Below are positions 1 to 64,000 of a stretch of DNA of 64,000 bases, piece after piece. The notes under the pieces were generated by a model. The model saw nothing but the letters and a program-made list of their open reading frames with translations, was not told where the DNA came from and made no database searches. This DNA comes from Vulcanimicrobium alpinum (GTDB lineage: Bacteria; Vulcanimicrobiota; Vulcanimicrobiia; Vulcanimicrobiales; Vulcanimicrobiaceae). Numbering within the stretch: position 1 is the stretch's first letter; each line of letters opens with the position of its first letter. Location of the stretch: positions 1,550,001 to 1,614,000 of the forward strand of contig NZ_AP025523.1 of the NCBI RefSeq assembly GCF_027923555.1, in the 5' to 3' direction. A program made the translations under genes and the position numbers.

Positions 1-1346
1 GCGCCGGTCCCGCTGTCATCTTGTCGTACCTGCTCGCCGGCGTCACGTCGTTCTTCGCCGCTCTCTGCTACGCGGAGCTCGGCGCGATGGTTCCGGTTGC
101 GGGGAGCGCGTACACCTACGCATACGCGACGCTGGGGAAGCTCTTCGCGTGGATCATCGGCTTCGCGCTGATCTTCGAATACGGGATCAGCGCGGCGCCG
201 GTCGCGCAGCAGTTCTCGGCCGCGCTCCAGGACGCGCTCAAGCCGGTGATCGTGCTGCCGTTTTGGGCGCAGCAGTCGAATCTGGTGACGCACGGCGCGT
301 TCTGGCAAGTGTGGACGTGGGATCTTCCGCACTCGCAAGTCGACGCACTCGGCGCCGCATTCGTGCTCGGCCTTTCGCTGCTGCTCTCGGTCGGGATCCG
401 TGAATCGGCGACGACGAACAACATCTTCGTGGTGCTGAAGATCTCGGCGCTGATGGTCTTCATCGTCGCCGGGCTGGCGCTGTTCCATCCCGGCAACCTC
501 GCGGATTTCGTCCCGCACGGTCTCGGCGCGATCCAGCCGTTCGGCGGCGCCGCCGAAGCGTCGCAGCCGATCGGGATCATCCCCGTCGCCGCCTACGTGT
601 TCTTCAGCTACATCGGCTTCGACACGGCGACGACGACGGCGGAAGAGTGCAAGAATCCGCAGCGCGACGTGCCGCTCGGGGTGATCGGGGCGCTGGCGAT
701 CGGGACGGTGATCTACTGCGCGACGGCGATCGTGCTGGTCGGGGCGATGCCGTGGGCGCAGATTCCTGACAAGAACCCGCTGATCGCGGCGCTCGCGCCG
801 CTGCACCTGCCGTTTCTCAACTGGGTGATCACGATCGGGATCCTCGCCGGGACGACCAGCGTCGCGCTCTCATCGCTGCTCGGACAGACGCGGATCTTCT
901 TCGTGATGGCGCGCGACAAGATGCTCCCGCCGCAGGTGGCGGCGATCCACCCGCGCTTCAAGACGCCGGTCGTCACCACGATGATCACCGGCGTCGCCGT
1001 CGCGATCCTCACGTTGATCTTTCCGCTCACGCAATTGCTGCTGCTGGTGAACATCGGCACGCTGGTTGCATTCACCGTCGTGTGCGCGGGCGTGCTCTAC
1101 CTGCGCCGGCGGCGGCCGGATCTGCCGCGCGCTTTCCGCGTCCCGTTCGTCCCGCTCTTCCCGATCCTCGGGATCGTGTTCTCCGCGTTTCTCGCGATCT
1201 TCGGACTCTCGCGCGACACCTGGATCTTCTTTTCGATCGCGCTCGTGATCGGGCTGGTGTTTTTCTTCTCGTACGGGTTTTGGCGATCGAATCCGCAGGA
1301 GATCGAGCCCGTCGTGGAACCCGACGGTCTGATCGAGCTGGCATGA
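1..1346 (+). CDS. APC-family amino acid permease, 5' truncated by the window edge
   Basis: Inner-membrane amino acid/polyamine transporter of the APC superfamily. The reading frame is open from base 3 and the first visible residues (GPAVILSYLLAG) match the end of TM1 and the start of TM2 in this family, so the true start lies upstream. About 447 residues are visible, with roughly ten hydrophobic segments. The run YAELGAMVPVAGSAYTYAY is a typical cationic-amino-acid-transporter signature, and FSYIGFDTATTTAEE is the usual TM6 unwound region. The TTG at 21 is internal. The stop overlaps the next gene by 4 nt. Substrate cannot be read from the sequence. Confidence 0.93.
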   Translation, partial: AGPAVILSYLLAGVTSFFAALCYAELGAMVPVAGSAYTYAYATLGKLFAWIIGFALIFEYGISAAPVAQQFSAALQDALKPVIVLPFWAQQSNLVTHGAFWQVWTWDLPHSQVDALGAAFVLGLSLLLSVGIRESATTNNIFVVLKISALMVFIVAGLALFHPGNLADFVPHGLGAIQPFGGAAEASQPIGIIPVAAYVFFSYIGFDTATTTAEECKNPQRDVPLGVIGALAIGTVIYCATAIVLVGAMPWAQIPDKNPLIAALAPLHLPFLNWVITIGILAGTTSVALSSLLGQTRIFFVMARDKMLPPQVAAIHPRFKTPVVTTMITGVAVAILTLIFPLTQLLLLVNIGTLVAFTVVCAGVLYLRRRRPDLPRAFRVPFVPLFPILGIVFSAFLAIFGLSRDTWIFFSIALVIGLVFFFSYGFWRSNPQEIEPVVEPDGLIELA

Positions 1347-1975
1347 AACGGCTGGTCGGCCGGGATGCGATGCACAAGGGGCGGTTCGACGCCTTCACCG
1401 ACGGCGTCTTCGCCGTCGCGATCACGCTGATGGTCCTCGAGATCCACGTCCCCGAACTTCACGAGCCCGACGACGCGCACGTCCGCGCGTTCCTGCTCAC
1501 GCTGGGCGGGCCGCTGGTGACCTATGCGCTGAGCTTCGCGACCGTCGGGTTGATCTGGCTTAACCATCACGCCACGTTCGCGCCGGTGCGGCGGGTGAAC
1601 CGGAGCGTGAACGCGCTCAACCTCGTCCTGCTCGCGATCGTCTGCTTCGTGCCGTTCCCGACGGCCCTGATCTCGCGCTATGGTCCGTTGCCGTCGTCGA
1701 CGCTCCTGTACGGACTGACGCTCACCCTGATGTCGATCGCGTACTTCGCCGTGTGGCAGACCGCAGTGCGGAGCGATCCGGAAGCCCCGCCGGTGACCCG
1801 TGCGGTGATGATCCGCGGCGGGATCGGGACATTCTTCTACGTGCTGGGTACCGTGCTCGCGTTCTGGGCGCCGCGCGCGGCGATCGGCGTCTTCATCGCC
1901 GTGACGGTGTACTACTCGTTGCCTGGACTCTTCAACTTGCGCGACATCGACGCCGATGAACGGACCGCTGCGTGA
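1343..1975 (+). CDS. TMEM175-type (DUF1211) membrane protein, putative K+ channel
   Basis: A 210-residue integral membrane protein with about six hydrophobic segments. The N-terminal RFDAFTDGVFAVAITLMVLE (from about residue 14) is the hallmark R-F-S/T-D-G-V-F-A-I-A-T motif of the TMEM175 family. Bacterial members have been shown to form K+-permeable channels; function here is inferred by family. The start ATG at 1343 overlaps the permease stop. A second ATG at 1370 would still keep the motif. The 3' end overlaps the Nudix gene by 4 nt, suggesting one transcript from the permease onward. Confidence 0.85.
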   Translation: MKRLVGRDAMHKGRFDAFTDGVFAVAITLMVLEIHVPELHEPDDAHVRAFLLTLGGPLVTYALSFATVGLIWLNHHATFAPVRRVNRSVNALNLVLLAIVCFVPFPTALISRYGPLPSSTLLYGLTLTLMSIAYFAVWQTAVRSDPEAPPVTRAVMIRGGIGTFFYVLGTVLAFWAPRAAIGVFIAVTVYYSLPGLFNLRDIDADERTAA

Positions 1976-2520
1976 ACGCGTCGCCGTTCGTGCGCCGCGG
2001 AAAGCGCACCGTCTACGAGAATCCTTGGCTTCGCTTCGAAGCGCACGAGATGGTACATCCGACCGGTGCGCCCGGCGTGCACGGGGTGGTTGTGACGCCG
2101 CGCGCGAGCGCGGCGGTCCTGCTCGACGGGGACGAGGTGCTGCTGGTGCAGCAGCCGCGCTACGCGGTCGACGCGGTCGTGGTCGAGGTCGTGAAGGGCG
2201 GCTGTCGGCCGGGCGAAGACGCGTTGGCGTGCGCGATCCGCGAGTCGCGCGAGGAAGCCGGCGTGACGGCGGCGATGTGGACGCCGCTGGGCACGGTGTA
2301 CGAACTCCCTTCGCTCGTCGAGGAGGCGGTGCACGTGTTCTTGGGCCGCGACCTCTCCCCCGAGGCGCTCGAGCCCGAGGACGTGGAGCAAATCGCGGTC
2401 GTGCGGATGAACTTCGCGGACGCGCTGGAGGCCTGCGCCGACGGCCGGATCAACGATGCGGTCACGGCGGTCGCGCTGCTGCGCGCGCAGCGTGCGCTCG
2501 CGACGCCGGAGGGACCCTGA
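1972..2520 (+). CDS. Nudix hydrolase, ADP-ribose pyrophosphatase-like
   Basis: A 182-residue Nudix hydrolase cleaving a nucleoside-diphosphate linked to another moiety. The Nudix box occupies residues 76-98 (G-x5-E-x7-R-E-x2-E-E-x-G-V), with REXXEE intact as RESREE. The usual aliphatic residue of that motif is a Ser, a mild departure. The N-terminal strand pattern (YENPWLRFEAHEM, then VVVTPRASAAVLL) resembles NudF/ADP-ribose pyrophosphatases, so ADP-ribose or ADP-sugars are the likeliest substrates. GTG start overlaps the upstream stop (GTGA). Confidence 0.88.
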   Translation: MNASPFVRRGKRTVYENPWLRFEAHEMVHPTGAPGVHGVVVTPRASAAVLLDGDEVLLVQQPRYAVDAVVVEVVKGGCRPGEDALACAIRESREEAGVTAAMWTPLGTVYELPSLVEEAVHVFLGRDLSPEALEPEDVEQIAVVRMNFADALEACADGRINDAVTAVALLRAQRALATPEGP

Positions 2521-2549
2521 ATGCCGCGCGGGCTGAACGGAGGCGCAGG

Positions 2550-2939
2550 ATGAGCGACAAGCAGTACGAGACCGGGATGAGCGTCCGTCGCGCCGTGCTG
2601 GGCGAAGAGCACGTCGACCGTGCGGCGGCGTCGACCACGGAGTTCACTCGCGATTTCCAACGCTACATCACCGAGAACGTGTGGGGTGAACTCTGGACGC
2701 GGCCCGGTCTCGACCGGCACGCGCGCAGCATGCTCACCATCGCGATCACCGCGGCCCTCGGCCGCTGGGAAGAACTCGAGCTCCACGTCCGCGCGACGCG
2801 CAACACCGGCGTGACGCGGGACGAGGTGAAAGAGATTCTGCTGCACGTCGCGGCTTATGCGGGCGTGCCGGCGGCCAACACCGCATACGCGCATGCCGCG
2901 GCGGTCTACGCGCGGCTCGACGACGAGACGAACGGATGA
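2550..2939 (+). CDS. Carboxymuconolactone decarboxylase family protein (PcaC-like)
   Basis: A 129-residue protein with the whole-length pattern of 4-carboxymuconolactone decarboxylases: an N-terminal YETGMSVRRAVLG segment, a central ENVWGELWTRPGLD, then LELHVRATRNTGVTRDEVKEI and VPAANTAYAHA. PcaC decarboxylates 4-carboxymuconolactone in the beta-ketoadipate pathway. No other pca genes are visible here, and the gene precedes a C4-acid kinase/dehydrogenase pair by 15 nt, so a different substrate in that module is possible. The ATG at 2550 is preceded by an AGGCGCAGG stretch. It lacks the paired Cys of AhpD-type peroxidases. Confidence 0.85.
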   Translation: MSDKQYETGMSVRRAVLGEEHVDRAAASTTEFTRDFQRYITENVWGELWTRPGLDRHARSMLTIAITAALGRWEELELHVRATRNTGVTRDEVKEILLHVAAYAGVPAANTAYAHAAAVYARLDDETNG

Positions 2940-2954
2940 ACGCCGGGACGATCC

Positions 2955-4214
2955 GTGAAACGGATCGTCGTCGCTGACGACCTGACCGGCGCGAGCGACG
3001 CCGGCGTGCAGTTCGCGAAGCGCGGCGAGCGCACGACGGTCCGGCTCGACGCCGCCGGTCCCTGGGAGGAGTCGGACCCTGCCGACGTGGTCGTCGTCGA
3101 CCTCGATTCGCGGGCGGAGACACCCGCGGTCGCCTACGCGCGGATGCGCGCGTTTGCCGCGCACCTGCCGGCGCGGCTGCTGCCGCTAGTCGTCAAAAAA
3201 ATGGACTCGACGCTGCGCGGGAACCTCGGGCCCGAACTGCGCGCGCTGCTCGAAGCGCGGCCTGCCGCGACCGCGATCGTGTGTCCCGCGTACCCGAAGA
3301 ACCGGCGCACCGTCGTGGACGGGGCCGTCTACGTCGCAGGCGTTCCGCTCGACCGCACGGATTTCGCGCGCGATCTCTTTTCGCCGGTGCGCGATGCGCG
3401 AATCGCGGCGCATCTCGACACCGATGCGGTGCTGATCCCGCTGGCGACCGTGCTTGCCGGGACTGCGGCGATCCGGCGCGCCGTCGCCGACGCGCGGCGC
3501 GCAGGGGTGCGCGTCTGCATCGCGGACGCGCAGACCGACGCCGATCTGTCCGCCGTTGCGAGCATCGCGGGGTTCGAAGACGAACTGCTGTGGGTCGGAT
3601 CGGCCGGCTTGATCGAAGTGCTCGACGCGGGCGCCGTGGCGTCCGGGGGCGTTCCCGGCGTCGTGCTACCGGCGACCGGGCCGGTCGTGTTCCTCATCGG
3701 CAGCCTCAGCACGATGACGCAGCGTCAGATCGCCGCGTTCGGTGCGCACGGAGTGGTCGTCGTCCTCGATCCCGCCGCCGTCGCGCGCGCCGATCCTGCC
3801 GTGCGCGGAGCGCTCGCACCGGCGACGGCGGCGGTCGCCCGCGGCGACGACGTGCTGGTCGCGCTCGACGGCAGCCCGGCGGCGGTCTCCGCAGCGGTTG
3901 CGGAAGCAGGCTCGACGGCGGCGTTCCGCGCCGCGAGCCGCCGGCTGCGCGAGCTGTTCGTCGCGGCCGCTGCGCCGCTGTGGCAAGGGCGGCCGGGATC
4001 GACGATCGTGCTCAGCGGCGGCGACATCGCGCGGACGTTTTGCGACGCGCACGGAATTCGACGGCTGTCGGTGCTCGCGGAGACGGCGCCGGGGATCCCG
4101 GTCTCGCGTGCGATGGGGGCCGACTATCGGCTGGTCACGAAAGCCGGCGGATTCGGCGAACCGGGAACGTATCGCGAGATTCTCAGCACGTTACGGAGAG
4201 GGGCGATCGCATGA
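2955..4214 (+). CDS. DUF1537 four-carbon acid sugar kinase (DtnK/OtnK-like)
   Basis: A 419-residue ATP-dependent kinase of the DUF1537 family, which phosphorylates D-threonate, L-threonate or D-erythronate at O4. Visible family signatures are ADDLTGASDAG near the N-terminus, KKMDSTLRGNLG around residue 77, and the C-terminal nucleotide-binding VLSGGDIARTF. A GTG start at 2955 follows the upstream gene by 15 nt. The stop overlaps the ATG of the PdxA homologue (ATGA), the classic DUF1537-PdxA2 pairing, so the two very likely act in sequence. The exact C4 acid cannot be told from sequence. Confidence 0.9.
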   Translation: MKRIVVADDLTGASDAGVQFAKRGERTTVRLDAAGPWEESDPADVVVVDLDSRAETPAVAYARMRAFAAHLPARLLPLVVKKMDSTLRGNLGPELRALLEARPAATAIVCPAYPKNRRTVVDGAVYVAGVPLDRTDFARDLFSPVRDARIAAHLDTDAVLIPLATVLAGTAAIRRAVADARRAGVRVCIADAQTDADLSAVASIAGFEDELLWVGSAGLIEVLDAGAVASGGVPGVVLPATGPVVFLIGSLSTMTQRQIAAFGAHGVVVVLDPAAVARADPAVRGALAPATAAVARGDDVLVALDGSPAAVSAAVAEAGSTAAFRAASRRLRELFVAAAAPLWQGRPGSTIVLSGGDIARTFCDAHGIRRLSVLAETAPGIPVSRAMGADYRLVTKAGGFGEPGTYREILSTLRRGAIA

Positions 4215-5239
4215 GCCGGCCGACGATCGGAATCACGATGGGCGACGCCGCCGGCGTCGGACCCGAGATCATCGCGAAGGCGCTGGGTCATCGCGCGTAC
4301 TACGCGGCGTGCCGTCCGCTCGTCATCGGCGACGCATCGATTCTGCAGCGCGCGATGACGATCGTCGGCTCGACGCAAACGCTGCGCGCCGTCACCGACG
4401 CCGACCGCTGGGAGCCGGACGCCGCGTTCCTCGACGTCGTCGACCTGGGGCTGCTCGCGCCCGAGAGCGTTCCGTTCGGTGCGATCTCTCCGCAGGCCGG
4501 CGACGCCGCGTTCCGGTATCTGGAACGCGCCAACCGGCTCGCGCTCGACGGCGCGATCGATGCCGTGTGCACGGCGCCGCTCAACAAGGAGGCGCTGCAC
4601 GCCGGCGGCCACCGCTTCCCCGGGCACACCGAGATCCTCGCCGAGCTCTCGCACACCGCAGAGTTCGCGATGATGCTGACCGCGCCGAACCTGCGCGTCA
4701 TTCACGTCACGACGCACATCGGGCTGCTCGACGCGATCGCGCGGATCACGCCGGAACGCGTCCACACCGTCATCCGTCTGGCACACGAGACGCTCGTGCG
4801 CGCGGGGATCCCGTCGCCGCGGATCGGCGTGTGCGGGATCAATCCGCATGCGGGCGAGCACGGTCTGTTCGGGCGCGGCGAGGAGGAGAAGCAGATCGAG
4901 CCGGCCGTCGCGCGCGCCCGCGCCGAAGGGATCGCCGTCGACGGTCCGCTCCCCGCGGACACGTTGTTCTTCCGCGCGGTGCGCGGCGATTTCGACATCG
5001 TCGTCGCGATGTATCACGATCAGGGCCACGGCCCGATCAAAGTGATGGGCCTCGAAGCCGGCGTGAACATCACCGTGGGATTGCCGTACATTCGCACCAG
5101 CGTCGATCACGGGACGGCGTTCGACATCGCGGGGACGGGCCGGGCCGACGACGGCTCGATGCGCGCCGCGCTCGACGCGGCGATCGCGCTCGCGCCCAAA
5201 CGCGCGGTCGTTCTCGAGCGTGACGGGAAGATCGGCTAG
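4211..5239 (+). CDS. pdxA2: PdxA-family 4-phospho-D-threonate/erythronate dehydrogenase (PdxA2-like)
   Basis: A 342-residue NAD-dependent metal-requiring dehydrogenase. Metal-binding histidines are visible in FPGHTEIL (about residue 139), NPHAGEHG and YHDQGHGPIK (about 269). PdxA proper oxidises 4-phosphohydroxy-L-threonine for vitamin B6. When paired with a DUF1537 kinase, the PdxA2 subgroup oxidatively decarboxylates 4-phospho-D-threonate or -erythronate to dihydroxyacetone phosphate. The 4-nt overlap with the kinase supports the second role, but no other pyridoxal gene is nearby to exclude the first. Transcription ends opposite a convergent VOC gene. Confidence 0.9.
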   Translation: MSRPTIGITMGDAAGVGPEIIAKALGHRAYYAACRPLVIGDASILQRAMTIVGSTQTLRAVTDADRWEPDAAFLDVVDLGLLAPESVPFGAISPQAGDAAFRYLERANRLALDGAIDAVCTAPLNKEALHAGGHRFPGHTEILAELSHTAEFAMMLTAPNLRVIHVTTHIGLLDAIARITPERVHTVIRLAHETLVRAGIPSPRIGVCGINPHAGEHGLFGRGEEEKQIEPAVARARAEGIAVDGPLPADTLFFRAVRGDFDIVVAMYHDQGHGPIKVMGLEAGVNITVGLPYIRTSVDHGTAFDIAGTGRADDGSMRAALDAAIALAPKRAVVLERDGKIG

Positions 5240-5271
5240 GCTGAGGTTGGCGTTGAAACGCCGGCCCCGAA

Positions 5272-5720
5272 CTACGGCCCGCCGAGCCACGACTGCAGCG
5301 TCGCGGCGGAGCTGCGCGCATCGTCGGCCGTGCGTTCCCACGGCAGCGCGTACTCGATCACCAAGCCGTTGGGATCGTACACGTAGAGGTGGGGTCGTCC
5401 GGTGCGTGCAGCTCGACCTTGAACCGCACGCCGGCGTCGGAGAACGCTGCGCGCCGTCGTTCGAGCCCGTTGGCGTCGGCGACGCTGAACGCGACGTGGC
5501 GGATGTCGTCGGGCAGATCGCCGCCGCGCGGCGGAGTCATCCCGGCGTAGGTCAGGGACGCGAGGGTCGTATCGCCGAGGGCGTACTCGACGAGGAGCCA
5601 ACGCTGCGCGCCGGCGTTTCCCGACACGGCGAACGTCAGCACGGCGTCGAGGAGCTCGGTGTAGAACCGGTGCGTCGCTGCGGGATCGAAGCTCGGCGAC
5701 GCGATGTGATCCAGACGCAT
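5272..5720 (-). pseudogene. VOC/glyoxalase-superfamily protein interrupted by a frameshift
   Basis: The first 115 or so residues (from ATG at 5720: MRLDHIASPSFDPAATHRFY and a GGDLPDDIRHVAFSVAD strand) read in one frame. The typical C-terminal metal-site strand, HLYVYDPNGLVIEYALPW, reads in another frame ending at 5272. The switch falls at the GGGG run at 5391-5394 (CCCC on the coding strand). One extra C would restore a continuous protein of about 149 residues. The gene starts 1 nt after the stop of the adenosyltransferase in the same direction. It may be a real frameshift or a homopolymer error. Substrate unknown. Confidence 0.8.
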
Positions 5721-5721
5721 C

Positions 5722-6345
5722 TCAGGACGGCGGCGCGGTCTTCGCGTCCCACAGCGCCTCGGGCTGATCGAGGGCGTGGTTGATCCAGCGCGACCACACG
5801 AACAGCGCGTCGGAGAGCCGGTTCACGTAGCGTACGACGTCGTCGGAGATCGCTTCATTGTCGCGCAGCGTGATCAGCAGGCGTTCCGCGCGCCGGCAGA
5901 CCGTGCGTGCCTGATGGAGAAACGCGCCCGGATAGGCGCCGCCGGGGTGGATGAAATTCGCCAGCGGTTCGAGATCCGTCTGCGCGCGATCGATCGCGCG
6001 CTCGAGCGCCTGCGCGTCCGCGGGTCCGATGAGCGGCATCCCTTCCCAGCGATCTTTCGGCAGGGTCGCGAGATCGCTGCCGAGGTTGAAGAGCGCGTCC
6101 TGCGTCCACGCCAGCCAGCGGTCGAGTTCGGCCGCGACTTCGTGCGCGCGCCGCAGATCCTGGACCGGACGCGTGCGCTTCACGTCGGCGAGCGCGGTGC
6201 GCGCGAGGCCGATCACCGACGAGAGTTCGTCGATCGTGCCGTACGCCTCGATCCGCAGCGCGTTCTTCTTGATGCGCTGGCCGCCGACCAGGCCGGTCGT
6301 CCCGTCGTCGCCGGTTCGCGTGTAGATGCGCGTGAGTTTCGGCAT
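5722..6345 (-). CDS. PduO-type ATP:cob(I)alamin adenosyltransferase
   Basis: A 207-residue enzyme that transfers the adenosyl group of ATP to cob(I)alamin to make coenzyme B12. The N-terminal YTRTGDDGTTGLVGG is the ATP-binding signature of the PduO/MMAB family. AYGTIDELSS, the conserved R/D helix (CRRAERLL) and NRLSDALFVWSRW also fit. The start ATG at 6345 gives the family-typical N-terminus MPKLTRIYT. It is transcribed divergently from proS across a 60-bp gap. No cobalamin-dependent enzyme is in the window. Confidence 0.93.
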   Translation of the reverse strand: MPKLTRIYTRTGDDGTTGLVGGQRIKKNALRIEAYGTIDELSSVIGLARTALADVKRTRPVQDLRRAHEVAAELDRWLAWTQDALFNLGSDLATLPKDRWEGMPLIGPADAQALERAIDRAQTDLEPLANFIHPGGAYPGAFLHQARTVCRRAERLLITLRDNEAISDDVVRYVNRLSDALFVWSRWINHALDQPEALWDAKTAPPS

Positions 6346-6405
6346 GGCGACGCACTTCGGCGGAGAGGACGCGCCACCACCTGCGCGAACCCCGGCCGAT
6401 TGGCC

Positions 6406-7854
6406 ATGGAACGTACCCTCGACCGCATACCGCCCAAGAGCGCCGATCTCTCGGAGTGGTATCAAGCCGTCTGCTACCGCGCGGAGCTCGTCTCGCAGGC
6501 GCCCGTGCGCGGCTGCCTCGTGCTGCGCCCGTACGGCTACGGCCTGTGGGAACGTCTCCAAGCCGAACTCGACCGCCGCTTCAAAGAGACCGGCCACGAG
6601 AACGCGTATTTCCCGTTGCTGATCCCCGAGTCGCTGCTGACCAAAGAAGCGGAGCATGTCGAAGGCTTCGCGCCGGAAGTCGCCTGGGTCACCGAGGGCG
6701 GCAGCGAAAAATTGGCCGAACGGCTGGCGATCCGCCCGACCTCCGAAGTGATCATCGGGGTGATGTACGCGGAGTGGATCCAGTCCTACCGCGATCTGCC
6801 CGTGCTCATCAACCAGTGGGCGAACGTGATGCGCTGGGAGAAGCGGACGCGCCCATTTCTGCGCACCGCGGAGTTTCTGTGGCAGGAAGGCCACACCGCG
6901 CATGAGAGCGAGCAAGAGGCGGCCGAAGAAGTCGCGCGGATGCTCGAGGTGTATCGCGAGGTCGCCGAAGACGTCTGCGGTGTCCCCGTCTACAAGGGCG
7001 AGAAGAGCGCATCGGAGCGCTTCGCCGGCGCCAACCACACGTTCTCGATCGAAGCGCTGATGCCGGACGGGCGCGCGCTGCAGTCGGCGACCTCGCACGA
7101 ACTCGGCCAGAACTTCGCGCGCGCCTACGACATCACGTACGCCGCCGAAGATCAGACCGAACAGTATTGCTGGACGACGTCGTGGGGGATGTCGTGGCGC
7201 ATGCTGGGCGCGCTGATCATGACGCACGGCGACGACCGCGGCCTGCGCATCCCGCCGCGGATGGCGCCGACCGAAGTCGTCATCGTCCCGATCCCGCGCG
7301 GCGACGCGAGCGCACTCTACACGAAAGCGCGCGAACTCTACGGGGCCTGCAAGGACGCGGGGCTGCGCGTGAAGCTCGACGACCGTCCCGGGCAGTCGCC
7401 GGGGTACAAGTTCAACGAGTGGGACATGCGCGGCGTCCCGGTGCGCCTCGAGATCGGCAACCGCGACCTCGATGCGGGCGTCGCAACGCTCGTGCGCCGC
7501 GACAAAGCGGTGAAGGAAGACGGTCAGAAACAGCAGGTCCCGCTCGACGAGGTGGTGGCGTTCATCCCGACGGTCCTCGAGCAGATCCAGCACAATCTCT
7601 TCGCGCAGGCCAAGACGTTCCTCACCGGTCGCACCGTCGCGACGCTCGACCGGGACGAGTTCTACCGCATGTGCACCGAACGCGCGGGGATGATCGACAT
7701 CCCGTGGTGCGGGCTCGCGTCGTGCGAAGCCGCGGTGAAGGACACGACCGGTGCGACGACGCGCAACATCCAGCCGGGCCCGCCGCGCGCGCAGATCTGC
7801 GTCGCGTGCGGCGAGCCCGCGCGGTATCAGACGTATTTCGCGCAGTCGTACTAG
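6406..7854 (+). CDS. proS: Prolyl-tRNA synthetase, short archaeal/eukaryotic-like type
   Basis: A 482-residue class II aminoacyl-tRNA synthetase charging tRNA-Pro. Motif 2 is seen in NQWANVMRWEKRTRPFLRTAEF (split over the class II strand-loop-strand), with QEGHTAH following, and motif 3 in GALIMTHGDDRGLRIPP. It lacks the editing insertion of the E. coli type. It ends in the zinc-binding C-terminal domain with Cys pairs (WCGLASCE, ICVACGEP) and the terminal Tyr typical of the ProS type 3 family. ATG at 6406. The 3' end overlaps the next candidate ORF. Confidence 0.95.
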   Translation: MERTLDRIPPKSADLSEWYQAVCYRAELVSQAPVRGCLVLRPYGYGLWERLQAELDRRFKETGHENAYFPLLIPESLLTKEAEHVEGFAPEVAWVTEGGSEKLAERLAIRPTSEVIIGVMYAEWIQSYRDLPVLINQWANVMRWEKRTRPFLRTAEFLWQEGHTAHESEQEAAEEVARMLEVYREVAEDVCGVPVYKGEKSASERFAGANHTFSIEALMPDGRALQSATSHELGQNFARAYDITYAAEDQTEQYCWTTSWGMSWRMLGALIMTHGDDRGLRIPPRMAPTEVVIVPIPRGDASALYTKARELYGACKDAGLRVKLDDRPGQSPGYKFNEWDMRGVPVRLEIGNRDLDAGVATLVRRDKAVKEDGQKQQVPLDEVVAFIPTVLEQIQHNLFAQAKTFLTGRTVATLDRDEFYRMCTERAGMIDIPWCGLASCEAAVKDTTGATTRNIQPGPPRAQICVACGEPARYQTYFAQSY

Positions 7855-8365
7855 CGCGCTCGCGCTGCTGATCGCGCTCCTCGCGCCGCTTGCGGCGCGC
7901 GCTGCGGATCCGCGCGTCGCGGCGCGCAGCAAGGGCAGCGATCTGCCGACGGCCCGGCGCATCGCCGCCGCCGTCCTGGCGGTCCCGGCCGCGCTGCAGG
8001 TACTGCAGGTGCGGTGCGAGCGGTTCGGCGCGCACGTCGACTGCGGGGTCGTGCTGAGCGGGAAGAAATTTCACCGCCGGGTCGACCTGGACGGCTGGAA
8101 CGCCGACGTCGCGGCGCTGATCGGGGCGGCGTACGCGGCGGCGCCGGCGGTCGACGAGATCGACCTGTGGGCGACCGTTCCGGTGGGGACCGGTTACGGG
8201 ACCGTCGTCAGCGGTGATTTCGCCAAGCCCTCGTCGGCGAACGTCTTCAGCATCACCGTGCCTCGCACGCTCCGGGACGGCGTGCGTTCCCGGCTGCGCG
8301 ACGGGCGCGGCGTGTTCTGGGACCCGGCGTTCCGGGCGTCCGTGGCGAAGGGGAGCGACGGATGA
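7751..8365 (+). CDS. Exported hypothetical protein, start uncertain
   Basis: Not recognised. The frame contains a convincing signal peptide (SALALLIALLAPLAARA then ADP) followed by about 150 residues with a Cys pair (VRCERFGAHVDCGVVL) and alternating strands. The only ATG/GTG/TTG upstream is the GTG at 7751. That start would overlap proS by 104 nt and prepend an Arg-rich tail unlikely to be real. An ATT at 7835 would give a normal signal peptide (MSRSRTSALALL...). The stop overlaps the M16 peptidase ATG. Product is probably periplasmic. Coordinates use the sole canonical start. Confidence 0.6.
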   Translation: MRRRATSSRARRARRSASRAASPRGIRRISRSRTSALALLIALLAPLAARAADPRVAARSKGSDLPTARRIAAAVLAVPAALQVLQVRCERFGAHVDCGVVLSGKKFHRRVDLDGWNADVAALIGAAYAAAPAVDEIDLWATVPVGTGYGTVVSGDFAKPSSANVFSITVPRTLRDGVRSRLRDGRGVFWDPAFRASVAKGSDG

Positions 8366-9621
8366 TCCGGATATCGACGCTCCCCAACGGTCTGCGCGTT
8401 CTGACCGAAACGATGACGCACGTGCGCTCGGCGACGGTCGGCGTCTGGTGCGACGTCGGCTCGGCGGTCGAGCCGCCCGAGCGGCGCGGGATCTCGCACC
8501 TGCTCGAGCACATGCTCTTCAAGGGGACGCCCCGCCGCAGCGCGCGCGAGATCGCCGAGGTGATGGACGCCGTCGGCGGCGAGCTCAACGCGATGACCGA
8601 CAAAGAGACGACGTGCTTTTACGCGCACGTCGTCGACCGCCGCCTCCCGCTGGCGATCGACGTCCTCGCCGACATGCTGCAGCACGCGCTGATCGATCCC
8701 GGCGATCTCGCCCGCGAACGGCAGGTCGTGCTCGAAGAGATCAAGATGTACGACGACTCGCCGGGCGAGGTCGTGAACGATCGCTTTTCGCGAACGCTTT
8801 GGCGCGGGGCGCACCTCGGCGATCCGACGATCGGCTACGCGCACACGGTCGAGGGGATCACGCGCGACGATCTGCTCGCCTGGCGCCGCGACCGCTACTC
8901 GCCGCAGACCGTCTTCATCACCGCGGCGGGGAACCTCGATCACGACGACGTCGTGCGGCTCGCCGCCGGTGCGTTCGCGCGCTTCGGCGGAAGCGCGGCG
9001 CCGCCGGTCCCCGAACGGCCGCACTTCACCCCCGATCTCGACGTGACCATCGACGACACCGAGCAGGCCTACGTGCTGCTCGGAATGCCGGGGCTCGCGC
9101 TGCGCGACGAGCGGCGCTACGCGCTCTCGGTGCTCGACACGATCCTCGGCGGCGGGATGTCGAGCCGGCTGTTCCAGAGCGTGCGCGAAGAGCGCGCGCT
9201 GGCGTACGAGATCTCGACGTTTCAGCAGGGCTATCGCGACGCCGGCCTGTACGGGGTGAGCGCCGGCTGCACGCCCGAGCGCGTGCAGGAGTGCGTCGAC
9301 GTCGTCCTCGACGAGATCGACCGGCTGCTCGACGACGGCGTGCGCGAAGCGGAGGTCGAGCGCGCGCGCGAGCACCTCAAGGGAAATCTCACGCTCGCGC
9401 TCGAGAGCACGTTCAACCGCATGTCGCGGTTGGCGCGCAACCATCTCGTGCACGGACGGCAGATCGCGACGGAAGAAGTGGAAGCGCAATTCGACGCGGT
9501 CGACGTGCACGCGGTCGACACGCTGGCGCGCGAACTGTTCGGTCCGGCGCAGCGCGGGCTGTGCGTGCTCGGCCCGAGCGCAGTGCGCAGCGTGCGGCTG
9601 CGCGGAGCCGCCGCGGCGTGA
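8362..9621 (+). CDS. M16-family zinc metallopeptidase (processing-peptidase-like)
   Basis: A 419-residue single-chain M16 (pitrilysin-clan) protease. The inverted zinc motif HLLEH is at residues 46-50, with the downstream Glu in the VVLEEIKMYDDSPGEVVND helix supplying the third ligand. The length fits the M16B mitochondrial-processing-peptidase/YmxG group, and a GGGMSSRLFQSVREERALAY loop is the family's second-domain signature. It starts with ATG overlapping the previous stop and is followed at 4-nt overlap by the Amj-like flippase. Substrate unknown. Confidence 0.92.
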   Translation: MIRISTLPNGLRVLTETMTHVRSATVGVWCDVGSAVEPPERRGISHLLEHMLFKGTPRRSAREIAEVMDAVGGELNAMTDKETTCFYAHVVDRRLPLAIDVLADMLQHALIDPGDLARERQVVLEEIKMYDDSPGEVVNDRFSRTLWRGAHLGDPTIGYAHTVEGITRDDLLAWRRDRYSPQTVFITAAGNLDHDDVVRLAAGAFARFGGSAAPPVPERPHFTPDLDVTIDDTEQAYVLLGMPGLALRDERRYALSVLDTILGGGMSSRLFQSVREERALAYEISTFQQGYRDAGLYGVSAGCTPERVQECVDVVLDEIDRLLDDGVREAEVERAREHLKGNLTLALESTFNRMSRLARNHLVHGRQIATEEVEAQFDAVDVHAVDTLARELFGPAQRGLCVLGPSAVRSVRLRGAAAA

Positions 9622-10475
9622 GCGCCGTCCTCAACGGCAACGTCATCCTCGCGGCTGCGGCAAACTTCATCCCCCAAGCGGTCGCGATGGGCGCGTACGC
9701 GGCGCGTTACGCAGGCGTCACCACCCGGCGCATCGCGACGGCGATCTCGCTGTTCAGCCTGCTCGTCACCGCGAGCCGGCTGGCGGCGCTGTTCATGACG
9801 CCGTCCCTGGGCGCGCTCGCCGACGGGACCGCGAACGCGGCGTTGGCCCGGCATCTCACGGCGGTGCCGGCGGAGGAACTGCACGTCTTCGACCTGCAGA
9901 TGCGAATCATCGTCGCGGCGGGCTCGGTCGGCATCCTGATGGGCGCGTTCATGCTGCCGCTGTTCCTGGCCGCATTCACCCGCGGCATCGGTTCGTTCGA
10001 GCGGCGCAAATCGATCCCGAGCGCCCTCTTCCGTCTGTTCGATCCCAAGGTGATGCTGTGGCTGCTGCGTCACCTCAAGCCGCAGCGCTTCTCGCTGGCC
10101 GACTTCCCGCTCTCGCGCGTGCCGCGGCGGCTGCTGATCTTCAACATCGTGCTCTACGCGGTGTACTCGGTCGGCGTCGTCGGCGCGTTCTACGCCAGCG
10201 TCATCGACTTGAGCTCGCGGACGACCGCGACCGGCCTCTCGGGTCTGGTGAACGGGATCGGAACGGTCGCGTTCGCGCTGTTCATCGATCCCACCACGGC
10301 GCTGATCGTCGACCAGACGGTCCGCGACGAGCGGCCGCGCCAGGACGTCGCTGCCATGATCTTCTGGCTGATCGTCACCGCCTTCATCGGCACGCTCCTC
10401 GCACAGCTGATCCTGTTCCCCGCCGCCGAATACATCGCCGCGGTCGCGCACGTCTGGCCGCACGGAAAATACTGA
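9618..10475 (+). CDS. amj: Amj-family (DUF2837) lipid II flippase-like membrane protein
   Basis: A 285-residue polytopic membrane protein. The region RRIATAISLFSLLVTASRLA followed by a L-x-P-S-L-G-A-L-A-D loop matches the Amj/YdaH family, shown in Bacillus subtilis to flip lipid II as an alternative to MurJ. Two further hydrophobic pairs flank a central amphipathic stretch (SFERRKSIPSALFRLF). GTG start overlaps the M16 stop, and the last base of its stop TGA is the first base of the lipoprotein ATG. Recognition is by pattern only. Other multi-spanning transporters are less likely given the tight N-terminal motif. Confidence 0.72.
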   Translation: MSAVLNGNVILAAAANFIPQAVAMGAYAARYAGVTTRRIATAISLFSLLVTASRLAALFMTPSLGALADGTANAALARHLTAVPAEELHVFDLQMRIIVAAGSVGILMGAFMLPLFLAAFTRGIGSFERRKSIPSALFRLFDPKVMLWLLRHLKPQRFSLADFPLSRVPRRLLIFNIVLYAVYSVGVVGAFYASVIDLSSRTTATGLSGLVNGIGTVAFALFIDPTTALIVDQTVRDERPRQDVAAMIFWLIVTAFIGTLLAQLILFPAAEYIAAVAHVWPHGKY

Positions 10476-11143
10476 TGCAGACTCCGCCGCTTCGCTCCTT
10501 CGCCGTTACCGTCGCGCTCGCGATGCTACCGCTCGCGACGACCGGCTGCGCCTCCGACGTCGCGCACTGGATCGCGCAGACCCGCAACCGTCAAGGCGAC
10601 GTCTCCCTCTCGCGCGGAAACTACCCCGACGCGTCGGTCGCCTACCAACTGGCGCTCAAGATCGATCCGACGAACCAGCACGCGCGCACCGGTCTCGTCG
10701 ACGTCCAGCTGACCCTGGCCAAGACGTTCTTCGCCGCCTCGAAATTTGAGGATGCGATCGACGCGCTTGCGGTCGCGGCGAAGTACGCGCCGAGCGACGA
10801 CCGCGTGCAGAGCATGCGCAACGAGATCGAGCAGTCCGAGATCAAGCGCGACATCGTCGTCTCGAACTACCCGTCGTATAAGGTGACCGGGGCGGCGCTG
10901 CGGCGCTCGTTCGAACAGCTCAAGACGCAGAACAACGACCTGCTGCTCGCGCTCAAGCGCTTCGACTACACCTACGACACGGCGGATCTCTCAGCCGCCA
11001 TACGTCAGAGCTACGCGCTCAACGACGAGGTCGCGCGCCTGACGGGACGGCTGGTCCAGTATCGCCAGCTCGTGGAGTCCGGGATCCCGGAGCACGGGAC
11101 CGAGAACCTCGCGCCCCCGGCCTCCCTGCTCCCCCTCCCGTAG
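10475..11143 (+). CDS. TPR-containing lipoprotein
   Basis: A 222-residue predicted lipoprotein. The n-region MQTPPLRSF, a hydrophobic stretch and the lipobox TTGC (Cys about residue 25) indicate signal peptidase II processing. Two or three tetratricopeptide-like repeats follow (GDVSLSRGNYPDASVAYQLA, then KFEDAIDALAVAAKYAP), and then a coiled-coil-like helical tail. It overlaps the flippase stop by one base (TGATG), so it is probably translated with it and may act in the same envelope process. Function otherwise unknown. Confidence 0.8.
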   Translation: MQTPPLRSFAVTVALAMLPLATTGCASDVAHWIAQTRNRQGDVSLSRGNYPDASVAYQLALKIDPTNQHARTGLVDVQLTLAKTFFAASKFEDAIDALAVAAKYAPSDDRVQSMRNEIEQSEIKRDIVVSNYPSYKVTGAALRRSFEQLKTQNNDLLLALKRFDYTYDTADLSAAIRQSYALNDEVARLTGRLVQYRQLVESGIPEHGTENLAPPASLLPLP

Positions 11144-11146
11144 CGG

Positions 11147-11407
11147 TCAGCTCTGACCGTTGCCGTCGTCCGCCGCGGCGTCGGCGGGGTGGCCGCCGAA
11201 CAGCCCTTCGACGCGCCCGATCTCGGCGTTGATCGCGTTGTTCGCGGCGAGATCGACGCCGGTCTTGATCATCGCATCCATCGCGCCGCCGCCTGGAATG
11301 CGGCTCGCCACGCCGTCGATGACGTTGTTGATCGCGCCGTCGGCGGCGGTATCGATCGCGGCGTCGCCGGCGAATCCCGCTGCTTTTTCGAACAGGTTCT
11401 CAGCCAT
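11147..11407 (-). CDS. Small hypothetical Ala/Asn/Gly-rich protein
   Basis: An 86-residue acidic protein starting MAENLFEKAAGFAGDAAID, with repeated short AINN/AIN-type motifs and Gly-rich turns (RIPGGGAMD, GLFGG). No signal peptide, transmembrane helix or Cys is present. It resembles no family I know. The minus-strand reading is supported by ATG at 11407 and an upstream GAAAGAGGTCCG purine stretch (GAGG 6 nt before the ATG). It lies convergent with the lipoprotein (3-nt gap) and divergent from the dioxygenase. Confidence 0.55.
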   Translation of the reverse strand: MAENLFEKAAGFAGDAAIDTAADGAINNVIDGVASRIPGGGAMDAMIKTGVDLAANNAINAEIGRVEGLFGGHPADAAADDGNGQS

Positions 11408-11506
11408 CACGGACCTCTTTCGTCGGATAGGGGACGGAGCAATTCGCGCTCCCTCCGGACGGACCTCGCCACGTCCGCGCCCGCGGGCGTGTTGCAGGGA
11501 GCGACG

Positions 11507-12280
11507 ATGATGCAGCACACGATGCCGGCGGTCTTTTTCGGGCACGGCAGCCCGATGAACGCGATCGAACGCAACCCGTTCACCGACGCGTGGGAAGCGA
11601 TCGGGCGCGAGATCCCGCGCCCGCGCGCGGTGCTCGCCGTCTCGGCGCACTGGTACACCAACGGCACCGGCGTCACGGCGATGCCGCAGCCGCCGACGAT
11701 TCACGACTTCGGCAACTTCCCGCAGGAGCTGCACCGCTATCAGTATCCGGCGCCGGGCGATCCGGCGCTCGCTGCGTCCGTGCGCACGCTGCTCCGGCCG
11801 ACCGACGTCGCGCTTGACGAGAACTGGGGGCTCGACCACGGCGTGTGGTCGGTCCTCTGCCACGTCTTCCCGAAGGCCGACGTTCCGGTGGTGCAGTTGA
11901 GCATCGACGCGACGCAGTCGCCGGGCGCGCTGTTCGCAACGGCAAAGAAACTGGCGCCGCTGCGCGACGACGGCGTGTTCGTCATCGCGAGCGGCAACGT
12001 CGTGCACAATCTCGCCGAGATGCGTTTCGGTGATGCAGCGCCGACGCCGTGGGCGGTCGCCTACGAGGCGCGCGTGCGCGATGCGGCCGCCGTCGGCGAC
12101 GACGCGACGTTGATCGCCTACGATCGCCTCCCGGACGCCGCGATCGCGGCACCCGACATCGAGCACTTCCTCCCGCTGCTCTACATCCTCGCGCTGCGGC
12201 GCGACGGAGAGACGCCGTCGTTTCCGACCGCAGGCATCGTCGCGCGCGCGATCTCGATGCTCAGCGTCCGCTTGGGCTAA
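11507..12280 (+). CDS. DODA-type extradiol aromatic ring-opening dioxygenase (YgiD-like)
   Basis: A 257-residue class III extradiol dioxygenase-fold protein. Metal-site histidines lie in FFGHGSPMNA, VSAHWYT and LDHGVWSVL, and a further His lies in GNVVHNLAEM, the set seen in plant DODA and E. coli YgiD. YgiD opens L-DOPA in vitro, but its natural substrate is unclear. Two ATG codons are adjacent at 11507 and 11510, with a GGGAG element just upstream. It is a stand-alone gene, ending 21 nt from a convergent glycosyltransferase. Confidence 0.9.
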   Translation: MMQHTMPAVFFGHGSPMNAIERNPFTDAWEAIGREIPRPRAVLAVSAHWYTNGTGVTAMPQPPTIHDFGNFPQELHRYQYPAPGDPALAASVRTLLRPTDVALDENWGLDHGVWSVLCHVFPKADVPVVQLSIDATQSPGALFATAKKLAPLRDDGVFVIASGNVVHNLAEMRFGDAAPTPWAVAYEARVRDAAAVGDDATLIAYDRLPDAAIAAPDIEHFLPLLYILALRRDGETPSFPTAGIVARAISMLSVRLG

Positions 12281-12301
12281 GGGCGCATCCTCGCGCCGGC
12301 G

Positions 12302-13891
12302 TCAGCAGGGGTTCGGCGCGGTCTTCCACTCGCGGCGCCAGCCGGCGTAGGCGCCGGCCATTTCGCGTTTGCGGAACGCCCGCCAGCGCACCTCGGCGCC
12401 GGTCTTCACCAGCGCGGGATCGGTCTGGTAGACCGGCCACGCGGCGGCGGGATCGACGAGCGGAAAGCGATCGAGCCAGCAATAGAGCTCGAGGTTCGTC
12501 TGCTTGAGCCGCGCGTGTTCGACGGAGATGAAGTAGCGCGCGCCTTTGCGGATCGCGCTTTGCTCGTCGAACGGCGTCCAGAGGTGCGGATCTTCCTCCC
12601 AGCCTTTGCGGTTGATCGTGTAGAGGATCGACGGGTCGTAGTGCCCCATCACCACGAGCGCGCCGGGCGCGAGCGTCGCGTCAAGCGTTTTCGCGCGCAC
12701 GTAGTTCACCCGGCTCCAGCCGTAATACGGGGCGATCTGTCGATATCCGACGCCCAGCGCGAGCAGCCACGTCAACGCCGCGATCCCCGCCAGCGTCGCA
12801 CGCCGCGGGGGCGCATCGCCCCAGCGTTCCTTCGCCCACGCCGCAAGCGAACCGATCGCAAGCGCGGCGAGCGGCAGCAGGATGTAGAGATAGTAGTCGA
12901 CGCGCTCGACCGTGACGACCACGTACGCATAGAGGAGTCCGCCGCCGAGCCAGCCCCAGAGCAGGGCGTCGCTGCGGGAGCGCAGCGGGACGCAGAACCC
13001 CACGACGGCGAGCGCGATCCCGACCGGCCCGGCCATCGTCGTGGCGAGCATCTTGAGCGCGTGGCCGAACGCGACCGCCTTCGCGCCGAATGCGGGCACC
13101 GACGTCAACGCGCCGGCGAGCGACGGGAGAACGTGCAGTTTCGTGATCCCGCTCGCCCAGTGCCACTCGGCGTGCGACGAGACGATTTGGTCGTAGACGG
13201 CGAGCGGGACGAACGCGAGCGCGAAGAGCGCCCACATCTGCGCGCGCGTCACGGTCCCGCGCAGACCGAACGCCGCGAGCGCCGCCGTGGCGACCGGGAT
13301 CGCCGCCGTCACCGCGACGGGCTTGGCGAGAAACGCGACCATCAGCAGCAGCGCGGCGGGCAACCACAGCCGCCACGAACGTCCGTCGCCGTCGACGATC
13401 CAGCGCGCGCACGCGTAGAGCGCGCAGGTCGTGAAGAACACCATCGCGGTGTCGGGCATGAAGGTGTGGCTGTAGTACCACGCCCCCGGCAGCACGGCGT
13501 ACGCCGCCGCAGCGGCAACGCCCGCGATCGCCGAGCGGAACAGGTAGCGCCCGAACGCGCCCACGACGACGATCGTCGCGACCCCGAACGCGTACGAGAT
13601 CAGCCGGCCGAAGATTTCGTGGACGCCTGCGAGCTTGTAGAGCGTCGCGGCGAGGAACGGGACGATCTGCAGTTCGAGCTCGACGTAGTTGGGCGGCGGC
13701 CCGTTGTAATCGGTCTGCGGATAGAGCGGGTTGTACTGCAGCAGTGCGAAGTTGCGCGCGATCGCCGCGGTGTCGCCCTGGCGCCAGCCCGGATGGTCGA
13801 AGATCGGGCTATGCAGGCCTTTCGCGCGCAGCACGGCGCCGGCGAGCGCGCAGCAGAGCGTCGCCAGCCAGAACAGACGCGCCGGGGTCAT
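12302..13891 (-). CDS. Membrane glycosyltransferase of the GT39/ArnT-like (GT-C) class
   Basis: A 529-residue GT-C-fold protein with about 11-13 hydrophobic helices. The first periplasmic loop carries FDHPGWRQGDTAAIARNF, equivalent to the acidic catalytic loop of ArnT/protein-mannosyltransferase relatives, and a second loop has SHTFMPDTAMVFF. Such enzymes transfer a sugar from a polyprenyl-phosphate donor outside the inner membrane. ATG at 13891 overlaps the stop of gtrA by 4 nt. It is the last gene of a three-gene minus-strand operon. Acceptor and sugar are unknown. Confidence 0.85.
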   Translation of the reverse strand: MTPARLFWLATLCCALAGAVLRAKGLHSPIFDHPGWRQGDTAAIARNFALLQYNPLYPQTDYNGPPPNYVELELQIVPFLAATLYKLAGVHEIFGRLISYAFGVATIVVVGAFGRYLFRSAIAGVAAAAAYAVLPGAWYYSHTFMPDTAMVFFTTCALYACARWIVDGDGRSWRLWLPAALLLMVAFLAKPVAVTAAIPVATAALAAFGLRGTVTRAQMWALFALAFVPLAVYDQIVSSHAEWHWASGITKLHVLPSLAGALTSVPAFGAKAVAFGHALKMLATTMAGPVGIALAVVGFCVPLRSRSDALLWGWLGGGLLYAYVVVTVERVDYYLYILLPLAALAIGSLAAWAKERWGDAPPRRATLAGIAALTWLLALGVGYRQIAPYYGWSRVNYVRAKTLDATLAPGALVVMGHYDPSILYTINRKGWEEDPHLWTPFDEQSAIRKGARYFISVEHARLKQTNLELYCWLDRFPLVDPAAAWPVYQTDPALVKTGAEVRWRAFRKREMAGAYAGWRREWKTAPNPC

Positions 13892-14322
13892 GCGACCGAT
13901 CGAAACGTCCAGTACTTGTTCACGAAGAAGTTCACCACGATCCCGGCGCAGGTCGCGACGAACCACGTTTTGTGGCCGTGCCCCAGATACGGCGCAATGA
14001 CGGCGGACAGCGCAAGACCGACCAGCAGCGCCAGTACCGAAACGGAGAGGAATTGCGCCCCCTCCTTTCCTGCGTGTCCGGTGGAACGGAACGTCCAACT
14101 GCGGTTGAGGAAGTAGTTCGAGACGCCGCCGGCGAGAAACGACGCCGAGTAGATCGCGAAGTACGGCCCCGTCCCGTGCTTATTAAATGCGCCCTGCAAC
14201 ACAGTGAAGATCGCTAAGTTTACGATGAAGCCGGACGCGCCGACGATCCCGAACTTCACGAACTGCCGCACGCCGCGGCGTTCGCGCACGCGCTGGAGCA
14301 GGGTCGTGCGGGCTTCGCTCAT
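13888..14322 (-). CDS. GtrA-family membrane protein
   Basis: A 144-residue GtrA-like protein with four transmembrane helices. The start FVKFGIVGASGFIVNLAIF and the later NYFLNRSWTF and FFVNKYWTF repeats are diagnostic. Family members are thought to flip polyprenyl-phosphate-linked sugars or help glycosyltransferases that use them. It is sandwiched, with 4-nt overlaps on both sides, between two GT-C enzymes. This points to a lipid-linked sugar used for envelope decoration. No GtrB-type GT2 that would load the lipid is adjacent. Confidence 0.92.
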   Translation of the reverse strand: MSEARTTLLQRVRERRGVRQFVKFGIVGASGFIVNLAIFTVLQGAFNKHGTGPYFAIYSASFLAGGVSNYFLNRSWTFRSTGHAGKEGAQFLSVSVLALLVGLALSAVIAPYLGHGHKTWFVATCAGIVVNFFVNKYWTFRSVA

Positions 14323-15878
14323 GCGACCCAATACCAGTCGGCGAAGAGCACCGTGAAGAGCCCCAAGAGCGGAAGCGAAAACGCGACGTACGCGTTGTTG
14401 AACGACTGGCGTCCGCCCCACAGCCCGAACAGCACGAACATCGGGAAGAGCACCAGCGCGAAGCGCGGCATGCTCATCAGGCTCGACGTGCACATCGGGA
14501 CGAGGATCGAGAGCGCCATGTAGACCGTGTACGAGAGGCGCAGGCGGCGGAAGCCGGCGACGAGCACGACGAGCATCAGCAGGGTGAAGCCGAGTTCGAG
14601 GCTTTCGTTCGCGATCGTCTGCGGCGCGTGCGCGTGCGCGATCTTGGTGATCGTCGTGCTGACGCTCGTCCACGGCCACGCGAGGTGGCGGCCCCAGTGC
14701 GTCTGCACGTGCGAGAAGCGCAGCGGATCGCCGCTGATGACCCACAGGTACGCCATGTACGAGAGCAGTCCGAGCGGGACGAGCGCGAGGCCGATGATGG
14801 GTTTGACGATGTCGTCGAGCCAGTAGCGGAAGAACTCGCGGCCGCCCTCGCGCGCGGCGATCGCCCACTCGATGAACAGCGGCGCGGCGAGCAGGATTCC
14901 CTCGGATCGCGTCAGCGCGGCGAAGAACCCGAAGATCCCGGCGGTGAGCCAGCGCCGTTCGCGCACGTAGTAGAACGAGGCGACGCTCAGGAACAGGAAC
15001 AGCGACTCGGCGTAGACCGCGGAGAAGAAGATCGCCGTCGGGAAGATCGAGACGTAGAACGTCGCCCGCTGCGCGACGGCGCGGTTGTACTCGTGCTCGA
15101 TCAGCTTGTAGAGGAAGAGCAGGGCGAAGAAGATCGCCGCATTCGAGACGAGCAGCCCGGCGATCAGGTGCGAGCCGGTGAGCGCGCCGAGCGCGCGGAT
15201 CAGGAGCGGGTAGAGCGGGAAGAACGCGGGCTCCGTCCCGGAGTAGCCTTGCGCCGCGATCCCCAGGTAGTGCTCGGCGTCCCAGCGGCCCCACACCGCG
15301 AGCAGCATGTTCGTCGACGCCGCGAAGTGCGTCCCGGGCCGCTGGCCGATCACCATCGACGCGAGTTCGGCGATCGCGAGCAGGGTGAGGCGCGTGACGA
15401 TGAACGTCGACGCGACGTCGCGGACGGTGCGGTTGAGTTTCGCGGCGATCGCGAGCTTGGCGAGGACGAACGTCCCGAGCGCGATCGCGCTCCACAGCCC
15501 GCCGCCGTTGGCGCCGATCGGCGGGAGCAGCGTACCCCAGAGCAAAGCCAGCGCCGCCCACGAGAGCGCGTCGTACCGCAGGGCGGTCCGTTCCGAGACG
15601 TCGGCGCGCCGCGCGAAGTAGCGCCCGTAGCCGATCCAGCCGGCGTACGCAACCGCAAGGCCGGCGACGAGCGCCGGCGGCAAGGTGACGTCGAGAAACG
15701 CCGGGCCGTGGGGCGCGCGCAGCGCGAGCCCATACCACAGGAAAAAGCCAAGGGAGAGACCGGCGATGCCGACCGCGGCGGCGGCTGGAAAGCCGACCGA
15801 AGCGACGAGCGCCGCGGGTCTCGTGCGGGCGGCGCCCCCGACGACGGCGAGATTCACGAACGCACCGGTTCCGCGCAC
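14319..15878 (-). CDS. PIG-V-like mannosyltransferase family membrane protein
   Basis: A GT-C-type integral membrane protein of up to 519 residues. The diagnostic loop WGRWDAEHYLGIAAQGY followed by PAFFPLYPLLIRALG is characteristic of the PIG-V/mannosyltransferase-2 family, which uses dolichyl/polyprenyl-phosphate mannose. Ten or more hydrophobic helices are seen. Start is ambiguous: GTG at 15878 is chosen because it leaves room for the divergent reductase, while GTG 15857 and the ATG at 15998 are alternatives. It begins the operon with gtrA and the GT39-like gene. Confidence 0.82.
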   Translation of the reverse strand: MRGTGAFVNLAVVGGAARTRPAALVASVGFPAAAAVGIAGLSLGFFLWYGLALRAPHGPAFLDVTLPPALVAGLAVAYAGWIGYGRYFARRADVSERTALRYDALSWAALALLWGTLLPPIGANGGGLWSAIALGTFVLAKLAIAAKLNRTVRDVASTFIVTRLTLLAIAELASMVIGQRPGTHFAASTNMLLAVWGRWDAEHYLGIAAQGYSGTEPAFFPLYPLLIRALGALTGSHLIAGLLVSNAAIFFALLFLYKLIEHEYNRAVAQRATFYVSIFPTAIFFSAVYAESLFLFLSVASFYYVRERRWLTAGIFGFFAALTRSEGILLAAPLFIEWAIAAREGGREFFRYWLDDIVKPIIGLALVPLGLLSYMAYLWVISGDPLRFSHVQTHWGRHLAWPWTSVSTTITKIAHAHAPQTIANESLELGFTLLMLVVLVAGFRRLRLSYTVYMALSILVPMCTSSLMSMPRFALVLFPMFVLFGLWGGRQSFNNAYVAFSLPLLGLFTVLFADWYWVA

Positions 15879-15989
15879 CCCGCCGCGGTCGCCTGCATGA
15901 ATCGCACGCCGGCGGCGGCAAAAGCCGGAACCGTCGGGGACCGCAGGCGTGTCCGAGGGTGCGGACCCCGGAACCAAGGGAGCAGCACC

Positions 15990-17396
15990 ATTCCACATCG
16001 CTTCGATCTGATCGTCATCGGCGCCGGCAGCGGCGGCTACGCCGCCGCACGCACGGCCCGGGACCTCGGCGCGAACGTCGCGCTCGTCGACCGCGGACCG
16101 CTCGGCGGGCTGTGCATCCTGCGCGGCTGCATGCCGTCGAAGACGCTGCTGGCGACCGCCGATCGGCTCCACGAGATCCGCACCGCCGGCGAGCTCGCCG
16201 TGACGGTCGGCGATCCGGCCGTCGATTACGCGAAACTCGCCGCGCGCAAACGCGAGCTCGTCCGGGGGTGGGCCGACTACCGCATCGCCGGGATCGACAC
16301 GTTCCCGCTGTTCTCCGGCGACGCGCGCTTCGAGTCGCCGACGACCCTGCGGGTCGGCCAGGAGATTTTCTACGCGCCGCGCTTCATCATCGCGACCGGC
16401 AGCATCACCGCGCCGGCCGCACTCCCCGGACTGCGCGAAGCCGGCTTCATCGACAGCGACGAAGCGCTCGATCTCACCGCGCCGCCGAAATCGCTGATCG
16501 TGCTCGGCGGCGGCTACGTCGGCAGCGAGCTGGGGCAGTTCTTCCATCGCGTCGGCGTCCCGACCACGATGATCATCCGCGCGCAGCATCTGCTCTCGGG
16601 CGAAGACCACGACATCGGGACCGGTCTGACCGAATACTTCCGCGAGGAAGGGATCCGCATCGAGACCGGTGCACGCGTCGAGCGCGTGACGGTGCGCGAC
16701 GACGGAATGAAGGTCGTGCACTATCTGCAGGACGGCGAACATCGCTCGGCCGCCGCGCACGAGATCTTTTACGCGCTCGGCCGCGTCCCCAACGTCTGCG
16801 ACATGAACCTCGATGCTGCGGGCGTCGAGCATCACGACATCACCGGGATCCCGGTCGACGAGACGCTGCGCAGCACGAATCCCGATATCTTCGCGGTCGG
16901 CGACGTCACCGGACAGTTTCCGCTCGTGCACGTCGCGATCCAGCAGGGTGAGATCGCGGGACGCAACGCCGCGACCGGCGCGCGCGAACGCGCCGACTAC
17001 CGCCTCACCAAGACGCACACGGTCTTCACCGATCCGCAGGTCGCCGTCGTCGGCGAGACCGAGCGCGAACTCGAGAAGGCGGGGATCCCGTTTCTGCGCG
17101 CGACGTATCCGTTCAACGATCACGGCAAAGCCGTCGCGCTGGGGAAGACGAAGGGCTTCGTGAAGATGCTGGCGTCGCCGGCCGACGGCACGATCCTGGG
17201 CGCGTCGATCCTCGGCCCCGACGCCTCGGATCTGATCGAGCCGCTGATCGTCGCGATGGCCTATCGCGCGACGGTACAGGATTACGCGCGCATCCCGCAT
17301 CTCCACCCGACCCTCGTCGAGATCCTGACCTACCCCGCGGAAGAGATCGCCGAGCAGCTGCACGACGTGCAGACGCTCACCGCCGTTGCCAACTAG
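15990..17396 (+). CDS. Dihydrolipoyl dehydrogenase/mercuric-reductase-like flavin disulfide oxidoreductase
   Basis: A 468-residue class I FAD/NAD(P) disulfide reductase. An FAD-binding GAGSGGYAAA motif lies near the N-terminus. The redox pair sits in GGLCILRGCMPSK (C-x4-C). The NAD site is VLGGGYVGSELGQF, and the C-terminal active-site His-Glu pair is in HLHPTLVE. The region downstream of ATG 15897 is not conserved. AAGGGAG at 15976-15982 sits 7 nt before an ATT at 15990, just ahead of the conserved HRFDLIVIGAG, so ATT is the favoured start. No 2-oxoacid dehydrogenase or mer genes are adjacent, so the substrate is open. Confidence 0.9.
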   Translation: MPHRFDLIVIGAGSGGYAAARTARDLGANVALVDRGPLGGLCILRGCMPSKTLLATADRLHEIRTAGELAVTVGDPAVDYAKLAARKRELVRGWADYRIAGIDTFPLFSGDARFESPTTLRVGQEIFYAPRFIIATGSITAPAALPGLREAGFIDSDEALDLTAPPKSLIVLGGGYVGSELGQFFHRVGVPTTMIIRAQHLLSGEDHDIGTGLTEYFREEGIRIETGARVERVTVRDDGMKVVHYLQDGEHRSAAAHEIFYALGRVPNVCDMNLDAAGVEHHDITGIPVDETLRSTNPDIFAVGDVTGQFPLVHVAIQQGEIAGRNAATGARERADYRLTKTHTVFTDPQVAVVGETERELEKAGIPFLRATYPFNDHGKAVALGKTKGFVKMLASPADGTILGASILGPDASDLIEPLIVAMAYRATVQDYARIPHLHPTLVEILTYPAEEIAEQLHDVQTLTAVAN

Positions 17397-17397
17397 G

Positions 17398-18285
17398 ATG
17401 CACGCCGCCCTCGTGCAGTTCAAGCCGCGCAAGGGTGAGGTGGCGGCGAACCTCGCTGCGATGCGCGCCGTCTTCGCGCAATTGGCGGAGCGGCCGATCG
17501 ACCTGATCGTGTTCCCGGAAGCCGCGCTCACCGGATACTTTCTCGAAGGCGCGGTGTACGAGCTCGCCTTCGAAAGCGCGACGCTCGCGGCGAAGATCGA
17601 CGAACAGTGGCGCGCCTCCGGCGCCGGCGGGGCCGTCGACGTCGTGTGCGGGTTCTACGAGAACTTCGGGGGGACGTTTCACAACAGCGCGATCTACGTG
17701 CGCTGCGGCGAGCCCGACGGCGTGCACGTCGTGCACGTGCATCGCAAGATGTTCCTGCCGACCTACGGCGTCTTCGACGAGGAGCGATTCCTCACGCGCG
17801 GACGGCATCTCTCGACGTTTCCGACGCCGTTCGGCGAGGCCGCGATGCTGATCTGCGAAGACATGTGGCACGCGCTGATGCCGACGGTCGCCGCGCTCAA
17901 AGGCGCACGCCTGCTCATCGTGCCGAGCGCGTCGCCGGCGCGCGGGCTCGGCGGCGACGGCGAACTCGAGAGCACGCTGCGCTGGAAGGCGATCCTCGGC
18001 TCGACCGCCGCCGAACACGGCGTCTACGTCCTCTACGCGGGACTCACCGGTTTCGAAGGAGGGAAGGGGATGGGCGGCGCGACCTGCGCGTTCTCGCCGC
18101 GCGGCGACCTCATCGCTTCGCTCGGGCCGCTCGACGCCGGGATCCTGCGCGTCGAGCTCGACACCGGCGAGATCGACATCGCGCGCGCGACGATCCCGCT
18201 TTTGGGCGATCTCTCCGCCGTGCTGCCGGACCTGTGGCTCGACGAGGAGATCCCGGTGACGCGCCGCGTGGAGGAACGGGCATGA
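17398..18285 (+). CDS. Nitrilase-superfamily amidohydrolase, putative glutaminase subunit of NAD synthetase
   Basis: A 295-residue carbon-nitrogen hydrolase. The Glu-Lys-Cys triad is visible in VFPEAALTG, HRKMFLPT and LICEDMW, and YGVFDEERF/GRHLSTFPTPFG resembles the glutaminase half of NAD synthetases. It overlaps nadE by 4 nt, so it very probably supplies ammonia from glutamine (or another amide) to NadE as a separate chain. In glutamine-dependent NadE the same domain is normally fused. It starts at ATG 17398, one base after the stop of the reductase. Confidence 0.9.
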   Translation: MHAALVQFKPRKGEVAANLAAMRAVFAQLAERPIDLIVFPEAALTGYFLEGAVYELAFESATLAAKIDEQWRASGAGGAVDVVCGFYENFGGTFHNSAIYVRCGEPDGVHVVHVHRKMFLPTYGVFDEERFLTRGRHLSTFPTPFGEAAMLICEDMWHALMPTVAALKGARLLIVPSASPARGLGGDGELESTLRWKAILGSTAAEHGVYVLYAGLTGFEGGKGMGGATCAFSPRGDLIASLGPLDAGILRVELDTGEIDIARATIPLLGDLSAVLPDLWLDEEIPVTRRVEERA

Positions 18286-19142
18286 CCGCGATCGCGCCGC
18301 TCCCGATCGTCGACGCGAGTCTCGACGAGCCGTCGCTGGCGATCGACCCCGCCCTCACGGCGCGCTGGCTCGAAGCGTTTCTGCACGACGAACTGATCGA
18401 ACGGCGCAAGATCGGCCGCGCCGTGCTCGGGCTCTCGGGTGGGATCGACAGCGCGCTGGTCGCGTTTCTCTGCGCGCGGGCGCTGGGGCCCGAGAACGTC
18501 TACGCGATCCGGATGCCGTACCGGGCGTCGAGCCCGTCGTCGCTGAGCGACGCGCAGCGGGTCGTCGACGCGACCGGGATCAACGTCGAGACGATCGAGA
18601 TCACTGACGCGGTCGACGGCTACCTGCGGCATGCGCCGGACGCCGACGCGCGTCGCAAGGGGAACGTCATGGCGCGCACGCGCATGCTCGTGCTGTTCGA
18701 TCAATCGGCGCGCCGCAACGCGCTTCCGATCGGTACCGGGAACAAGACCGAACGTCTCCTCGGCTATTTCACCTGGCACGCCGACGACACGCCGCCGGTG
18801 AACCCGATCGGCGATCTGTTCAAGACGCAGGTCTGGGCACTCGCGCGGCGGCTCGGCGTTCCAACCGAAGTGATCGACAAACCGCCGAGCGCCGACCTCG
18901 AGGCGAATCAGACCGACGAGGCCGACATCGGCATCACCTACGCGAAAGCCGACCGCATCCTCAACATGATTCTGCTCGGATACAAAGACGACGCAATCGC
19001 CGCGCGCGGATTCACGCGCGACGAGGTGCGCCTGGTCCGCCGCCGCGTCGACGGCACGCACTGGAAGCGCCACCTCCCCACCACCGCCCTCGTCTCGGGG
19101 ACCGCGATCAACGAATTCTACCTTCGCCCGGTGGACTTGTAA
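18282..19142 (+). CDS. nadE: NAD synthetase (synthetase subunit)
   Basis: A 286-residue N-type ATP pyrophosphatase that amidates deamido-NAD+. The P-loop LGLSGGIDSALV is near residue 50, with GTGNKTERLLGYFT and a PSADLEANQTDE segment typical of NadE. The length is that of an ammonia-dependent enzyme, without a glutaminase domain. The nitrilase gene immediately upstream overlaps it (ATGA) and likely fills that role. The stop (TAATG) overlaps the next ORF, so the transcript probably continues to cinA. Confidence 0.96.
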   Translation: MTAIAPLPIVDASLDEPSLAIDPALTARWLEAFLHDELIERRKIGRAVLGLSGGIDSALVAFLCARALGPENVYAIRMPYRASSPSSLSDAQRVVDATGINVETIEITDAVDGYLRHAPDADARRKGNVMARTRMLVLFDQSARRNALPIGTGNKTERLLGYFTWHADDTPPVNPIGDLFKTQVWALARRLGVPTEVIDKPPSADLEANQTDEADIGITYAKADRILNMILLGYKDDAIAARGFTRDEVRLVRRRVDGTHWKRHLPTTALVSGTAINEFYLRPVDL

Positions 19143-19783
19143 TGGGGGCGCCGATGAGAACCGTGGAACGCGTCGCGGATCCGCTTCCGCCGCACGGCTT
19201 TTTTCCGGTGAGCCTCAACCTCGTCGGCCGCAAGTGCGTCGTGATCGGCGAACCCGGCGACCGCGAAGCCGTCGAAAAAGACGCCGCGCTGCGCGAAGTC
19301 GACGCCGACGTCCGGTGGATCACGAATCCCGCCGAGCTGCGCGACGAAGACGTCGCCGACGCGTTCTTCGTGATCTCCACCCCGCAGGACGAGGCGCTTT
19401 CCGCGCGCTTGCGCGCGCTCGCCGACCGCCACAAGTTCCTGTTCTGCGCGATCGACCAGCCGCTGCACGGCTTCGTCGCGATGCAGGCGATCGTGCGCGC
19501 CGGCCCGGTCAAGATCGGCATCTCGACCGGCGGCGTCGCGCCGCGCGTCGGCAAGATCATCAAGGAAGCACTCCAGCATGTGATGGACGCGAAGTTCGCG
19601 CGCTTCATCGAGTGTCTGGGGACGCAGAAGGTCCGCGGCCGCACGACGATGAGCGAGCGCGCCGACCGCCGCGCCGCGATCATCGGCGCGACCGACGGCT
19701 TCGCGCTCGACGTGCGGGCGTCGTATCCCGAGTGGTACGAAGACGAAGTTCGCGCACAGCTGCCGGCGATCGAGGAACGCTGA
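19142..19783 (+). CDS. Met8/SirC-like precorrin-2 dehydrogenase-family protein
   Basis: A 213-residue protein resembling the CysG N-terminal half (siroheme synthase). FFPVSLNLVGRKCVVIG opens the Rossmann fold and GISTGGVAPRVGKIIKE matches the family's second domain. The dinucleotide loop reads GEPGDREAVEK instead of a G-G-G-x-V-A-x-R-K type motif, so NAD binding may be altered. Precorrin-2 dehydrogenase oxidises precorrin-2 to sirohydrochlorin, but no other tetrapyrrole gene is present. It lies between nadE and cinA with 1-nt overlaps. An ATG at 19154 is an alternative start. Confidence 0.78.
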   Translation: MGAPMRTVERVADPLPPHGFFPVSLNLVGRKCVVIGEPGDREAVEKDAALREVDADVRWITNPAELRDEDVADAFFVISTPQDEALSARLRALADRHKFLFCAIDQPLHGFVAMQAIVRAGPVKIGISTGGVAPRVGKIIKEALQHVMDAKFARFIECLGTQKVRGRTTMSERADRRAAIIGATDGFALDVRASYPEWYEDEVRAQLPAIEER

Positions 19784-21051
19784 TGGCATCCGTCGAGATC
19801 GTCACGGTCGGAACCGAGATCTTGCTCGGCCACCTCGTCGACACCAACAGCGTCCACATCGCCAAGCAGCTCGCCGATCACGGCGTCGACGTCTTCGCAA
19901 AGCACTCCGTCGGCGACAACGCCGACCGGCTCTTCGCGATGCTCGAAGGCGTCCTGGAACGCGCGGACGGTGCGATCTGCACCGGCGGCCTCGGGTCGAC
20001 CGTCGACGATCTCACCAAAGACGCCGTCGGCCGCGCCGTCGGCAGGCCGCTGGTTCTGCACGAGCCGTCCCTGCGTGCGATGGAAGAGCGCTTTCGCCAG
20101 TTCGGCCGCGTGATGGCCGAAAACAATAAACGCCAAGCGTACCTCCCCGAAGGCTGCGTCGTGCTTCCGAATCCGCACGGGACGGCGCCGGGGTTCGTCG
20201 CGCTGCGCGACGACGGGAAGTTCGTCGCATGCATGCCCGGCGTGCCGCGCGAGATGAAGCCGATGCTGGCGGAACGGCTGATCCCGTGGCTCGAGCAGCG
20301 CTTCGCTTTGCGCTCGGCGATCTACACGAAGACCCTGCACACCGTGGGGATCGGCGAGTCGGACCTCGACCGCCGCGTCGAAGATCTGTTCCGCTCGCTC
20401 GAAAACCCGAAGATCGCGATGCTCGCGCACGGCTTCCGCGTCGACGTCAAGATCATGGCCAAAGCGCAGAGCCGAGTTGAGGCCGACGCGATGATCGCGC
20501 CCGTCGCCGAAGAACTGCGCCGGCGTATCGGCACCCACTACTTCGGCGACGACGAGACGACGCTCGCCGGCGCGATCGTCGCGCAGGTCATCGCGCGCGG
20601 GTGGACGTTCGGCACGGCGGAGTCGTGCACCGGCGGCGCGATCGCGGACAAAATCGTCGCGGTCCCCGGCGCGTCGGCGGCGTTCCGCGGTTCGATCGTC
20701 GCGTACGCGAACGACGTGAAGACGTCACTGCTCGACGTGTCGGAGACGACGCTCGAGACCGTCGGCGCAGTGAGCGAGGAGACCGCGATCGCGATGGCGC
20801 GCGGCGCCCGCTCGCGCCTGGGCGTCGACCTTGCGATCGCAACGACCGGGATCGCCGGACCCGAGGGCGGTACGGCCGAGAAACCGGTCGGCCTCGTGTG
20901 GTTCGCGATCGCCTCGCCCGACGGCGAGGTCGAGACGCGCCGCATGACGTTCCCCGGCGATCGCGCCGACGTGCGCGATCGGGCCTCGATCGCCGCGCTG
21001 AGCTTGCTTTGGCATCGGCTGCAGGCGGCGGACGCGATCCCGGCCCGTTGA
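19783..21051 (+). CDS. cinA: CinA-family protein (NMN deamidase / ADP-ribose pyrophosphatase)
   Basis: A 422-residue two-domain CinA. The N-terminal MoeA/MogA-like domain begins EIVTVGTEILLGHLVDTN and includes CTGGLGSTVDDLTKD. The C-terminal PncC domain (from about residue 265) has FGTAESCTGGAIAD and ATTGIAGPEGGT, the catalytic region for deamidating nicotinamide mononucleotide. Both activities belong to pyridine-nucleotide recycling, which suits its place after the NAD synthetase genes. ATG overlaps the previous stop (TGATG). The following 100 nt precede the protease gene. Confidence 0.95.
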   Translation: MASVEIVTVGTEILLGHLVDTNSVHIAKQLADHGVDVFAKHSVGDNADRLFAMLEGVLERADGAICTGGLGSTVDDLTKDAVGRAVGRPLVLHEPSLRAMEERFRQFGRVMAENNKRQAYLPEGCVVLPNPHGTAPGFVALRDDGKFVACMPGVPREMKPMLAERLIPWLEQRFALRSAIYTKTLHTVGIGESDLDRRVEDLFRSLENPKIAMLAHGFRVDVKIMAKAQSRVEADAMIAPVAEELRRRIGTHYFGDDETTLAGAIVAQVIARGWTFGTAESCTGGAIADKIVAVPGASAAFRGSIVAYANDVKTSLLDVSETTLETVGAVSEETAIAMARGARSRLGVDLAIATTGIAGPEGGTAEKPVGLVWFAIASPDGEVETRRMTFPGDRADVRDRASIAALSLLWHRLQAADAIPAR

Positions 21052-21153
21052 ACTGAATCTGCACTCACGCCGTTCTGTAGTAAAACCGGGAACATTTCTC
21101 ACCGAGATCACAAGAAGGGCAGCCAGGGCCGACGCGGCTCGCTGCGAAGCCCG

Positions 21154-23367
21154 GTGTGCGTCTCGTCGTCTGACGTTCGCCGCTCCGTCGTGCTTGGAGG
21201 TCTTGTGGGCGCTCTTTGGTTCGGTCTCGTCCGCAGCAGCGGCGCCCTACTCGTCATGGGCCTCACGCTGAGTGCCTGCGGCGGCGGAGGTGGCGGCAGT
21301 TCGACGCCGTCGACGCCTGCAGCGCCGACGCCCACGCCGTCGCCGACGCCCGCGCCCGGAACCTGCGCCACGCTACCGGCGACTGCGGGAGGCTCGACGT
21401 ACACGCTGACGTCCGACCCGACGGGGATCGCGGTCACGCGTGCGAACGCCGGTAAGCTGCAATGCACGTACTTCACCGGCGTGACGACGACGACCGACGC
21501 GCCGCAGTCCGCGCCCAACCTGTGGGCGTACGAGTTTGGTTCGCTCTCGAACAATCCGTTCACCGTCACGATTCAGCAGACCAGCAACGGCCCGCACACG
21601 ATCTATTACAACCAGCCTGGTGATTCGAGCGGTGCGATCGTGACCTCGTCGCTGCAGTCCTCGCAGCGAGCGGTAGCGAGCGTGGTCGGTCTCGGTGCGA
21701 ACGAGCCGCATCGCGGCGTTCGGCGCTTCACCGGGACGGGCGTCGATCCGACCCAGGTGCTCGTTCGATATCGTACCCTTGCGGAGAGCGGCGGACGTGC
21801 GATCGCCTCGCGCGTCGAGGCGGCCGCCGGTACGCGCGGGGTCGACGCGTTCGCGCCTGCCGGCATCTACCAGCGATTCGTCGCGGTGCCGAGCGGCGCC
21901 GACACGACCTCGTTCGCGAGCGCGTTGCGCTCGCGAACGGAAGTCGCCGACGTCTTTCCGGTGCACAAGCGAGTCCCGCTTTCGGTGCCTCCCACGACGA
22001 TTATCGATCCGCACGGGAACAACCGCGATCAGTGGTATCTGTTCGACGACGGCTTCCCATACGCGTGGTCGTATTCGAAGGGCGATGGCGCGGTCATCGC
22101 GTCGATCGACACCGGAGTCGACCTGAAGAACACCGATCTTTCATCGAAGGTCATCTATTCGATCGGATATGTCACCGGCAGCGCGCAAGACACGAACGGG
22201 CACGGCACGAACACCGCTTCGATCGCTGTCGCTGCGACAAACAACGCGTTCGGATTCGCCGGAGGCGGCTACAACGTTGCCTTGCTGGCCTACAACATCT
22301 TCCCCGATGCGACGGCGACCAGCGATTCCCAGACGGCCAGCACTTCGGACGAAGTAAAGGCGATTCAGGATGCCGTTGCGCGCAAGGCCGACGTGATTTC
22401 GCTGAGCCTCGGCGCGGCAGCGAATTACTATCCGAACGACGGCTTCGATCAAGGCGAGCACGATGCGGTCGAGGCGGCGATCGCCGCGGGCGTCACCGTC
22501 GTCGCGGCGGCCGGCAACGATGCCGACGGCAGCGAGACGGGAACGCCGCACACCTCGCTCGACTATCCCGCCGCCTACGACGGGGTTATTGCGGTGGGTG
22601 CCAGCGCGCTGCGCACCAGCGCCACCGATACGCTTGCGAGCTCAACTGAATACGTGACCTCGTATTCACAATACGGACCGAACCTCGGGGTGGTGGCTCC
22701 GGGCGGTGATCCGCCGAGCAACACCGATCAAGATCCGCTGCACTGGATCTGGAACTACTCGACGAGCACCGCGAACTATGCGAAGGACAAGTGCAGCACG
22801 CCGAGTCCGGCGACGTCGTGCAGCGCGTATTTCGCGGGGACGTCGCAGGCGACGCCGCAGGTTGCCGCGGTCGCTGCGCTGATGATCGCGAAGGCGGGCG
22901 GGCACGGGTCGCTCTCCCCGGCGCGTGTCGCGCAGATCATCGACGGCACCGCCGACAACATCAACGATCCGCATCAGGGGCACGGGCGCCTCAACGCGTA
23001 CCGTGCGCTGGCGTCCGTCGCCGGCGACAGCGGCGCGGTCTACACTGGTCCGTCGCCGCAGAAAACGAGCCCGGGGCAGCTGGTCGCGTTCGCCTATCAG
23101 AACAGCGGCGGCGTGACGCCGACGATCCTCGATGTCGACTATCCGGCGGGGATTCCGGTGTCGACGGCCGGGACGTTCCGCATCGGCGACGTGCCGTATA
23201 CGGCGGGGTCGTATAAGGTCGGCGTGTGGTACGACGCGAACGGCGACGGGAAGATCGATGCCGGCGATCAGTTCGGGTCGGCGGGCGTGATCTGCGTTTC
23301 GACGGCGAAGTGCACGATTCCGACGATCACGATGAGCGTGGTCTCTGCCGGGTTCGTTCTGCCGTAG
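21154..23367 (+). CDS. Subtilisin-like S8 serine protease, predicted lipoprotein
   Basis: A large secreted protease of up to 737 residues. The catalytic triad is visible: Asp in ASIDTGVD, His in DTNGHGTNTASI and Ser in AGTSQATPQVAA. A lipobox LSAC is followed by a poly-Gly stretch and a Thr/Pro/Ser-rich linker, so the mature enzyme is probably tethered to a membrane. A pro-domain-like region (residues about 190-270) precedes the catalytic domain, and a small beta domain with DANGDGKIDAGD ends the protein. GTG 21154 is used. GTG 21205, after GGAGG, gives a tidier signal peptide. Confidence 0.93.
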   Translation: MCVSSSDVRRSVVLGGLVGALWFGLVRSSGALLVMGLTLSACGGGGGGSSTPSTPAAPTPTPSPTPAPGTCATLPATAGGSTYTLTSDPTGIAVTRANAGKLQCTYFTGVTTTTDAPQSAPNLWAYEFGSLSNNPFTVTIQQTSNGPHTIYYNQPGDSSGAIVTSSLQSSQRAVASVVGLGANEPHRGVRRFTGTGVDPTQVLVRYRTLAESGGRAIASRVEAAAGTRGVDAFAPAGIYQRFVAVPSGADTTSFASALRSRTEVADVFPVHKRVPLSVPPTTIIDPHGNNRDQWYLFDDGFPYAWSYSKGDGAVIASIDTGVDLKNTDLSSKVIYSIGYVTGSAQDTNGHGTNTASIAVAATNNAFGFAGGGYNVALLAYNIFPDATATSDSQTASTSDEVKAIQDAVARKADVISLSLGAAANYYPNDGFDQGEHDAVEAAIAAGVTVVAAAGNDADGSETGTPHTSLDYPAAYDGVIAVGASALRTSATDTLASSTEYVTSYSQYGPNLGVVAPGGDPPSNTDQDPLHWIWNYSTSTANYAKDKCSTPSPATSCSAYFAGTSQATPQVAAVAALMIAKAGGHGSLSPARVAQIIDGTADNINDPHQGHGRLNAYRALASVAGDSGAVYTGPSPQKTSPGQLVAFAYQNSGGVTPTILDVDYPAGIPVSTAGTFRIGDVPYTAGSYKVGVWYDANGDGKIDAGDQFGSAGVICVSTAKCTIPTITMSVVSAGFVLP

Positions 23368-23394
23368 GTTTGTGAGCGCAGCGCGGGCGGCGGC

Positions 23395-23417
23395 GCTTCG
23401 ACAGGCTCAGCGTGACG
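23395..23417. repeat. Dispersed intergenic repeat, copy 1
   Basis: One copy of a roughly 23-bp element, GCTTCGACA(G/A)GCTCAGCGTGACG, in the 71-bp gap between two convergent genes. A degenerate second copy (TTCGACGCGCTCTGCGTGACG) follows directly, ending near the stop of the Gfo/Idh gene. The same core recurs at 28.1-28.3, 36.55 and 58.01 kb. Confidence 0.8.
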
Positions 23418-23438
23418 TTCGACGCGCTCTGCGTGACG

Positions 23439-24470
23439 TTAGACGGTGTAGCCGATTGCTTCGAGTTGGCGCTGCACGGTGAGGCCGTCGGCGAAGGTCG
23501 GGCCGTGGCCGCCGCCGAGGTCGATGCGTTCGGCGAAGTCGTCGAGAAGCGAGAGGAACCACGGGATGTTCGGCGCGATCACGCGGTGGCGATGATACGG
23601 TGACTCGGCGATCTCGAGTTCGTCCTGTTCGTCGTCGCCGATCGCGAAGAGCGCGAGGTCGCTGAACCAGGGGCCGTTCGCGACCGCGCTGCGCACTTCG
23701 CCGTGGACGGCAACCGTCAGCGACTCGACGACGGTCGTCGAGTCCGTGCTCACGCGGGCGACGATGCCGTCGCCGTAGTCGACGTAGGCGAAGGCGCCGT
23801 CGGCGACCGTGCTGCTGAACGGGCCCTGCGCGTCGACGCGATGCGGGTTGGCGGTGCGCAGCAGTCCGTGCGTCGCGCGCGGCGCGCGGCCCGCAAGCTG
23901 GTTGGCCAGATCGAAGAAGTGCGGCATCACGGCGTTCGCGACGCCGCCGCCGCGCTCGAGGTCGAACCACCAGCCGCGCGCGCGGTCGGTCTTGCGCTCG
24001 AGCAGTTCACTCCCCATCCGCGCGACTTCGATCTCGCGCAGCGCTCCGACGTGGCGGTTCTCGATCAGTTCGAGGACCGCGCGCACGGTCGGGACGTAGC
24101 GGAACTCGAAGGCGAGCGCCGTCGCGACGCCCGCCCGTTCGGCCGCCGCGACCATCTCCTCGGCCTGCGCGACGTTGACCGCGAACGGTTTCTCGCAGAG
24201 CACGTGCTTTCCGGCCGCGAGCGCGGCCATCACCGACGGATGGTGATCGAACGGCGGCGACGCGACCGAGACGACGTCGAGCTCGGCGCCGGCGAGCATT
24301 TCCTGCGTGGAAGCGAACGCCAGCGGGATGCGCCGCTCGTCGGCGACTCGGCGCGCGTTCACCGGCGAGGCGATCGCGATGACCTCGAACCGCGGATGCA
24401 GCGCGAACGCCGGCGCGTGCACGATGCCGCCGAAACCCGAACCGACGATCCCGACCTTGAGCGCGCTCAT
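23439..24470 (-). CDS. Gfo/Idh/MocA-family NAD(P)-dependent oxidoreductase
   Basis: A 343-residue oxidoreductase. The Rossmann motif GIVGSGFGGIVHAPAF is at the N-terminus, and VLCEKPFAVNVAQAEEM holds the conserved EKP Lys of the family. A C-terminal alpha/beta domain follows (GGGVANAVMPHFFDL). Members oxidise sugars, inositols or imines, but the substrate here is unknown. It overlaps the class III aminotransferase by 4 nt and is the last gene of the luxE-luxC-aminotransferase operon. That position suggests it acts on the same pathway's intermediate. Confidence 0.9.
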   Translation of the reverse strand: MSALKVGIVGSGFGGIVHAPAFALHPRFEVIAIASPVNARRVADERRIPLAFASTQEMLAGAELDVVSVASPPFDHHPSVMAALAAGKHVLCEKPFAVNVAQAEEMVAAAERAGVATALAFEFRYVPTVRAVLELIENRHVGALREIEVARMGSELLERKTDRARGWWFDLERGGGVANAVMPHFFDLANQLAGRAPRATHGLLRTANPHRVDAQGPFSSTVADGAFAYVDYGDGIVARVSTDSTTVVESLTVAVHGEVRSAVANGPWFSDLALFAIGDDEQDELEIAESPYHRHRVIAPNIPWFLSLLDDFAERIDLGGGHGPTFADGLTVQRQLEAIGYTV

Positions 24471-25750
24471 GACGCCTCCTCCGTTTGCTGCATCGCGCGC
24501 TCCAACCGCGCGAGCGCTTCGGCGAGTTGCTCGTCGTCGATCGTGAGCGGCGGCGCGATCGTGATCGAGGTGCCGGTGGGACCCGACTGCAGGAGGATCA
24601 CGCCGTCCTGCAGGCCGCGCACGACGACCCGGTTGGCAAAGCCGCCGTCGCTGAACTCGATCGCCCAGAGGAAGCCGCGGCCGCGGACGTCGCGGACGTG
24701 CGCGAACCGGCGCAGCGCGGCGAGCCGCTCTCCGAGCGCCGCGGCGCGCGCGTTCACCCGCGCGCAGACATCGAGCCGCGCGATCTCGTCGAGCGTCGCG
24801 AGCGCGGCGGCGCAGGCGAGCGGGTTCCCCAGGAACGTCGACGTGTGCAGCGCTTCCCCAGTGCTGCGCGGCCACGCATCCATCACCCGCGAGGCCCCGA
24901 TCGTCGCCGAGATCGGGACGCCGCCGCCGAGCGCCTTGCCGACGCACAGCAGGTCGGGGACAACGCCCTCGCGCTCGCTGGCGAAGAGCGTTCCGGTGCG
25001 TCCGAAGCCGGTGTAGATCTCGTCGAGGATCAGCAGGACGCCGCGTTCGTCGCAGAGCGCGCGCAGCGAACGCAGGTAGCCTTCGGGCGGGACGATCACG
25101 CCGCCGCGGCCTTGGATCGGCTCGATCAGCAGCGCGCCGACGTCGCTGCGCGCGTCGAGCGCGCGGCGGACCTCCGCGACCGCATCGTCGAGCGATGTGC
25201 GCGCGCCGGGGTAACGCAGAAACGTCGCGCGGTCGACGACGAGCGGCGCGAACGGATCGCGAAACTTCGGGATCCCCGCGACCTCGAGCGCGCCGAGCGA
25301 AAGCCCGTGATACGCGCCGTCATAGGCGACGACGCGCGGCTTTCCCGTCGCCAGCAGCGCCGTCTTCAGCGCGAACTCGATGGCTTCGGCTCCCGACGTC
25401 GCGAGATACGTCTTGCTGAGGTCGCCGGGCGCGAGCTCGGCGAGCCGCCGCAGCAGCGCGACGCGCACTTCGGTCGGGTGCACGTCGCCCATCCCGTGCA
25501 CGAGCCGGCGCGCTTGCGCCTCGATCGCGGCGACGACGTGCGGGTTGGTGTGACCGACCGCGGCGACGCCGAACGCGGACGTGAGATCGAGATACGTATT
25601 GCCGTCGACGTCGCCGATCAGCGCGCCCGAGGCACGTTCCCAGAAGACGGGATAGTCGTCGCCGAGGTACGTGACGCCGGGCGGCTCGTAGACGGCGAGC
25701 TGCGCCGCCAACGCGCGCGAACGCGGTCCGGGAATCGGCTGATCGGGCAC
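24467..25750 (-). CDS. Class III PLP-dependent aminotransferase
   Basis: A 427-residue fold-type I aminotransferase of the GABA/ornithine/omega-transaminase group. Features are TSGAEAIEFALKTA (phosphate binding), AYDGAYHGLSLGAL, LILDEIYTGFGRTG and the PLP lysine in CVGKALGGGVP. Class III enzymes interconvert an aldehyde or ketone and an amine. It sits 39 nt after the luxC-like gene and overlaps the Gfo/Idh gene. An aldehyde released by LuxC is therefore a plausible amino acceptor, which is inference from order only. GTG start at 25750. Confidence 0.93.
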   Translation of the reverse strand: MPDQPIPGPRSRALAAQLAVYEPPGVTYLGDDYPVFWERASGALIGDVDGNTYLDLTSAFGVAAVGHTNPHVVAAIEAQARRLVHGMGDVHPTEVRVALLRRLAELAPGDLSKTYLATSGAEAIEFALKTALLATGKPRVVAYDGAYHGLSLGALEVAGIPKFRDPFAPLVVDRATFLRYPGARTSLDDAVAEVRRALDARSDVGALLIEPIQGRGGVIVPPEGYLRSLRALCDERGVLLILDEIYTGFGRTGTLFASEREGVVPDLLCVGKALGGGVPISATIGASRVMDAWPRSTGEALHTSTFLGNPLACAAALATLDEIARLDVCARVNARAAALGERLAALRRFAHVRDVRGRGFLWAIEFSDGGFANRVVVRGLQDGVILLQSGPTGTSITIAPPLTIDDEQLAEALARLERAMQQTEEAS

Positions 25751-25789
25751 CTGTCGGCGTTTACGCGCCGGAGTTGCCGGGTCTTGTCG

Positions 25790-27004
25790 CTACCGGGCGT
25801 CGATCCAGCGGACGAAGTCGGCGATGCGCGCGACGCCGCCGTGATGTCCTGCGAGCGGCGGATCCTGCAGCGTTCCGAGCGGCGCGACCCGGACGGCGCG
25901 GATCCGTGCGGCGAGGGCGACGGCGGCGGCATCGGGCGCGACGACGCCGAGCGCCTGCACCGGGAGACGCTGCTCCGCGACGTAGGATGCGATCGCGTCG
26001 TCGCCGGCGCCGATCACGGGAAGCACCCGCGGCAGGAACGGCGGCGGCTCGTCGAACGGCGGCGCGACCACGACCGTCGCGTCGCCGCCGCGGAAGAGCG
26101 CGCCGCGGCCGGCGGCGGCGCGGAACGCCGCGACGCCGCGATACGCGGCGACCGCCGCTGTGCGTTCCGGCGCGAGCCGGCCGCCGGGAAACTCGAGCGA
26201 CGCACGTTCGCATCCGCCGGCGATCCGCTGCGCGATATCCGTGAGCGCATCGCCTGCGGCGTCGACGAAGAGCGCGTGCAGTGAGAGACAGCCTTCGCCG
26301 TCGTACAGCAGGGCGTCGCGCGCGATCGCGTCGGCGAGCACCGGTGCGAGCGTTGCGGCTTCGCGTGCGGTGAGCCGGCCGATCGTCGCCCGGTGACCGA
26401 ACGGAACGAAGCGTGTCTCGATCCCGCACCGAACGCGGATCGCGTGCAGCGCGTCGTCGCGGCCGAAGGCGACTACGACGTCGGCGCCGCCGAGCAGCGC
26501 GCCTTCGTCGGGATCGGCGCCGCCTTCCCAGGCTCGCGCGCGTGCGGCGTCGGCGAACGCAGGATGCTCTTCGGCGAGCGAGGAGAAGAACGCCGCGATC
26601 AAGGCGTCGCTGCGATCCTTGACGACGACGTCGCATTTGGCGCACAGCGCGAAGATCGCCGGCGCCAGCGCGACGCCGATCGTCGTGTCGCTTGAGACGA
26701 TCGCGACGCGATCGACGCCGCGCGCCCAGGCGGCCGGCGCGTCGACGCGTTCGACCGGTCCGTCGAGCGCGTCGACGCTCCCGAGTTCCGACGCGATCGC
26801 CGCGTTCAGCGCGGCGCGGGTCACGCCGCCGAAGAGCCGGTCGAGCGCGTAGTCGACGACCGGCGTGGTGTAGCCCAGCCGCGTCTCGATCGCCGCCGTG
26901 GCGCGCACCCGCGGCGGAAAATCGGCGTCCTGCCAGCGTTCGGCGGCGTCAGCGACGTGCGCGACGATGCGCGAGGCATCGAGCGCGCGCAGCGCGGCGC
27001 TCAT
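25790..27004 (-). CDS. LuxC-like acyl-CoA/acyl-protein reductase
   Basis: A 404-residue protein of the LuxC family, an aldehyde-dehydrogenase-fold reductase that converts an activated acyl group to aldehyde with NADPH. The active-site region ALLYDGEGCLSLHALFV places the nucleophile Cys at residue 239. GVDRVAIVSSDTTIGVALAP and VVVKDRSDALIAAFFSSL match the nucleotide-binding part. ATG at 27004 overlaps the LuxE-like stop by 4 nt. No luxA/B luciferase or luxD thioesterase is present, so the aldehyde serves something other than light. Confidence 0.88.
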   Translation of the reverse strand: MSAALRALDASRIVAHVADAAERWQDADFPPRVRATAAIETRLGYTTPVVDYALDRLFGGVTRAALNAAIASELGSVDALDGPVERVDAPAAWARGVDRVAIVSSDTTIGVALAPAIFALCAKCDVVVKDRSDALIAAFFSSLAEEHPAFADAARARAWEGGADPDEGALLGGADVVVAFGRDDALHAIRVRCGIETRFVPFGHRATIGRLTAREAATLAPVLADAIARDALLYDGEGCLSLHALFVDAAGDALTDIAQRIAGGCERASLEFPGGRLAPERTAAVAAYRGVAAFRAAAGRGALFRGGDATVVVAPPFDEPPPFLPRVLPVIGAGDDAIASYVAEQRLPVQALGVVAPDAAAVALAARIRAVRVAPLGTLQDPPLAGHHGGVARIADFVRWIDAR

Positions 27005-28128
27005 CGCGGCCGGGCGAGGCCGCGGCGCGCAAGCAGCGTCTCGGCGTCGAGCGAACAGCCGCGCAGCTCGGCGCCGGCTTCCCGCCCGAACAGCACGAGG
27101 CCGCCCTCGACGAGCGCGCCGACGTCCTCGGTGTCGATCGCGATCGCAGAGCCGCGATTCGCGAGGTCGATGTGACGGATCACGCCGACCGTCCCGGGCG
27201 GCAGCGGCGTTCCCTCGCCGTCGTGGACGATCGCGCGCAGCCACGGCGGCGCAACCTTCACGCGCGGTTCGATGCGCGCGCGCGACGCCGGCGTGTCGTA
27301 CCACTGCGAGGAGAGTTCGGTCATCCCGTACTCCGCGACGATCGCTTCGATCGGGACGCCGAGCCGCGCCGACGCGTCGCGGTAGAGATCCGCACGCGCA
27401 ATGAACCGCGAGCGGCCTTTGAAGCCGCCGGTCTCCATGATGCGCGAACCCGGCGGGAGCGCGAGCGCGAGATCGCGCGCGGCGAGCTCGTCGAGCAGCG
27501 CGACGAGCGCGAATGCCGTCGTCGCCACGCAGACCGCAGTGCCGTCGGCGACCGCAGCGCGCATGTCGCGCACGAACCCGTCGACGTCGAGCGCGTCGCC
27601 GTGGAGGTACCATGCCGTGCGGCCGTCGCCGCGGGCGAGCGCGACCGCGGCCATCATGTGGCCGAGCGAACTGTGCGGGCGTTCGCGCGCATCGGGGACG
27701 AGGTTGGCATAGCGCAGGCGCGCTCCGTCGGCGAGCATCATGCGATCGAACGACGCCAGCAGGGCGGCTTCGTAGAGCGCGGTGGTATCGAATTCGTGGC
27801 GGCCGCTCTTGCCGCCCAGCGTCGTCCCGCTGGTCTCGAACCACGCGACGGTGCGCTCCGGGGGGAACGTTGCGAGACGCGCGTCCTTGAACGCGGCGGC
27901 CGGGACGGCGGGGATTTCCGCGATCGTCTGCGGCCGGCGGGTCGCCGAGAAGCCGTTTGCGCGCGCGAACGCGGCGTAGGGTTCGTTGTGCGCGACCTGG
28001 TGCGCGAAGAGCGCCTGCGCGAGCGCCAAGAAAGCCTCGTACGAGAGCGTGCTGCCGTCGTGCCCGTAACGCGCGACCACATCCAGAATCCGCGCATCGA
28101 GCGCAGCGGCACCGGCCGCCTCAGTCAC
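27001..28128 (-). CDS. LuxE-like acyl-protein synthetase
   Basis: A 375-residue ATP-dependent acyl-activating enzyme of the LuxE/PaaK-related family. The AMP-forming signature FETSGTTLGGKSGRHEFD is near residue 96. ETGGFKGRSR and AEYGMTELSSQWYD are further adenylate-site motifs. The C-terminal RGCSLDAE (Cys 358) matches the acyl-accepting cysteine of LuxE. It would activate a carboxylic acid as adenylate, load it on its own Cys and hand it to LuxC. GTG start at 28128 falls within a repeat-derived GTGAC unit. Chain length or aryl preference is not readable. Confidence 0.87.
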   Translation of the reverse strand: MTEAAGAAALDARILDVVARYGHDGSTLSYEAFLALAQALFAHQVAHNEPYAAFARANGFSATRRPQTIAEIPAVPAAAFKDARLATFPPERTVAWFETSGTTLGGKSGRHEFDTTALYEAALLASFDRMMLADGARLRYANLVPDARERPHSSLGHMMAAVALARGDGRTAWYLHGDALDVDGFVRDMRAAVADGTAVCVATTAFALVALLDELAARDLALALPPGSRIMETGGFKGRSRFIARADLYRDASARLGVPIEAIVAEYGMTELSSQWYDTPASRARIEPRVKVAPPWLRAIVHDGEGTPLPPGTVGVIRHIDLANRGSAIAIDTEDVGALVEGGLVLFGREAGAELRGCSLDAETLLARRGLARPR

Positions 28129-28267
28129 GCCTCGTCACGCCCCCTCACGCCCCGTCACGCTGAGCCTGTCGAAGCGCAGCCCCTGACGTGCACGAGTCGT
28201 CCGCGCTTCGACAAGCTCAGCGTGACGGAGCGTGACAGCGCTCAGCGTGACGGGGCTCAGCGTGACG
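28120..28267. repeat. Cluster of the dispersed GCTCAGCGTGACG repeat
   Basis: Three direct copies of GCTCAGCGTGACG at 28215-28227, 28240-28252 and 28255-28267. An opposite-strand copy extends from 28153 to 28177. The 28153 and 28205 copies form an inverted repeat (TTCGACA...CTCAGCGTGACG arms) around about 27 nt. Further partial CGTCACG units run down to the luxE start codon. The copy at 28255 supplies the TGA stop of the CoA-binding gene. Confidence 0.85.
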
Positions 28268-28739
28268 AGGCTCGGCGGGCGGTGAGGAGGCCGGTGTTCA
28301 TGCCGCCCAAATGCAGGCCGCCGTCGAAGCGCGCCGACTCCACTTTGATGCAGCGGTCGACGACGACGTCGAGACCCGCTTCGTCGGCGAGCCGGATCGC
28401 CTCGTCGTTGACGACGCCGTATTGGAACCAGATCGCTTTCGCGCCGGCCGCGATCGCCTCGCGCGCGGCCTCCGACGCACTCTCCGGTTTGCGGAAGACG
28501 TCGACGATGTCGGGCGCGCCGCGCTCGGCCGCGTATGCCGCAAGGGTCGGAAACGCGCGCACGCCGTCGATCTCTGCGATCGACGGGTTGATCGGCGTGA
28601 CCTCGAGCATCCCGCGCGTGCGCAGGTACGAGAACACGAAGTACGACGGCCGCGTCGGGTTGGCGGAAGCGCCGACCATCGCGACGGTGCGCGAGCGTTC
28701 CAGCAGCGCGCGCCGCTGGGACGCCGTCTCCAGGATCAC
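28257..28739 (-). CDS. CoA-binding domain protein (YccU-like)
   Basis: A 160-residue single Rossmann-fold CoA-binding protein. RSRTVAMVGASANPTRPSYFVFSYL is the conserved N-terminal loop (quoted here over two strands, residues about 13-37). VDVFRKPESASE and AIWFQYGVVNDEAIRLADEAG match the family's succinyl-CoA-synthetase-like core. Biological role unknown in general. GTG at 28739 overlaps the sulfhydrylase stop (GTGA). Its own stop codon is provided by the repeat cluster, leaving a short RRASSR tail. Confidence 0.9.
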   Translation of the reverse strand: MILETASQRRALLERSRTVAMVGASANPTRPSYFVFSYLRTRGMLEVTPINPSIAEIDGVRAFPTLAAYAAERGAPDIVDVFRKPESASEAAREAIAAGAKAIWFQYGVVNDEAIRLADEAGLDVVVDRCIKVESARFDGGLHLGGMNTGLLTARRASSR

Positions 28740-30046
28740 GGCATCCGCACCGTCGTCGCTGCGCGCCCCGCCGCGGCCAAGCCGCGCTCCAGATCCCACA
28801 ACAGATCGTCCACGTCTTCAAGACCCACCGAGAGGCGGATCAGATCCGCGCCGATCCCGGCGGCCTGGAGCTCCTCGTCGGACAACTGCTGGTGCGTCGT
28901 CGATGCGGGATGGATCACCAGGCTCTTCGCGTCGCCGACGTTGGCGAGGTGGCTGAAGAGCTCCAGCGATTCGATGAAGGCGCGGCCGGCTTCGCGTCCG
29001 CCGCGCAGGCCGAAGCTGAAGACCGCGCCCGCGCCGCTGGGCAGATACTTCTGCGCGCGTTCGCGTTCGGGGCTGTCGTCGAGCCCGGCGTACGCGACCC
29101 AGCCCACTTCGTCGCGTCCGCGCAGGAACTCCGCGACCGCGCGCGCGTTGGCGACGTGCGCCGGCATCCGCAGCGCGAGCGTCTCGAGACCTTGCACGAG
29201 CAGCCACGCGTTCATCGGCGAGATCGCCGCGCCGATGTCGCGCAGCAATTCGACCCGCGCGCGCATGAGGAACGCGTACTCGCCGAACGTCTCGGTGAAA
29301 TTCAGGCCGTGATAGCCGGGGCTCGGCGTCGAGATCAGCGGATGCCCCCCGGCGCCCCACGGAAAGCGGCCCGATTCGACGATCGCGCCGCCGAGCACGG
29401 TCCCGTGGCCGCCGATGAACTTCGTCGCCGAATGCACGACGACGTCGGCGCCGTGTTCGATCGGTCGGCAGAGGTACGGCGTCGCAAAGGTGCTGTCGAC
29501 GATGAGCGGGACGCCGGCCGCGTGCGCGATCTCAGCGAGCCCCGCGAGATCGGCGACCTCCCCGCGCGGGTTGCCGATCGTCTCGGTGAAGAGGGCGCGC
29601 GTGTTTTCGCGCAGTGCGGCGCGCACGGCGTCCAGATCGTTCGGCGGCACGAAGGTGACGGCGATCCCCATCCGTTTGAGCGTGACGGAGAACTGCGTGA
29701 TCGTCCCGCCGTAGAGGTTCGTCGACGCGACGAGGTGATCGCCGGCTTCGGCGACGGTGAGGATCGCGATCAACTGCGCGGAGAGGCCGCTCGCGGTCGC
29801 GACGGCGCCGAGGCCCCCTTCGAGGTTCGCGAGCTTCTCTTCGAACGCCGCGACCGTGGGGTTGCCGATGCGCGTGTAGATGTTCCCGTACGTGCGCAGC
29901 GCGAACAGCTCGGCGGCGTGCTCGGCGGAGTCGAACACGAAGCTCGTCGAGAGGTGCAGCGGCAGGGCCCGCGCTCCGGTCTCGCCGTCGGGCGGCGTCC
30001 CCGCGTGCAGCGCGCGCGTGCGAAAACCGAAGGCGCGGTCGCTCAT
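28736..30046 (-). CDS. metY: O-acetylhomoserine sulfhydrylase (Cys/Met metabolism PLP enzyme)
   Basis: A 436-residue gamma-family PLP enzyme. Length and motifs (TRALHAGTPPDGETGARALP, YTRIGNPTVAAFEEKLANLEGG, LYGGTITQF, PLP lysine in VVHSATKFIGGHGT) match O-acetyl-L-homoserine aminocarboxypropyltransferase. That enzyme makes homocysteine from O-acetylhomoserine and sulfide. Cystathionine gamma-synthase and gamma-lyase are shorter relatives. ATG at 30046. It heads the minus-strand run leading to the CoA-binding and lux-like genes, though a shared promoter is not proven. Confidence 0.93.
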   Translation of the reverse strand: MSDRAFGFRTRALHAGTPPDGETGARALPLHLSTSFVFDSAEHAAELFALRTYGNIYTRIGNPTVAAFEEKLANLEGGLGAVATASGLSAQLIAILTVAEAGDHLVASTNLYGGTITQFSVTLKRMGIAVTFVPPNDLDAVRAALRENTRALFTETIGNPRGEVADLAGLAEIAHAAGVPLIVDSTFATPYLCRPIEHGADVVVHSATKFIGGHGTVLGGAIVESGRFPWGAGGHPLISTPSPGYHGLNFTETFGEYAFLMRARVELLRDIGAAISPMNAWLLVQGLETLALRMPAHVANARAVAEFLRGRDEVGWVAYAGLDDSPERERAQKYLPSGAGAVFSFGLRGGREAGRAFIESLELFSHLANVGDAKSLVIHPASTTHQQLSDEELQAAGIGADLIRLSVGLEDVDDLLWDLERGLAAAGRAATTVRMP

Positions 30047-30056
30047 CCGTGTTCCT

Positions 30057-30674
30057 CTACGTGATGCGTTCTTTTTTGCGGTGCGAGGCGGTGAACGGCG
30101 TGCCTTTGTCTTTCGGATCGGCGCTCGTGTAGAGCCCGACCATGTCGCCGAAGTTCTCCGCATAGCCAGACATCGTGTACGTGTCGCCCTTCGCGTTCTT
30201 CAGCGTCAGCTTGAAGAGCCGGCCGTCGAAGGTGCCGGTGAAGGTGAGCGTCTCGCGCGGGTTGTCTTTGACCCACCGCCCGGTGAGCTGGTCGCTCTTC
30301 TGGGTGACGTAGAGATGGGAGTAGATCGTGCGGAACGTCGTGAGCGGCTGCATCTGCACTTCCCACACGCCGTCCATCGTTTGAAATTGCGGCGGTTCGG
30401 GCGTGTCGGACGGGCTGGCTTCGGGCGACGGCGCCGCGCGGCGGCCGCGCCGGGCGGGCGCCGGGCTCGGGCTTGCCGCCGGGACGGCCGAGGGAGCGGC
30501 GCTCGGCACCGGCGTTCCGATGAGCGGGACGGAGGGCGTCGCGACGCTGCCGTTCGGGGGCGGAGGAGGCGGCGGCGTGGCGGCGCCGGGGCCGGGCTGA
30601 GCGACTTGGGCGGCGGCGGTGCCGCCGACGGCGAGCGCGGCGAGCGCGACCAGCGCGAGCTGACGAAGGTTCAA
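30057..30674 (-). CDS. Exported hypothetical protein with Pro-rich linker
   Basis: A 205-residue protein. TTG start at 30674 preceded by AGAGG at 5-nt spacing. A signal peptide (RQLALVALAALAVGGTAAA) is followed by about 75 low-complexity residues rich in Pro, Ala and Ser. A C-terminal domain of about 105 residues (DGVWEVQMQPLTTF... LTGRWVKDNPRETLTFTG) looks like a small beta-barrel of the kind that follows linkers in periplasmic proteins. No family recognised. It lies 10 nt upstream of metY on the same strand. Confidence 0.75.
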   Translation of the reverse strand: MNLRQLALVALAALAVGGTAAAQVAQPGPGAATPPPPPPPNGSVATPSVPLIGTPVPSAAPSAVPAASPSPAPARRGRRAAPSPEASPSDTPEPPQFQTMDGVWEVQMQPLTTFRTIYSHLYVTQKSDQLTGRWVKDNPRETLTFTGTFDGRLFKLTLKNAKGDTYTMSGYAENFGDMVGLYTSADPKDKGTPFTASHRKKERIT

Positions 30675-30835
30675 CGGGACCTCTTCACGGCGGAGAATGA
30701 CCGGGCTTGTGTTCGCACTGCCCGCCGCCGTTCATCTTCGCGGAGAGCCCCTGCGAAAAGAGGCAACGCGGCGCCGGCGCGCGCGGTTCCCTCGCGCGGC
30801 AACCCCCTTGCGGCTGGTGGTATTATGGGAGCGCT

Positions 30836-31114
30836 GTGAAAACCGAGTGCCACCCCAAGTGGTTCCCGGAGGCCAAGGTCACCTGCGCCTGCGGAAACCA
30901 ATTTACCACCGGATCGACATCGCCGAACATCAGCGTCGAAGTCTGCTCCAACTGCCATCCCTTGTGGACCGGGCAGCAGAAGTTCCTCGACACCGCGGGC
31001 CGGGTCGAGAAGTTCAACCAGCGCGCCGCCATGGCCGACAAGAAGAAGGCCGAAGCCGCCGCGCGGAAGAGCAAGAAGCAGGCCGCCGAGGAAACCGTGA
31101 CCGTCCCGGCTTAG
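30836..31114 (+). CDS. rpmE: 50S ribosomal protein L31
   Basis: A 92-residue zinc-containing (C+) L31. The start [21 protein letters not shown] and the second pair [11 protein letters not shown] carry the four zinc Cys, and RVEKFNQR ends the globular part. A Lys/Ala-rich tail of about 25 residues follows, longer than in E. coli. GTG at 30836 is preceded by GGGAG at 5-nt spacing. An intrinsic terminator follows the stop. It neighbours prfA, a common rpmE-prfA order. Confidence 0.95.
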
Positions 31115-31135
31115 CGCCGCACGTCCGGATCGGGG

Positions 31136-31166
31136 AAGCGAGCCGTGCCACGGCTCGCTTCTTTCT
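31136..31166 (+). terminator. Intrinsic terminator after rpmE
   Basis: An 11-bp perfect stem (AAGCGAGCCGT / ACGGCTCGCTT) with a GCC loop, followed by CTTTCT. It lies between the rpmE stop and the prfA start, only 6 nt before the latter, so it may attenuate read-through into prfA. Confidence 0.85.
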
Positions 31167-31172
31167 CGTCTG

Positions 31173-32270
31173 ATGCAATATCACGATCGCCTCGAGACGC
31201 TCTCGAAACGCTTCGATGAAATCGACGCCGCGCTCGCGGACACGAGCGGCGGCTTCGATCAGGCGCGTTTTACCGCGCTGATGAGAGAGCGCGCGGCGAT
31301 CGAGGAGACGGTTGCGACGTTCCGCGCGCTCGGCGCGCTGCTGCGCGAGATCGCCGAAAACGACGCGCTGCGCGCCGACCGCTCCGATCCCGATCTCTGC
31401 GCGCTCGCCGAAGAAGAAGCCCCGGCGCTGCGCGAGCGGCGCGTCGCGCTCGAAGCGCAGCTCCAGGAACTGATGCTGCCGCGCGATCCCAACGACACCA
31501 AGGACATCTTCATCGAGATCCGTGCCGGCGCCGGCGGCGACGAAGCGGGGATCTTCGCCGGCGATCTGCTGCGGATGTACACGCGCTTCGCCGAAGGGAT
31601 GCGGATGCGCGTCGAACTGCTCAGCGAGAGCGAGAACGAAGCCGGCGGTTATAAAGAAGCCGTCGTCGCGGTGAAGGGCGGCGAGCCGTACCGCTGGTTC
31701 AAATACGAATCCGGCGTCCATCGAGTCCAGCGCGTCCCCACGACCGAAGCGGCGGGCCGCATCCACACCTCGACCGCGACGGTCGCCGTGCTGCCGGAAG
31801 TCGAAGACGACGGCGAGATCGAGATTCGTTCGACCGACCTCGAGATCGACACGTTCAAAGCCTCGGGCGCGGGCGGCCAGCACGTCAACAAGACCGAGTC
31901 GGCGATCCGCATCACGCACAAACCGACCGGGATCATCGTCGCGTGCAGCGAGGAACGCTCGCAGCTGCAGAACCGCGAGCGAGCGATGGGGATGCTGCGC
32001 GCGCAGCTCGCCGACCGTCAGCGACGCGAACGCGAAGAAACCGAAGGCGCATTGCGCCGCAGTCAGGTCGGCACCGGCGATCGCAGCGAGAAGATCCGCA
32101 CCTACAATTATCCGCAGGATCGCATCACCGACCACCGGATCAACCAGAACTTCCAGAACATCAAAGCGATCCTCGACGGCGACATGGAAAAGCTCGTCGT
32201 GGAACTGCAGAAGGACGAGAAAGCCCGTCTGCTGGCGGGCGAGACGGTGGGCTCGGGCTCGGCGGCCTGA
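31173..32270 (+). CDS. prfA: Peptide chain release factor 1
   Basis: A 365-residue class I release factor recognising UAA/UAG. The peptide-anticodon position reads P-T-T in HRVQRVPTTEAAGRIHTS (PXT type of RF1). The catalytic GGQ is in SGAGGQHVNKTESA, the PrmC methylation target. ATG at 31173. The stop overlaps the oxidoreductase ATG (TGATG). prmC lies one gene downstream, preserving the usual prfA-prmC neighbourhood. Confidence 0.97.
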   Translation: MQYHDRLETLSKRFDEIDAALADTSGGFDQARFTALMRERAAIEETVATFRALGALLREIAENDALRADRSDPDLCALAEEEAPALRERRVALEAQLQELMLPRDPNDTKDIFIEIRAGAGGDEAGIFAGDLLRMYTRFAEGMRMRVELLSESENEAGGYKEAVVAVKGGEPYRWFKYESGVHRVQRVPTTEAAGRIHTSTATVAVLPEVEDDGEIEIRSTDLEIDTFKASGAGGQHVNKTESAIRITHKPTGIIVACSEERSQLQNRERAMGMLRAQLADRQRREREETEGALRRSQVGTGDRSEKIRTYNYPQDRITDHRINQNFQNIKAILDGDMEKLVVELQKDEKARLLAGETVGSGSAA

Positions 32271-33240
32271 TGCGCGCCTGGCAGGTGCGGACGCTCGGCG
32301 GCCCGCGCGATCTGCCCTCGACGAGATCCCCGCTCTGGCGCCCGGCCCCGGCGAGGTCGCAATCACGGTGCATGCCGCGGGCGTCAATTTCCCCGACGTG
32401 CTGATCGCGGCGGGCCGCTATCAAGTCAAGCCGCCGCTGCCGTTCACCCTCGGCGCGGAGATCGCCGGGACGATCGCTGCGGTCGGGGCGGACGTGCACG
32501 ACCTGCACGTCGGCCAACGCGTCGCGACGCTCGTGCAGACGGGCGGCTACGCGGAGATCGCGGTTGCGCCGGCGGCGACCGTCATCGTCCTGCCGGCGTC
32601 GATCGCGTTCGAAACCGCGGCCGCGATGGTGATGACGTACGGCACCGCGTATCACGCGCTCGTCGATCGCGGGCGCCTGCAGGCCGGTGACCGCGTCGTC
32701 GTCACCGGCGCCGGCGGCGGCGTCGGCACCGCCGCGGTCGACATCGCTTCGGGGCTCGACGCGCGGGTCGTCGCGGTCGTCGGATCGGAGGCGAAACGTG
32801 AGGCAGCACTGCACGCGGGCGCGATGATCGCGGTGGCCGCCGCCGCCGATCTGACGCAGCAGATCAAAGACGCACACGGCGCGACCGACATCCTGCTCGA
32901 CAACGTCGGCGGTGACGTTTTCGACGCCGCGCTGCGTACGCTCGATTGGCGCGGCCGCGCGTTGATCGTCGGCTTCACGTCGGGGCGGATCCCGGAGATC
33001 CCGGCGAACCGGCTGCTGCTGCGCGAAGCGGACGCCCTCGGCGTGTTCTTCGGGACGTGGTCGCAGCGTCATCCCGCCGCGCACCGCGCGAATTTCACGG
33101 CGCTCCTCGCGATGTGCGACGACGGGCGGATCCGTCCGCGCGCGCACGAACGCGTCGCCTTCGACGACGTGCCGCTGGCGCTCGAAGCGATCGCCGAACG
33201 GCGGCTCGTCGGCAAGGCCGTCGTCACCGTGCGGACGTGA
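32270..33240 (+). pseudogene. Quinone oxidoreductase/zinc-binding-ADH-like (MDR) gene with N-terminal frameshift
   Basis: A medium-chain reductase of the NADPH:quinone oxidoreductase type. The N-terminus MRAWQVRTLGGPRDL starts at ATG 32270. The rest (from GEVAITVHAAGVNFPDVLIAA through VTGAGGGVGTAAVDIA and LLDNVGGDVFD) reads in another frame to 33240. The shift lies at the CCC at 32315-32317, where one added base would join both parts into about 323 residues. Without repair, translation from ATG 32368 lacks the first strand. No catalytic zinc Cys pair is seen. It is inserted between prfA and prmC. Confidence 0.85.
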
Positions 33241-34103
33241 CGATCGGCGAAGCGCTGCGCGACGCGGCGGTCCGGCTCGAACCGATCGGCGGCACGGGCC
33301 GCCTCGACGCCGTCTTCCTGCTCGCGCACGCGGGCGGCGTCTCGCGCCAGGAGATGATCGCGCACGCGGAACGCCGGCTCGACGACGACGTCGCGCAGCG
33401 GTTCGCGGCGCTGGTCGAGCAGCGCGCCGCCGGGATGCCGATGGCGTACGTGACCGGCGAGGCCGGCTTCTACGGCCGAATGTTCGGCGTCGACCGGCGC
33501 GTGCTCGTTCCGCGCCCGGAGACGGAGATCGCGATCGAGTGGGCGGTGCGCCATCTGCGTGCGATCGGCCGGGAGAACGGCAGCGCCGCCGACGTCGGGA
33601 CCGGAAGCGGCGCGATCGCGGTGACGCTGGCGTGCGAGCTCCCGGGGTTGGGCGTGTGCGCGAGCGACGTCTCGTTCGCGGCGCTCGCCGTTGCACGCCG
33701 CAACGCCGCGCGCAACAACGTCTTTCAGCACGTAACGTTTCTCACGGGCGACCTCGCGGCGCCGTTGCTCCGGTTCGCGCCGTACGATGCCGTGGTCGCG
33801 AACCTGCCCTACGTCCCGACCGCCGAGTGCGCCGGGCCGCCCGATCCGGTCTCCTACGAACCGCTGGTCGCGCGCGACGGCGGCCCCGACGGGCTCGAGC
33901 TCTACCGGCGCTTTCTTCCCGACTTGGCGCGGCTGGTCGCGCCGCGCGGGATCGCGATCCTCGAGGCTGCTCCGGCGAACGCGCGCACGCTGGAGGCGCT
34001 GGTCGGTCAGGCCCTCCCGCATGCGGGGGTGGAGACGATCCGCGACTACGCCGACCTTGACCGGTTCGTGATCGCCGTGATCCCCCCGGCGAACGGCGGC
34101 TAG
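33237..34103 (+). CDS. prmC: Release factor glutamine N5-methyltransferase
   Basis: A 288-residue SAM-dependent methyltransferase modifying the GGQ glutamine of release factors. An N-terminal helical domain is followed by YGRMFGVDRRVLVPRPETE, the SAM loop DVGTGSGAIAVTLA and the catalytic tetrapeptide NLPY (usual form NPPY) in VVANLPYVPT. GTG at 33237 overlaps the upstream stop (GTGA). The gene sits near its substrate gene prfA. The Pro-to-Leu change in NPPY is noted as unusual but keeps Asn and Tyr. Confidence 0.95.
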   Translation: MTIGEALRDAAVRLEPIGGTGRLDAVFLLAHAGGVSRQEMIAHAERRLDDDVAQRFAALVEQRAAGMPMAYVTGEAGFYGRMFGVDRRVLVPRPETEIAIEWAVRHLRAIGRENGSAADVGTGSGAIAVTLACELPGLGVCASDVSFAALAVARRNAARNNVFQHVTFLTGDLAAPLLRFAPYDAVVANLPYVPTAECAGPPDPVSYEPLVARDGGPDGLELYRRFLPDLARLVAPRGIAILEAAPANARTLEALVGQALPHAGVETIRDYADLDRFVIAVIPPANGG

Positions 34104-36546
<2,443 letters not shown>

Positions 36547-36550
<4 letters not shown>

Positions 36551-37575
36551 CCCTTCGACGAGCTCCGGGTGACGGGCGCCCCGACGTCGCGCTCGACGTG
36601 CGCGAGACCTCGCACACCTCGGCCGGGATGCTCACGTACGTGCGCGCGCTGAGGCGCTTGCTGCCGCGCGTCGCACCCGATCTGGCGCTCGCCGAGTTCG
36701 GCGGCGGCGACAACTTCGATCTCGCCGAGCAGGCCGGGATGCCTCTGACGCTGGCGCGGCTGCGGCCGCGCCTGGTGCATTTCCCCACGCCCTACGTGCC
36801 GCGGTTCGTCCCCTCAGCCCACGTCGTAACGGTGCACGACGTGATCGATCTCGAGTTTCCGCAGTACGCGAAGAAGAAGGTCGGGCCGTATTGGAGATAC
36901 GTCGTCGGACCGGTGCTGCGCAGCGCGCGCGCCGTGCTCACCGACGACGACGTGACCGTCGGACTCCTGGAACGGTATCTCGGCGTCGACCCCAAGCGCG
37001 TGCGGGTCATCCCGCTCGGCGTCGACGCGCCCGACCCGCTCCCGCCGCCGGTGGTGCGCGCTCGGCCGTATCTGTTCTACGCCGGGAATCACCGCCCGCA
37101 CAAAGACCTCGCGACGCTGGTACGCGCATGGGCCGCGCTCCCGGCCGAGTGCGCCGCCGATCTCGTGATGACCGGCGGCGACGAACCCGGGCTGCGCGCG
37201 CTCGGCGCGCGCGGCACGGCCGGCGAACTCGTCTTCACCGGCGAGTGCAGCGGCGAGGAGGTGTGGCGCCTGCATCGCGGCGCGGCGGCATACGTCCATC
37301 CGGCCTTGCGCGAAGGCTTCGGTCTCCCGCTGCTCGAGGCGCTGCGCGCCGGGACGCCGGTGATCGCCGCGGCGCCCGCGGTGCCGAGCGTCCTCGCGCC
37401 GCACGTGCAGACGTTCGCCGCCGGCGACGCCGGCGCGCTCGGTGCGTTGCTCGATGCGCTGCTCGCCGGGCCGCCGCGGGTACAGCGCGCGAGTGCACGC
37501 GCCGCGGCCGCGGCGCTGACGTGGGAGCACACGGCGCGCGCGACCGCCGACGTCTACCGCGAGCTGCTGCGATGA
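36547..37575 (+). CDS. Family 4 glycosyltransferase, paralogue A
   Basis: A 342-residue GT-B fold enzyme. VVTVHDVIDLEFPQYAKKK, the inter-domain LFYAGNHRPHKDLATLV and the C-terminal donor site EGFGLPLLEALRAGTPVIA are GT4 hallmarks. GTG at 36547 overlaps the GT2 stop. The first residues (VTLRRAPGD) are encoded by a copy of the dispersed repeat, so the N-terminus has been shaped by it. It is followed at 4-nt overlap by a clear paralogue. Sugar and acceptor unknown, probably surface polysaccharide. Confidence 0.9.
36552..36574. repeat. Dispersed repeat, coding copy
   Basis: CCTTCGACGAGCTCCGGGTGACG, a diverged copy of the 23-bp element, placed inside the first codons of the GT4 gene (residues 2-9). 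Confidence 0.6.
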
Positions 37576-38555
37576 TCCGCGTCGTGCTCGCCGCGCGCGC
37601 GACGAGCCGGGCGTCGATGGGGATGCGCGCCTACACGCGCGCGCTGCTCGAACGCCTTCCGCACGTCGCGCCCGACGTCGATCTGGTTCCGGTGACCTCT
37701 CCGGTCGCGCTCCATCCGCTCGCGCTGCGCGCCGCGCGTCCTCAGCTCGTGCACCTGGCGTATCTCGAAGCGGCGCCGCTGGTCCCGCGTCCGTACGTCG
37801 CGATGGTGCACGATCTGCTGCACCTGCGCTTCCCGCACTTGTTCTCACCGCTTAGCGCGTGGTACTGGCGCACCGTCGCGATCCCGCTGTATCGCGGCGC
37901 GGCGCGGATTCTCGTGAGCGACGAGCGCGTCGCCGGCGAATGCGTCGCGCTGCTCGGGATCGCGCGCGAGCGGATCCGCGTCATGCCGCTCGGCTTCGAC
38001 GAGCGGCTGCTCGACGCGGCGCCATGGGAGGCGGAGCGTCCGTACGCGTTCTACGCCGGAAACCACCGGCCGCACAAAGGACTCGCCACCCTGTACGAGG
38101 CCTGGGCCGCGCTCCCCGACGACGTCGCGCTCGATCTCGTGCTCACCGGCCCGGACGAGCCTGCGGTACGCGAGCGCTACGCGCGACGCAGCGGCACGAT
38201 CGTTTTTCTCGGCGACCTCGACGAGAAGACGCTCGCGCGGCGCTATCGCGGTGCTCTGGCGTGCGTATTGCCGTCGCTGGCCGAAGGATTCGGCATCCCC
38301 GCGCTCGAGGCAGCGGCAGTCGCGACGCCGGTGATCGCGACGGCGACCGCGGTCCCGTCGATCGTCGCGCCATACGCGCAGACCTTCGAAGCCGGCGATG
38401 CCGTCGCGCTCGCGTCGCTCCTATGCGCGATCGTGCGCGACCCGTACCGCGCGCGCGAGGCGGCGGCCGAGGGCGCCGTCCGTCTGCGGGCGTATACCTG
38501 GGATCGGTTCGCGGCTTCGACGGCCGCCGTCTATCGCGAGGTGGTATGCTCCTGA
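37572..38555 (+). CDS. Family 4 glycosyltransferase, paralogue B
   Basis: A 327-residue GT4 enzyme with VAMVHDLLHLRFPHLFSPL, AFYAGNHRPHKGLATLYEAW and AEGFGIPALEAAAVATPVIA. The shared YAGNHRPHK and VPSxxAPxxQTFxAGD blocks show that it arose by tandem duplication of its upstream neighbour. It starts directly with MIRVVLAARATSRASMGMR, lacking the repeat-encoded leader. ATG overlaps the preceding stop (ATGA). Likely adds the next sugar in the same glycan. Confidence 0.9.
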   Translation: MIRVVLAARATSRASMGMRAYTRALLERLPHVAPDVDLVPVTSPVALHPLALRAARPQLVHLAYLEAAPLVPRPYVAMVHDLLHLRFPHLFSPLSAWYWRTVAIPLYRGAARILVSDERVAGECVALLGIARERIRVMPLGFDERLLDAAPWEAERPYAFYAGNHRPHKGLATLYEAWAALPDDVALDLVLTGPDEPAVRERYARRSGTIVFLGDLDEKTLARRYRGALACVLPSLAEGFGIPALEAAAVATPVIATATAVPSIVAPYAQTFEAGDAVALASLLCAIVRDPYRAREAAAEGAVRLRAYTWDRFAASTAAVYREVVCS

Positions 38556-40102
38556 TCCGGTCCGGCCGTTGGTACGCCGCGCTGCTCGCCGTCTGCGCGG
38601 CGGCGTGGAGCGTTCCGGCGTCCGCGGCGCCGCCGAAGAAAGACGAAGCGCCGGTGCGCGCGATCGCGATCGTCGTCAACGGTGAAGAACTCTCGCGCGA
38701 TCCGGCGCCGCGGATCGTCGGCGGACGTCTGCTCGTCCCCGTCGTGCGCATCTACAGCGCGCTGGGGATCGAGGTGTCGCGGTCCGGCGACGACCTGATC
38801 GCCTCGGCGCCCGCGAAGCGGATCGCGCTGCACCGCGGGTCGAGCCGTGCGACGATCGACAACCGCGTCGTGATGATGGACTCGCCGGCGGTGGAGATCG
38901 ACGACGCGACGTATGTCTCGCTGCGCTTCGTCGCCGACTCGCTCGGAGCGCAGGTTGCGTACGATCCCAAAGCGCAGCGCGTCGAAGTGACGTCGCTCGT
39001 CGTCGGACGGACGCAGGCGCTCGAACAGCACAGCAGCGGCGGGATGACGCAGGTCGTCGGCACGGTCAGCGCGGTCGATCTGAACTCGGCACCCGAGTCG
39101 CTCACCCTCACCCGCGGTCCGTCGGTGCGCACGATCGCGATCACCTCCGACGCGAAGATCGCGATCCAGGACGTCGTCACGCGCACCTCGACGCCGGGGA
39201 CGCTCGCCGACGTGCGCGTCGGCGACGCGGCCAGCGTGCTGCTGCGCGCAAACGGGAGCGTCGACCAAGTCGTGATGCGTTATGCGTCGCGTAGCGGAAC
39301 GATCGCTGCCGTCTCCTCGAGCGCGTTTGTGCTGCAGAGCGGCTACGTGGTGACGCCCGACAAGAGCACCCAGATCACGCTCAACGGGACGGCGGCGACG
39401 ATCGGCGATCTGAAGGTCGGCGACAGCGTGACCGTGCGCCTCAACCCCGACACGAGCGAGAAGCGGCAGATCCTGGTGTCGCGCGCGATGCCGTCGACGC
39501 CGACGCCGACCGGAAGCGCCCAGATCGTCGACTTCGGCGTCGCGGCGCGCGGGCCGCTGCGTGCGGGCGAGACGTTCTCCGTGACGCTGCACGGGACGCC
39601 GGGGGGAAGGGCGACGTTCGACATCGGCACCTATCTCACCGGGTTGCCCCTGCCCGAAGTGCGCGGTCAGCCCGGCACCTACGAAACGACGTACAAGGTC
39701 CCCGAGGGCGTCAACTTCGGCCGCACGACCGTCTACGGCCACCTGACGGTCGGCGCGACGAGCGCGCCGCGGGCCGAAGCCTCGCAGCTCGTCGCGGTCA
39801 CGACGACGGCTCCGCAGATCGTCGACATCGCGCCGCAGAACGGCTTGGTCGTCAACAGCAACAAGCCGTCGATCTATGCGACGTACCGTTCGCCGACCGA
39901 TGTCGGGATCAGCGTCTCGTCGGTGCGGATCGAGGTGAACGGGCTCGACGTGACGCCCTCCTCGACGCGCACCGACACGTTCATCACCTACAGCCCTAGC
40001 GCCGCGCTCGCCGACGGCACCGTGACGGTGAAGGTGAGCGTCGCCGACAACGCCGGGAACGTCGCGCGGCGGAGCTGGACGTTCAGCGTCCGAACACGCT
40101 AG
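38546..40102 (+). CDS. Exported protein with copper-amine-oxidase-N-like domain
   Basis: A 518-residue secreted protein. A signal peptide ending SVPASA is followed by a CuAO_N1-type domain (AIVVNGEELSRDPAPRIVGG ... EIDDATYVSLRFVADSLGAQV) of the kind found in cell-wall proteins of Firmicutes and relatives. Then come a middle beta region with QxxGTVSAVDL/RSGTIAAVSS repeats and C-terminal Ig/CARDB-like strands (VDIAPQNGLVVNSNKPSIYATY). Probably envelope-associated. ATG at 38546 overlaps the glycosyltransferase end by 10 nt, tying it to the glycan operon. No enzymatic motif seen. Confidence 0.85.
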   Translation: MLLIRSGRWYAALLAVCAAAWSVPASAAPPKKDEAPVRAIAIVVNGEELSRDPAPRIVGGRLLVPVVRIYSALGIEVSRSGDDLIASAPAKRIALHRGSSRATIDNRVVMMDSPAVEIDDATYVSLRFVADSLGAQVAYDPKAQRVEVTSLVVGRTQALEQHSSGGMTQVVGTVSAVDLNSAPESLTLTRGPSVRTIAITSDAKIAIQDVVTRTSTPGTLADVRVGDAASVLLRANGSVDQVVMRYASRSGTIAAVSSSAFVLQSGYVVTPDKSTQITLNGTAATIGDLKVGDSVTVRLNPDTSEKRQILVSRAMPSTPTPTGSAQIVDFGVAARGPLRAGETFSVTLHGTPGGRATFDIGTYLTGLPLPEVRGQPGTYETTYKVPEGVNFGRTTVYGHLTVGATSAPRAEASQLVAVTTTAPQIVDIAPQNGLVVNSNKPSIYATYRSPTDVGISVSSVRIEVNGLDVTPSSTRTDTFITYSPSAALADGTVTVKVSVADNAGNVARRSWTFSVRTR

Positions 40103-40110
40103 GAGCGCGC

Positions 40111-41703
40111 GTGCGACGATTCCCGGCCCTGCCGCTTCTCGCGCTCGCTCTCGCCGCGTCCGGCTGCGGCGGCGGGAGCGCGGCAAAGGCCGGCTCGGGA
40201 CCGCTGCTCGTGATGGCGCGCGTCAAGGACGCCGTCGTGCTCGACCCCTCGCACGCGACCGACGGCCTCTCGCTCAACGTCACCAATGAGGTGATGCAGA
40301 ACATCGTCGGGCTGAAACCCGGTTCGTTCGAGATCGTCGGTGAGATCGCGCGGTCGTGGTCGGTCAGCGACGACGGCAGAACGTGGACGTTCGAGCTGCG
40401 TCCCGGGCTGCAGTTCTCCGACGGGACGGCGGCCGACGCCGCCGCGGTGAAGTTCAACCTCGACCGCTGGCGTCTGCGCTCGCATCCGGCGCACGGCAGT
40501 TTCGCGTATCCGTACTACGCGTCGGTCTTCGGCGGTTTTCCCGGCGCGATCGTCGACGTGCGCGCGCCGTCGCCGACGCGGCTGGTGATCGGGCTCGCAT
40601 CGCCGCGCGGTTCGTTTCTGCACGATCTCGCCGATCAGGCGTTCGGGATCGGTTCGCCGGCCGCGATCTCGGCCGATCCGAAGGGCTTCGAACTCAAGCC
40701 GGTCGGGAGCGGCCCGTACATGGTCGCGGAGTGGGTGCGCGACGATCACATCACGCTCGTCGCGAACCCCAAGTGGGCGGGGAAGAAACCCGGCTATCCG
40801 ACGGTGCTGATCCGCGACATCCCCGATCAGGCGACCAGCGTGCTCTCGCTCGAAAAGGGCGACATCGACATGCTGACCGATCCGCGTCCGGAAGACGCGA
40901 AGACGCTGGCCGCCAAAGGAATCGCGCTCGCGCTGCAGCCGGCCAACAACACGTCGTACATCGCGCCCGAGACGGAGAAGAAGCCGTTCGGCGATCCGCG
41001 CGTCCGTCAGGCGATCGCGTACGCGATCGATAAAGAAGCGATGGTCGCGCACCTCTACGCGAAGGGCGCGATGGTGGCGAACGACTGGCTGCCGCCCGGG
41101 ATGCTCGGCGACAACCCCGCGCTCAAAGCCTACCCGCACGACGTCGCGCGCGCGAAAGCGCTGCTCGCCGCCGCCGGCTATCCGCACGGATTCAGCACGA
41201 CGCTCAGTTATCCGACCTCGCCGCGGCCGTATCTGCCCGATCCGCCGCGCGTCGCCGAGACGCTGCAGTCGGATCTGCGCGCGGCGGGGATCGAGGTCAC
41301 GCTGCAGCCCAGCGAGTTCGGCGTTTTTCTCGACAAGGTGCGGCACGGCGAACACGAGCTCGCGCTGATCGGCTGGACCGGCGACAACGGAGACCCCGAC
41401 AACTTCCTCTACCCCTTGCTCGACCAGGACTCGGCGCGCAAGGACGGGACCGCGCAGAACTACTCGTTCTGGCGCGATCCGGCGTATCACGAATTGATGC
41501 TGGCCGGACAGCGCACGAACGATCCGGCGAAGCGCGCGGCGATCTATCGCAAGGCGCTGGTGATGATCCACGATCTGGCGCCCGCGATTCCGCTGGTGCA
41601 CACGACGGTGCCGGTCGCGCTGAAGCCGACGATCAAGGGTTTCGTGCCGAGTCCCAACACCGCGTACCACTTCGTGCTGATCCAACCGCCCGCGGGGAGC
41701 TGA
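40111..41703 (+). CDS. Peptide/oligosaccharide ABC transporter substrate-binding lipoprotein (SBP_bac_5)
   Basis: A 530-residue family 5 solute-binding protein. Lipobox ASGC follows a short signal peptide. Family signatures include LDPSHATDGLSLNVTNEVMQ, LARSWSVSDDGRTWTFELRP-type text (here IARSWSVSDDGRTWTFEL) and FSDGTAADAAAVKFNLDRW. GTG at 40111 lies 8 nt after the previous stop with GGAGCGC between. No permease or ATPase genes are adjacent, so it works with components encoded elsewhere. Confidence 0.93.
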   Translation: MRRFPALPLLALALAASGCGGGSAAKAGSGPLLVMARVKDAVVLDPSHATDGLSLNVTNEVMQNIVGLKPGSFEIVGEIARSWSVSDDGRTWTFELRPGLQFSDGTAADAAAVKFNLDRWRLRSHPAHGSFAYPYYASVFGGFPGAIVDVRAPSPTRLVIGLASPRGSFLHDLADQAFGIGSPAAISADPKGFELKPVGSGPYMVAEWVRDDHITLVANPKWAGKKPGYPTVLIRDIPDQATSVLSLEKGDIDMLTDPRPEDAKTLAAKGIALALQPANNTSYIAPETEKKPFGDPRVRQAIAYAIDKEAMVAHLYAKGAMVANDWLPPGMLGDNPALKAYPHDVARAKALLAAAGYPHGFSTTLSYPTSPRPYLPDPPRVAETLQSDLRAAGIEVTLQPSEFGVFLDKVRHGEHELALIGWTGDNGDPDNFLYPLLDQDSARKDGTAQNYSFWRDPAYHELMLAGQRTNDPAKRAAIYRKALVMIHDLAPAIPLVHTTVPVALKPTIKGFVPSPNTAYHFVLIQPPAGS

Positions 41704-41707
41704 GCTC

Positions 41708-42058
41708 ATGGCACTCGATCCGAACTGCCTGTTCTGCAAGATCGTTCGCAAGGAGATCGCCGCGAACGAAGTGCTGCGCGACGACCACGTCGTCGCGTTT
41801 CACGATCTCAATCCGCAGGCGCCGACGCACGTGCTCGTGATCCCGACCAGTCACGCCCAGGATCTGAGCGCCTTCACCGCCGGCGCCGACGCCGAGCAGG
41901 CGGCGCGGCTGCTGCATGCGGCGGCCGAGATCGGCGCCCGTTTCGGACCCGGCGGCTATCGCGTGGTGATGAACCAAGGCCGCGACGCAGGGCAGAGCGT
42001 CTTTCACCTGCACGCGCACGTCCTCGCCGGGCGCGCGATGGCGTGGCCGCCCGGCTGA
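41708..42058 (+). CDS. hinT: HIT-family nucleotide hydrolase (HinT-like)
   Basis: A 116-residue histidine-triad protein cleaving nucleoside phosphoramidates or similar adducts. The N-terminal CLFCKIVRKEIAANEV has the HinT zinc Cys pair, HVLVIPTSHAQDL lies mid-protein, and the triad itself is FHLHAHVLAGR. The start is ATG at 41708. It is upstream of rpsU, a common arrangement in Terrabacteria, but rpsU has its own promoter in the gap. Confidence 0.95.
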   Translation: MALDPNCLFCKIVRKEIAANEVLRDDHVVAFHDLNPQAPTHVLVIPTSHAQDLSAFTAGADAEQAARLLHAAAEIGARFGPGGYRVVMNQGRDAGQSVFHLHAHVLAGRAMAWPPG

Positions 42059-42073
42059 CCGGGCGCGGACTTT

Positions 42074-42102
42074 TTGACGGCCGCGGGCCGCTGTGGTAGA
42101 CT
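42074..42102 (+). promoter_or_regulatory. Sigma-70-type promoter for rpsU
   Basis: TTGACG (42074-42079) and TAGACT (42097-42102) are separated by exactly 17 nt. It lies about 65 nt upstream of the rpsU ATG and just after the hinT stop. Confidence 0.8.
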
Positions 42103-42168
42103 CTCGCGTCGGGCCGTATAGGCCGCGAAGCGGCTGCACGCCGCGCGGAGGGAGGTGTTTCGTAGCAA

Positions 42169-42339
42169 ATGGAGATTCGAGTCGCACCCGGAGAGACGAT
42201 CGAGAGCGCTCTGCGTCGCTTCAAGAAGGCGACCCAGAAGGCCGGCGTCCTCGCCGAGGCGCGGAAGCACGAGCACTACGAGAAGCCGAGCGTCCGCCGC
42301 AAAAAGAAGAGTGCCGCCGCGCGCAAGCGCCGCAGCTAA
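42169..42339 (+). CDS. rpsU: 30S ribosomal protein S21
   Basis: A 56-residue basic protein, [20 protein letters not shown] onward, ending in the Lys/Arg-rich tail [12 protein letters not shown]. This is the canonical S21 length and pattern. ATG at 42169, with a GGAGGGAGG stretch about 14 nt upstream, an unusually long spacing. It has its own promoter and a strong terminator, so it is a monocistronic unit here. In Firmicutes it is followed by yqeY. In this window a receptor gene intervenes. Confidence 0.96.
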
Positions 42340-42362
42340 CCCGGTCTCACGGTCTCGCAATG

Positions 42363-42394
42363 GGCATCCATGACAACCATGGATGCCTTTTTTT
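42363..42394 (+). terminator. Intrinsic terminator after rpsU
   Basis: A 10-bp perfect stem GGCATCCATG / CATGGATGCC with loop ACAAC, directly followed by seven T residues. A textbook rho-independent terminator. Confidence 0.95.
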
Positions 42395-42400
42395 GTGCTG

Positions 42401-42429
42401 GGGACAAAGAGGAAGCGCAAGCGTACACT
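42401..42429 (+). promoter_or_regulatory. Possible promoter of the TonB-dependent receptor
   Basis: GGGACA (42401-42406, 4/6 to the -35 consensus) and TACACT (42424-42429, 4/6 to the -10 consensus) are spaced by 17 nt. They lie just beyond the rpsU terminator and 73 nt before the receptor ATG. Confidence 0.4.
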
Positions 42430-42502
42430 TAACAAACCGATAACCAACGCTAGCCGGGTCGCAACAGAGCGCCGGCCGTGTCGCTCCCCCTTCGAGGATC
42501 CC

Positions 42503-45289
42503 ATGCGCCCACACGTTTTTGCGCGCGCCGTCCTGACGGCGTGTACGCTCGTCATTTTCGCGATCGCCTCCGGGGCGGTCGCGGCGGCGGCCGGGACCGC
42601 CACGATTCAAGGCACCGTTCGCAGCGGCGCCTCGCCCGTCGCGGGCGCCGCGGTAAGGGTCACCGGTCCCGCGAGCACCAGCGCGACGACCGACGCCAAC
42701 GGCAGTTTTACCGTCGACGTGCCGCCGGGCGTCTACCGCATCGACGTCACCAAGGGCGGCTACGTCGCCGCCGCGCTGACGGATCTTGCGGTCGTCGAGG
42801 GCGCGACCATCCCCGTCACGGTCACCCTCAACCAAGCCGACCTCACCTCGCTGCAGACCATCGGCCGCGTTTCGACGATCAGCCGCGGGAGCGGCAGCGC
42901 GATCAACACCGGCACGGCGACGTCGAGCTACGTCAACGCGCAGGCGTTCGGCAACCTTGCCAACCCGCAGATCAACAACGTGCTCGAGCGTCTTCCCGAC
43001 GTCACGATCCAGCACATGGGCAGTCAACCCGACACGACGATCATCGTCGGCGGCGTGCAGCCGTACGAAACGCAAGTGCTGATCGACGGCCATCCGCTCG
43101 CGCTCGGGCAGTACGGAGTGTGGCTGAGCCAGTATTTCCCGTCGTACCTGATCGGCGGCGTCGAAACGCAGTCGGGTCCCGGCAACACGACGCCGTTCGC
43201 GAACATCGCCGTCGGCGGGACGGCGAACCTGCTCACGCCGAGCTTCACCCAGCGTGAAACGGCCGAGTTCGTGACCGGCTACGACAACTACCAGGCGCAG
43301 TATTCGCACTTCCTCGCCACCGGCTCCGCGGGCAAACTCCAGTACGTCGCGGGCGGCGGCGTCGACGGCTACAACGGCCCGTACTTCGGCACCACCAAGT
43401 GCATCATCACGCCCGACAACTTCGGCGCTGCGGAGAACACGCCGGCCGCGACCGGCATCGTCCAGACGTGCACCGATGCGAGCGGTTCGTTCTTCAGCAA
43501 AGGCGAGACGCTCAAGCTGCGCTACAACTTCTCGCCGCAGACGTCGTTCGAAGCGGGCTTCGTCGGCGCGTGGGGCGGTTACAACCCGCAGGGCACCGCG
43601 TGGGGAACGACGCTCGGCGCGACCCAGATCGTGCAGTGTCTGCAAGCCGATCCGCTCAAGTGCACCAATCCCAACTTCTCGTATCTCACCGGGAGCAAGG
43701 TTGCGGGCTACGGCTGGTATACCGGCTCGTCGGTCTACAACAACCAGACGCTCTTCGATGCGCAGCTGCGCACGTCGCTGGGCAACAACACGCTGCTGAT
43801 TCGTCCGTACGTCGGCGTGATCGAACCGGAGATCATCCTCGGCGCGGGACAGACGTCGTACCCGAACTTCTTCTCGCCGCCCGGTGTCCTGCCGACCAAC
43901 CCCGATGCGAGCCTTCCGACCAGTCAGTACCAGCAGTTCGTCTCCGACTGCAGCGCCAACTTCGGCAATCCCACCGATCCGAGCGGCAAGGTGGTCGTCG
44001 TCGGGAACCAGACGCAGTGCTTCGGCGGCGCCTACACGACGTTCGAACAGGACAAGCTGTACGGCACGACGTTCTCGCTCCTGCACCCGTTCGGCGACAG
44101 CCTGCTGAACTTCACGTACGACTTTCACGGACAGAGCACGTACGCGTACATCGACAGCCCGGCGTTCGTCTCCGTACCGTTCTCGACCGATCGCTATTCG
44201 ACGTTCTCGCTCACCGGCGATCTCCACCTGATCCGCAATCTCGGGATCAACTTCGGGCTCTACGACACGACCTGGAAAGTGAACGGCGTGCAGCGCGCCA
44301 ATCCGGCGTCGCTGACCGACACGTCGCTGACCGGCCTGAGCCGCAGCATCACGCGCTTCGATCCGCATCTCGCGTTCGTGTTCCGGCCGAGCGGCGGCAT
44401 CTCGTATCGTGCGTCGTACGGCACCTCGGCGACGTTCCCGTTCATCGGTCAAGTCAGCGGCCTGGCCACGTATCAGACGCCGGCCGCGTCGCTGGGGCCG
44501 CCGTTCCAGTTCGGCGGAACGCTCACCGAGAAGAACCCGAATCTCGTCCCCGAGGTCTCGATCTCCGAGGGCCTCGGCGTCGACAAACGGTTCGGAAACG
44601 GCGCGGTCGTAAGCCTCGATCTGCAGAACACGGTCGTCCACGACGTCTTCGAGCAATTGACCTCGGCGGTCCAGTCGCCGACGGGGCTCGAAGGGATCTT
44701 CTCGCCGATCAACGCGGCGCGGCTGCGGACGCAGCTGGCAACGCTGAAGTACTCGTACGCGCCGCGCACGGGCTTCGGCTACAACGCGCAGATCGCGGCC
44801 GAGAAGTCCGTCGTGGACGGTCTCACCCCGGATCTGTATCCGCCCGGGAGCAGCGTCGGCAGCTTCCCGGTCAACAACGTGCAGATCTGCGGCAACGGCG
44901 TCGCGGCGCCCGGGATTCCGACGTGCATTCCGTACCTCAAAGGCTACGGCCAACTGACGTACACCTGGCGCGACGACACCTACGCGGGCCTGGGCGTGAA
45001 CTATCAAGGGAAGAACAACGCGTACTTCCAGCCGCCGTTTGCGCTGCTCGACTTCACGTTCCGCCGTCCGATCACGCGGATGCTGGAACTGCAAGTCGGC
45101 GTCGAGAACCTGCTCAACACGAACACGTACAACCAGTACCTCGCCGCGCCGAATCTTGGTACGCCGCTGACCGCGGCGGCCACCGACCTCAACGCGACGA
45201 AGCTGCAGCAGACGTCGTTCACGCCGACCCTCGTGTCGGCGCCGCCCCGCGTGGTGCGCCTGCAGGCGCGCTTCCACATGGGACGCTGA
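42503..45289 (+). CDS. TonB-dependent receptor with N-terminal carboxypeptidase-regulatory-like domain
   Basis: A 928-residue outer-membrane transporter. A signal peptide (FARAVLTACTLVIFAIASG) is followed by a CarboxypepD_reg/beta-sandwich domain (TIQGTVRSGASPVAGAAVRV, residues about 32-115). The plug has LERLPDVTIQHMG and VLIDGHPLAL, and a long beta-barrel follows, with a final LQVGVENLLNTNTYNQY and RVVRLQARF strand. ATG at 42503 has GAGG at 5-nt spacing. Energised by TonB/ExbBD, none of which is nearby. The ligand cannot be deduced. The chain ends RFHMGR rather than with a terminal aromatic residue. Confidence 0.93.
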   Translation: MRPHVFARAVLTACTLVIFAIASGAVAAAAGTATIQGTVRSGASPVAGAAVRVTGPASTSATTDANGSFTVDVPPGVYRIDVTKGGYVAAALTDLAVVEGATIPVTVTLNQADLTSLQTIGRVSTISRGSGSAINTGTATSSYVNAQAFGNLANPQINNVLERLPDVTIQHMGSQPDTTIIVGGVQPYETQVLIDGHPLALGQYGVWLSQYFPSYLIGGVETQSGPGNTTPFANIAVGGTANLLTPSFTQRETAEFVTGYDNYQAQYSHFLATGSAGKLQYVAGGGVDGYNGPYFGTTKCIITPDNFGAAENTPAATGIVQTCTDASGSFFSKGETLKLRYNFSPQTSFEAGFVGAWGGYNPQGTAWGTTLGATQIVQCLQADPLKCTNPNFSYLTGSKVAGYGWYTGSSVYNNQTLFDAQLRTSLGNNTLLIRPYVGVIEPEIILGAGQTSYPNFFSPPGVLPTNPDASLPTSQYQQFVSDCSANFGNPTDPSGKVVVVGNQTQCFGGAYTTFEQDKLYGTTFSLLHPFGDSLLNFTYDFHGQSTYAYIDSPAFVSVPFSTDRYSTFSLTGDLHLIRNLGINFGLYDTTWKVNGVQRANPASLTDTSLTGLSRSITRFDPHLAFVFRPSGGISYRASYGTSATFPFIGQVSGLATYQTPAASLGPPFQFGGTLTEKNPNLVPEVSISEGLGVDKRFGNGAVVSLDLQNTVVHDVFEQLTSAVQSPTGLEGIFSPINAARLRTQLATLKYSYAPRTGFGYNAQIAAEKSVVDGLTPDLYPPGSSVGSFPVNNVQICGNGVAAPGIPTCIPYLKGYGQLTYTWRDDTYAGLGVNYQGKNNAYFQPPFALLDFTFRRPITRMLELQVGVENLLNTNTYNQYLAAPNLGTPLTAAATDLNATKLQQTSFTPTLVSAPPRVVRLQARFHMGR

Positions 45290-45295
45290 TCGCCG

Positions 45296-45331
45296 CGAAG
45301 GCGTCCGGACGTCAAGGTCCGGGCGCCTTCG
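45296..45331 (+). terminator. Long hairpin after the TonB-dependent receptor
   Basis: A 15-bp stem (CGAAGGCGTCCGGAC / GTCCGGGCGCCTTCG with one T-G wobble) closing a 6-nt loop. No T-run follows, so it may be a weak or factor-assisted terminator or an mRNA 3' stabiliser. It separates the receptor from yqeY. Confidence 0.6.
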
Positions 45332-45349
45332 ATCAAGTAGCGTGATCCG

Positions 45350-45796
45350 ATGAGCATCAAAGACGAGATCACCGCCGACATGAAGGAGGCGATGAAAGCG
45401 CGCGATCAGCTCCGGCTCGACACGCTACGCAGCATCGTCTCGGCGTTCAACTACCGCCGCATCGAAGCCGGCGCCGACCTGTCGGAGGCCGATCAGCTGG
45501 CGGTCGTCCAGAAATTGGTCAAGCAGCGCACCGATTCGATCGACCAGTACGCAAAAGCCGGGCGCACCGAGCTCGTCGAGAAGGAGACGCGCGAGCGCGA
45601 GATCCTGGTGAAATACCTCCCGGCGCAGAAGTCTGCCGATGAGATCCGCGGCATCGTGCGCGCCGCGCTCGCTGGCCTCCCGGCCGACGGCCGCAACCAG
45701 GGCGCCGTCATGAAGCTGGTGATGCCGCAGCTCAAGGGGGTCGCCGATGGAAACGTCGTGCGTCAAGTCGTCGGCGAGGAGCTCGGATCGGCGTAA
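45350..45796 (+). CDS. yqeY: GatB/YqeY domain protein
   Basis: A 148-residue YqeY-type protein: MSIKDEITADMKEAMKARDQ, RLDTLRSIVSAFNYRRIEAG, then YLPAQKSADEIRGIV and MKLVMPQLKGVADGNVVRQVV. The domain resembles the tRNA-binding tail of GatB, and the cellular role is not settled. ATG 45350. It heads the long conserved string (nfeD, floA, phoH, ybeY and so on). Its normal upstream partner rpsU is displaced by the receptor gene. Confidence 0.95.
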   Translation: MSIKDEITADMKEAMKARDQLRLDTLRSIVSAFNYRRIEAGADLSEADQLAVVQKLVKQRTDSIDQYAKAGRTELVEKETREREILVKYLPAQKSADEIRGIVRAALAGLPADGRNQGAVMKLVMPQLKGVADGNVVRQVVGEELGSA

Positions 45797-45827
45797 CTCC
45801 GCCGCCCGGGCGGCGGTACGCATCACT

Positions 45828-47129
45828 GTGATCGTTCGCCGTCTCGCCGTGCTGATGTGCCTGGTCGCCGGGAGCGTCGCGGCGTGGCTCCCGGCGCGCG
45901 CCGCCTCCGACGGCGATATCGTGGTCGTCCCGATTCAGGGAACGATCGACGAAGGGATGGCGCATCTGGTCCAGCGGGCCGTCGCCGACGCAAGCGCCTC
46001 GCACGCGCGCGCGATCCTGCTCGACGTCAACACCTTCGGCGGATTGGTCTCGGCGGGGACGGAGATCAAGGACGCGCTCGTCAACAGCCCGGTCCCGGTC
46101 GACGCGTACGTCGTGCGGGCGTGGTCGGCCGGCGCGCTCGTCACGCTCTCGGCGTCGCGGATCGTCATGGCCCCCGGCTCGTCGATCGGCGCCGCCGAAC
46201 CGATCCCGAAGACCGACAAGACCGTCTCCGCGCTGCGCTCGGAGTTCGAATCGACGGCGCGCACCCACCACCGCGATGACCGCCTGGCGGCGGCGATGGT
46301 TGACGCGCACGTCGACACCCCGGCCGCCTACAAGAAGACCTCGGGCGCGGTGCTCACGCTGACCGCCGATCAGGCGCGCGAAGCCGGGATCGCCGAGGGG
46401 ACCGTAGCAACGTTCGATGCGGCGCTCGAGCGGTTCGGGCTGGGCGGCACGCATCGCGTCGACGCGCAGTACACTGCCGCCGAGCAAATCGCGCGGTTCG
46501 CGACCAATCCGGAGGTGAGCGGGATCCTGCTGGCGATCGGGTTCCTCGGTCTGCTGATCGAACTGCAGACGCTGCACCTCGTCGCCGGCGCGATCGGCGC
46601 GGGATCGCTCGCGCTGTTCTTCGGGACGCACATCTACGCCGGCTTTTCGAACGGCTTGGTGATCGCGCTGGCGCTGGTCGGCCTGCTGCTCATCCTGTTC
46701 GAACTGCACGTGCTCCCCGGTCACGGGATCGCGGGATCGCTCGGCGCGGTGATGCTGCTGGGAGCGGTGCTCCTCGCGTTCGGCCTGCCGTTCTTCTTCG
46801 TTGCACTGCAGGCGGTGGCGGTCGCGATCGTGCTCAGCGCGGTGTCGTTCGTCGTGCTCCAGCGGGTGCTGCCGGAGAACGCGTTCGTGAAGCGGCTGAT
46901 GTTCGCGGGGACGCAAGGCGCCGACTACGTCGCCAGCGAGGATCATCGCGCGCTGCTGGGACGCGCCGGCGTCGCAGCTTCGTTTCTCCGTCCGGCCGGT
47001 GTCGCCACGTTCGGCGATCTGCGGGTCGACGTCCTCACGGAAGGGGATTTCGTTCCGGCGGGGACACCCGTGCGGGTGACCCGCGTCGAAGGAGCGCGCA
47101 TTTTCGTGCGCCCCGAGACATCCGCATAG
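45828..47129 (+). CDS. NfeD-family membrane-bound ClpP-class serine protease
   Basis: A 433-residue long-form NfeD protein. The GTG at 45828 gives a clean signal peptide ([19 protein letters not shown]). A SppA/ClpP-like domain has [16 protein letters not shown] and the nucleophile Ser in [12 protein letters not shown]. Four or so transmembrane helices follow (about 245-350), then a C-terminal OB-fold ([21 protein letters not shown] ... [13 protein letters not shown], split in two strands). Long NfeD proteins pair with stomatin/flotillin proteins, and floA follows after 19 nt. Confidence 0.93.
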
Positions 47130-47148
47130 AGAGGGATCGGTTCAGGCT

Positions 47149-48159
47149 ATGGGCGCGTTCATTCTGATCGTTGTCACGGTCGCGATCGCGATCGGCATCG
47201 TGCTCTTTCTCTACTATTTTCCGCTGGGTCTGTGGATCCGCACGATCGCCGCGGGCGTGCCGCTCTCGATCGGTGCGCTGATCCGGATGCGGATCATCGG
47301 CGTCCCGGCCGGGCTGATCGTCGAGAACCTCGTGCGCGCCCGCAAAGCCGGGCTCTCGCTGACCGTCGATCAGCTGCAGTCGCACGTCCTCGCCGGCGGC
47401 AACATTCAGAAGTGCACGCTGGCGATGATCGCCGCCCAGCGCGCGCAGATTCCGCTGGAGTGGCAGCGGGCCGCGGCGATCGACCTGGCCGGACGCGACG
47501 TCGAAGAAGCGCTGAAGACCTCGGTCAATCCGAAGGTCATCGAGACGCCGCTCTTTCAGGGCGTCGCGCAGAACGGGATCCAGCTCAACGTCAAAGCGCG
47601 GATCACCGTCCGCTCCAACCTCGACCGTTACGTCGGCGGAGCCGGTGAGCCCACGATCGTCGCGCGGGTCGGCGAAGGCGTCGTGAGCGCGGTCGGCGCC
47701 GCGGCCGATCACAAAGAAGTCCTCGAGTATCCCGACCGCATCTCGAAAGCCGTGCTCTCGAAAGGCCTTGACGCCGGCACCGCGTTCGAGATCGTCTCGA
47801 TCGACATCGCCGACGTCGACGTCGGGAAGAACATCGGCGCGGAACTCCAAACCTCGCAGGCCGAAGCCGATCGTCGCATCGCGCAGGCAAAGGCCGCCGA
47901 ACGCCAATACGCCGCGATGGCGGCGGAGCAAGAGCAGAAGGCCGAGACGCAGGCGGCGCGCGCGCGCGTCGTCGAGGCCGAGGCGCAGATCCCGCAGGCG
48001 ATCGCCGAAGCGTTCCGCGCCGGCCACCTGGGCGTGATGGACTACTACCGGCTCAACAACGTGAAGGCCGACACCGAGATGCGCGGCGCGATCGGGACGA
48101 ACGTCGGCGGCGACGCGTCGCCGCAGACGCCGCCGCAAACGGGGCCGCAACTCACCTGA
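47149..48159 (+). CDS. floA: Flotillin-like protein FloA
   Basis: A 336-residue membrane-microdomain scaffold. A single N-terminal membrane hairpin ([20 protein letters not shown]) is followed by the SPFH-like region ([56 protein letters not shown]). A long Ala/Glu coiled coil ([20 protein letters not shown] onward) follows, ending [14 protein letters not shown]. FloA organises signalling and secretion proteins in functional membrane domains. ATG 47149. The stop overlaps the next ORF (TGATG). Confidence 0.95.
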
Positions 48160-48581
48160 TGCACGGGACCGGCTGGATCGTCCCCGTTCTGCTCGCGTTC
48201 TTCGCGCTCGCGCAGGTCCTCTCGGCCGCGCGCAAAGCCAAGAACCGCGCTGCCGCCGCGGCCGCCGAGCCCGACGCTGCGCCGACCCCGACGCTTCCGG
48301 CGTCGGTGCTGCGCGCGCTGTACGCCGGCGCGCCGAACGCCGGCGCCGCGGCGAACGCTCCCGCGGCGGCGCCGTCCGCGCCGGCACAGGCGATCGCCGC
48401 GACCCTGACGCGCCCGCAGGTCCGGTTTGAGCCGCGCCGCGCGCCGGCGCCGCCGCGCCCGGCGCCTCCGCCGCAAGGCGCCGCCGTCCCCCCGCTCCTC
48501 GCCGCATTCGCGGACCCGGCCCACGCCCGCAACGCCGTCGTCCTCGCCGAGATCCTCGCGCCGCCGGTCGCCCTGCGGTGA
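48159..48581 (+). CDS. Small membrane protein with Pro/Ala-rich middle
   Basis: A 140-residue protein of unknown function. One N-terminal transmembrane helix (GWIVPVLLAFFALAQVLSA) is followed by a basic stop (ARKAKNR), then about 80 residues dominated by Ala and Pro. A short conserved-looking tail follows (FADPAHARNAVVLAEILAPP). It overlaps floA by one base and occupies the place of the small yqf genes of Firmicutes between floA and phoH, but no homology to them is visible. Possibly an adaptor of the FloA domain. Confidence 0.7.
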   Translation: MHGTGWIVPVLLAFFALAQVLSAARKAKNRAAAAAAEPDAAPTPTLPASVLRALYAGAPNAGAAANAPAAAPSAPAQAIAATLTRPQVRFEPRRAPAPPRPAPPPQGAAVPPLLAAFADPAHARNAVVLAEILAPPVALR

Positions 48582-48619
48582 CAACTTCGGTCGCGGCGGA
48601 TGCGTTCTAGAGAGCGTAG

Positions 48620-49604
48620 ATGCCGTCGATCACCAGCGAGGCGACCTTCGACCTCGGCGGGCTTACCGATCCCCTCAAGTTCTGCGGACACCGCGACCAA
48701 AATCTCAACGCACTCGAAGCGCTCATCCCGGTGGTGCTGCGGCTCGACGGCGACCGCGTCCACGTCAGCGGCGATCGCTCCGCCGTCCAGCACGCGCAAG
48801 ACGTCCTTGGTTCGATGCTCAGCGCGGCGCGCCGCGGAACGCAGGTGACGCCCGACGACGTCGCGCTCGCCGTGCGCGGCGCGCACGCCGGCACCAACGA
48901 CGGCGGGAACGGCATCCCGCAGACCCTCGCAACGTCGGCGCGTGGGCGCGAGATCCGTCCGAAGACGGCCGGCCAGCGAGCGCTCGTCGCTGCGGTTGAC
49001 GCGAACACGCTGACCTTCGCGATCGGTTCCGCCGGGACGGGGAAGACGTTTCTGGCGATCGTGATGGCCGTGCGCGCGCTCAAGCGGCGCGAGATCGCGC
49101 GCATCGTCCTCTCGCGCCCGGCCGTCGAGGCCGGTGAGAAGCTCGGCTTTCTGCCGGGCGATCTGCGCGAGAAAGTCGATCCCTATCTGCGCCCGCTCTA
49201 CGACGCGCTCGCCGAGATGCTCGAAGACGGAACGACGCAGAAGTATCTCGAGCGCGGAACGATCGAAGTGGCGCCGCTCGCATACATGCGCGGGCGCACG
49301 CTCTCCGATGCGTTCGTGATTCTCGACGAAGCGCAGAATACGTCGCCCGAGCAGTTGAAGATGTTCTTGACCCGGCTGGGAGCGAACTCCAAAATGATCG
49401 TCACCGGCGACGACACGCAGATCGATCTCCCGCGCGGTCAGCGCAGCGGCCTGCTCGATGCGGAGCGGCTCTTCACGGGGGTCGACGACATCGCGCTGGT
49501 GCGGCTCGACGAGGCCGACGTCGTCCGCCATCCGCTCGTCGGGCGCATCGTCGCGGCCTACGACCGCGCGTCTGTCGAACGCGCCGCGGCCGCGGCCGCC
49601 GTTC

Positions 49605-49621
<17 letters not shown>
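48620..49621 (+). CDS. phoH: PhoH-like ATPase
   Basis: A 333-residue PhoH family protein. A KH-like N-terminal part (VLRLDGDRVHVSGDRSAVQ) precedes the ATPase domain, which has Walker A GSAGTGKTFLA (about residue 137) and Walker B FVILDEAQNTSPEQLKMFL. MIVTGDDTQIDLPRGQRSGL is the family's sensor region. It is thought to act in RNA metabolism, usually beside ybeY as here. ATG at 48620. The 3' end overlaps ybeY by 17 nt. Confidence 0.96.
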
Positions 49622-50104
<483 letters not shown>

Positions 50105-50105
<1 letters not shown>

Positions 50106-51577
50106 TGCGGCGGCTCGGCGTTCCGTTCGCGGCGATCGTCCTGCTCGCCGCGTCCCCTGCGCCGCAGGCCGGCCCGGAGGCGCACGCGCACTGGGCGGTC
50201 GCGACGGACGACGCGAAAGCGCAGGATCTGTTCGACCGCGGTTTGGCGATGCTGTACGCCTTCGACGCCGGCGAGGCGCGGGTGGCATTTGCGGCCGCCG
50301 CGCAGCGCGATCCGGATCTCGCGATGGCGTATTGGGGCCAGGCCGAGGCCGACACGATCGATATCAACGAGCCGTCGACGCGCGAAGGCGAGGTGCGCGG
50401 CCGGCATGCGGTCGCGGAAGGCCGCGCGCACCTCGCGCACGCCAGCCCCGAGGTGCGCGCGCTGCTCGAGGCGATCGCGAAACGCTACGGCAAAGGTTCG
50501 CTCAAAGAGCGGTATGCGAGCTACGCCGACGCGATGAGCGCGTACAGCAAAGCGCATCGCGACGATCCCAACGTCCTCACCGTGAGCGCGTTCGCGATCT
50601 GGAACGCGGAAGACGTGCTGCTCGACCGTCGCGGCGCCGCGACGCCGAAGGCGGGCGAGATGCTCGACGATCTCGATCGCGCGCTGGTGCTGGAGCCGGC
50701 GAATCTCGGCGCGCACCATCTGCGCATCCATCTGCTCGAGATGCTGCGCCGCGCCAAGGATGCGGTGCCCGACGCGGAAGCGCTCGACTCCTACAGCTAT
50801 CCGCCCGGGGAGTCGCATCTGCCGCACATGGCCGGACACATCTGGGCGCGCGTCGGCGAATACGACCGGCTGATCGACGACAACGAGCGCGCCGTCGAGA
50901 ACGATCGTGCCTGGTTCGCGCTGGGGAACGGCCCCGGCCAGCAGTACATGAAGCTCTACCACGATCACGACCTCGATTTCGTCGCCTACGGTCTCACGAC
51001 GGAGGGACGCAACGACGAAGCCCGAGCGGCCGTCGCGACGGAGGATGCGCGGATGCAGATGCGGGTGGCGTTGCGGCTGCACGAGTACGCCCGCGTGCGT
51101 GGGATCGAACCGGGAAAGGGCGGCGACGTCGCCTTCATGCACGCGATCGCGGCGGCGCGCAGCGGCGACGCGGAAGGCGCGAAAACCGAAGCGGCGCGCG
51201 CCCGCAAAGAGGGCTACGCCGACGACGTCTTTCTCACCGGCGTGCTCGCGCAAGCGCAAGGACAGACGGAGACCGCGCTCCGCGACCTCGAACGCGCGTA
51301 CGACGACAACAAGACGCGGTTGGGCGGCGATCCCAAGACCTCGTGGGAACTGCCGATCGGCGAGAACTACGCCGTTGCACTGCTGTCGGCCGGCAAGGCC
51401 GCGCCGGCGGAGTCGGTCTTCGCGGCGGAACTGATGCGGTATCCCAACGATCCTCGGCTGGAGTGGGGACTCGCGGAGGCGCGCAAGGCGCAAGGGAAGG
51501 ACGATGCGGCGGCCCGGGCGGCGTACCGCGCGCATTGGAAAGGAACGCGCGACCTCACCCTTGCCGACCTCGGATAA
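50105..51577 (+). CDS. Exported TPR-repeat protein
   Basis: A 490-residue protein with a signal peptide (GVPFAAIVLLAASPA) and tetratricopeptide-type helices throughout (LFDRGLAMLYAFDAGEARVA, ANLGAHHLRIHLLEMLRRAK, ALRDLERAYDDNK). The block GESHLPHMAGHIWARVGEYD with several His residues is conserved in a group of exported TPR proteins of unknown role. ATG at 50105 overlaps the ybeY stop. It separates ybeY from dgkA, which are usually neighbours. Probably periplasmic. Confidence 0.85.
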
Positions 51578-51968
51578 CCGCGCTCGCCGCGGCCACGGTC
51601 TTGCGGCCGCCTTCGGCTACGCGTTCGACGGCTTCGCGGCCGCGTGGCAGACGCAACCGAACCTGCGCATTCACGCCGTCGTCGCCGCCGTCGTGGTCGC
51701 CGCCGGGATCGTTGCGCGCCTCCCGCTGTGGGCGTGGACGGCGATCGCGTTCGCGATCGCGCTGGTGGTCACGACCGAGCTCGTGAATACTGCGATCGAG
51801 TCGCTGGTCGACCTGGCGTCGCCCGGAGAGCACCCCCTGGCTCGCCGTGCCAAGGACGTCTCGGCGGCCGCCGTCCTGATCAGCGTCCTCGGGGCGGTCG
51901 CCGTCGGTCTGCTGATCGCCGCGTGGGCGGCGGCGCGCGCCGGGGGCGCGTCCCCCGGTATGATATAA
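51561..51968 (+). CDS. dgkA: Diacylglycerol/undecaprenol kinase DgkA-family
   Basis: A 135-residue three-helix membrane kinase phosphorylating undecaprenol or diacylglycerol. The active-site run TTELVNTAIESLVDLASPGE followed by HPLARRAKDVSAAAV is diagnostic. A TTG at 51561 within the preceding gene gives the right N-terminus (LPTSDNRARRGHGLAAAF). The overlap with the TPR gene is 17 nt, like the phoH/ybeY junction. Gene order dgkA-cdd is conserved in Terrabacteria, here interrupted by a CNNM gene. Confidence 0.93.
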   Translation: MPTSDNRARRGHGLAAAFGYAFDGFAAAWQTQPNLRIHAVVAAVVVAAGIVARLPLWAWTAIAFAIALVVTTELVNTAIESLVDLASPGEHPLARRAKDVSAAAVLISVLGAVAVGLLIAAWAAARAGGASPGMI

Positions 51969-51969
51969 T
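51961..51969 (+). promoter_or_regulatory. Extended -10 element upstream of the CNNM gene
   Basis: TGATATAAT, a perfect TGnTATAAT extended -10, lies at the very end of dgkA and 53 nt before the downstream ATG. No -35 match at 17 nt. It could start a transcript for the CNNM-cdd-recO part. Confidence 0.5.
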
Positions 51970-52022
51970 CGGGTCCGCTTGAGTACCGACCCTCTACCGG
52001 CCAGTAGCGGCCCGGCGTCGCG

Positions 52023-53327
52023 ATGACGTCGCACTGGCCCGAGATCGCCGCCCTCGTCTTCCTCGTGGGCGCCGCCGCGTTTTTCGCCGCCTCCGAAGCC
52101 GCTGTCGTCTCGATGAACCGGATCCGCGCCCGGGCGCTGGGGGAGAAGTCGCCGCGTGACGGCCGCCGGCTCGAAAAGCTGGTCGAGAACCGCAACCGCA
52201 CCCTGACGTCGGTGCTCATCGGGAGCACCTTCGTGCTGCTGGCGGCCGACTCGCTGGCGACCTCGCTGTTCATCCGCCTCGACGTCCCGCATCCGGCGGT
52301 CTGGGCGACGGCGGTGATGACGGTCGTGCTGCTGATCTTCGGTGAGATTCTGCCGAAGACGATCGCGGTGAGCGCCGGCGACCGTACGGCCCTGCGGCTG
52401 GCGTCGTTCCTGGACGTCGTGACGACCGTGCTCTCGCCGCTGACGCGGGCGTTTCTGTTCATCACCGACGGTCTGGTGCGGATCTTCGGCGGCAAGCCGC
52501 ACGCCGGACCCTACGTGACGGAAGAAGACATCAAGTCGATCGTCAACGTCGGCGTCGAACAGAACGTGCTCGAGGCGGAAGAGCGCGAGCTGATCCACTC
52601 GATCATCGAGTTTGGCGACACGATCGTGCGCGAGGTGATGACGCCGCGCACCGACATGGTGACCGTCGCGGTGACGTCGTCTCCGCGCCGCGCGCTCGAT
52701 CTGGTGATCGCCGAAGGCTACTCGAAATTGCCCGTCTACGACGAGACGGTCGACAACGTGATCGGCGTCGTGCACGATCGCGAACTGCTGATCGCGCTCG
52801 CGAACGGGACGATCGCCAACGTCACGCTGCGGTCGCTGATGCGTCCGGTCGTCGCGGTCCCCGAGAACAAACGGATCTCCGATCTGCTGCGCGACATGCA
52901 GCGCGGGAAATACTCGCTGGCGATCGTGATCGACGAATACGGCGGGACCGCCGGGCTGGTCACGATGGAAGATCTGCTCGAAGAGATCGTCGGCGAGATC
53001 CGCGACGAGCACGACGAAGGCGAAGAAGAGCCGATCCGCACGATCGCGCCGGGCGAAACGGTCATCGAAGCCGGCACCAACATCGAGGACGTCAACGCGG
53101 CGCTGCACCTCACGCTTCCGCACGAAGAGTTCGAGACGATCGGCGGATATACGGTGGGTCTGTTCGGTCGGCTGCCGCGCGAAGGCGAGGAAGTCGACGC
53201 GGGCAGCGGCGTGCGCCTGCGCGTCGACCGCACGCGCGGCCGCCGCATCCTCAGCGTTCGCGTCCTCACCGACGCCGCCCAGACCGAACCGCAAGAAGTC
53301 GCTGCCGCGCGTCAAAGCGCGAGCTGA
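52023..53327 (+). CDS. CNNM/CorC-type transporter with CBS domains (hemolysin family)
   Basis: A 434-residue membrane protein. A DUF21/CNNM transmembrane domain (residues about 1-165, with FFAASEAAVVSMNRIRARAL and FGEILPKTIAV) is followed by two CBS domains. The linker is VREVMTPRTDMVTVAV, and the pair continues to IVIDEYGGTAGLVTMEDLLE. A CorC_HlyC C-terminal domain follows (about 340-420). Members move Mg2+ or Co2+ (efflux or Na+-coupled). ATG 52023. Placed between dgkA and cdd, as in several Terrabacteria. Confidence 0.94.
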   Translation: MTSHWPEIAALVFLVGAAAFFAASEAAVVSMNRIRARALGEKSPRDGRRLEKLVENRNRTLTSVLIGSTFVLLAADSLATSLFIRLDVPHPAVWATAVMTVVLLIFGEILPKTIAVSAGDRTALRLASFLDVVTTVLSPLTRAFLFITDGLVRIFGGKPHAGPYVTEEDIKSIVNVGVEQNVLEAEERELIHSIIEFGDTIVREVMTPRTDMVTVAVTSSPRRALDLVIAEGYSKLPVYDETVDNVIGVVHDRELLIALANGTIANVTLRSLMRPVVAVPENKRISDLLRDMQRGKYSLAIVIDEYGGTAGLVTMEDLLEEIVGEIRDEHDEGEEEPIRTIAPGETVIEAGTNIEDVNAALHLTLPHEEFETIGGYTVGLFGRLPREGEEVDAGSGVRLRVDRTRGRRILSVRVLTDAAQTEPQEVAAARQSAS

Positions 53328-53331
53328 CGGA

Positions 53332-53751
53332 ATGGACTCGTCGCGGGAACTGCTCGACGCGGCGATCGCGGCGCGCGCGGGCGCGTACGCGCCGTACTCG
53401 CACTTCACCGTCGGCGCCGCGCTCCTCGACGACGACGGGCGCGTGTGGACCGGCGCGAACATCGAGAACGCGTCCTACGGTCTCTCGATGTGCGCGGAGC
53501 GCACCGCGATCTTTCATGCCGTCGCGTCGGGTGCGCATCGTTTTCGCGCGGTCGCCGTCACCGGCCCCGACGGCACGACGACGCTCCCGTGCGGCGCATG
53601 CCGCCAGGTGCTCTGGGAGTTCGGGCCCGCGATGCGGGTGATCTACGACGACGGCGGACGTCTCGTCGAGACGCCGCTGGCGGAGCTCCTCCCCAGCGCC
53701 TTCGGCCCCGAACAGCTTGCCGGCGCGCAGGCGCGCGAACGTCCCCGGTGA
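53332..53751 (+). CDS. cdd: Cytidine deaminase
   Basis: A 139-residue homotetrameric-type deaminase converting cytidine and deoxycytidine to uridine forms. Zinc site: CAERTAIFHAV (catalytic Glu) and PCGACRQVLWEF. YAPYSHFTVGAALL is the substrate loop. ATG at 53332 lies 4 nt after the CNNM stop. The 3' end overlaps recO (GTGA). era, usually next, is absent here. Confidence 0.96.
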   Translation: MDSSRELLDAAIAARAGAYAPYSHFTVGAALLDDDGRVWTGANIENASYGLSMCAERTAIFHAVASGAHRFRAVAVTGPDGTTTLPCGACRQVLWEFGPAMRVIYDDGGRLVETPLAELLPSAFGPEQLAGAQARERPR

Positions 53752-54482
53752 GCGAACGCAGTTCGGTCACCGACGCGATCGTGCTGCGCGGGCGGCCGCT
53801 CGGTGAAGCGGACCGGGTCTACACGTTTCTCACCCGCGAACGCGGGAAAGTGGACGCGGTGGCCAAAGGCGTGCGCCGTGCGCGCAGTTCCGTCGCCGGT
53901 CGACTCGAGCCCCTCGCCGAGGTCCGGGTCGCCTTGCACAAAGGACGCTCTCTCGACGTGGTGACCGAGGTGCGCACGATCCGCTCGTACTGGAGCGGTT
54001 TGGTGCGGCCTGATGCGCTCGCTACCGCCTCGCTGTTCGCAGAGACGGTCGACCTGTTCTGCGAGCCCGACCTCGCGCTGCCGGAGATCTACGCGCTGCT
54101 CGCCGGCGCGGTCGCCGCCGTCGCCGCGAGCGCGACCCCGGCCGATCTGGTGCCTCGCTTTCAACTGCGGCTGCTCGGCGCGCTCGGCCTCGCGCCCGCC
54201 GACGATGCATGCGTGCACTGCGGCGGTTCGCTCGACGAGCACGGCGCATGGCTCGATCTCGAAGCCGGAGGCCTGGGCTGCGAGCGCTGCTACGGCGCGC
54301 GCGGCGACGCGCACGCGCTCGACGCGGCCGACGTCGCGAACTTTCGCGCGCTCGGGGCCGAGCGCGGCGCAGGCGCGGCGCTGCACGCGACGATGCAGAC
54401 GGCGCGTGCCGCCGACGATCTCATCACCTGGCATCTGGGACGGCGCCCGAAGGCGCGCGCCCTGGTCCACGAACTGAGCTGA
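53748..54482 (+). CDS. recO: DNA repair protein RecO
   Basis: A 244-residue recombination mediator loading RecA via RecFOR. The N-terminal OB-fold starts SVTDAIVLRGRPLGEADRV and includes RERGKVDAVAKGVRRARS. The helical domain contains a zinc ribbon with CVHCGG and CERCYG. GTG at 53748 overlaps the cdd stop, and its stop overlaps ruvX (TGATG). Confidence 0.94.
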   Translation: MSERSSVTDAIVLRGRPLGEADRVYTFLTRERGKVDAVAKGVRRARSSVAGRLEPLAEVRVALHKGRSLDVVTEVRTIRSYWSGLVRPDALATASLFAETVDLFCEPDLALPEIYALLAGAVAAVAASATPADLVPRFQLRLLGALGLAPADDACVHCGGSLDEHGAWLDLEAGGLGCERCYGARGDAHALDAADVANFRALGAERGAGAALHATMQTARAADDLITWHLGRRPKARALVHELS

Positions 54483-54907
54483 TGAGCGGCGGCACCGAAC
54501 ACCCCGTGCTCGCCCTGGACGTCGGCGAGCGCCGCATCGGCGTGGCCGTCGGCGAGGGCGGTTTCGCATTTCCGCACTCGACGCTGGAGCGGACGAATGT
54601 GCGCGACGATGTCGCGGCGATCGTGGCGATCGCGCGCGAACGCAGCGCGGGGACGATCGTCGTCGGCGACCCGCTCACGCTGACCGGAACGCGCGCGCTC
54701 GCGAGCGAGAAGATCGACGCATTCGTCGCACACTTGGCGCGCGCGTACGACGGCACGATCGAGCGTATCGACGAGCGGCTCACGACGGCGGCGGCGCAGA
54801 AAGTGCTGATCGGCGCCGACGTCTCGCGCGCGAAGCGCAAGAAGGTCGTCGATCAGCTCGCCGCGGTGGGAATCTTGGAGACATGGCTAGCCCGCAGGCG
54901 TCGGTAA
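54482..54907 (+). CDS. ruvX: Holliday junction resolvase-like RuvX (YqgF)
   Basis: A 141-residue RNase H-fold nuclease involved in pre-16S rRNA 5' maturation. ALDVGERRIGVAVGE carries the first catalytic Asp, IVVGDPLTLTG the central strand, and IDERLTTAAAQ the second acidic site. ATG at 54482 shares one base with the recO stop. The end overlaps mltG by 25 nt. Adjacent mltG and DUF1292 reproduce the Firmicutes ruvX cluster. Confidence 0.94.
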   Translation: MSGGTEHPVLALDVGERRIGVAVGEGGFAFPHSTLERTNVRDDVAAIVAIARERSAGTIVVGDPLTLTGTRALASEKIDAFVAHLARAYDGTIERIDERLTTAAAQKVLIGADVSRAKRKKVVDQLAAVGILETWLARRRR

Positions 54908-55911
54908 GGCGCGCCGGCCGCGCGCTCGTCGGCGTCGGCGTCGCGATCGTGCTGGGCGTCGGCGTGATCGTCGGTGCCGCGTCGCTGTGGTTTCGGGATG
55001 CGGTCTACGGCGATCGCGCGCTCCCCGCGCAGCAGACGGACGTCGTGATCGCCAAGGGCGCATCGTTCTCCGACGTCGTCGACACGCTGCGGCACAGCCG
55101 CGTCCTCGCGCATCCGCTGGCGTTCCGCATGCTCGCGCGCCTGCGGCACGTCGACGCCGACGTGAAGGCGGGCGAGTACCGCTTCCCCGCGCATCAGACG
55201 ACCGACGACGTGCTGCAGCGCTTGGTGCGCGGCGAGCAGTTCGCGGTGTGGGTAACGATCCCCGAAGGCTATACGGCGAAAGAGATCGCCGCCGCCCTCG
55301 CCGCGCGCGGGCTCGCCGATGCCTCGGCGTACGACGCCGCGTTTCTCAAACGCGGGATCGAGATGGGCGGCGTCCGCACGCAGTCGTTGGAAGGCTATCT
55401 CTTCCCGAGCACCTATCTCGTCCCGACCGACGACGATCCGCAAGCGACCGCGCGTATCCTCGTCGATCAATTCCGGCGCGAACTGCCGCCCGACGCGCAA
55501 GCGCGCGCGGCAGCACTGCACCGCTCGATCCCCGAGATCGTGACGATCGCCTCGCTCGTGGAGCGCGAAGGGAAGGTCGACGAGGAGCGGCCGCTCATCG
55601 CCTCGGTGATCTACAACCGCCTGCGCCTGGGGATGCCGCTGGAGATCGACGCCTCGATCGAGTACACGTTCGCGGAACATCACGACGTCATCACGAAGCG
55701 CGATCTCGAGAGCGACTCGCCCTACAACACCTATCGTCACACCGGCCTCCCGCCCACACCGATCGCGAATCCTGGGAAACCGAGCCTCGACGCGGCGTTC
55801 CGGCCCGCCAAGTCCGACTATCTTTATTACGTCGCCCGCGGCGACGGCCGCCACGCGTTCGCCAAGACGCTCGCCGAACACAACGCGAACGTCGAACGCT
55901 ACCTCAAGTAA
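54883..55911 (+). CDS. mltG: Endolytic murein transglycosylase MltG
   Basis: A 342-residue inner-membrane lytic transglycosylase cutting nascent peptidoglycan. One N-terminal transmembrane helix (ALVGVGVAIVLGVGVIVGAA) precedes a LysM-like part (TDVVIAKGASFSDVVDTLR). The YceG catalytic domain has ASLVEREGKVDEERPLIAS (catalytic Glu), and LPPTPIANPGKPSLDAA ends the active site. Length and motifs are normal. ATG 54883 lies inside ruvX. The stop TAAGGAG doubles as the Shine-Dalgarno for the next gene. Confidence 0.95.
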   Translation: MASPQASVRRAGRALVGVGVAIVLGVGVIVGAASLWFRDAVYGDRALPAQQTDVVIAKGASFSDVVDTLRHSRVLAHPLAFRMLARLRHVDADVKAGEYRFPAHQTTDDVLQRLVRGEQFAVWVTIPEGYTAKEIAAALAARGLADASAYDAAFLKRGIEMGGVRTQSLEGYLFPSTYLVPTDDDPQATARILVDQFRRELPPDAQARAAALHRSIPEIVTIASLVEREGKVDEERPLIASVIYNRLRLGMPLEIDASIEYTFAEHHDVITKRDLESDSPYNTYRHTGLPPTPIANPGKPSLDAAFRPAKSDYLYYVARGDGRHAFAKTLAEHNANVERYLK

Positions 55912-55922
55912 GGAGCATTGTC

Positions 55923-56222
55923 ATCGATACGAACGGCACCGCGGATTCGCGCGAATCCGGCGGGGAGAAACACCCCCTCGATCTCAAGGACGTTCTCGAA
56001 CTGCACATGGAGGACGGGACGCAGCACGCCTTCGAGGTGGTCGGGCTCGTCGAGGACGACGAGAACAACGCATACGCCGTCTGCTACAACGACAAGGCCG
56101 ACGAGTTTGTCGTGACCGATCAGTTCGGCGAGCTGCTCGACGACGACGACCTCGCGCAAGAGATCCTCGACGACTTCTTCGTGCTCGCCGAAGAATCGTC
56201 GCCGCCGGAGGAACCGGCGTAG
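55923..56222 (+). CDS. DUF1292 protein (YrzB-like)
   Basis: A small acidic protein of about 99 residues. The core LELHMEDGTQHAFEVVGLVE, then YAVCYNDKADEFVVTD and an Asp/Glu-rich tail (LLDDDDLAQEILDDFF), fits DUF1292, found next to ruvX and mltG in Firmicutes. Function unknown. No ATG, GTG or TTG exists in frame near the start. AAGGAG ending at 55915 is 7 nt before an ATC at 55923, preferred over the ATT at 55917, which is too close. Stop overlaps the next gene. Confidence 0.8.
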   Translation: MDTNGTADSRESGGEKHPLDLKDVLELHMEDGTQHAFEVVGLVEDDENNAYAVCYNDKADEFVVTDQFGELLDDDDLAQEILDDFFVLAEESSPPEEPA

Positions 56223-57343
56223 GCCCGGTCCTCTTTCTCTCCGCACGGGTCGGCGAAGGGCATCGCGCCGCTGCCGACGCCGTGCGCGAACGCCTCGCGG
56301 TTCGCGGGATCCGGGGCGACGTGCACGACAGCTATCGCTACGCGGCGTCGCTGTTCTCGAAAGTCGTCAGCGACGGCTATATCGGGATGGTGCGCACGAT
56401 CCCGCAGCTGTACGGCGTGATCTACGACCGCGCGGAGCGCGCAAGCGTCGCCGGCGGTTTTCGCCGTTGGGCGGCCGAGTTCACCGCCCGCAACCTCCGC
56501 CCGCTCATCGAGCAGATGCAGCCGAGCGCGGTGGTATGCACGCACGCGTTTCCTTGCGGCGTGATGTCGGCGTACAAACGGCTCTTCGACGCGCCGCTGC
56601 CGGTGCTCGGCATCGTGACCGATTTCGTCGTGCACCCGTTCTGGATCTACCGGAACATCGACGCATACGCGGTCGCGACGCCCGAGATTCGTGCCGCGAT
56701 GATCGCGCGCGGCATCGATGACGCGCGCATCGGGGTCGACGGCATTCCGGTCGACACGCGTTTCGGTCTGCTGCCGGACGACCGCGGCGCGCTGCGCGCG
56801 GAGCTCGGGATCCCTCGCGAGGGCGCGATGGCGCTGGTGATGGGCGGAGGGCTCGGCCTCGGACCGCTGGGGAAGACGATGCGCGCGCTCGCGCGCGCCG
56901 AATCGGCGCCGACGCAGGTCGTGATCGTCGGCAGAAATCGCCGCCTCGAGGCGCGTTTGCAAGAAGAAGCGCAGCGCGAAGGGGGCGGCGCGCGCGTGCT
57001 GGGTTTTGTGCGCAACGTGTTCGACTGGATGCACGCCGCCGACGTGCTCGTCACCAAGCCCGGCGGGCTCAGCACGTCGGAGGCGCTCGCGGCGCGCGTC
57101 CCGCTCGTCCTGCTCCCGCCGCTGCCCGGCCAGGAGCAGCGCAACGCGCGCTACCTCACCGCGCGCGGCGCGGCATTGCTCGCGCGCGTCCCCGGCGATC
57201 TCCCCGAACTCGTCGAGACCGCGATCGGCGCAGGTCCGCGCGCGCAGCGCTTGCGAACGGCCGCCGCGACGCTCGCGCACCCCGACGCCGCGGAGCGGAT
57301 CGCCGCGCGCGTCGCCCGGCTGGCCGTGCCGGTCAGCGCGTGA
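56219..57343 (+). CDS. MGDG-synthase/UgtP-like glycolipid glycosyltransferase
   Basis: A GT28-related GT-B enzyme of about 374 residues. The N-terminal GPVLFLSARVGEGHRAAADA is the GEGH acceptor-lipid motif of monogalactosyl/monoglucosyl-diacylglycerol synthases. The donor site is VTKPGGLSTSEALAARVPLV with PLPGQEQRNA. It probably transfers hexose from a UDP-sugar to diacylglycerol. No usual start precedes GEGH. A GTA at 56219 overlaps the DUF1292 stop (GTAG), with GGAGG 7 nt before it. GTG 56282 would delete the motif. The 3' end overlaps a convergent STAS gene by 11 nt. Confidence 0.85.
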   Translation, partial: VGPVLFLSARVGEGHRAAADAVRERLAVRGIRGDVHDSYRYAASLFSKVVSDGYIGMVRTIPQLYGVIYDRAERASVAGGFRRWAAEFTARNLRPLIEQMQPSAVVCTHAFPCGVMSAYKRLFDAPLPVLGIVTDFVVHPFWIYRNIDAYAVATPEIRAAMIARGIDDARIGVDGIPVDTRFGLLPDDRGALRAELGIPREGAMALVMGGGLGLGPLGKTMRALARAESAPTQVVIVGRNRRLEARLQEEAQREGGGARVLGFVRNVFDWMHAADVLVTKPGGLSTSEALAARVPLVLLPPLPGQEQRNARYLTARGAALLARVPGDLPELVETAIGAGPRAQRLRTAAATLAHPDAAERIAARVARLAVPVSA

Positions 57344-57656
57344 GCGCGGCCTGAAGCGTCGGCGCGAGCGCGAACCAGCGGTCGAGCTTCGCGATCGCGA
57401 AGATGCGATGCGGATTGGTCCCTGCCGGCACGACCCAGACGATGCGGGCGTCGCGCGCGGTGAACTCCTTCGTGGTCCGGACGAACTCCGAGAGCGCCAT
57501 CGAGTCGATGTAGGTCGCGGTGCTCAAGTCGACGACGGCAGCCGTTGCGCCGGCAATCGAGGCAAGCCGGTCGCGCAGTTCGGCGCGCCGGGTGAGGTCG
57601 TATTCACCGTCGAGCGTCAACACGGCCGGTTCCTGGTCCGGCACTCCGTGCATCAT
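57333..57656 (-). CDS. Stand-alone STAS-domain protein
   Basis: A 107-residue STAS domain resembling anti-sigma-factor antagonists (SpoIIAA/RsbV). PAVLTLDGEYDLTRRAELRD begins the fold. VVDLSTATYIDSMALSEFVR contains the D-S pair whose Ser is phosphorylated in SpoIIAA, though the usual S-G after it reads M-A. The end shows the amphipathic helix typical of the family. Two ATGs at 57656 and 57653. No kinase or anti-sigma partner is adjacent. Partner-switching role is inferred. Confidence 0.85.
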   Translation of the reverse strand: MMHGVPDQEPAVLTLDGEYDLTRRAELRDRLASIAGATAAVVDLSTATYIDSMALSEFVRTTKEFTARDARIVWVVPAGTNPHRIFAIAKLDRWFALAPTLQAALTR

Positions 57657-57725
57657 CGTCGCGGTCTACGACACCGAACGCCGGGACTCCGCGAACCGTC
57701 GCCGTGGAGGGTGAACGCGCGCTCC

Positions 57726-57734
57726 TGCTAAACT
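57726..57734 (+). promoter_or_regulatory. Extended -10 for tRNA-Ser(GCU)
   Basis: TGCTAAACT (TGn plus TAAACT) lies 12 nt before the mature tRNA 5' end. No good -35 is seen. Confidence 0.4.
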
Positions 57735-57745
57735 TGAGGCGGTCT

Positions 57746-57834
57746 GGAGAGATGGCCGAGCGGCTGAAGGCGGCGGTTTGCTAAACCGTTATACGAGTAA
57801 CATCGTATCGAGGGTTCGAATCCCTCTCTCTCCG
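57746..57834 (+). tRNA. tRNA-Ser(GCU)
   Basis: Cloverleaf with acceptor GGAGAGA/TCTCTCC, anticodon stem GCGGT/ACCGT, loop TTGCTAA, a long class II variable arm (ACGA...TCGT) and T-arm GAGGG TTCGAAT CCCTC. Discriminator G. CCA is not encoded. Confidence 0.95.
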
Positions 57835-57926
57835 AGTCCGCACCGCACCGCTCGCGGCGGACGCAGGGCAGGGAAACGAATCGCGGTGCCGTATCTCCCG
57901 AGGTCGCCCCGCACGGCGCGACAAAT

Positions 57927-58000
57927 GCGGTCGTAGCTCAATTGGATAGAGCAACAGGCTACGAACTTGTAGGTTGGGGGTTCGAGTCCCTCCGACCGCG
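57927..58000 (+). tRNA. tRNA-Arg(ACG)
   Basis: Acceptor GCGGTCG/CGACCGC, D-arm GCTC-GAGC, anticodon loop CTACGAA (ACG), T-arm GGGGG TTCGAGT CCCTC, discriminator G. CCA is not encoded. Its A34 is the expected target of TadA (A-to-I), whose gene lies about 3 kb away. Confidence 0.95.
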
Positions 58001-58008
58001 TTTTCCCC

Positions 58009-58033
58009 CGTCACGCTGAGATTGTCGAAGCGC
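58009..58033. repeat. Dispersed repeat, copy after tRNA-Arg
   Basis: CGTCACGCTGAGATTGTCGAAGCGC, the opposite orientation of the element seen at 23.4 kb, beginning 9 nt after the tRNA-Arg(ACG) end. Confidence 0.75.
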
Positions 58034-58088
58034 AGCCGCCCGCCGTCGCGGGCGCGGAAACCCCTCGCGCTGTGCGGAAGCCGCGCCC

Positions 58089-58457
58089 ATGGTCTTCGAT
58101 CACATTGACCTGCGCGTGCGCGACGTCCGCCGAGTCAAGACGTTCTACGACGCGTTCCTGCGCGCGTTCGGCTTCCGCGGCCGGCCGCAACCCGACGGCA
58201 CGCTGCTCCGGCTCGAAAGCCGCGCGGTTCGCGAGGCGATCGCGGTGATCCCCGACGGCGATCACCGCCCCAACAACACCCGTCTGGCCTTCGGCGCGGC
58301 GACGCGCGACGACGTCGACCGGATCGCCGCGATCGCCGCCGCCGGCGGCGCGCTCGCGTTCGAAGCGCCGGCGCTCTGCGACGAGATCGCCGAGAATTAC
58401 TGCGCCGCGTTTTTCGAGGATCCCGACGGCAACCGGTTGGAAGTGGTCTGCCGCTGA
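58089..58457 (+). CDS. VOC-family (glyoxalase/dioxygenase superfamily) protein
   Basis: A 122-residue VOC protein: MVFDHIDLRVRDVRRVKTFY at the N-terminus, and ENYCAAFFEDPDGNRLEVVC as the C-terminal metal-ligand strand. One His (FDHIDL) and one Glu (RLEVV) of the usual metal site are present. The substrate is unknown, because the superfamily covers glyoxalases, dioxygenases and antibiotic-binding proteins. ATG at 58089. It stands alone, convergent with the protease-like gene. Confidence 0.88.
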   Translation: MVFDHIDLRVRDVRRVKTFYDAFLRAFGFRGRPQPDGTLLRLESRAVREAIAVIPDGDHRPNNTRLAFGAATRDDVDRIAAIAAAGGALAFEAPALCDEIAENYCAAFFEDPDGNRLEVVCR

Positions 58458-58470
58458 GCCGCCGCGGCGC

Positions 58471-59997
58471 TCAGAGTTTGCGCGGGATCATCACCATCTC
58501 GCCGTCGGGAAAATTGAAGACGAAGTTGAACGCCTTCATGAAGTCGAGCCCGACCAGGATCTCGTTGCGATATTCGGAGTCGGAGTCGCACGCCGGTACC
58601 GGACGGTAATTGATCGGGCCCATCGTGAGCGACTGCAGACGGCCGCAGTGCTCGATCTCCATGCCGCCGACGCCGCCGCCATAGCGGGTCGATCCGAACT
58701 TGCTCGGATCGACGAAGAATAGCACGTGCTCGCGGCTGACGAGGTCCTTCGAGACCAGCACGTTGAGCGGGTTGCCCGAGTCGAGCGTGGCGATCACGTC
58801 GTACTTGTCGTTGAGTTTCATAGGTACCCGGATGTGTCCGTCGGAGAGATCCATGCGCACCGCGAAGCCCTTGCTGCGATCGGGTTCGACCTTCGCCGGA
58901 TCGAACACGTGCAGCGTGGCGGCATCGAAATCGAGGTTGACGATCGCCCCGGCGAGCAGGTCGTAGCCGATCAGGCCGACGACGCCCTCGGCGGCCATCC
59001 ATTCTTCCTGGCAGCCGCTGTAGCCGATGATATCGTGCACGGTCGCGCCGCCGACGGCGATCGTGTCGAAATGGAAGACGTTGGCGGCAGCGTCGCCGCC
59101 GATCCCGCTGATCTGCGCCTGCGTCAGCCGCTTCGCACCGACGCGCCGCGCGAACGAGTCGGTGACGACCGTCGGCGCCGCGCCGGTATCGAGGATGAAG
59201 CGGCCTTTGACGCCGTTGATTCTCGCGTCGATCAAGATGCGCGGGAACGTGTCGCGGGTGAGCTCGATCGACGCCGGCGCGTCGCCGAACGTCCAGCTTG
59301 CGGTCTGCTTGGGCGGACGCAGTTCGTCGGGCGCGATCGTCGCGTTCGGTTCCACGGACGTGTACGCAAAGACCGTCGGAGACGTGCCGTAGCGCCAGCC
59401 CGAGATGAAACGCTTGCCGCCGGCCTCCGTGTAACGGATCGCGGAGATCGTCTCTTCATATTTGCCGCCGGGATCGATCACGACGCGCAGGTACGCGCCG
59501 CTCGTCGGATCGACGAAGACCTGCATCGGAAAGCCGACGTCGGACGTCAGCTTCAGCACCGCCGTCTGCACGCCGTCGACGCTCTCGCGCCGCAGGAACT
59601 CCGGCTTCATCGTCGCGGTGAGTTCGCCGAAGACGGCGTCGGCATCGTAGAGGTAGCGCGCGACCTCGCCGACGGGCCGCACGGTGAAGCCGTTCGTGTT
59701 CGAAGTCCAAAATACGTTGCCCGTGAACCCTTGGGCGTCGGTGAAGCCGCGTGTGTCGGCGGTCGTGAGGCGGTGCGCGATGCCGTAGCGGAGCATCGTC
59801 AGCGCGGCGCGCTGTTTGCCGTTGCGCGTGATCGCGCCCGTCTCGCGGAGCGTCTTGACGACGCCGTCGCCGACGTGCCAGCCGACGTAGGATTGATGCT
59901 GCGCCAGCAGAGCGTCGGCTTCGTCCGCGGCAGCGCCGGCAGACGGAAACATCAGCGGCGCGAGAAGCGCCGCGGTGACGAACACCCGGTAGTCCAT
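58471..59997 (-). CDS. Exported retropepsin-like aspartyl protease family protein
   Basis: A 508-residue exported protein. The signal peptide (YRVFVTAALLAPLMFPSAGA) begins at ATG 59997. An N-terminal domain (residues about 30-260) resembles outer-membrane lipoprotein-sorting-like folds. Two clan AA aspartyl-protease-type repeats follow: GRFILDTGAAPTVV and, about 150 residues later, VIATLDSGNPLNVL. The first has D-T-G and the second D-S-G, so a single-chain two-lobed aspartyl protease is plausible. A binding protein without activity is the alternative. Confidence 0.85.
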   Translation of the reverse strand: MDYRVFVTAALLAPLMFPSAGAAADEADALLAQHQSYVGWHVGDGVVKTLRETGAITRNGKQRAALTMLRYGIAHRLTTADTRGFTDAQGFTGNVFWTSNTNGFTVRPVGEVARYLYDADAVFGELTATMKPEFLRRESVDGVQTAVLKLTSDVGFPMQVFVDPTSGAYLRVVIDPGGKYEETISAIRYTEAGGKRFISGWRYGTSPTVFAYTSVEPNATIAPDELRPPKQTASWTFGDAPASIELTRDTFPRILIDARINGVKGRFILDTGAAPTVVTDSFARRVGAKRLTQAQISGIGGDAAANVFHFDTIAVGGATVHDIIGYSGCQEEWMAAEGVVGLIGYDLLAGAIVNLDFDAATLHVFDPAKVEPDRSKGFAVRMDLSDGHIRVPMKLNDKYDVIATLDSGNPLNVLVSKDLVSREHVLFFVDPSKFGSTRYGGGVGGMEIEHCGRLQSLTMGPINYRPVPACDSDSEYRNEILVGLDFMKAFNFVFNFPDGEMVMIPRKL

Positions 59998-60128
59998 GCG
60001 GCCGATTTGCCGCCGGGCGGCCGCTCGTCCTGCCCGCGGGCCGTGCCGGACGCCGCCGCCGCGCCACCACGGAGGGGTTCCTCCGGTTCTGAATAATCGA
60101 CGTGCGTTCGTCATGCCGCTCACGTGGC

Positions 60129-60200
60129 GGCTCGGTAGCTCAGCGGTAGAGCGGGGGACTCATAAGCCCTAGGTCGTAGGTTCAAATCCTACCCGAGTCA
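60129..60200 (+). tRNA. tRNA with anticodon CAU (elongator Met or Ile2)
   Basis: Acceptor GGCTCGG/CCGAGTC (one G-T pair), D-arm GCTC-GAGC, anticodon loop CTCATAA, T-arm GTAGG TTCAAAT CCTAC, discriminator A. The paired 1-72 position rules out an initiator. The last anticodon-stem pair is an A-G mismatch. CCA is not encoded. Met and lysidine-modified Ile2 cannot be separated by eye. Confidence 0.92.
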
Positions 60201-60209
60201 CTGTGCCAG

Positions 60210-60241
60210 CGCCCGCCGCGGGTTTCTCCCGGCGGGCGTTT
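60210..60241 (+). terminator. Intrinsic terminator after tRNA(CAU)
   Basis: A 9-bp stem CGCCCGCCG / CGGCGGGCG with an 11-nt loop, followed by TTT, 10 nt after the tRNA. Confidence 0.7.
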
Positions 60242-60292
60242 GCGCGCCCCGGCACGAAACCGGCGGAAACGTACGCGGGTTTACGTAACGAG

Positions 60293-60330
60293 CCAGGACC
60301 CGGCATACAAACCGGCCCGTCCTGGTGTTT
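60293..60330 (+). promoter_or_regulatory. Leader hairpin upstream of the small Cys protein
   Basis: CCAGGAC / GTCCTGG pair around an inner CCGG/CCGG dyad, followed by TGTTTT, 15 nt before the ATG. The shape is that of a terminator or attenuator inside the leader. A related CCGG-CACGAAA-CCGG dyad lies about 45 nt upstream. Confidence 0.45.
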
Positions 60331-60344
60331 TCCGAGGTATGACC

Positions 60345-60590
60345 ATGTCGACGATCCCCTGCGATTTCTGCCCCCACCCGGTCGACCGGGCGCAGATGGA
60401 AGAGATCGAAATCAGCCACTACGTGCCGGACAGCTCAGGGGACGATCTGGCCTACGCGCGGACCTATTTCTTCGGCCACCCCGACTGCGTCCGCAAATTC
60501 TACCGCGGCCTGGTCGAGCACAAACTCGATCTCTTCAAGCACATCCCGACCACCGGCCCCACACCGCCGACGACCACGGAAGGCCGCTGA
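60345..60590 (+). CDS. Small Cys-containing hypothetical protein
   Basis: An 81-residue protein beginning MSTIPCDFCPHPVDRAQ, with a C-x2-C-x-H knot and a later FFGHPDCVRKFY, which together could bind zinc. The tail is Thr/Pro-rich. No family recognised. ATG 60345 is chosen because GAGG lies 7 nt upstream. ATG 60339 is too close to it. It sits between two tRNA genes behind a structured leader, with no operon partner. Confidence 0.65.
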   Translation: MSTIPCDFCPHPVDRAQMEEIEISHYVPDSSGDDLAYARTYFFGHPDCVRKFYRGLVEHKLDLFKHIPTTGPTPPTTTEGR

Positions 60591-60716
60591 CCGCGAACCG
60601 CCAACCCCGTTTCCCGGCTCCCATCTTCGCCGATAGCCGACCCATCGTCGGAAGGCTGACCCGAGTCGTACGGGGGTCATGCCGACGGGTTCGGCAAGCG
60701 AAGAGAGCCGAACCCT

Positions 60717-60790
60717 GCTCCCGTGGCGCAACTGGATAGCGCGTCGCCCTCCGAAGGCGAAGGTTGCCCGTTCGAACCGGGCCGGGAGCG
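60717..60790 (+). tRNA. tRNA-Arg(CCG)
   Basis: Acceptor GCTCCCG/CGGGAGC, D-arm GCGC-GCGC, anticodon loop CTCCGAA (CCG) on stem TCGCC/GGCGA, T-arm GCCCG TTCGAAC CGGGC, discriminator G. CCA is not encoded. It is only 43 nt upstream of the tadA ATG. Confidence 0.95.
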
Positions 60791-60833
60791 CGTTCATCCC
60801 TCTACCGCCGCCGCGGGCGGCGACGCGGCGTAC

Positions 60834-61259
60834 ATGCGGCGCGCGATCGCGCTGGCCGCCGATGCGATGGCCGCCGGCGACGTCCCGATCGGCGCGGTGC
60901 TGTTCGTCGACGGACGCGTCTTCGAAGCGCGCAACGAGCGCGAGAGCCGGCCTGATCCCACCGCGCACGCCGAGATGCTCGTCCTCCGCGCTGCGGCGCA
61001 GGCGCTCGGACGCTGGCGCATCGGCGGCTCTCTCTACGTGACGAAAGAACCGTGTCCGATGTGCGCGGGCGCGCTCGCCGGCGCGCGCGTCGAGCGTCTC
61101 GTGTACGGCTGCCGCGACGTCAAGGGAGGTGCGGCGGGCTCGGTCATCGATATACTCGCGTCGGCCGCCGTGAACCACCGCGTCGACGTGATCGACGGAG
61201 TGCTCGCGGACGAAACGGCAGCGCAGCTTCGGGAGTTCTTCGCGAAGAAGCGCCGGTGA
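60834..61259 (+). CDS. tadA: tRNA adenosine(34) deaminase TadA
   Basis: A 141-residue CDA-fold deaminase converting A34 to inosine in tRNA-Arg(ACG). The zinc site is TAHAEMLVLRAA (catalytic Glu) and PCPMCAGALAGARV. DVPIGAVLFVDG is the family N-terminal strand. An upstream in-frame ATG (60723) falls inside the tRNA-Arg(CCG) gene and is rejected. ATG 60834 gives MRRAIALAADAMAAGDVP, slightly shorter than usual at the N-terminus. It ends 4 nt before tRNA-Ser(CGA), so a mixed tRNA/mRNA transcript is likely. Confidence 0.95.
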   Translation: MRRAIALAADAMAAGDVPIGAVLFVDGRVFEARNERESRPDPTAHAEMLVLRAAAQALGRWRIGGSLYVTKEPCPMCAGALAGARVERLVYGCRDVKGGAAGSVIDILASAAVNHRVDVIDGVLADETAAQLREFFAKKRR

Positions 61260-61263
61260 CCAC

Positions 61264-61354
61264 GGAGAGGTGGTCGAGTGGTTGAAGGCACCCGCCTCGA
61301 AAGCGGGCGTACGTTCATAGCGTACCGAGAGTTCGAATCTCTCCCTCTCCGCCA
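61264..61354 (+). tRNA. tRNA-Ser(CGA)
   Basis: Acceptor GGAGAGG/CCTCTCC, anticodon stem CCCGC/GCGGG, loop CTCGAAA (CGA), long variable arm (GTACG...CGTAC), T-arm GAGAG TTCGAAT CTCTC, discriminator G followed by CCA. It is the only one of the five tRNAs here with a genomic CCA. Confidence 0.95.
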
Positions 61355-61359
61355 TCGAA

Positions 61360-61398
61360 CGACGAGCACGACGAGCGATCGCCGTGCTCGTTGCTTTT
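61360..61398. terminator. Hairpin terminator between tRNA-Ser and a convergent gene
   Basis: Stem CGACGAGCACG / CGTGCTCGTTG (one wobble) with a loop containing GCGATCGC, then CTTTT. It serves the tRNA/tadA transcript and could act on the convergent minus-strand gene. Confidence 0.75.
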
Positions 61399-62126
61399 CA
61401 GCCACCGGCGAGCTTGGGATCGTTCGGTGTCGCCGGGAAAGCGAATCCGGAGTTGGTCGCCTCGACGTTCGCGGTGACGCGGCCGATCCGCAACGGCCCG
61501 AAGAACGTGTGGCTGTACGTCATGTGGCTGACGAGCCAGTGGTTTTCGACGACGGCGTAATCGACGGCCATTGTCGTCGTCGGACCGGTGTAGGTCACGC
61601 GGGTCGGCAGGTTCGACGCCGTGTCGACGTAGACGTCGTGGATGTAGAAGTCCGACGTGTTGCCGGTGGTGAGCGTCGGGAGAGGATCCATCACGATGTG
61701 CGCGATCCGGTCGTTCGAGTCCGCTGCGTATTCGGCGTGATAGTAGCGCAGGTACGTGACGACGACGTCGGGCTTCGACTCCGACGACGCCGTAGTGGTG
61801 AACGTCAGCGGCCGATCGACCTGCACGTAACTCAGGGCGTCGCGACGGCTGCCGTTGTACGAGATATGAAAGTACGAGAGTGCATCGAAGGTCGGGATGA
61901 CCGGGAAGCTGTGCGCGTACTGGCGCTGACCGCGCGGCAGATCTTGCAGGACGGCGTAGTCGTCTTTGGTGCGGGTCTCGACCGCGCGCGAGATCGAGCG
62001 GTGCTGGCGCAGCGAGGGAACATCGACGACCACGTCGGTTTTGTAGGCGAGGTAGGGCGGCGCTTGCGCGTACGCTGCAGCCGCGGCGTTCGCAGCCTGA
62101 CGAAAGGCGACGTCGGCGGCGATCAT
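61398..62126 (-). CDS. Hypothetical protein, possibly exported
   Basis: A 242-residue protein with no family I can name. It is rich in beta-strand patterns (YLAYKTDVVVDVPS, YVQVDRPLTFTTTA, TSDFYIHDVYVDTA) and aromatic residues, and ends in a Gly/Pro tail. The N-terminus MIAADVAFRQAANAAAAAYAQ could be an atypical signal peptide, or the true start may be slightly upstream. The look is that of periplasmic or outer-membrane-lipoprotein-sorting-like proteins. It is divergent from the GlcG/HbpS gene. Confidence 0.65.
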   Translation of the reverse strand: MIAADVAFRQAANAAAAAYAQAPPYLAYKTDVVVDVPSLRQHRSISRAVETRTKDDYAVLQDLPRGQRQYAHSFPVIPTFDALSYFHISYNGSRRDALSYVQVDRPLTFTTTASSESKPDVVVTYLRYYHAEYAADSNDRIAHIVMDPLPTLTTGNTSDFYIHDVYVDTASNLPTRVTYTGPTTTMAVDYAVVENHWLVSHMTYSHTFFGPLRIGRVTANVEATNSGFAFPATPNDPKLAGG

Positions 62127-62174
62127 GCGCGCTCGCAGGGGAGGGCCGGAGAAGCGTGCGAAAGCGGCGTCATC

Positions 62175-62606
62175 GTGTCGGACTCTTCGCGTTCAACGTA
62201 TACCGCTACCGCTCCGTTCCTCACCCTCGCCGGCGCGCGCGCCGTTGTCGACGCGGCGCTCGCCGAATCCGAGCGGATCGGCGTCCCGCAGAACGTCGCG
62301 GTCGTCGACGCCGGCGGAAACCTGCTCGCGTTCGCGCGCGGGGACGGGGCGCGCATCGCCTCGATCTCGATCGCGATCACGAAGGCCGTCTCCGCGGCCA
62401 CGCGCAAGCGCGCAACCGCCGACGAAGGCGGCGGCGATCCGATCGCCACGATTCGCAGCGCGCTGGCCGCCGACCGCGTGACGGGGATCGGCGGCGGGAT
62501 CCCGCTGGTGGTCGACGGTTACGTCGTCGGCGGGGTGGGCGCCTCAAGCGGCGCGATCGATGAGGATACGCAGGTCGCGCTCGCCGGAGCCGCCGCGCTC
62601 GGCTGA
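62175..62606 (+). CDS. GlcG/HbpS-family heme-binding-like protein
   Basis: A 143-residue protein of the GlcG/HbpS (DUF336) family. Signatures: LTLAGARAVVDAALAESER, VAVVDAGGNLLAFARGDGA and GIGGGIPLVVDGYVVGGVG with a closing DEDTQVALAGAAAL. HbpS binds haem and senses redox state in Streptomyces, and GlcG's role in glycolate operons is unclear. GTG 62175 gives a conventional length. No glycolate oxidase or sensor kinase is adjacent. Confidence 0.9.
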   Translation: MSDSSRSTYTATAPFLTLAGARAVVDAALAESERIGVPQNVAVVDAGGNLLAFARGDGARIASISIAITKAVSAATRKRATADEGGGDPIATIRSALAADRVTGIGGGIPLVVDGYVVGGVGASSGAIDEDTQVALAGAAALG

Positions 62607-62628
62607 CGGCCGCCGGCGGCATTTCGTC

Positions 62629-63039
62629 CTACGGGCGATACGTGCCGAACGACCACCAGTAGTCTTCGCAGTCGTACGCCGCGTATTCGCGCGAGCCGTA
62701 GTTGTCGCGCGGTTCGATCGCGATGCGCGCGCCGGCGGCGCGGGCGCGCGCGCAGTGCGCATCGGGATCGGCGACGTAGACGTAGATCGATCCGGTGATC
62801 CCGCCGAGGGCGCGCGGCGTGCGTGCCGGGTAGTCGCCGCCCTCGCGCGCGCTGCCGAGCATCAGCACGGCCCCGTTGAGGGTGAGCTGGGCATGGGCGA
62901 CCCCGCCGTCGGGGGTGTCATAAACGAGCTGCGTTTCGAAGCCGAAGGCCTCGCACAGCCAGCGGATCGCGGCGCGGGCGTCGGCGTAGCGCTGCGCCGG
63001 ATACAGGACCTGTGTCGTGGAGATGACCGGTTGGCTCAT
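62629..63039 (-). CDS. VOC-family protein (PhnB/bleomycin-resistance-like)
   Basis: A 136-residue VOC protein. The N-terminal QVLYPAQRYADARAAIRWLC helix-strand, AQLTLNGAVLMLGSAREGG and a C-terminal REYAAYDCEDYWWSFGTY pattern place it in the PhnB-like subgroup. Biochemical role unknown. ATG at 63039. It lies 9 nt downstream of the AraC-type regulator on the same strand, so the two probably form an operon and the regulator may control it. Confidence 0.88.
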   Translation of the reverse strand: MSQPVISTTQVLYPAQRYADARAAIRWLCEAFGFETQLVYDTPDGGVAHAQLTLNGAVLMLGSAREGGDYPARTPRALGGITGSIYVYVADPDAHCARARAAGARIAIEPRDNYGSREYAAYDCEDYWWSFGTYRP

Positions 63040-63048
63040 GGGACGATC

Positions 63049-63942
63049 CTACATCGCCGCCGCCGGCTCGTCTTGGAAAATCTGCTCCGCGATGCTGGCG
63101 CTGTGTGGAAAGTGCCGGGCACGGCGGAACTGCTGCGGCGTCATCCCGGCGTGCACGCGGAACTCCGCGTTGAGATGCGGCTGATCGTAGTAGCCGGCGC
63201 GCAGTGCGATCTCGCCGAGCGATGCCGGCGAGTGCTGCACCAGCTCGAGCGCGTTGCGAAACCGGACGAGCCTCGCGAAGCGCTTCGGCGCGACGCCGAC
63301 CTGATCGCGGAACGCGGCGGTAAATCGCGAGCGCGAGCGGTCGCTCAGCGCGTCCAGATCCGCGATCGCGTCGGCCCCACCGCCCTCGACGATCGCCCGC
63401 AGGGCGCGCACGACCGGCGCCGCCGGGTCGCTCCCGCGTTCGAGCCGCGACGCGACCCAGGCGATCGCCGCGCGGACGCAGGCGCCGTCGTCCCGGGCGC
63501 CGGCGCAGCGTTCGCCGAGCTCCGCCGCCGCCCGCCCGATGACGTCGTGCAGGTCGAGATCGCGCTCCGTGAGGGCGTGCAGCGACGTGCGCAGCAGCCG
63601 GAACGCGCCGGTGGGGACGAGCTGGATCCCCAGCACCCGCACCGCCCGCTCCGGCGCGAGGATCGCGGTCGTCCCGGTACGCAGTCCGCTGATGCTCAGC
63701 GGCGGATACGGATCGCACGGGCCCGGGCCGGCGGGGCGATAGCGCGCGTCGCGGTCCCCGTCGAGCTGCGCGACGATCTGCACGCTGCCGTCGGGGAAAA
63801 CGCGTTCTCCTGGGAGCGCCGTGCGGCCCGAGAAGAGCCAAATGCGCTCGAGCACGTCGGCAAGCGGATCGGCGGCGTGCGGCGTGAAGTGCGTGACGGT
63901 CCAGACACCGAGCGCGGACTCGGTCCGCGTGGTCGCGATCAT
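63049..63942 (-). CDS. AraC-family transcriptional regulator
   Basis: A 297-residue regulator. The N-terminal ligand-binding region (FTPHAADPLADVLERIWLFSG, GSVQIVAQLDGD) is of the DUF6597 type. The C-terminal double HTH includes RSRSRFTAAFRDQVGVAPKR and ASLGEIALRAGYYDQPHLNA, with HAGMTPQQFRRAR closing the second helix-turn-helix. Effector unknown. ATG at 63942. The likely target is its own operon with the VOC gene. The 58 nt upstream of it end the window. Confidence 0.92.
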   Translation of the reverse strand: MIATTRTESALGVWTVTHFTPHAADPLADVLERIWLFSGRTALPGERVFPDGSVQIVAQLDGDRDARYRPAGPGPCDPYPPLSISGLRTGTTAILAPERAVRVLGIQLVPTGAFRLLRTSLHALTERDLDLHDVIGRAAAELGERCAGARDDGACVRAAIAWVASRLERGSDPAAPVVRALRAIVEGGGADAIADLDALSDRSRSRFTAAFRDQVGVAPKRFARLVRFRNALELVQHSPASLGEIALRAGYYDQPHLNAEFRVHAGMTPQQFRRARHFPHSASIAEQIFQDEPAAAM

Positions 63943-64000
63943 CGTGGGCGCCGTCTTCCCGGCAGGTCGCCGCGACGCCCGCCGTGCAATCGAAGCCTTT

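Follow-up and report, generated by a model that had tools for sequence, protein, structure and literature searches.

A reductase gene in the genome of Vulcanimicrobium alpinum has an ATT codon behind a Shine-Dalgarno sequence and an in-frame ATG further upstream, which raises the question of where its translation begins and, if this is at the ATT, whether the rare start is peculiar to this gene. We took a comparative approach to both parts of the question, using orthologues from the same genus and from more distant relatives. The window analysed here, a stretch of 64,000 nucleotides, covers positions 1,550,001-1,614,000 of the 3,508,363-base single-contig genome. The strain WC8-2 (DSM 115291) is described as a cultured member of its phylum with a gap-free genome of 3.50 Mbp (PMC9758169).

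The reductase gene and conservation of its probable start codon

The Shine-Dalgarno sequence AAGGGAG (15976-15982, plus strand) is followed by the 7 nt spacer CAGCACC (15983-15989) and by ATT (15990-15992), which is in frame with the reductase. These coordinates and the frame agree with a preliminary description of the locus, in which the ATT had been proposed as the start. Read from the ATT, the gene has 468 codons (15990-17396, plus strand, with the stop at 17394-17396) and encodes a flavin-dependent pyridine-nucleotide disulfide reductase similar to MerA and lipoamide dehydrogenase. A domain search found Pyr_redox_2 (PF07992) and the dimerisation domain (PF02852), and the translation contains CILRGC. 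With both domains and the CxxxxC redox motif, which is a mark of the class I pyridine-nucleotide disulfide oxidoreductases, the protein belongs to that class. For all 25 NCBIfam families shown, its score was below the curated cut-off, and it reached neither the cut-off for MerA (365.4 bits vs. 454.45) nor that for lipoamide dehydrogenase (348.9 bits vs. 408.8).

The N-terminus of the reductase was present in eight of 10 relatives from the same genus, giving nine orthologues together with our genome; the other two relatives had only the 3' part of the gene at a contig end (G009) or only a distant paralogue (G003). Codon 1 is ATT in all nine orthologues and codon 2 is CCA or CCG, and GGAG precedes the ATT in every case, at 7 nt in seven genomes and at 8 nt in two. 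The remaining isoleucine codons of the same nine genes are 227 ATC, 14 ATT, and 1 ATA, and none of the 15 other columns that are isoleucine throughout is mostly ATT. Third positions in the rest of the gene are 89% G/C. Across the nine orthologues, A or T occupies 20 of 27 third positions in codons 2-4 vs. 419 of 4110 past codon 10, and A/T-rich third positions are usual near starts.

Outside the genus, a canonical ATG, GTG, or TTG was found within two codons of the ATT column in 21 of 21 loci (L015-L035), a count that covers the matches with a locus and draws on the same family (18 genomes) and the next one (three genomes). One of these loci (L026, genome G014) has GTG-CCG exactly at the position of ATT-CCR in the genus, and some starts in more distant reductase loci lie 3 to 9 codons from the ATT column. 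As a separate observation, the reading frame of one distant orthologue (L060) is closed by a TAG six codons upstream, with no canonical start in between, and an ATC two codons before the ATT column may be its start.

Upstream region and alternative starts

The preliminary description regarded the ATG at 15897-15899, in frame and 93 nt upstream of the ATT, as the only canonical in-frame start. It is instead the nearest one upstream; GTG and TTG codons exist from 94 codons upstream, within the divergent gene (14319-15857, minus strand), for which comparison suggests a GTG start at 15857. A GCCTGC box, which all nine orthologues have between the divergent genes, marks the homologous upstream site (15891-15899 in the window, where the box is followed by a triplet that is ATG, CTG, CGG, or CAA among the orthologues). 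This triplet is an in-frame ATG in our genome only, an out-of-frame ATG in five orthologues, and CTG, CGG, and CAA in the other three. The distance from the box to the ATT is 93, 105, 110, 94, 106, 106, 92, 55, and 107 nt in the nine orthologues (110, 94, 106, 106, and 55 nt in those with an out-of-frame ATG), and frame-breaking indels evidently accumulate upstream of the ATT. The preliminary description had held that the upstream ATG, if present in all orthologues, would speak against the ATT; the comparison gave the opposite result, with the in-frame ATG kept in one of nine and the ATT in nine of nine.

Two other readings of the N-terminus need to be weighed against this pattern. The protein could start at the ATG at 15897 with a 31-residue Arg-rich leader, possibly the choice of a standard gene finder, and this ATG is indeed in frame and open in our genome. 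We consider such a start very improbable, given that eight of nine orthologues have, at the corresponding site, either an out-of-frame ATG or another triplet, and that no Shine-Dalgarno sequence is visible before the ATG, as the preliminary description had also noted. Such a start would also be separated from the divergent GTG at 15857 by 39 nt, and the putative promoter (15927-15953) would come downstream of it. The other reading is that canonical starts differ from species to species without being conserved, lying either upstream or at a GTG at codon 7, 9, or 10, and that the ATT is an internal isoleucine codon. Canonical codons do occur by chance upstream in eight of nine orthologues (the nearest at -5 to -31) and as GTG at codon 7, 9, or 10 in five of nine, so an alternative start could be proposed gene by gene. 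However, an internal isoleucine would be expected as ATC (227 of 242), GGAG is held at 7-8 nt in all nine orthologues, and our genome has no canonical codon in codons 2-30. The orthologue L007 (G006) has no in-frame ATG, GTG, or TTG from the ATT back to a stop 87 codons upstream, and its nearest downstream candidate is a TTG at codon 26. Species-specific starts are thus hardly credible as an explanation for the set.

The locus therefore shows a rare codon at the N-termini of nine of nine orthologues, a Shine-Dalgarno sequence conserved at initiation distance with the anti-Shine-Dalgarno sequence present in the genome, and no conserved canonical in-frame alternative, as expected of a conserved near-cognate (AUU-type) start. 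From these sequence comparisons, we conclude with high confidence that the AUU at 15990, with GGAG 7 nt 5' of it, is the start of reductase translation, and the ATT start of the preliminary description is supported by the conservation of both elements. The occurrence of the ATT throughout the genus, and the further rare starts described below, go beyond that description.

Putative promoter, proposed mechanism, and known systems

Promoters of ECF sigma factors have a -35 element GGAAC and a -10 element GTC at a spacing of about 16-17 nt, and we take the motif GGAACC-N16-GKGTC upstream of the reductase to resemble them. In the window, it reads GGAACC-N16-GTGTC (15927-15953, plus strand). It is present in seven of nine orthologues, where GGAACC-N16-G(G/T)GTC begins 63-65 nt before the ATT in six and 91 nt before it in the seventh, and is absent in two (G005, G002). 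No other match occurs in 384 kb of our genome or in 418 kb of G001, and 460 kb of G008 contain one more; since the pattern was derived from the same sequences in which it was counted and about one match per stretch is expected by chance (0.90-0.95 in shuffled sequence), its weight rests on its conserved place. An ECF-type promoter at 15927-15953 is suggestive only. If it is used, the transcript would start near 15960, 3' of the ATG at 15897. A second exact match of the extended pattern lies at G000:C1:737190 in our genome (G000), and no sigma-70 promoter was found in 15780-16060.

A regulatory hairpin 5' of the Shine-Dalgarno sequence, with a seemingly conserved GGGG...CCCC stem, was considered and rejected. 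An alignment fold of seven of the nine orthologues (L013 and L014 left out) gave -4.62 kcal/mol with a positive covariation term, one of 14 pairs was changed on both sides, and the single folds of all nine orthologues differ. Neither the alignment fold of seven nor the nine single folds identified a conserved RNA structure as a further control element, and tRNAs alone reached the gathering score in an Rfam scan of the window.

The 3' end of the 16S rRNA, whose gene was located by Rfam, is GGATCACCTCCTTTCT. It carries CCTCC, a canonical anti-Shine-Dalgarno sequence, which identifies GGAG at 15979-15982 as the core of the pairing. The initiator tRNA has the usual features (a CAT anticodon, C1 facing A72, and a GGG/CCC anticodon stem), and neither the 16S tail nor the initiator tRNA gave a sign of a changed decoding apparatus. 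We propose that a leader, some 30 nt long if the promoter has been read correctly, would carry GGAG 7 nt before the AUU, and that pairing of this GGAG with the normal anti-Shine-Dalgarno sequence would hold the 30S subunit. The initiator fMet-tRNA could then read the near-cognate AUU, with the Shine-Dalgarno pairing making up for the codon. GUG and UUG starts have been reported to have stronger Shine-Dalgarno sequences, in an analysis from which CUG and AUU were left out as too few (Belinky et al., 2017, PMC5622118). Because the AUU is near-cognate, reductase output can be expected to fall below that of an AUG start and, judging from the codon type, to be sensitive to IF3, which rejects such codons; we infer that an infC-like regulation by IF3, at which the preliminary description hinted, may operate here.

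Conserved weak starts combined with strong Shine-Dalgarno sequences have precedents in infC, Streptomyces sigR, and S. aureus ccpN. The AUU start of the reductase is very likely real and its class of mechanism is already known; what is new is the strict conservation of the AUU and the repeated occurrence of rare starts among central genes in this genus. Like the reductase, infC, which encodes IF3 and has an AUU, AUA, or AUC start with IF3 autoregulation, places a rare AUH start behind a Shine-Dalgarno sequence, but the reductase is not a translation factor and a feedback loop of its own is not evident. E. coli pcnB, in work attributed to Binns and Masters in 2002, reportedly has a chromosomal AUU start that limits its translation; it shares the AUU with the reductase but differs in gene and lineage. 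Gene finders such as Prodigal allow ATG, GTG, and TTG alone, and finders limited in this way would misplace the N-termini of rare-start genes. The same point has been made for sigR and infC (PMC5472188).

In that report, Streptomyces sigR is described as a thiol-stress regulator with a GTC start that is repressed by IF3 (PMC5472188). It resembles the reductase in a non-canonical start that most species retain (GTC in 32 of 34, GTT in two), a strong conserved ribosome-binding site, a thiol-redox role, and a start misannotated at an upstream canonical codon. In contrast to the reductase, the codon is GTC rather than ATT, the product is a sigma factor, and the effect of IF3 was tested for sigR whereas for the reductase it would follow from the codon. 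The cvfC1 (AUU) and ccpN (AUA) genes of S. aureus, according to PMC13009471, likewise have conserved non-canonical starts with strong Shine-Dalgarno sequences, conserved among staphylococci for cvfC1 and also in B. subtilis for ccpN. Lineage and genes differ from ours, and the S. aureus starts were mapped by ribosome profiling while that of the reductase comes from sequence. The same source gives about 10% of AUG output for AUU and AUA starts in S. aureus, rising to as much as 30% when ccpN is expressed in rich medium, and describes an AUA start of citZ limited to NCTC 8325-derived strains. An infC with an ATT start has been proposed in Xanthomonas (PMC5559785).

Probable rare start codons elsewhere in the genus

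We compared three genomes of the genus over 384 kb of our genome, 418 kb of G001, and 460 kb of G008, with genes called by a codon-usage model. Both relatives were present for 190 of the 351 called genes, and 12 of these were without N-terminal homology, leaving 178 testable genes. A rare or mixed codon column with a Shine-Dalgarno sequence in all three genomes was found for eight of the 178. Five were kept: the reductase (ATT), pckA (ATT), gmk (CTG), icd (CTG), and livH (CTG), where the last four names are putative and come from recognition of the sequences. The three set aside were at A-coordinates 204710, where the CTG is directly followed by an ATG with a Shine-Dalgarno sequence, and 134027 (CTG/TTG/TTG) and 178942 (ATC/ATG/ATG), where the rare codon occurs in our genome only. 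The gmk and pckA genes have a further GTG column common to all three genomes, 9 and 25 codons past the rare codon, respectively, with no Shine-Dalgarno sequence in any.

To gauge these columns, we counted a start zone from -28 to +12 codons around the alignment anchor and control zones 15-55 and 60-100 codons after it. Among columns with a rare codon in all three genomes, a Shine-Dalgarno sequence was present in all three for six of 113 in the start zone vs. four of 270 (15-55 codons) and seven of 232 (60-100 codons). Columns with ATT in all three numbered zero at 15-55 codons and two in the start zone (the reductase and pckA), both with a Shine-Dalgarno sequence in all three. The ATT cases thus stand out, whereas the CTG cases do not by zone count alone, and for the CTG genes the wider relatives weigh more. 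In a looser test, a canonical codon was exactly shared in 97 genes, shared within three codons in 37 and within eight in 19, and not shared in 25; in most genes of the latter two groups, the start seems to shift between genomes.

The pckA-like gene (G000:C1:1842589-1844193, L226) has its ATT behind AGGAG and no canonical in-frame start back to a stop. All eight genus loci read have the ATT, as does another genus (G017); G006 matched outside these eight, and G002 and G004 had no match. CTG was found in 10 of 10 genus loci read for the gmk-like gene (G000:C1:1705117-1705731, L286), and also in G013, and in nine of nine for the livH-like gene (G000:C1:1766446-1767351, L316), for which G009 and G010 were left out of the search. 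For the icd-like gene (G000:C1:1826842-1828074, L256), CTG was found in eight of 10 genus loci read, with GTG in the same column in G005 and G003, and three other genera (G013, G015, G017) have GTG or ATG there. GGAG precedes all eight CTG copies but only one of the five GTG or ATG copies (G015). An exchange between CTG with GGAG and GTG at the same column is thus seen directly in icd. Apart from these genes, an ABC-transporter ATPase gene (G000:C1, near 1651178-1651963) has ATA after GGAGG in our genome and G001, and GTG one codon later in G008.

In the genus, infC seems to start with ATA: all 10 genomes in which the gene was found have this codon where its N-terminus is expected. The other 22 infC loci read have ATA, ATC, or ATT at the N-terminus, some also with a canonical codon further upstream.

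Since pckA (AUU) and gmk, icd, and livH (CUG) share the arrangement seen at the reductase, it looks like a habit of the lineage and not an oddity of one gene. Belinky et al. (2017, PMC5622118), who compared related genomes in 36 triplets, report one AUG-to-AUU and two AUG-to-CUG switches among 61,358 ancestral AUG starts; against so few, a genus that retained several rare starts would be unusual, although annotation habits bias such counts. We put forward, tentatively and at somewhat less than even probability, that the genus has a relaxed or expanded start set (AUU, CUG, AUA), which selection maintains in about 3% of genes (five of the 178 tested), central metabolism among them, and which strong Shine-Dalgarno sequences stabilise, so that the level of IF3 could tune the set together.

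Within the reading of the AUU as the start of the reductase, it may also be that the codon is merely tolerated and has no regulatory role, a sub-question whose odds are not exclusive of those of that reading. The sharing of rare starts by several unrelated housekeeping genes looks like general tolerance, and the unremarkable RNA structure around the reductase start also favours it. Against it, ATT is one base from ATG and the 21 non-genus loci are all canonical, yet the ATT is kept in nine of nine orthologues, and weak starts tested in other systems lower and tune expression (PMC13009471). Mere tolerance comes, in our estimate, only just short of an even chance.

We also examined a control genus of the same order (g28; two genomes, 160 and 174 kb, 92 genes). 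A rare codon with a Shine-Dalgarno sequence in both genomes, and no canonical column bearing one, was found for one of 92 genes in g28 vs. seven of 178 for G000/G001, six of 178 for G000/G008, and seven of 178 for G001/G008. Under a stricter rule, with no canonical column at all, the counts were one of 92 vs. five of 178 (G000/G001). The differences were not significant (Fisher p = 0.27 for 7/178 and p = 0.67 for 5/178), so an excess of rare starts over relatives is not demonstrated; one of the seven G000/G001 cases (316822, CTG) is doubtful, with an ATG nearby. In the control genus itself, a 91-codon open reading frame (G037:C46, about 62400-62673, minus strand) has ATT after GGAGG, the same is found in G038, and G037 has a GTG 20 codons upstream.
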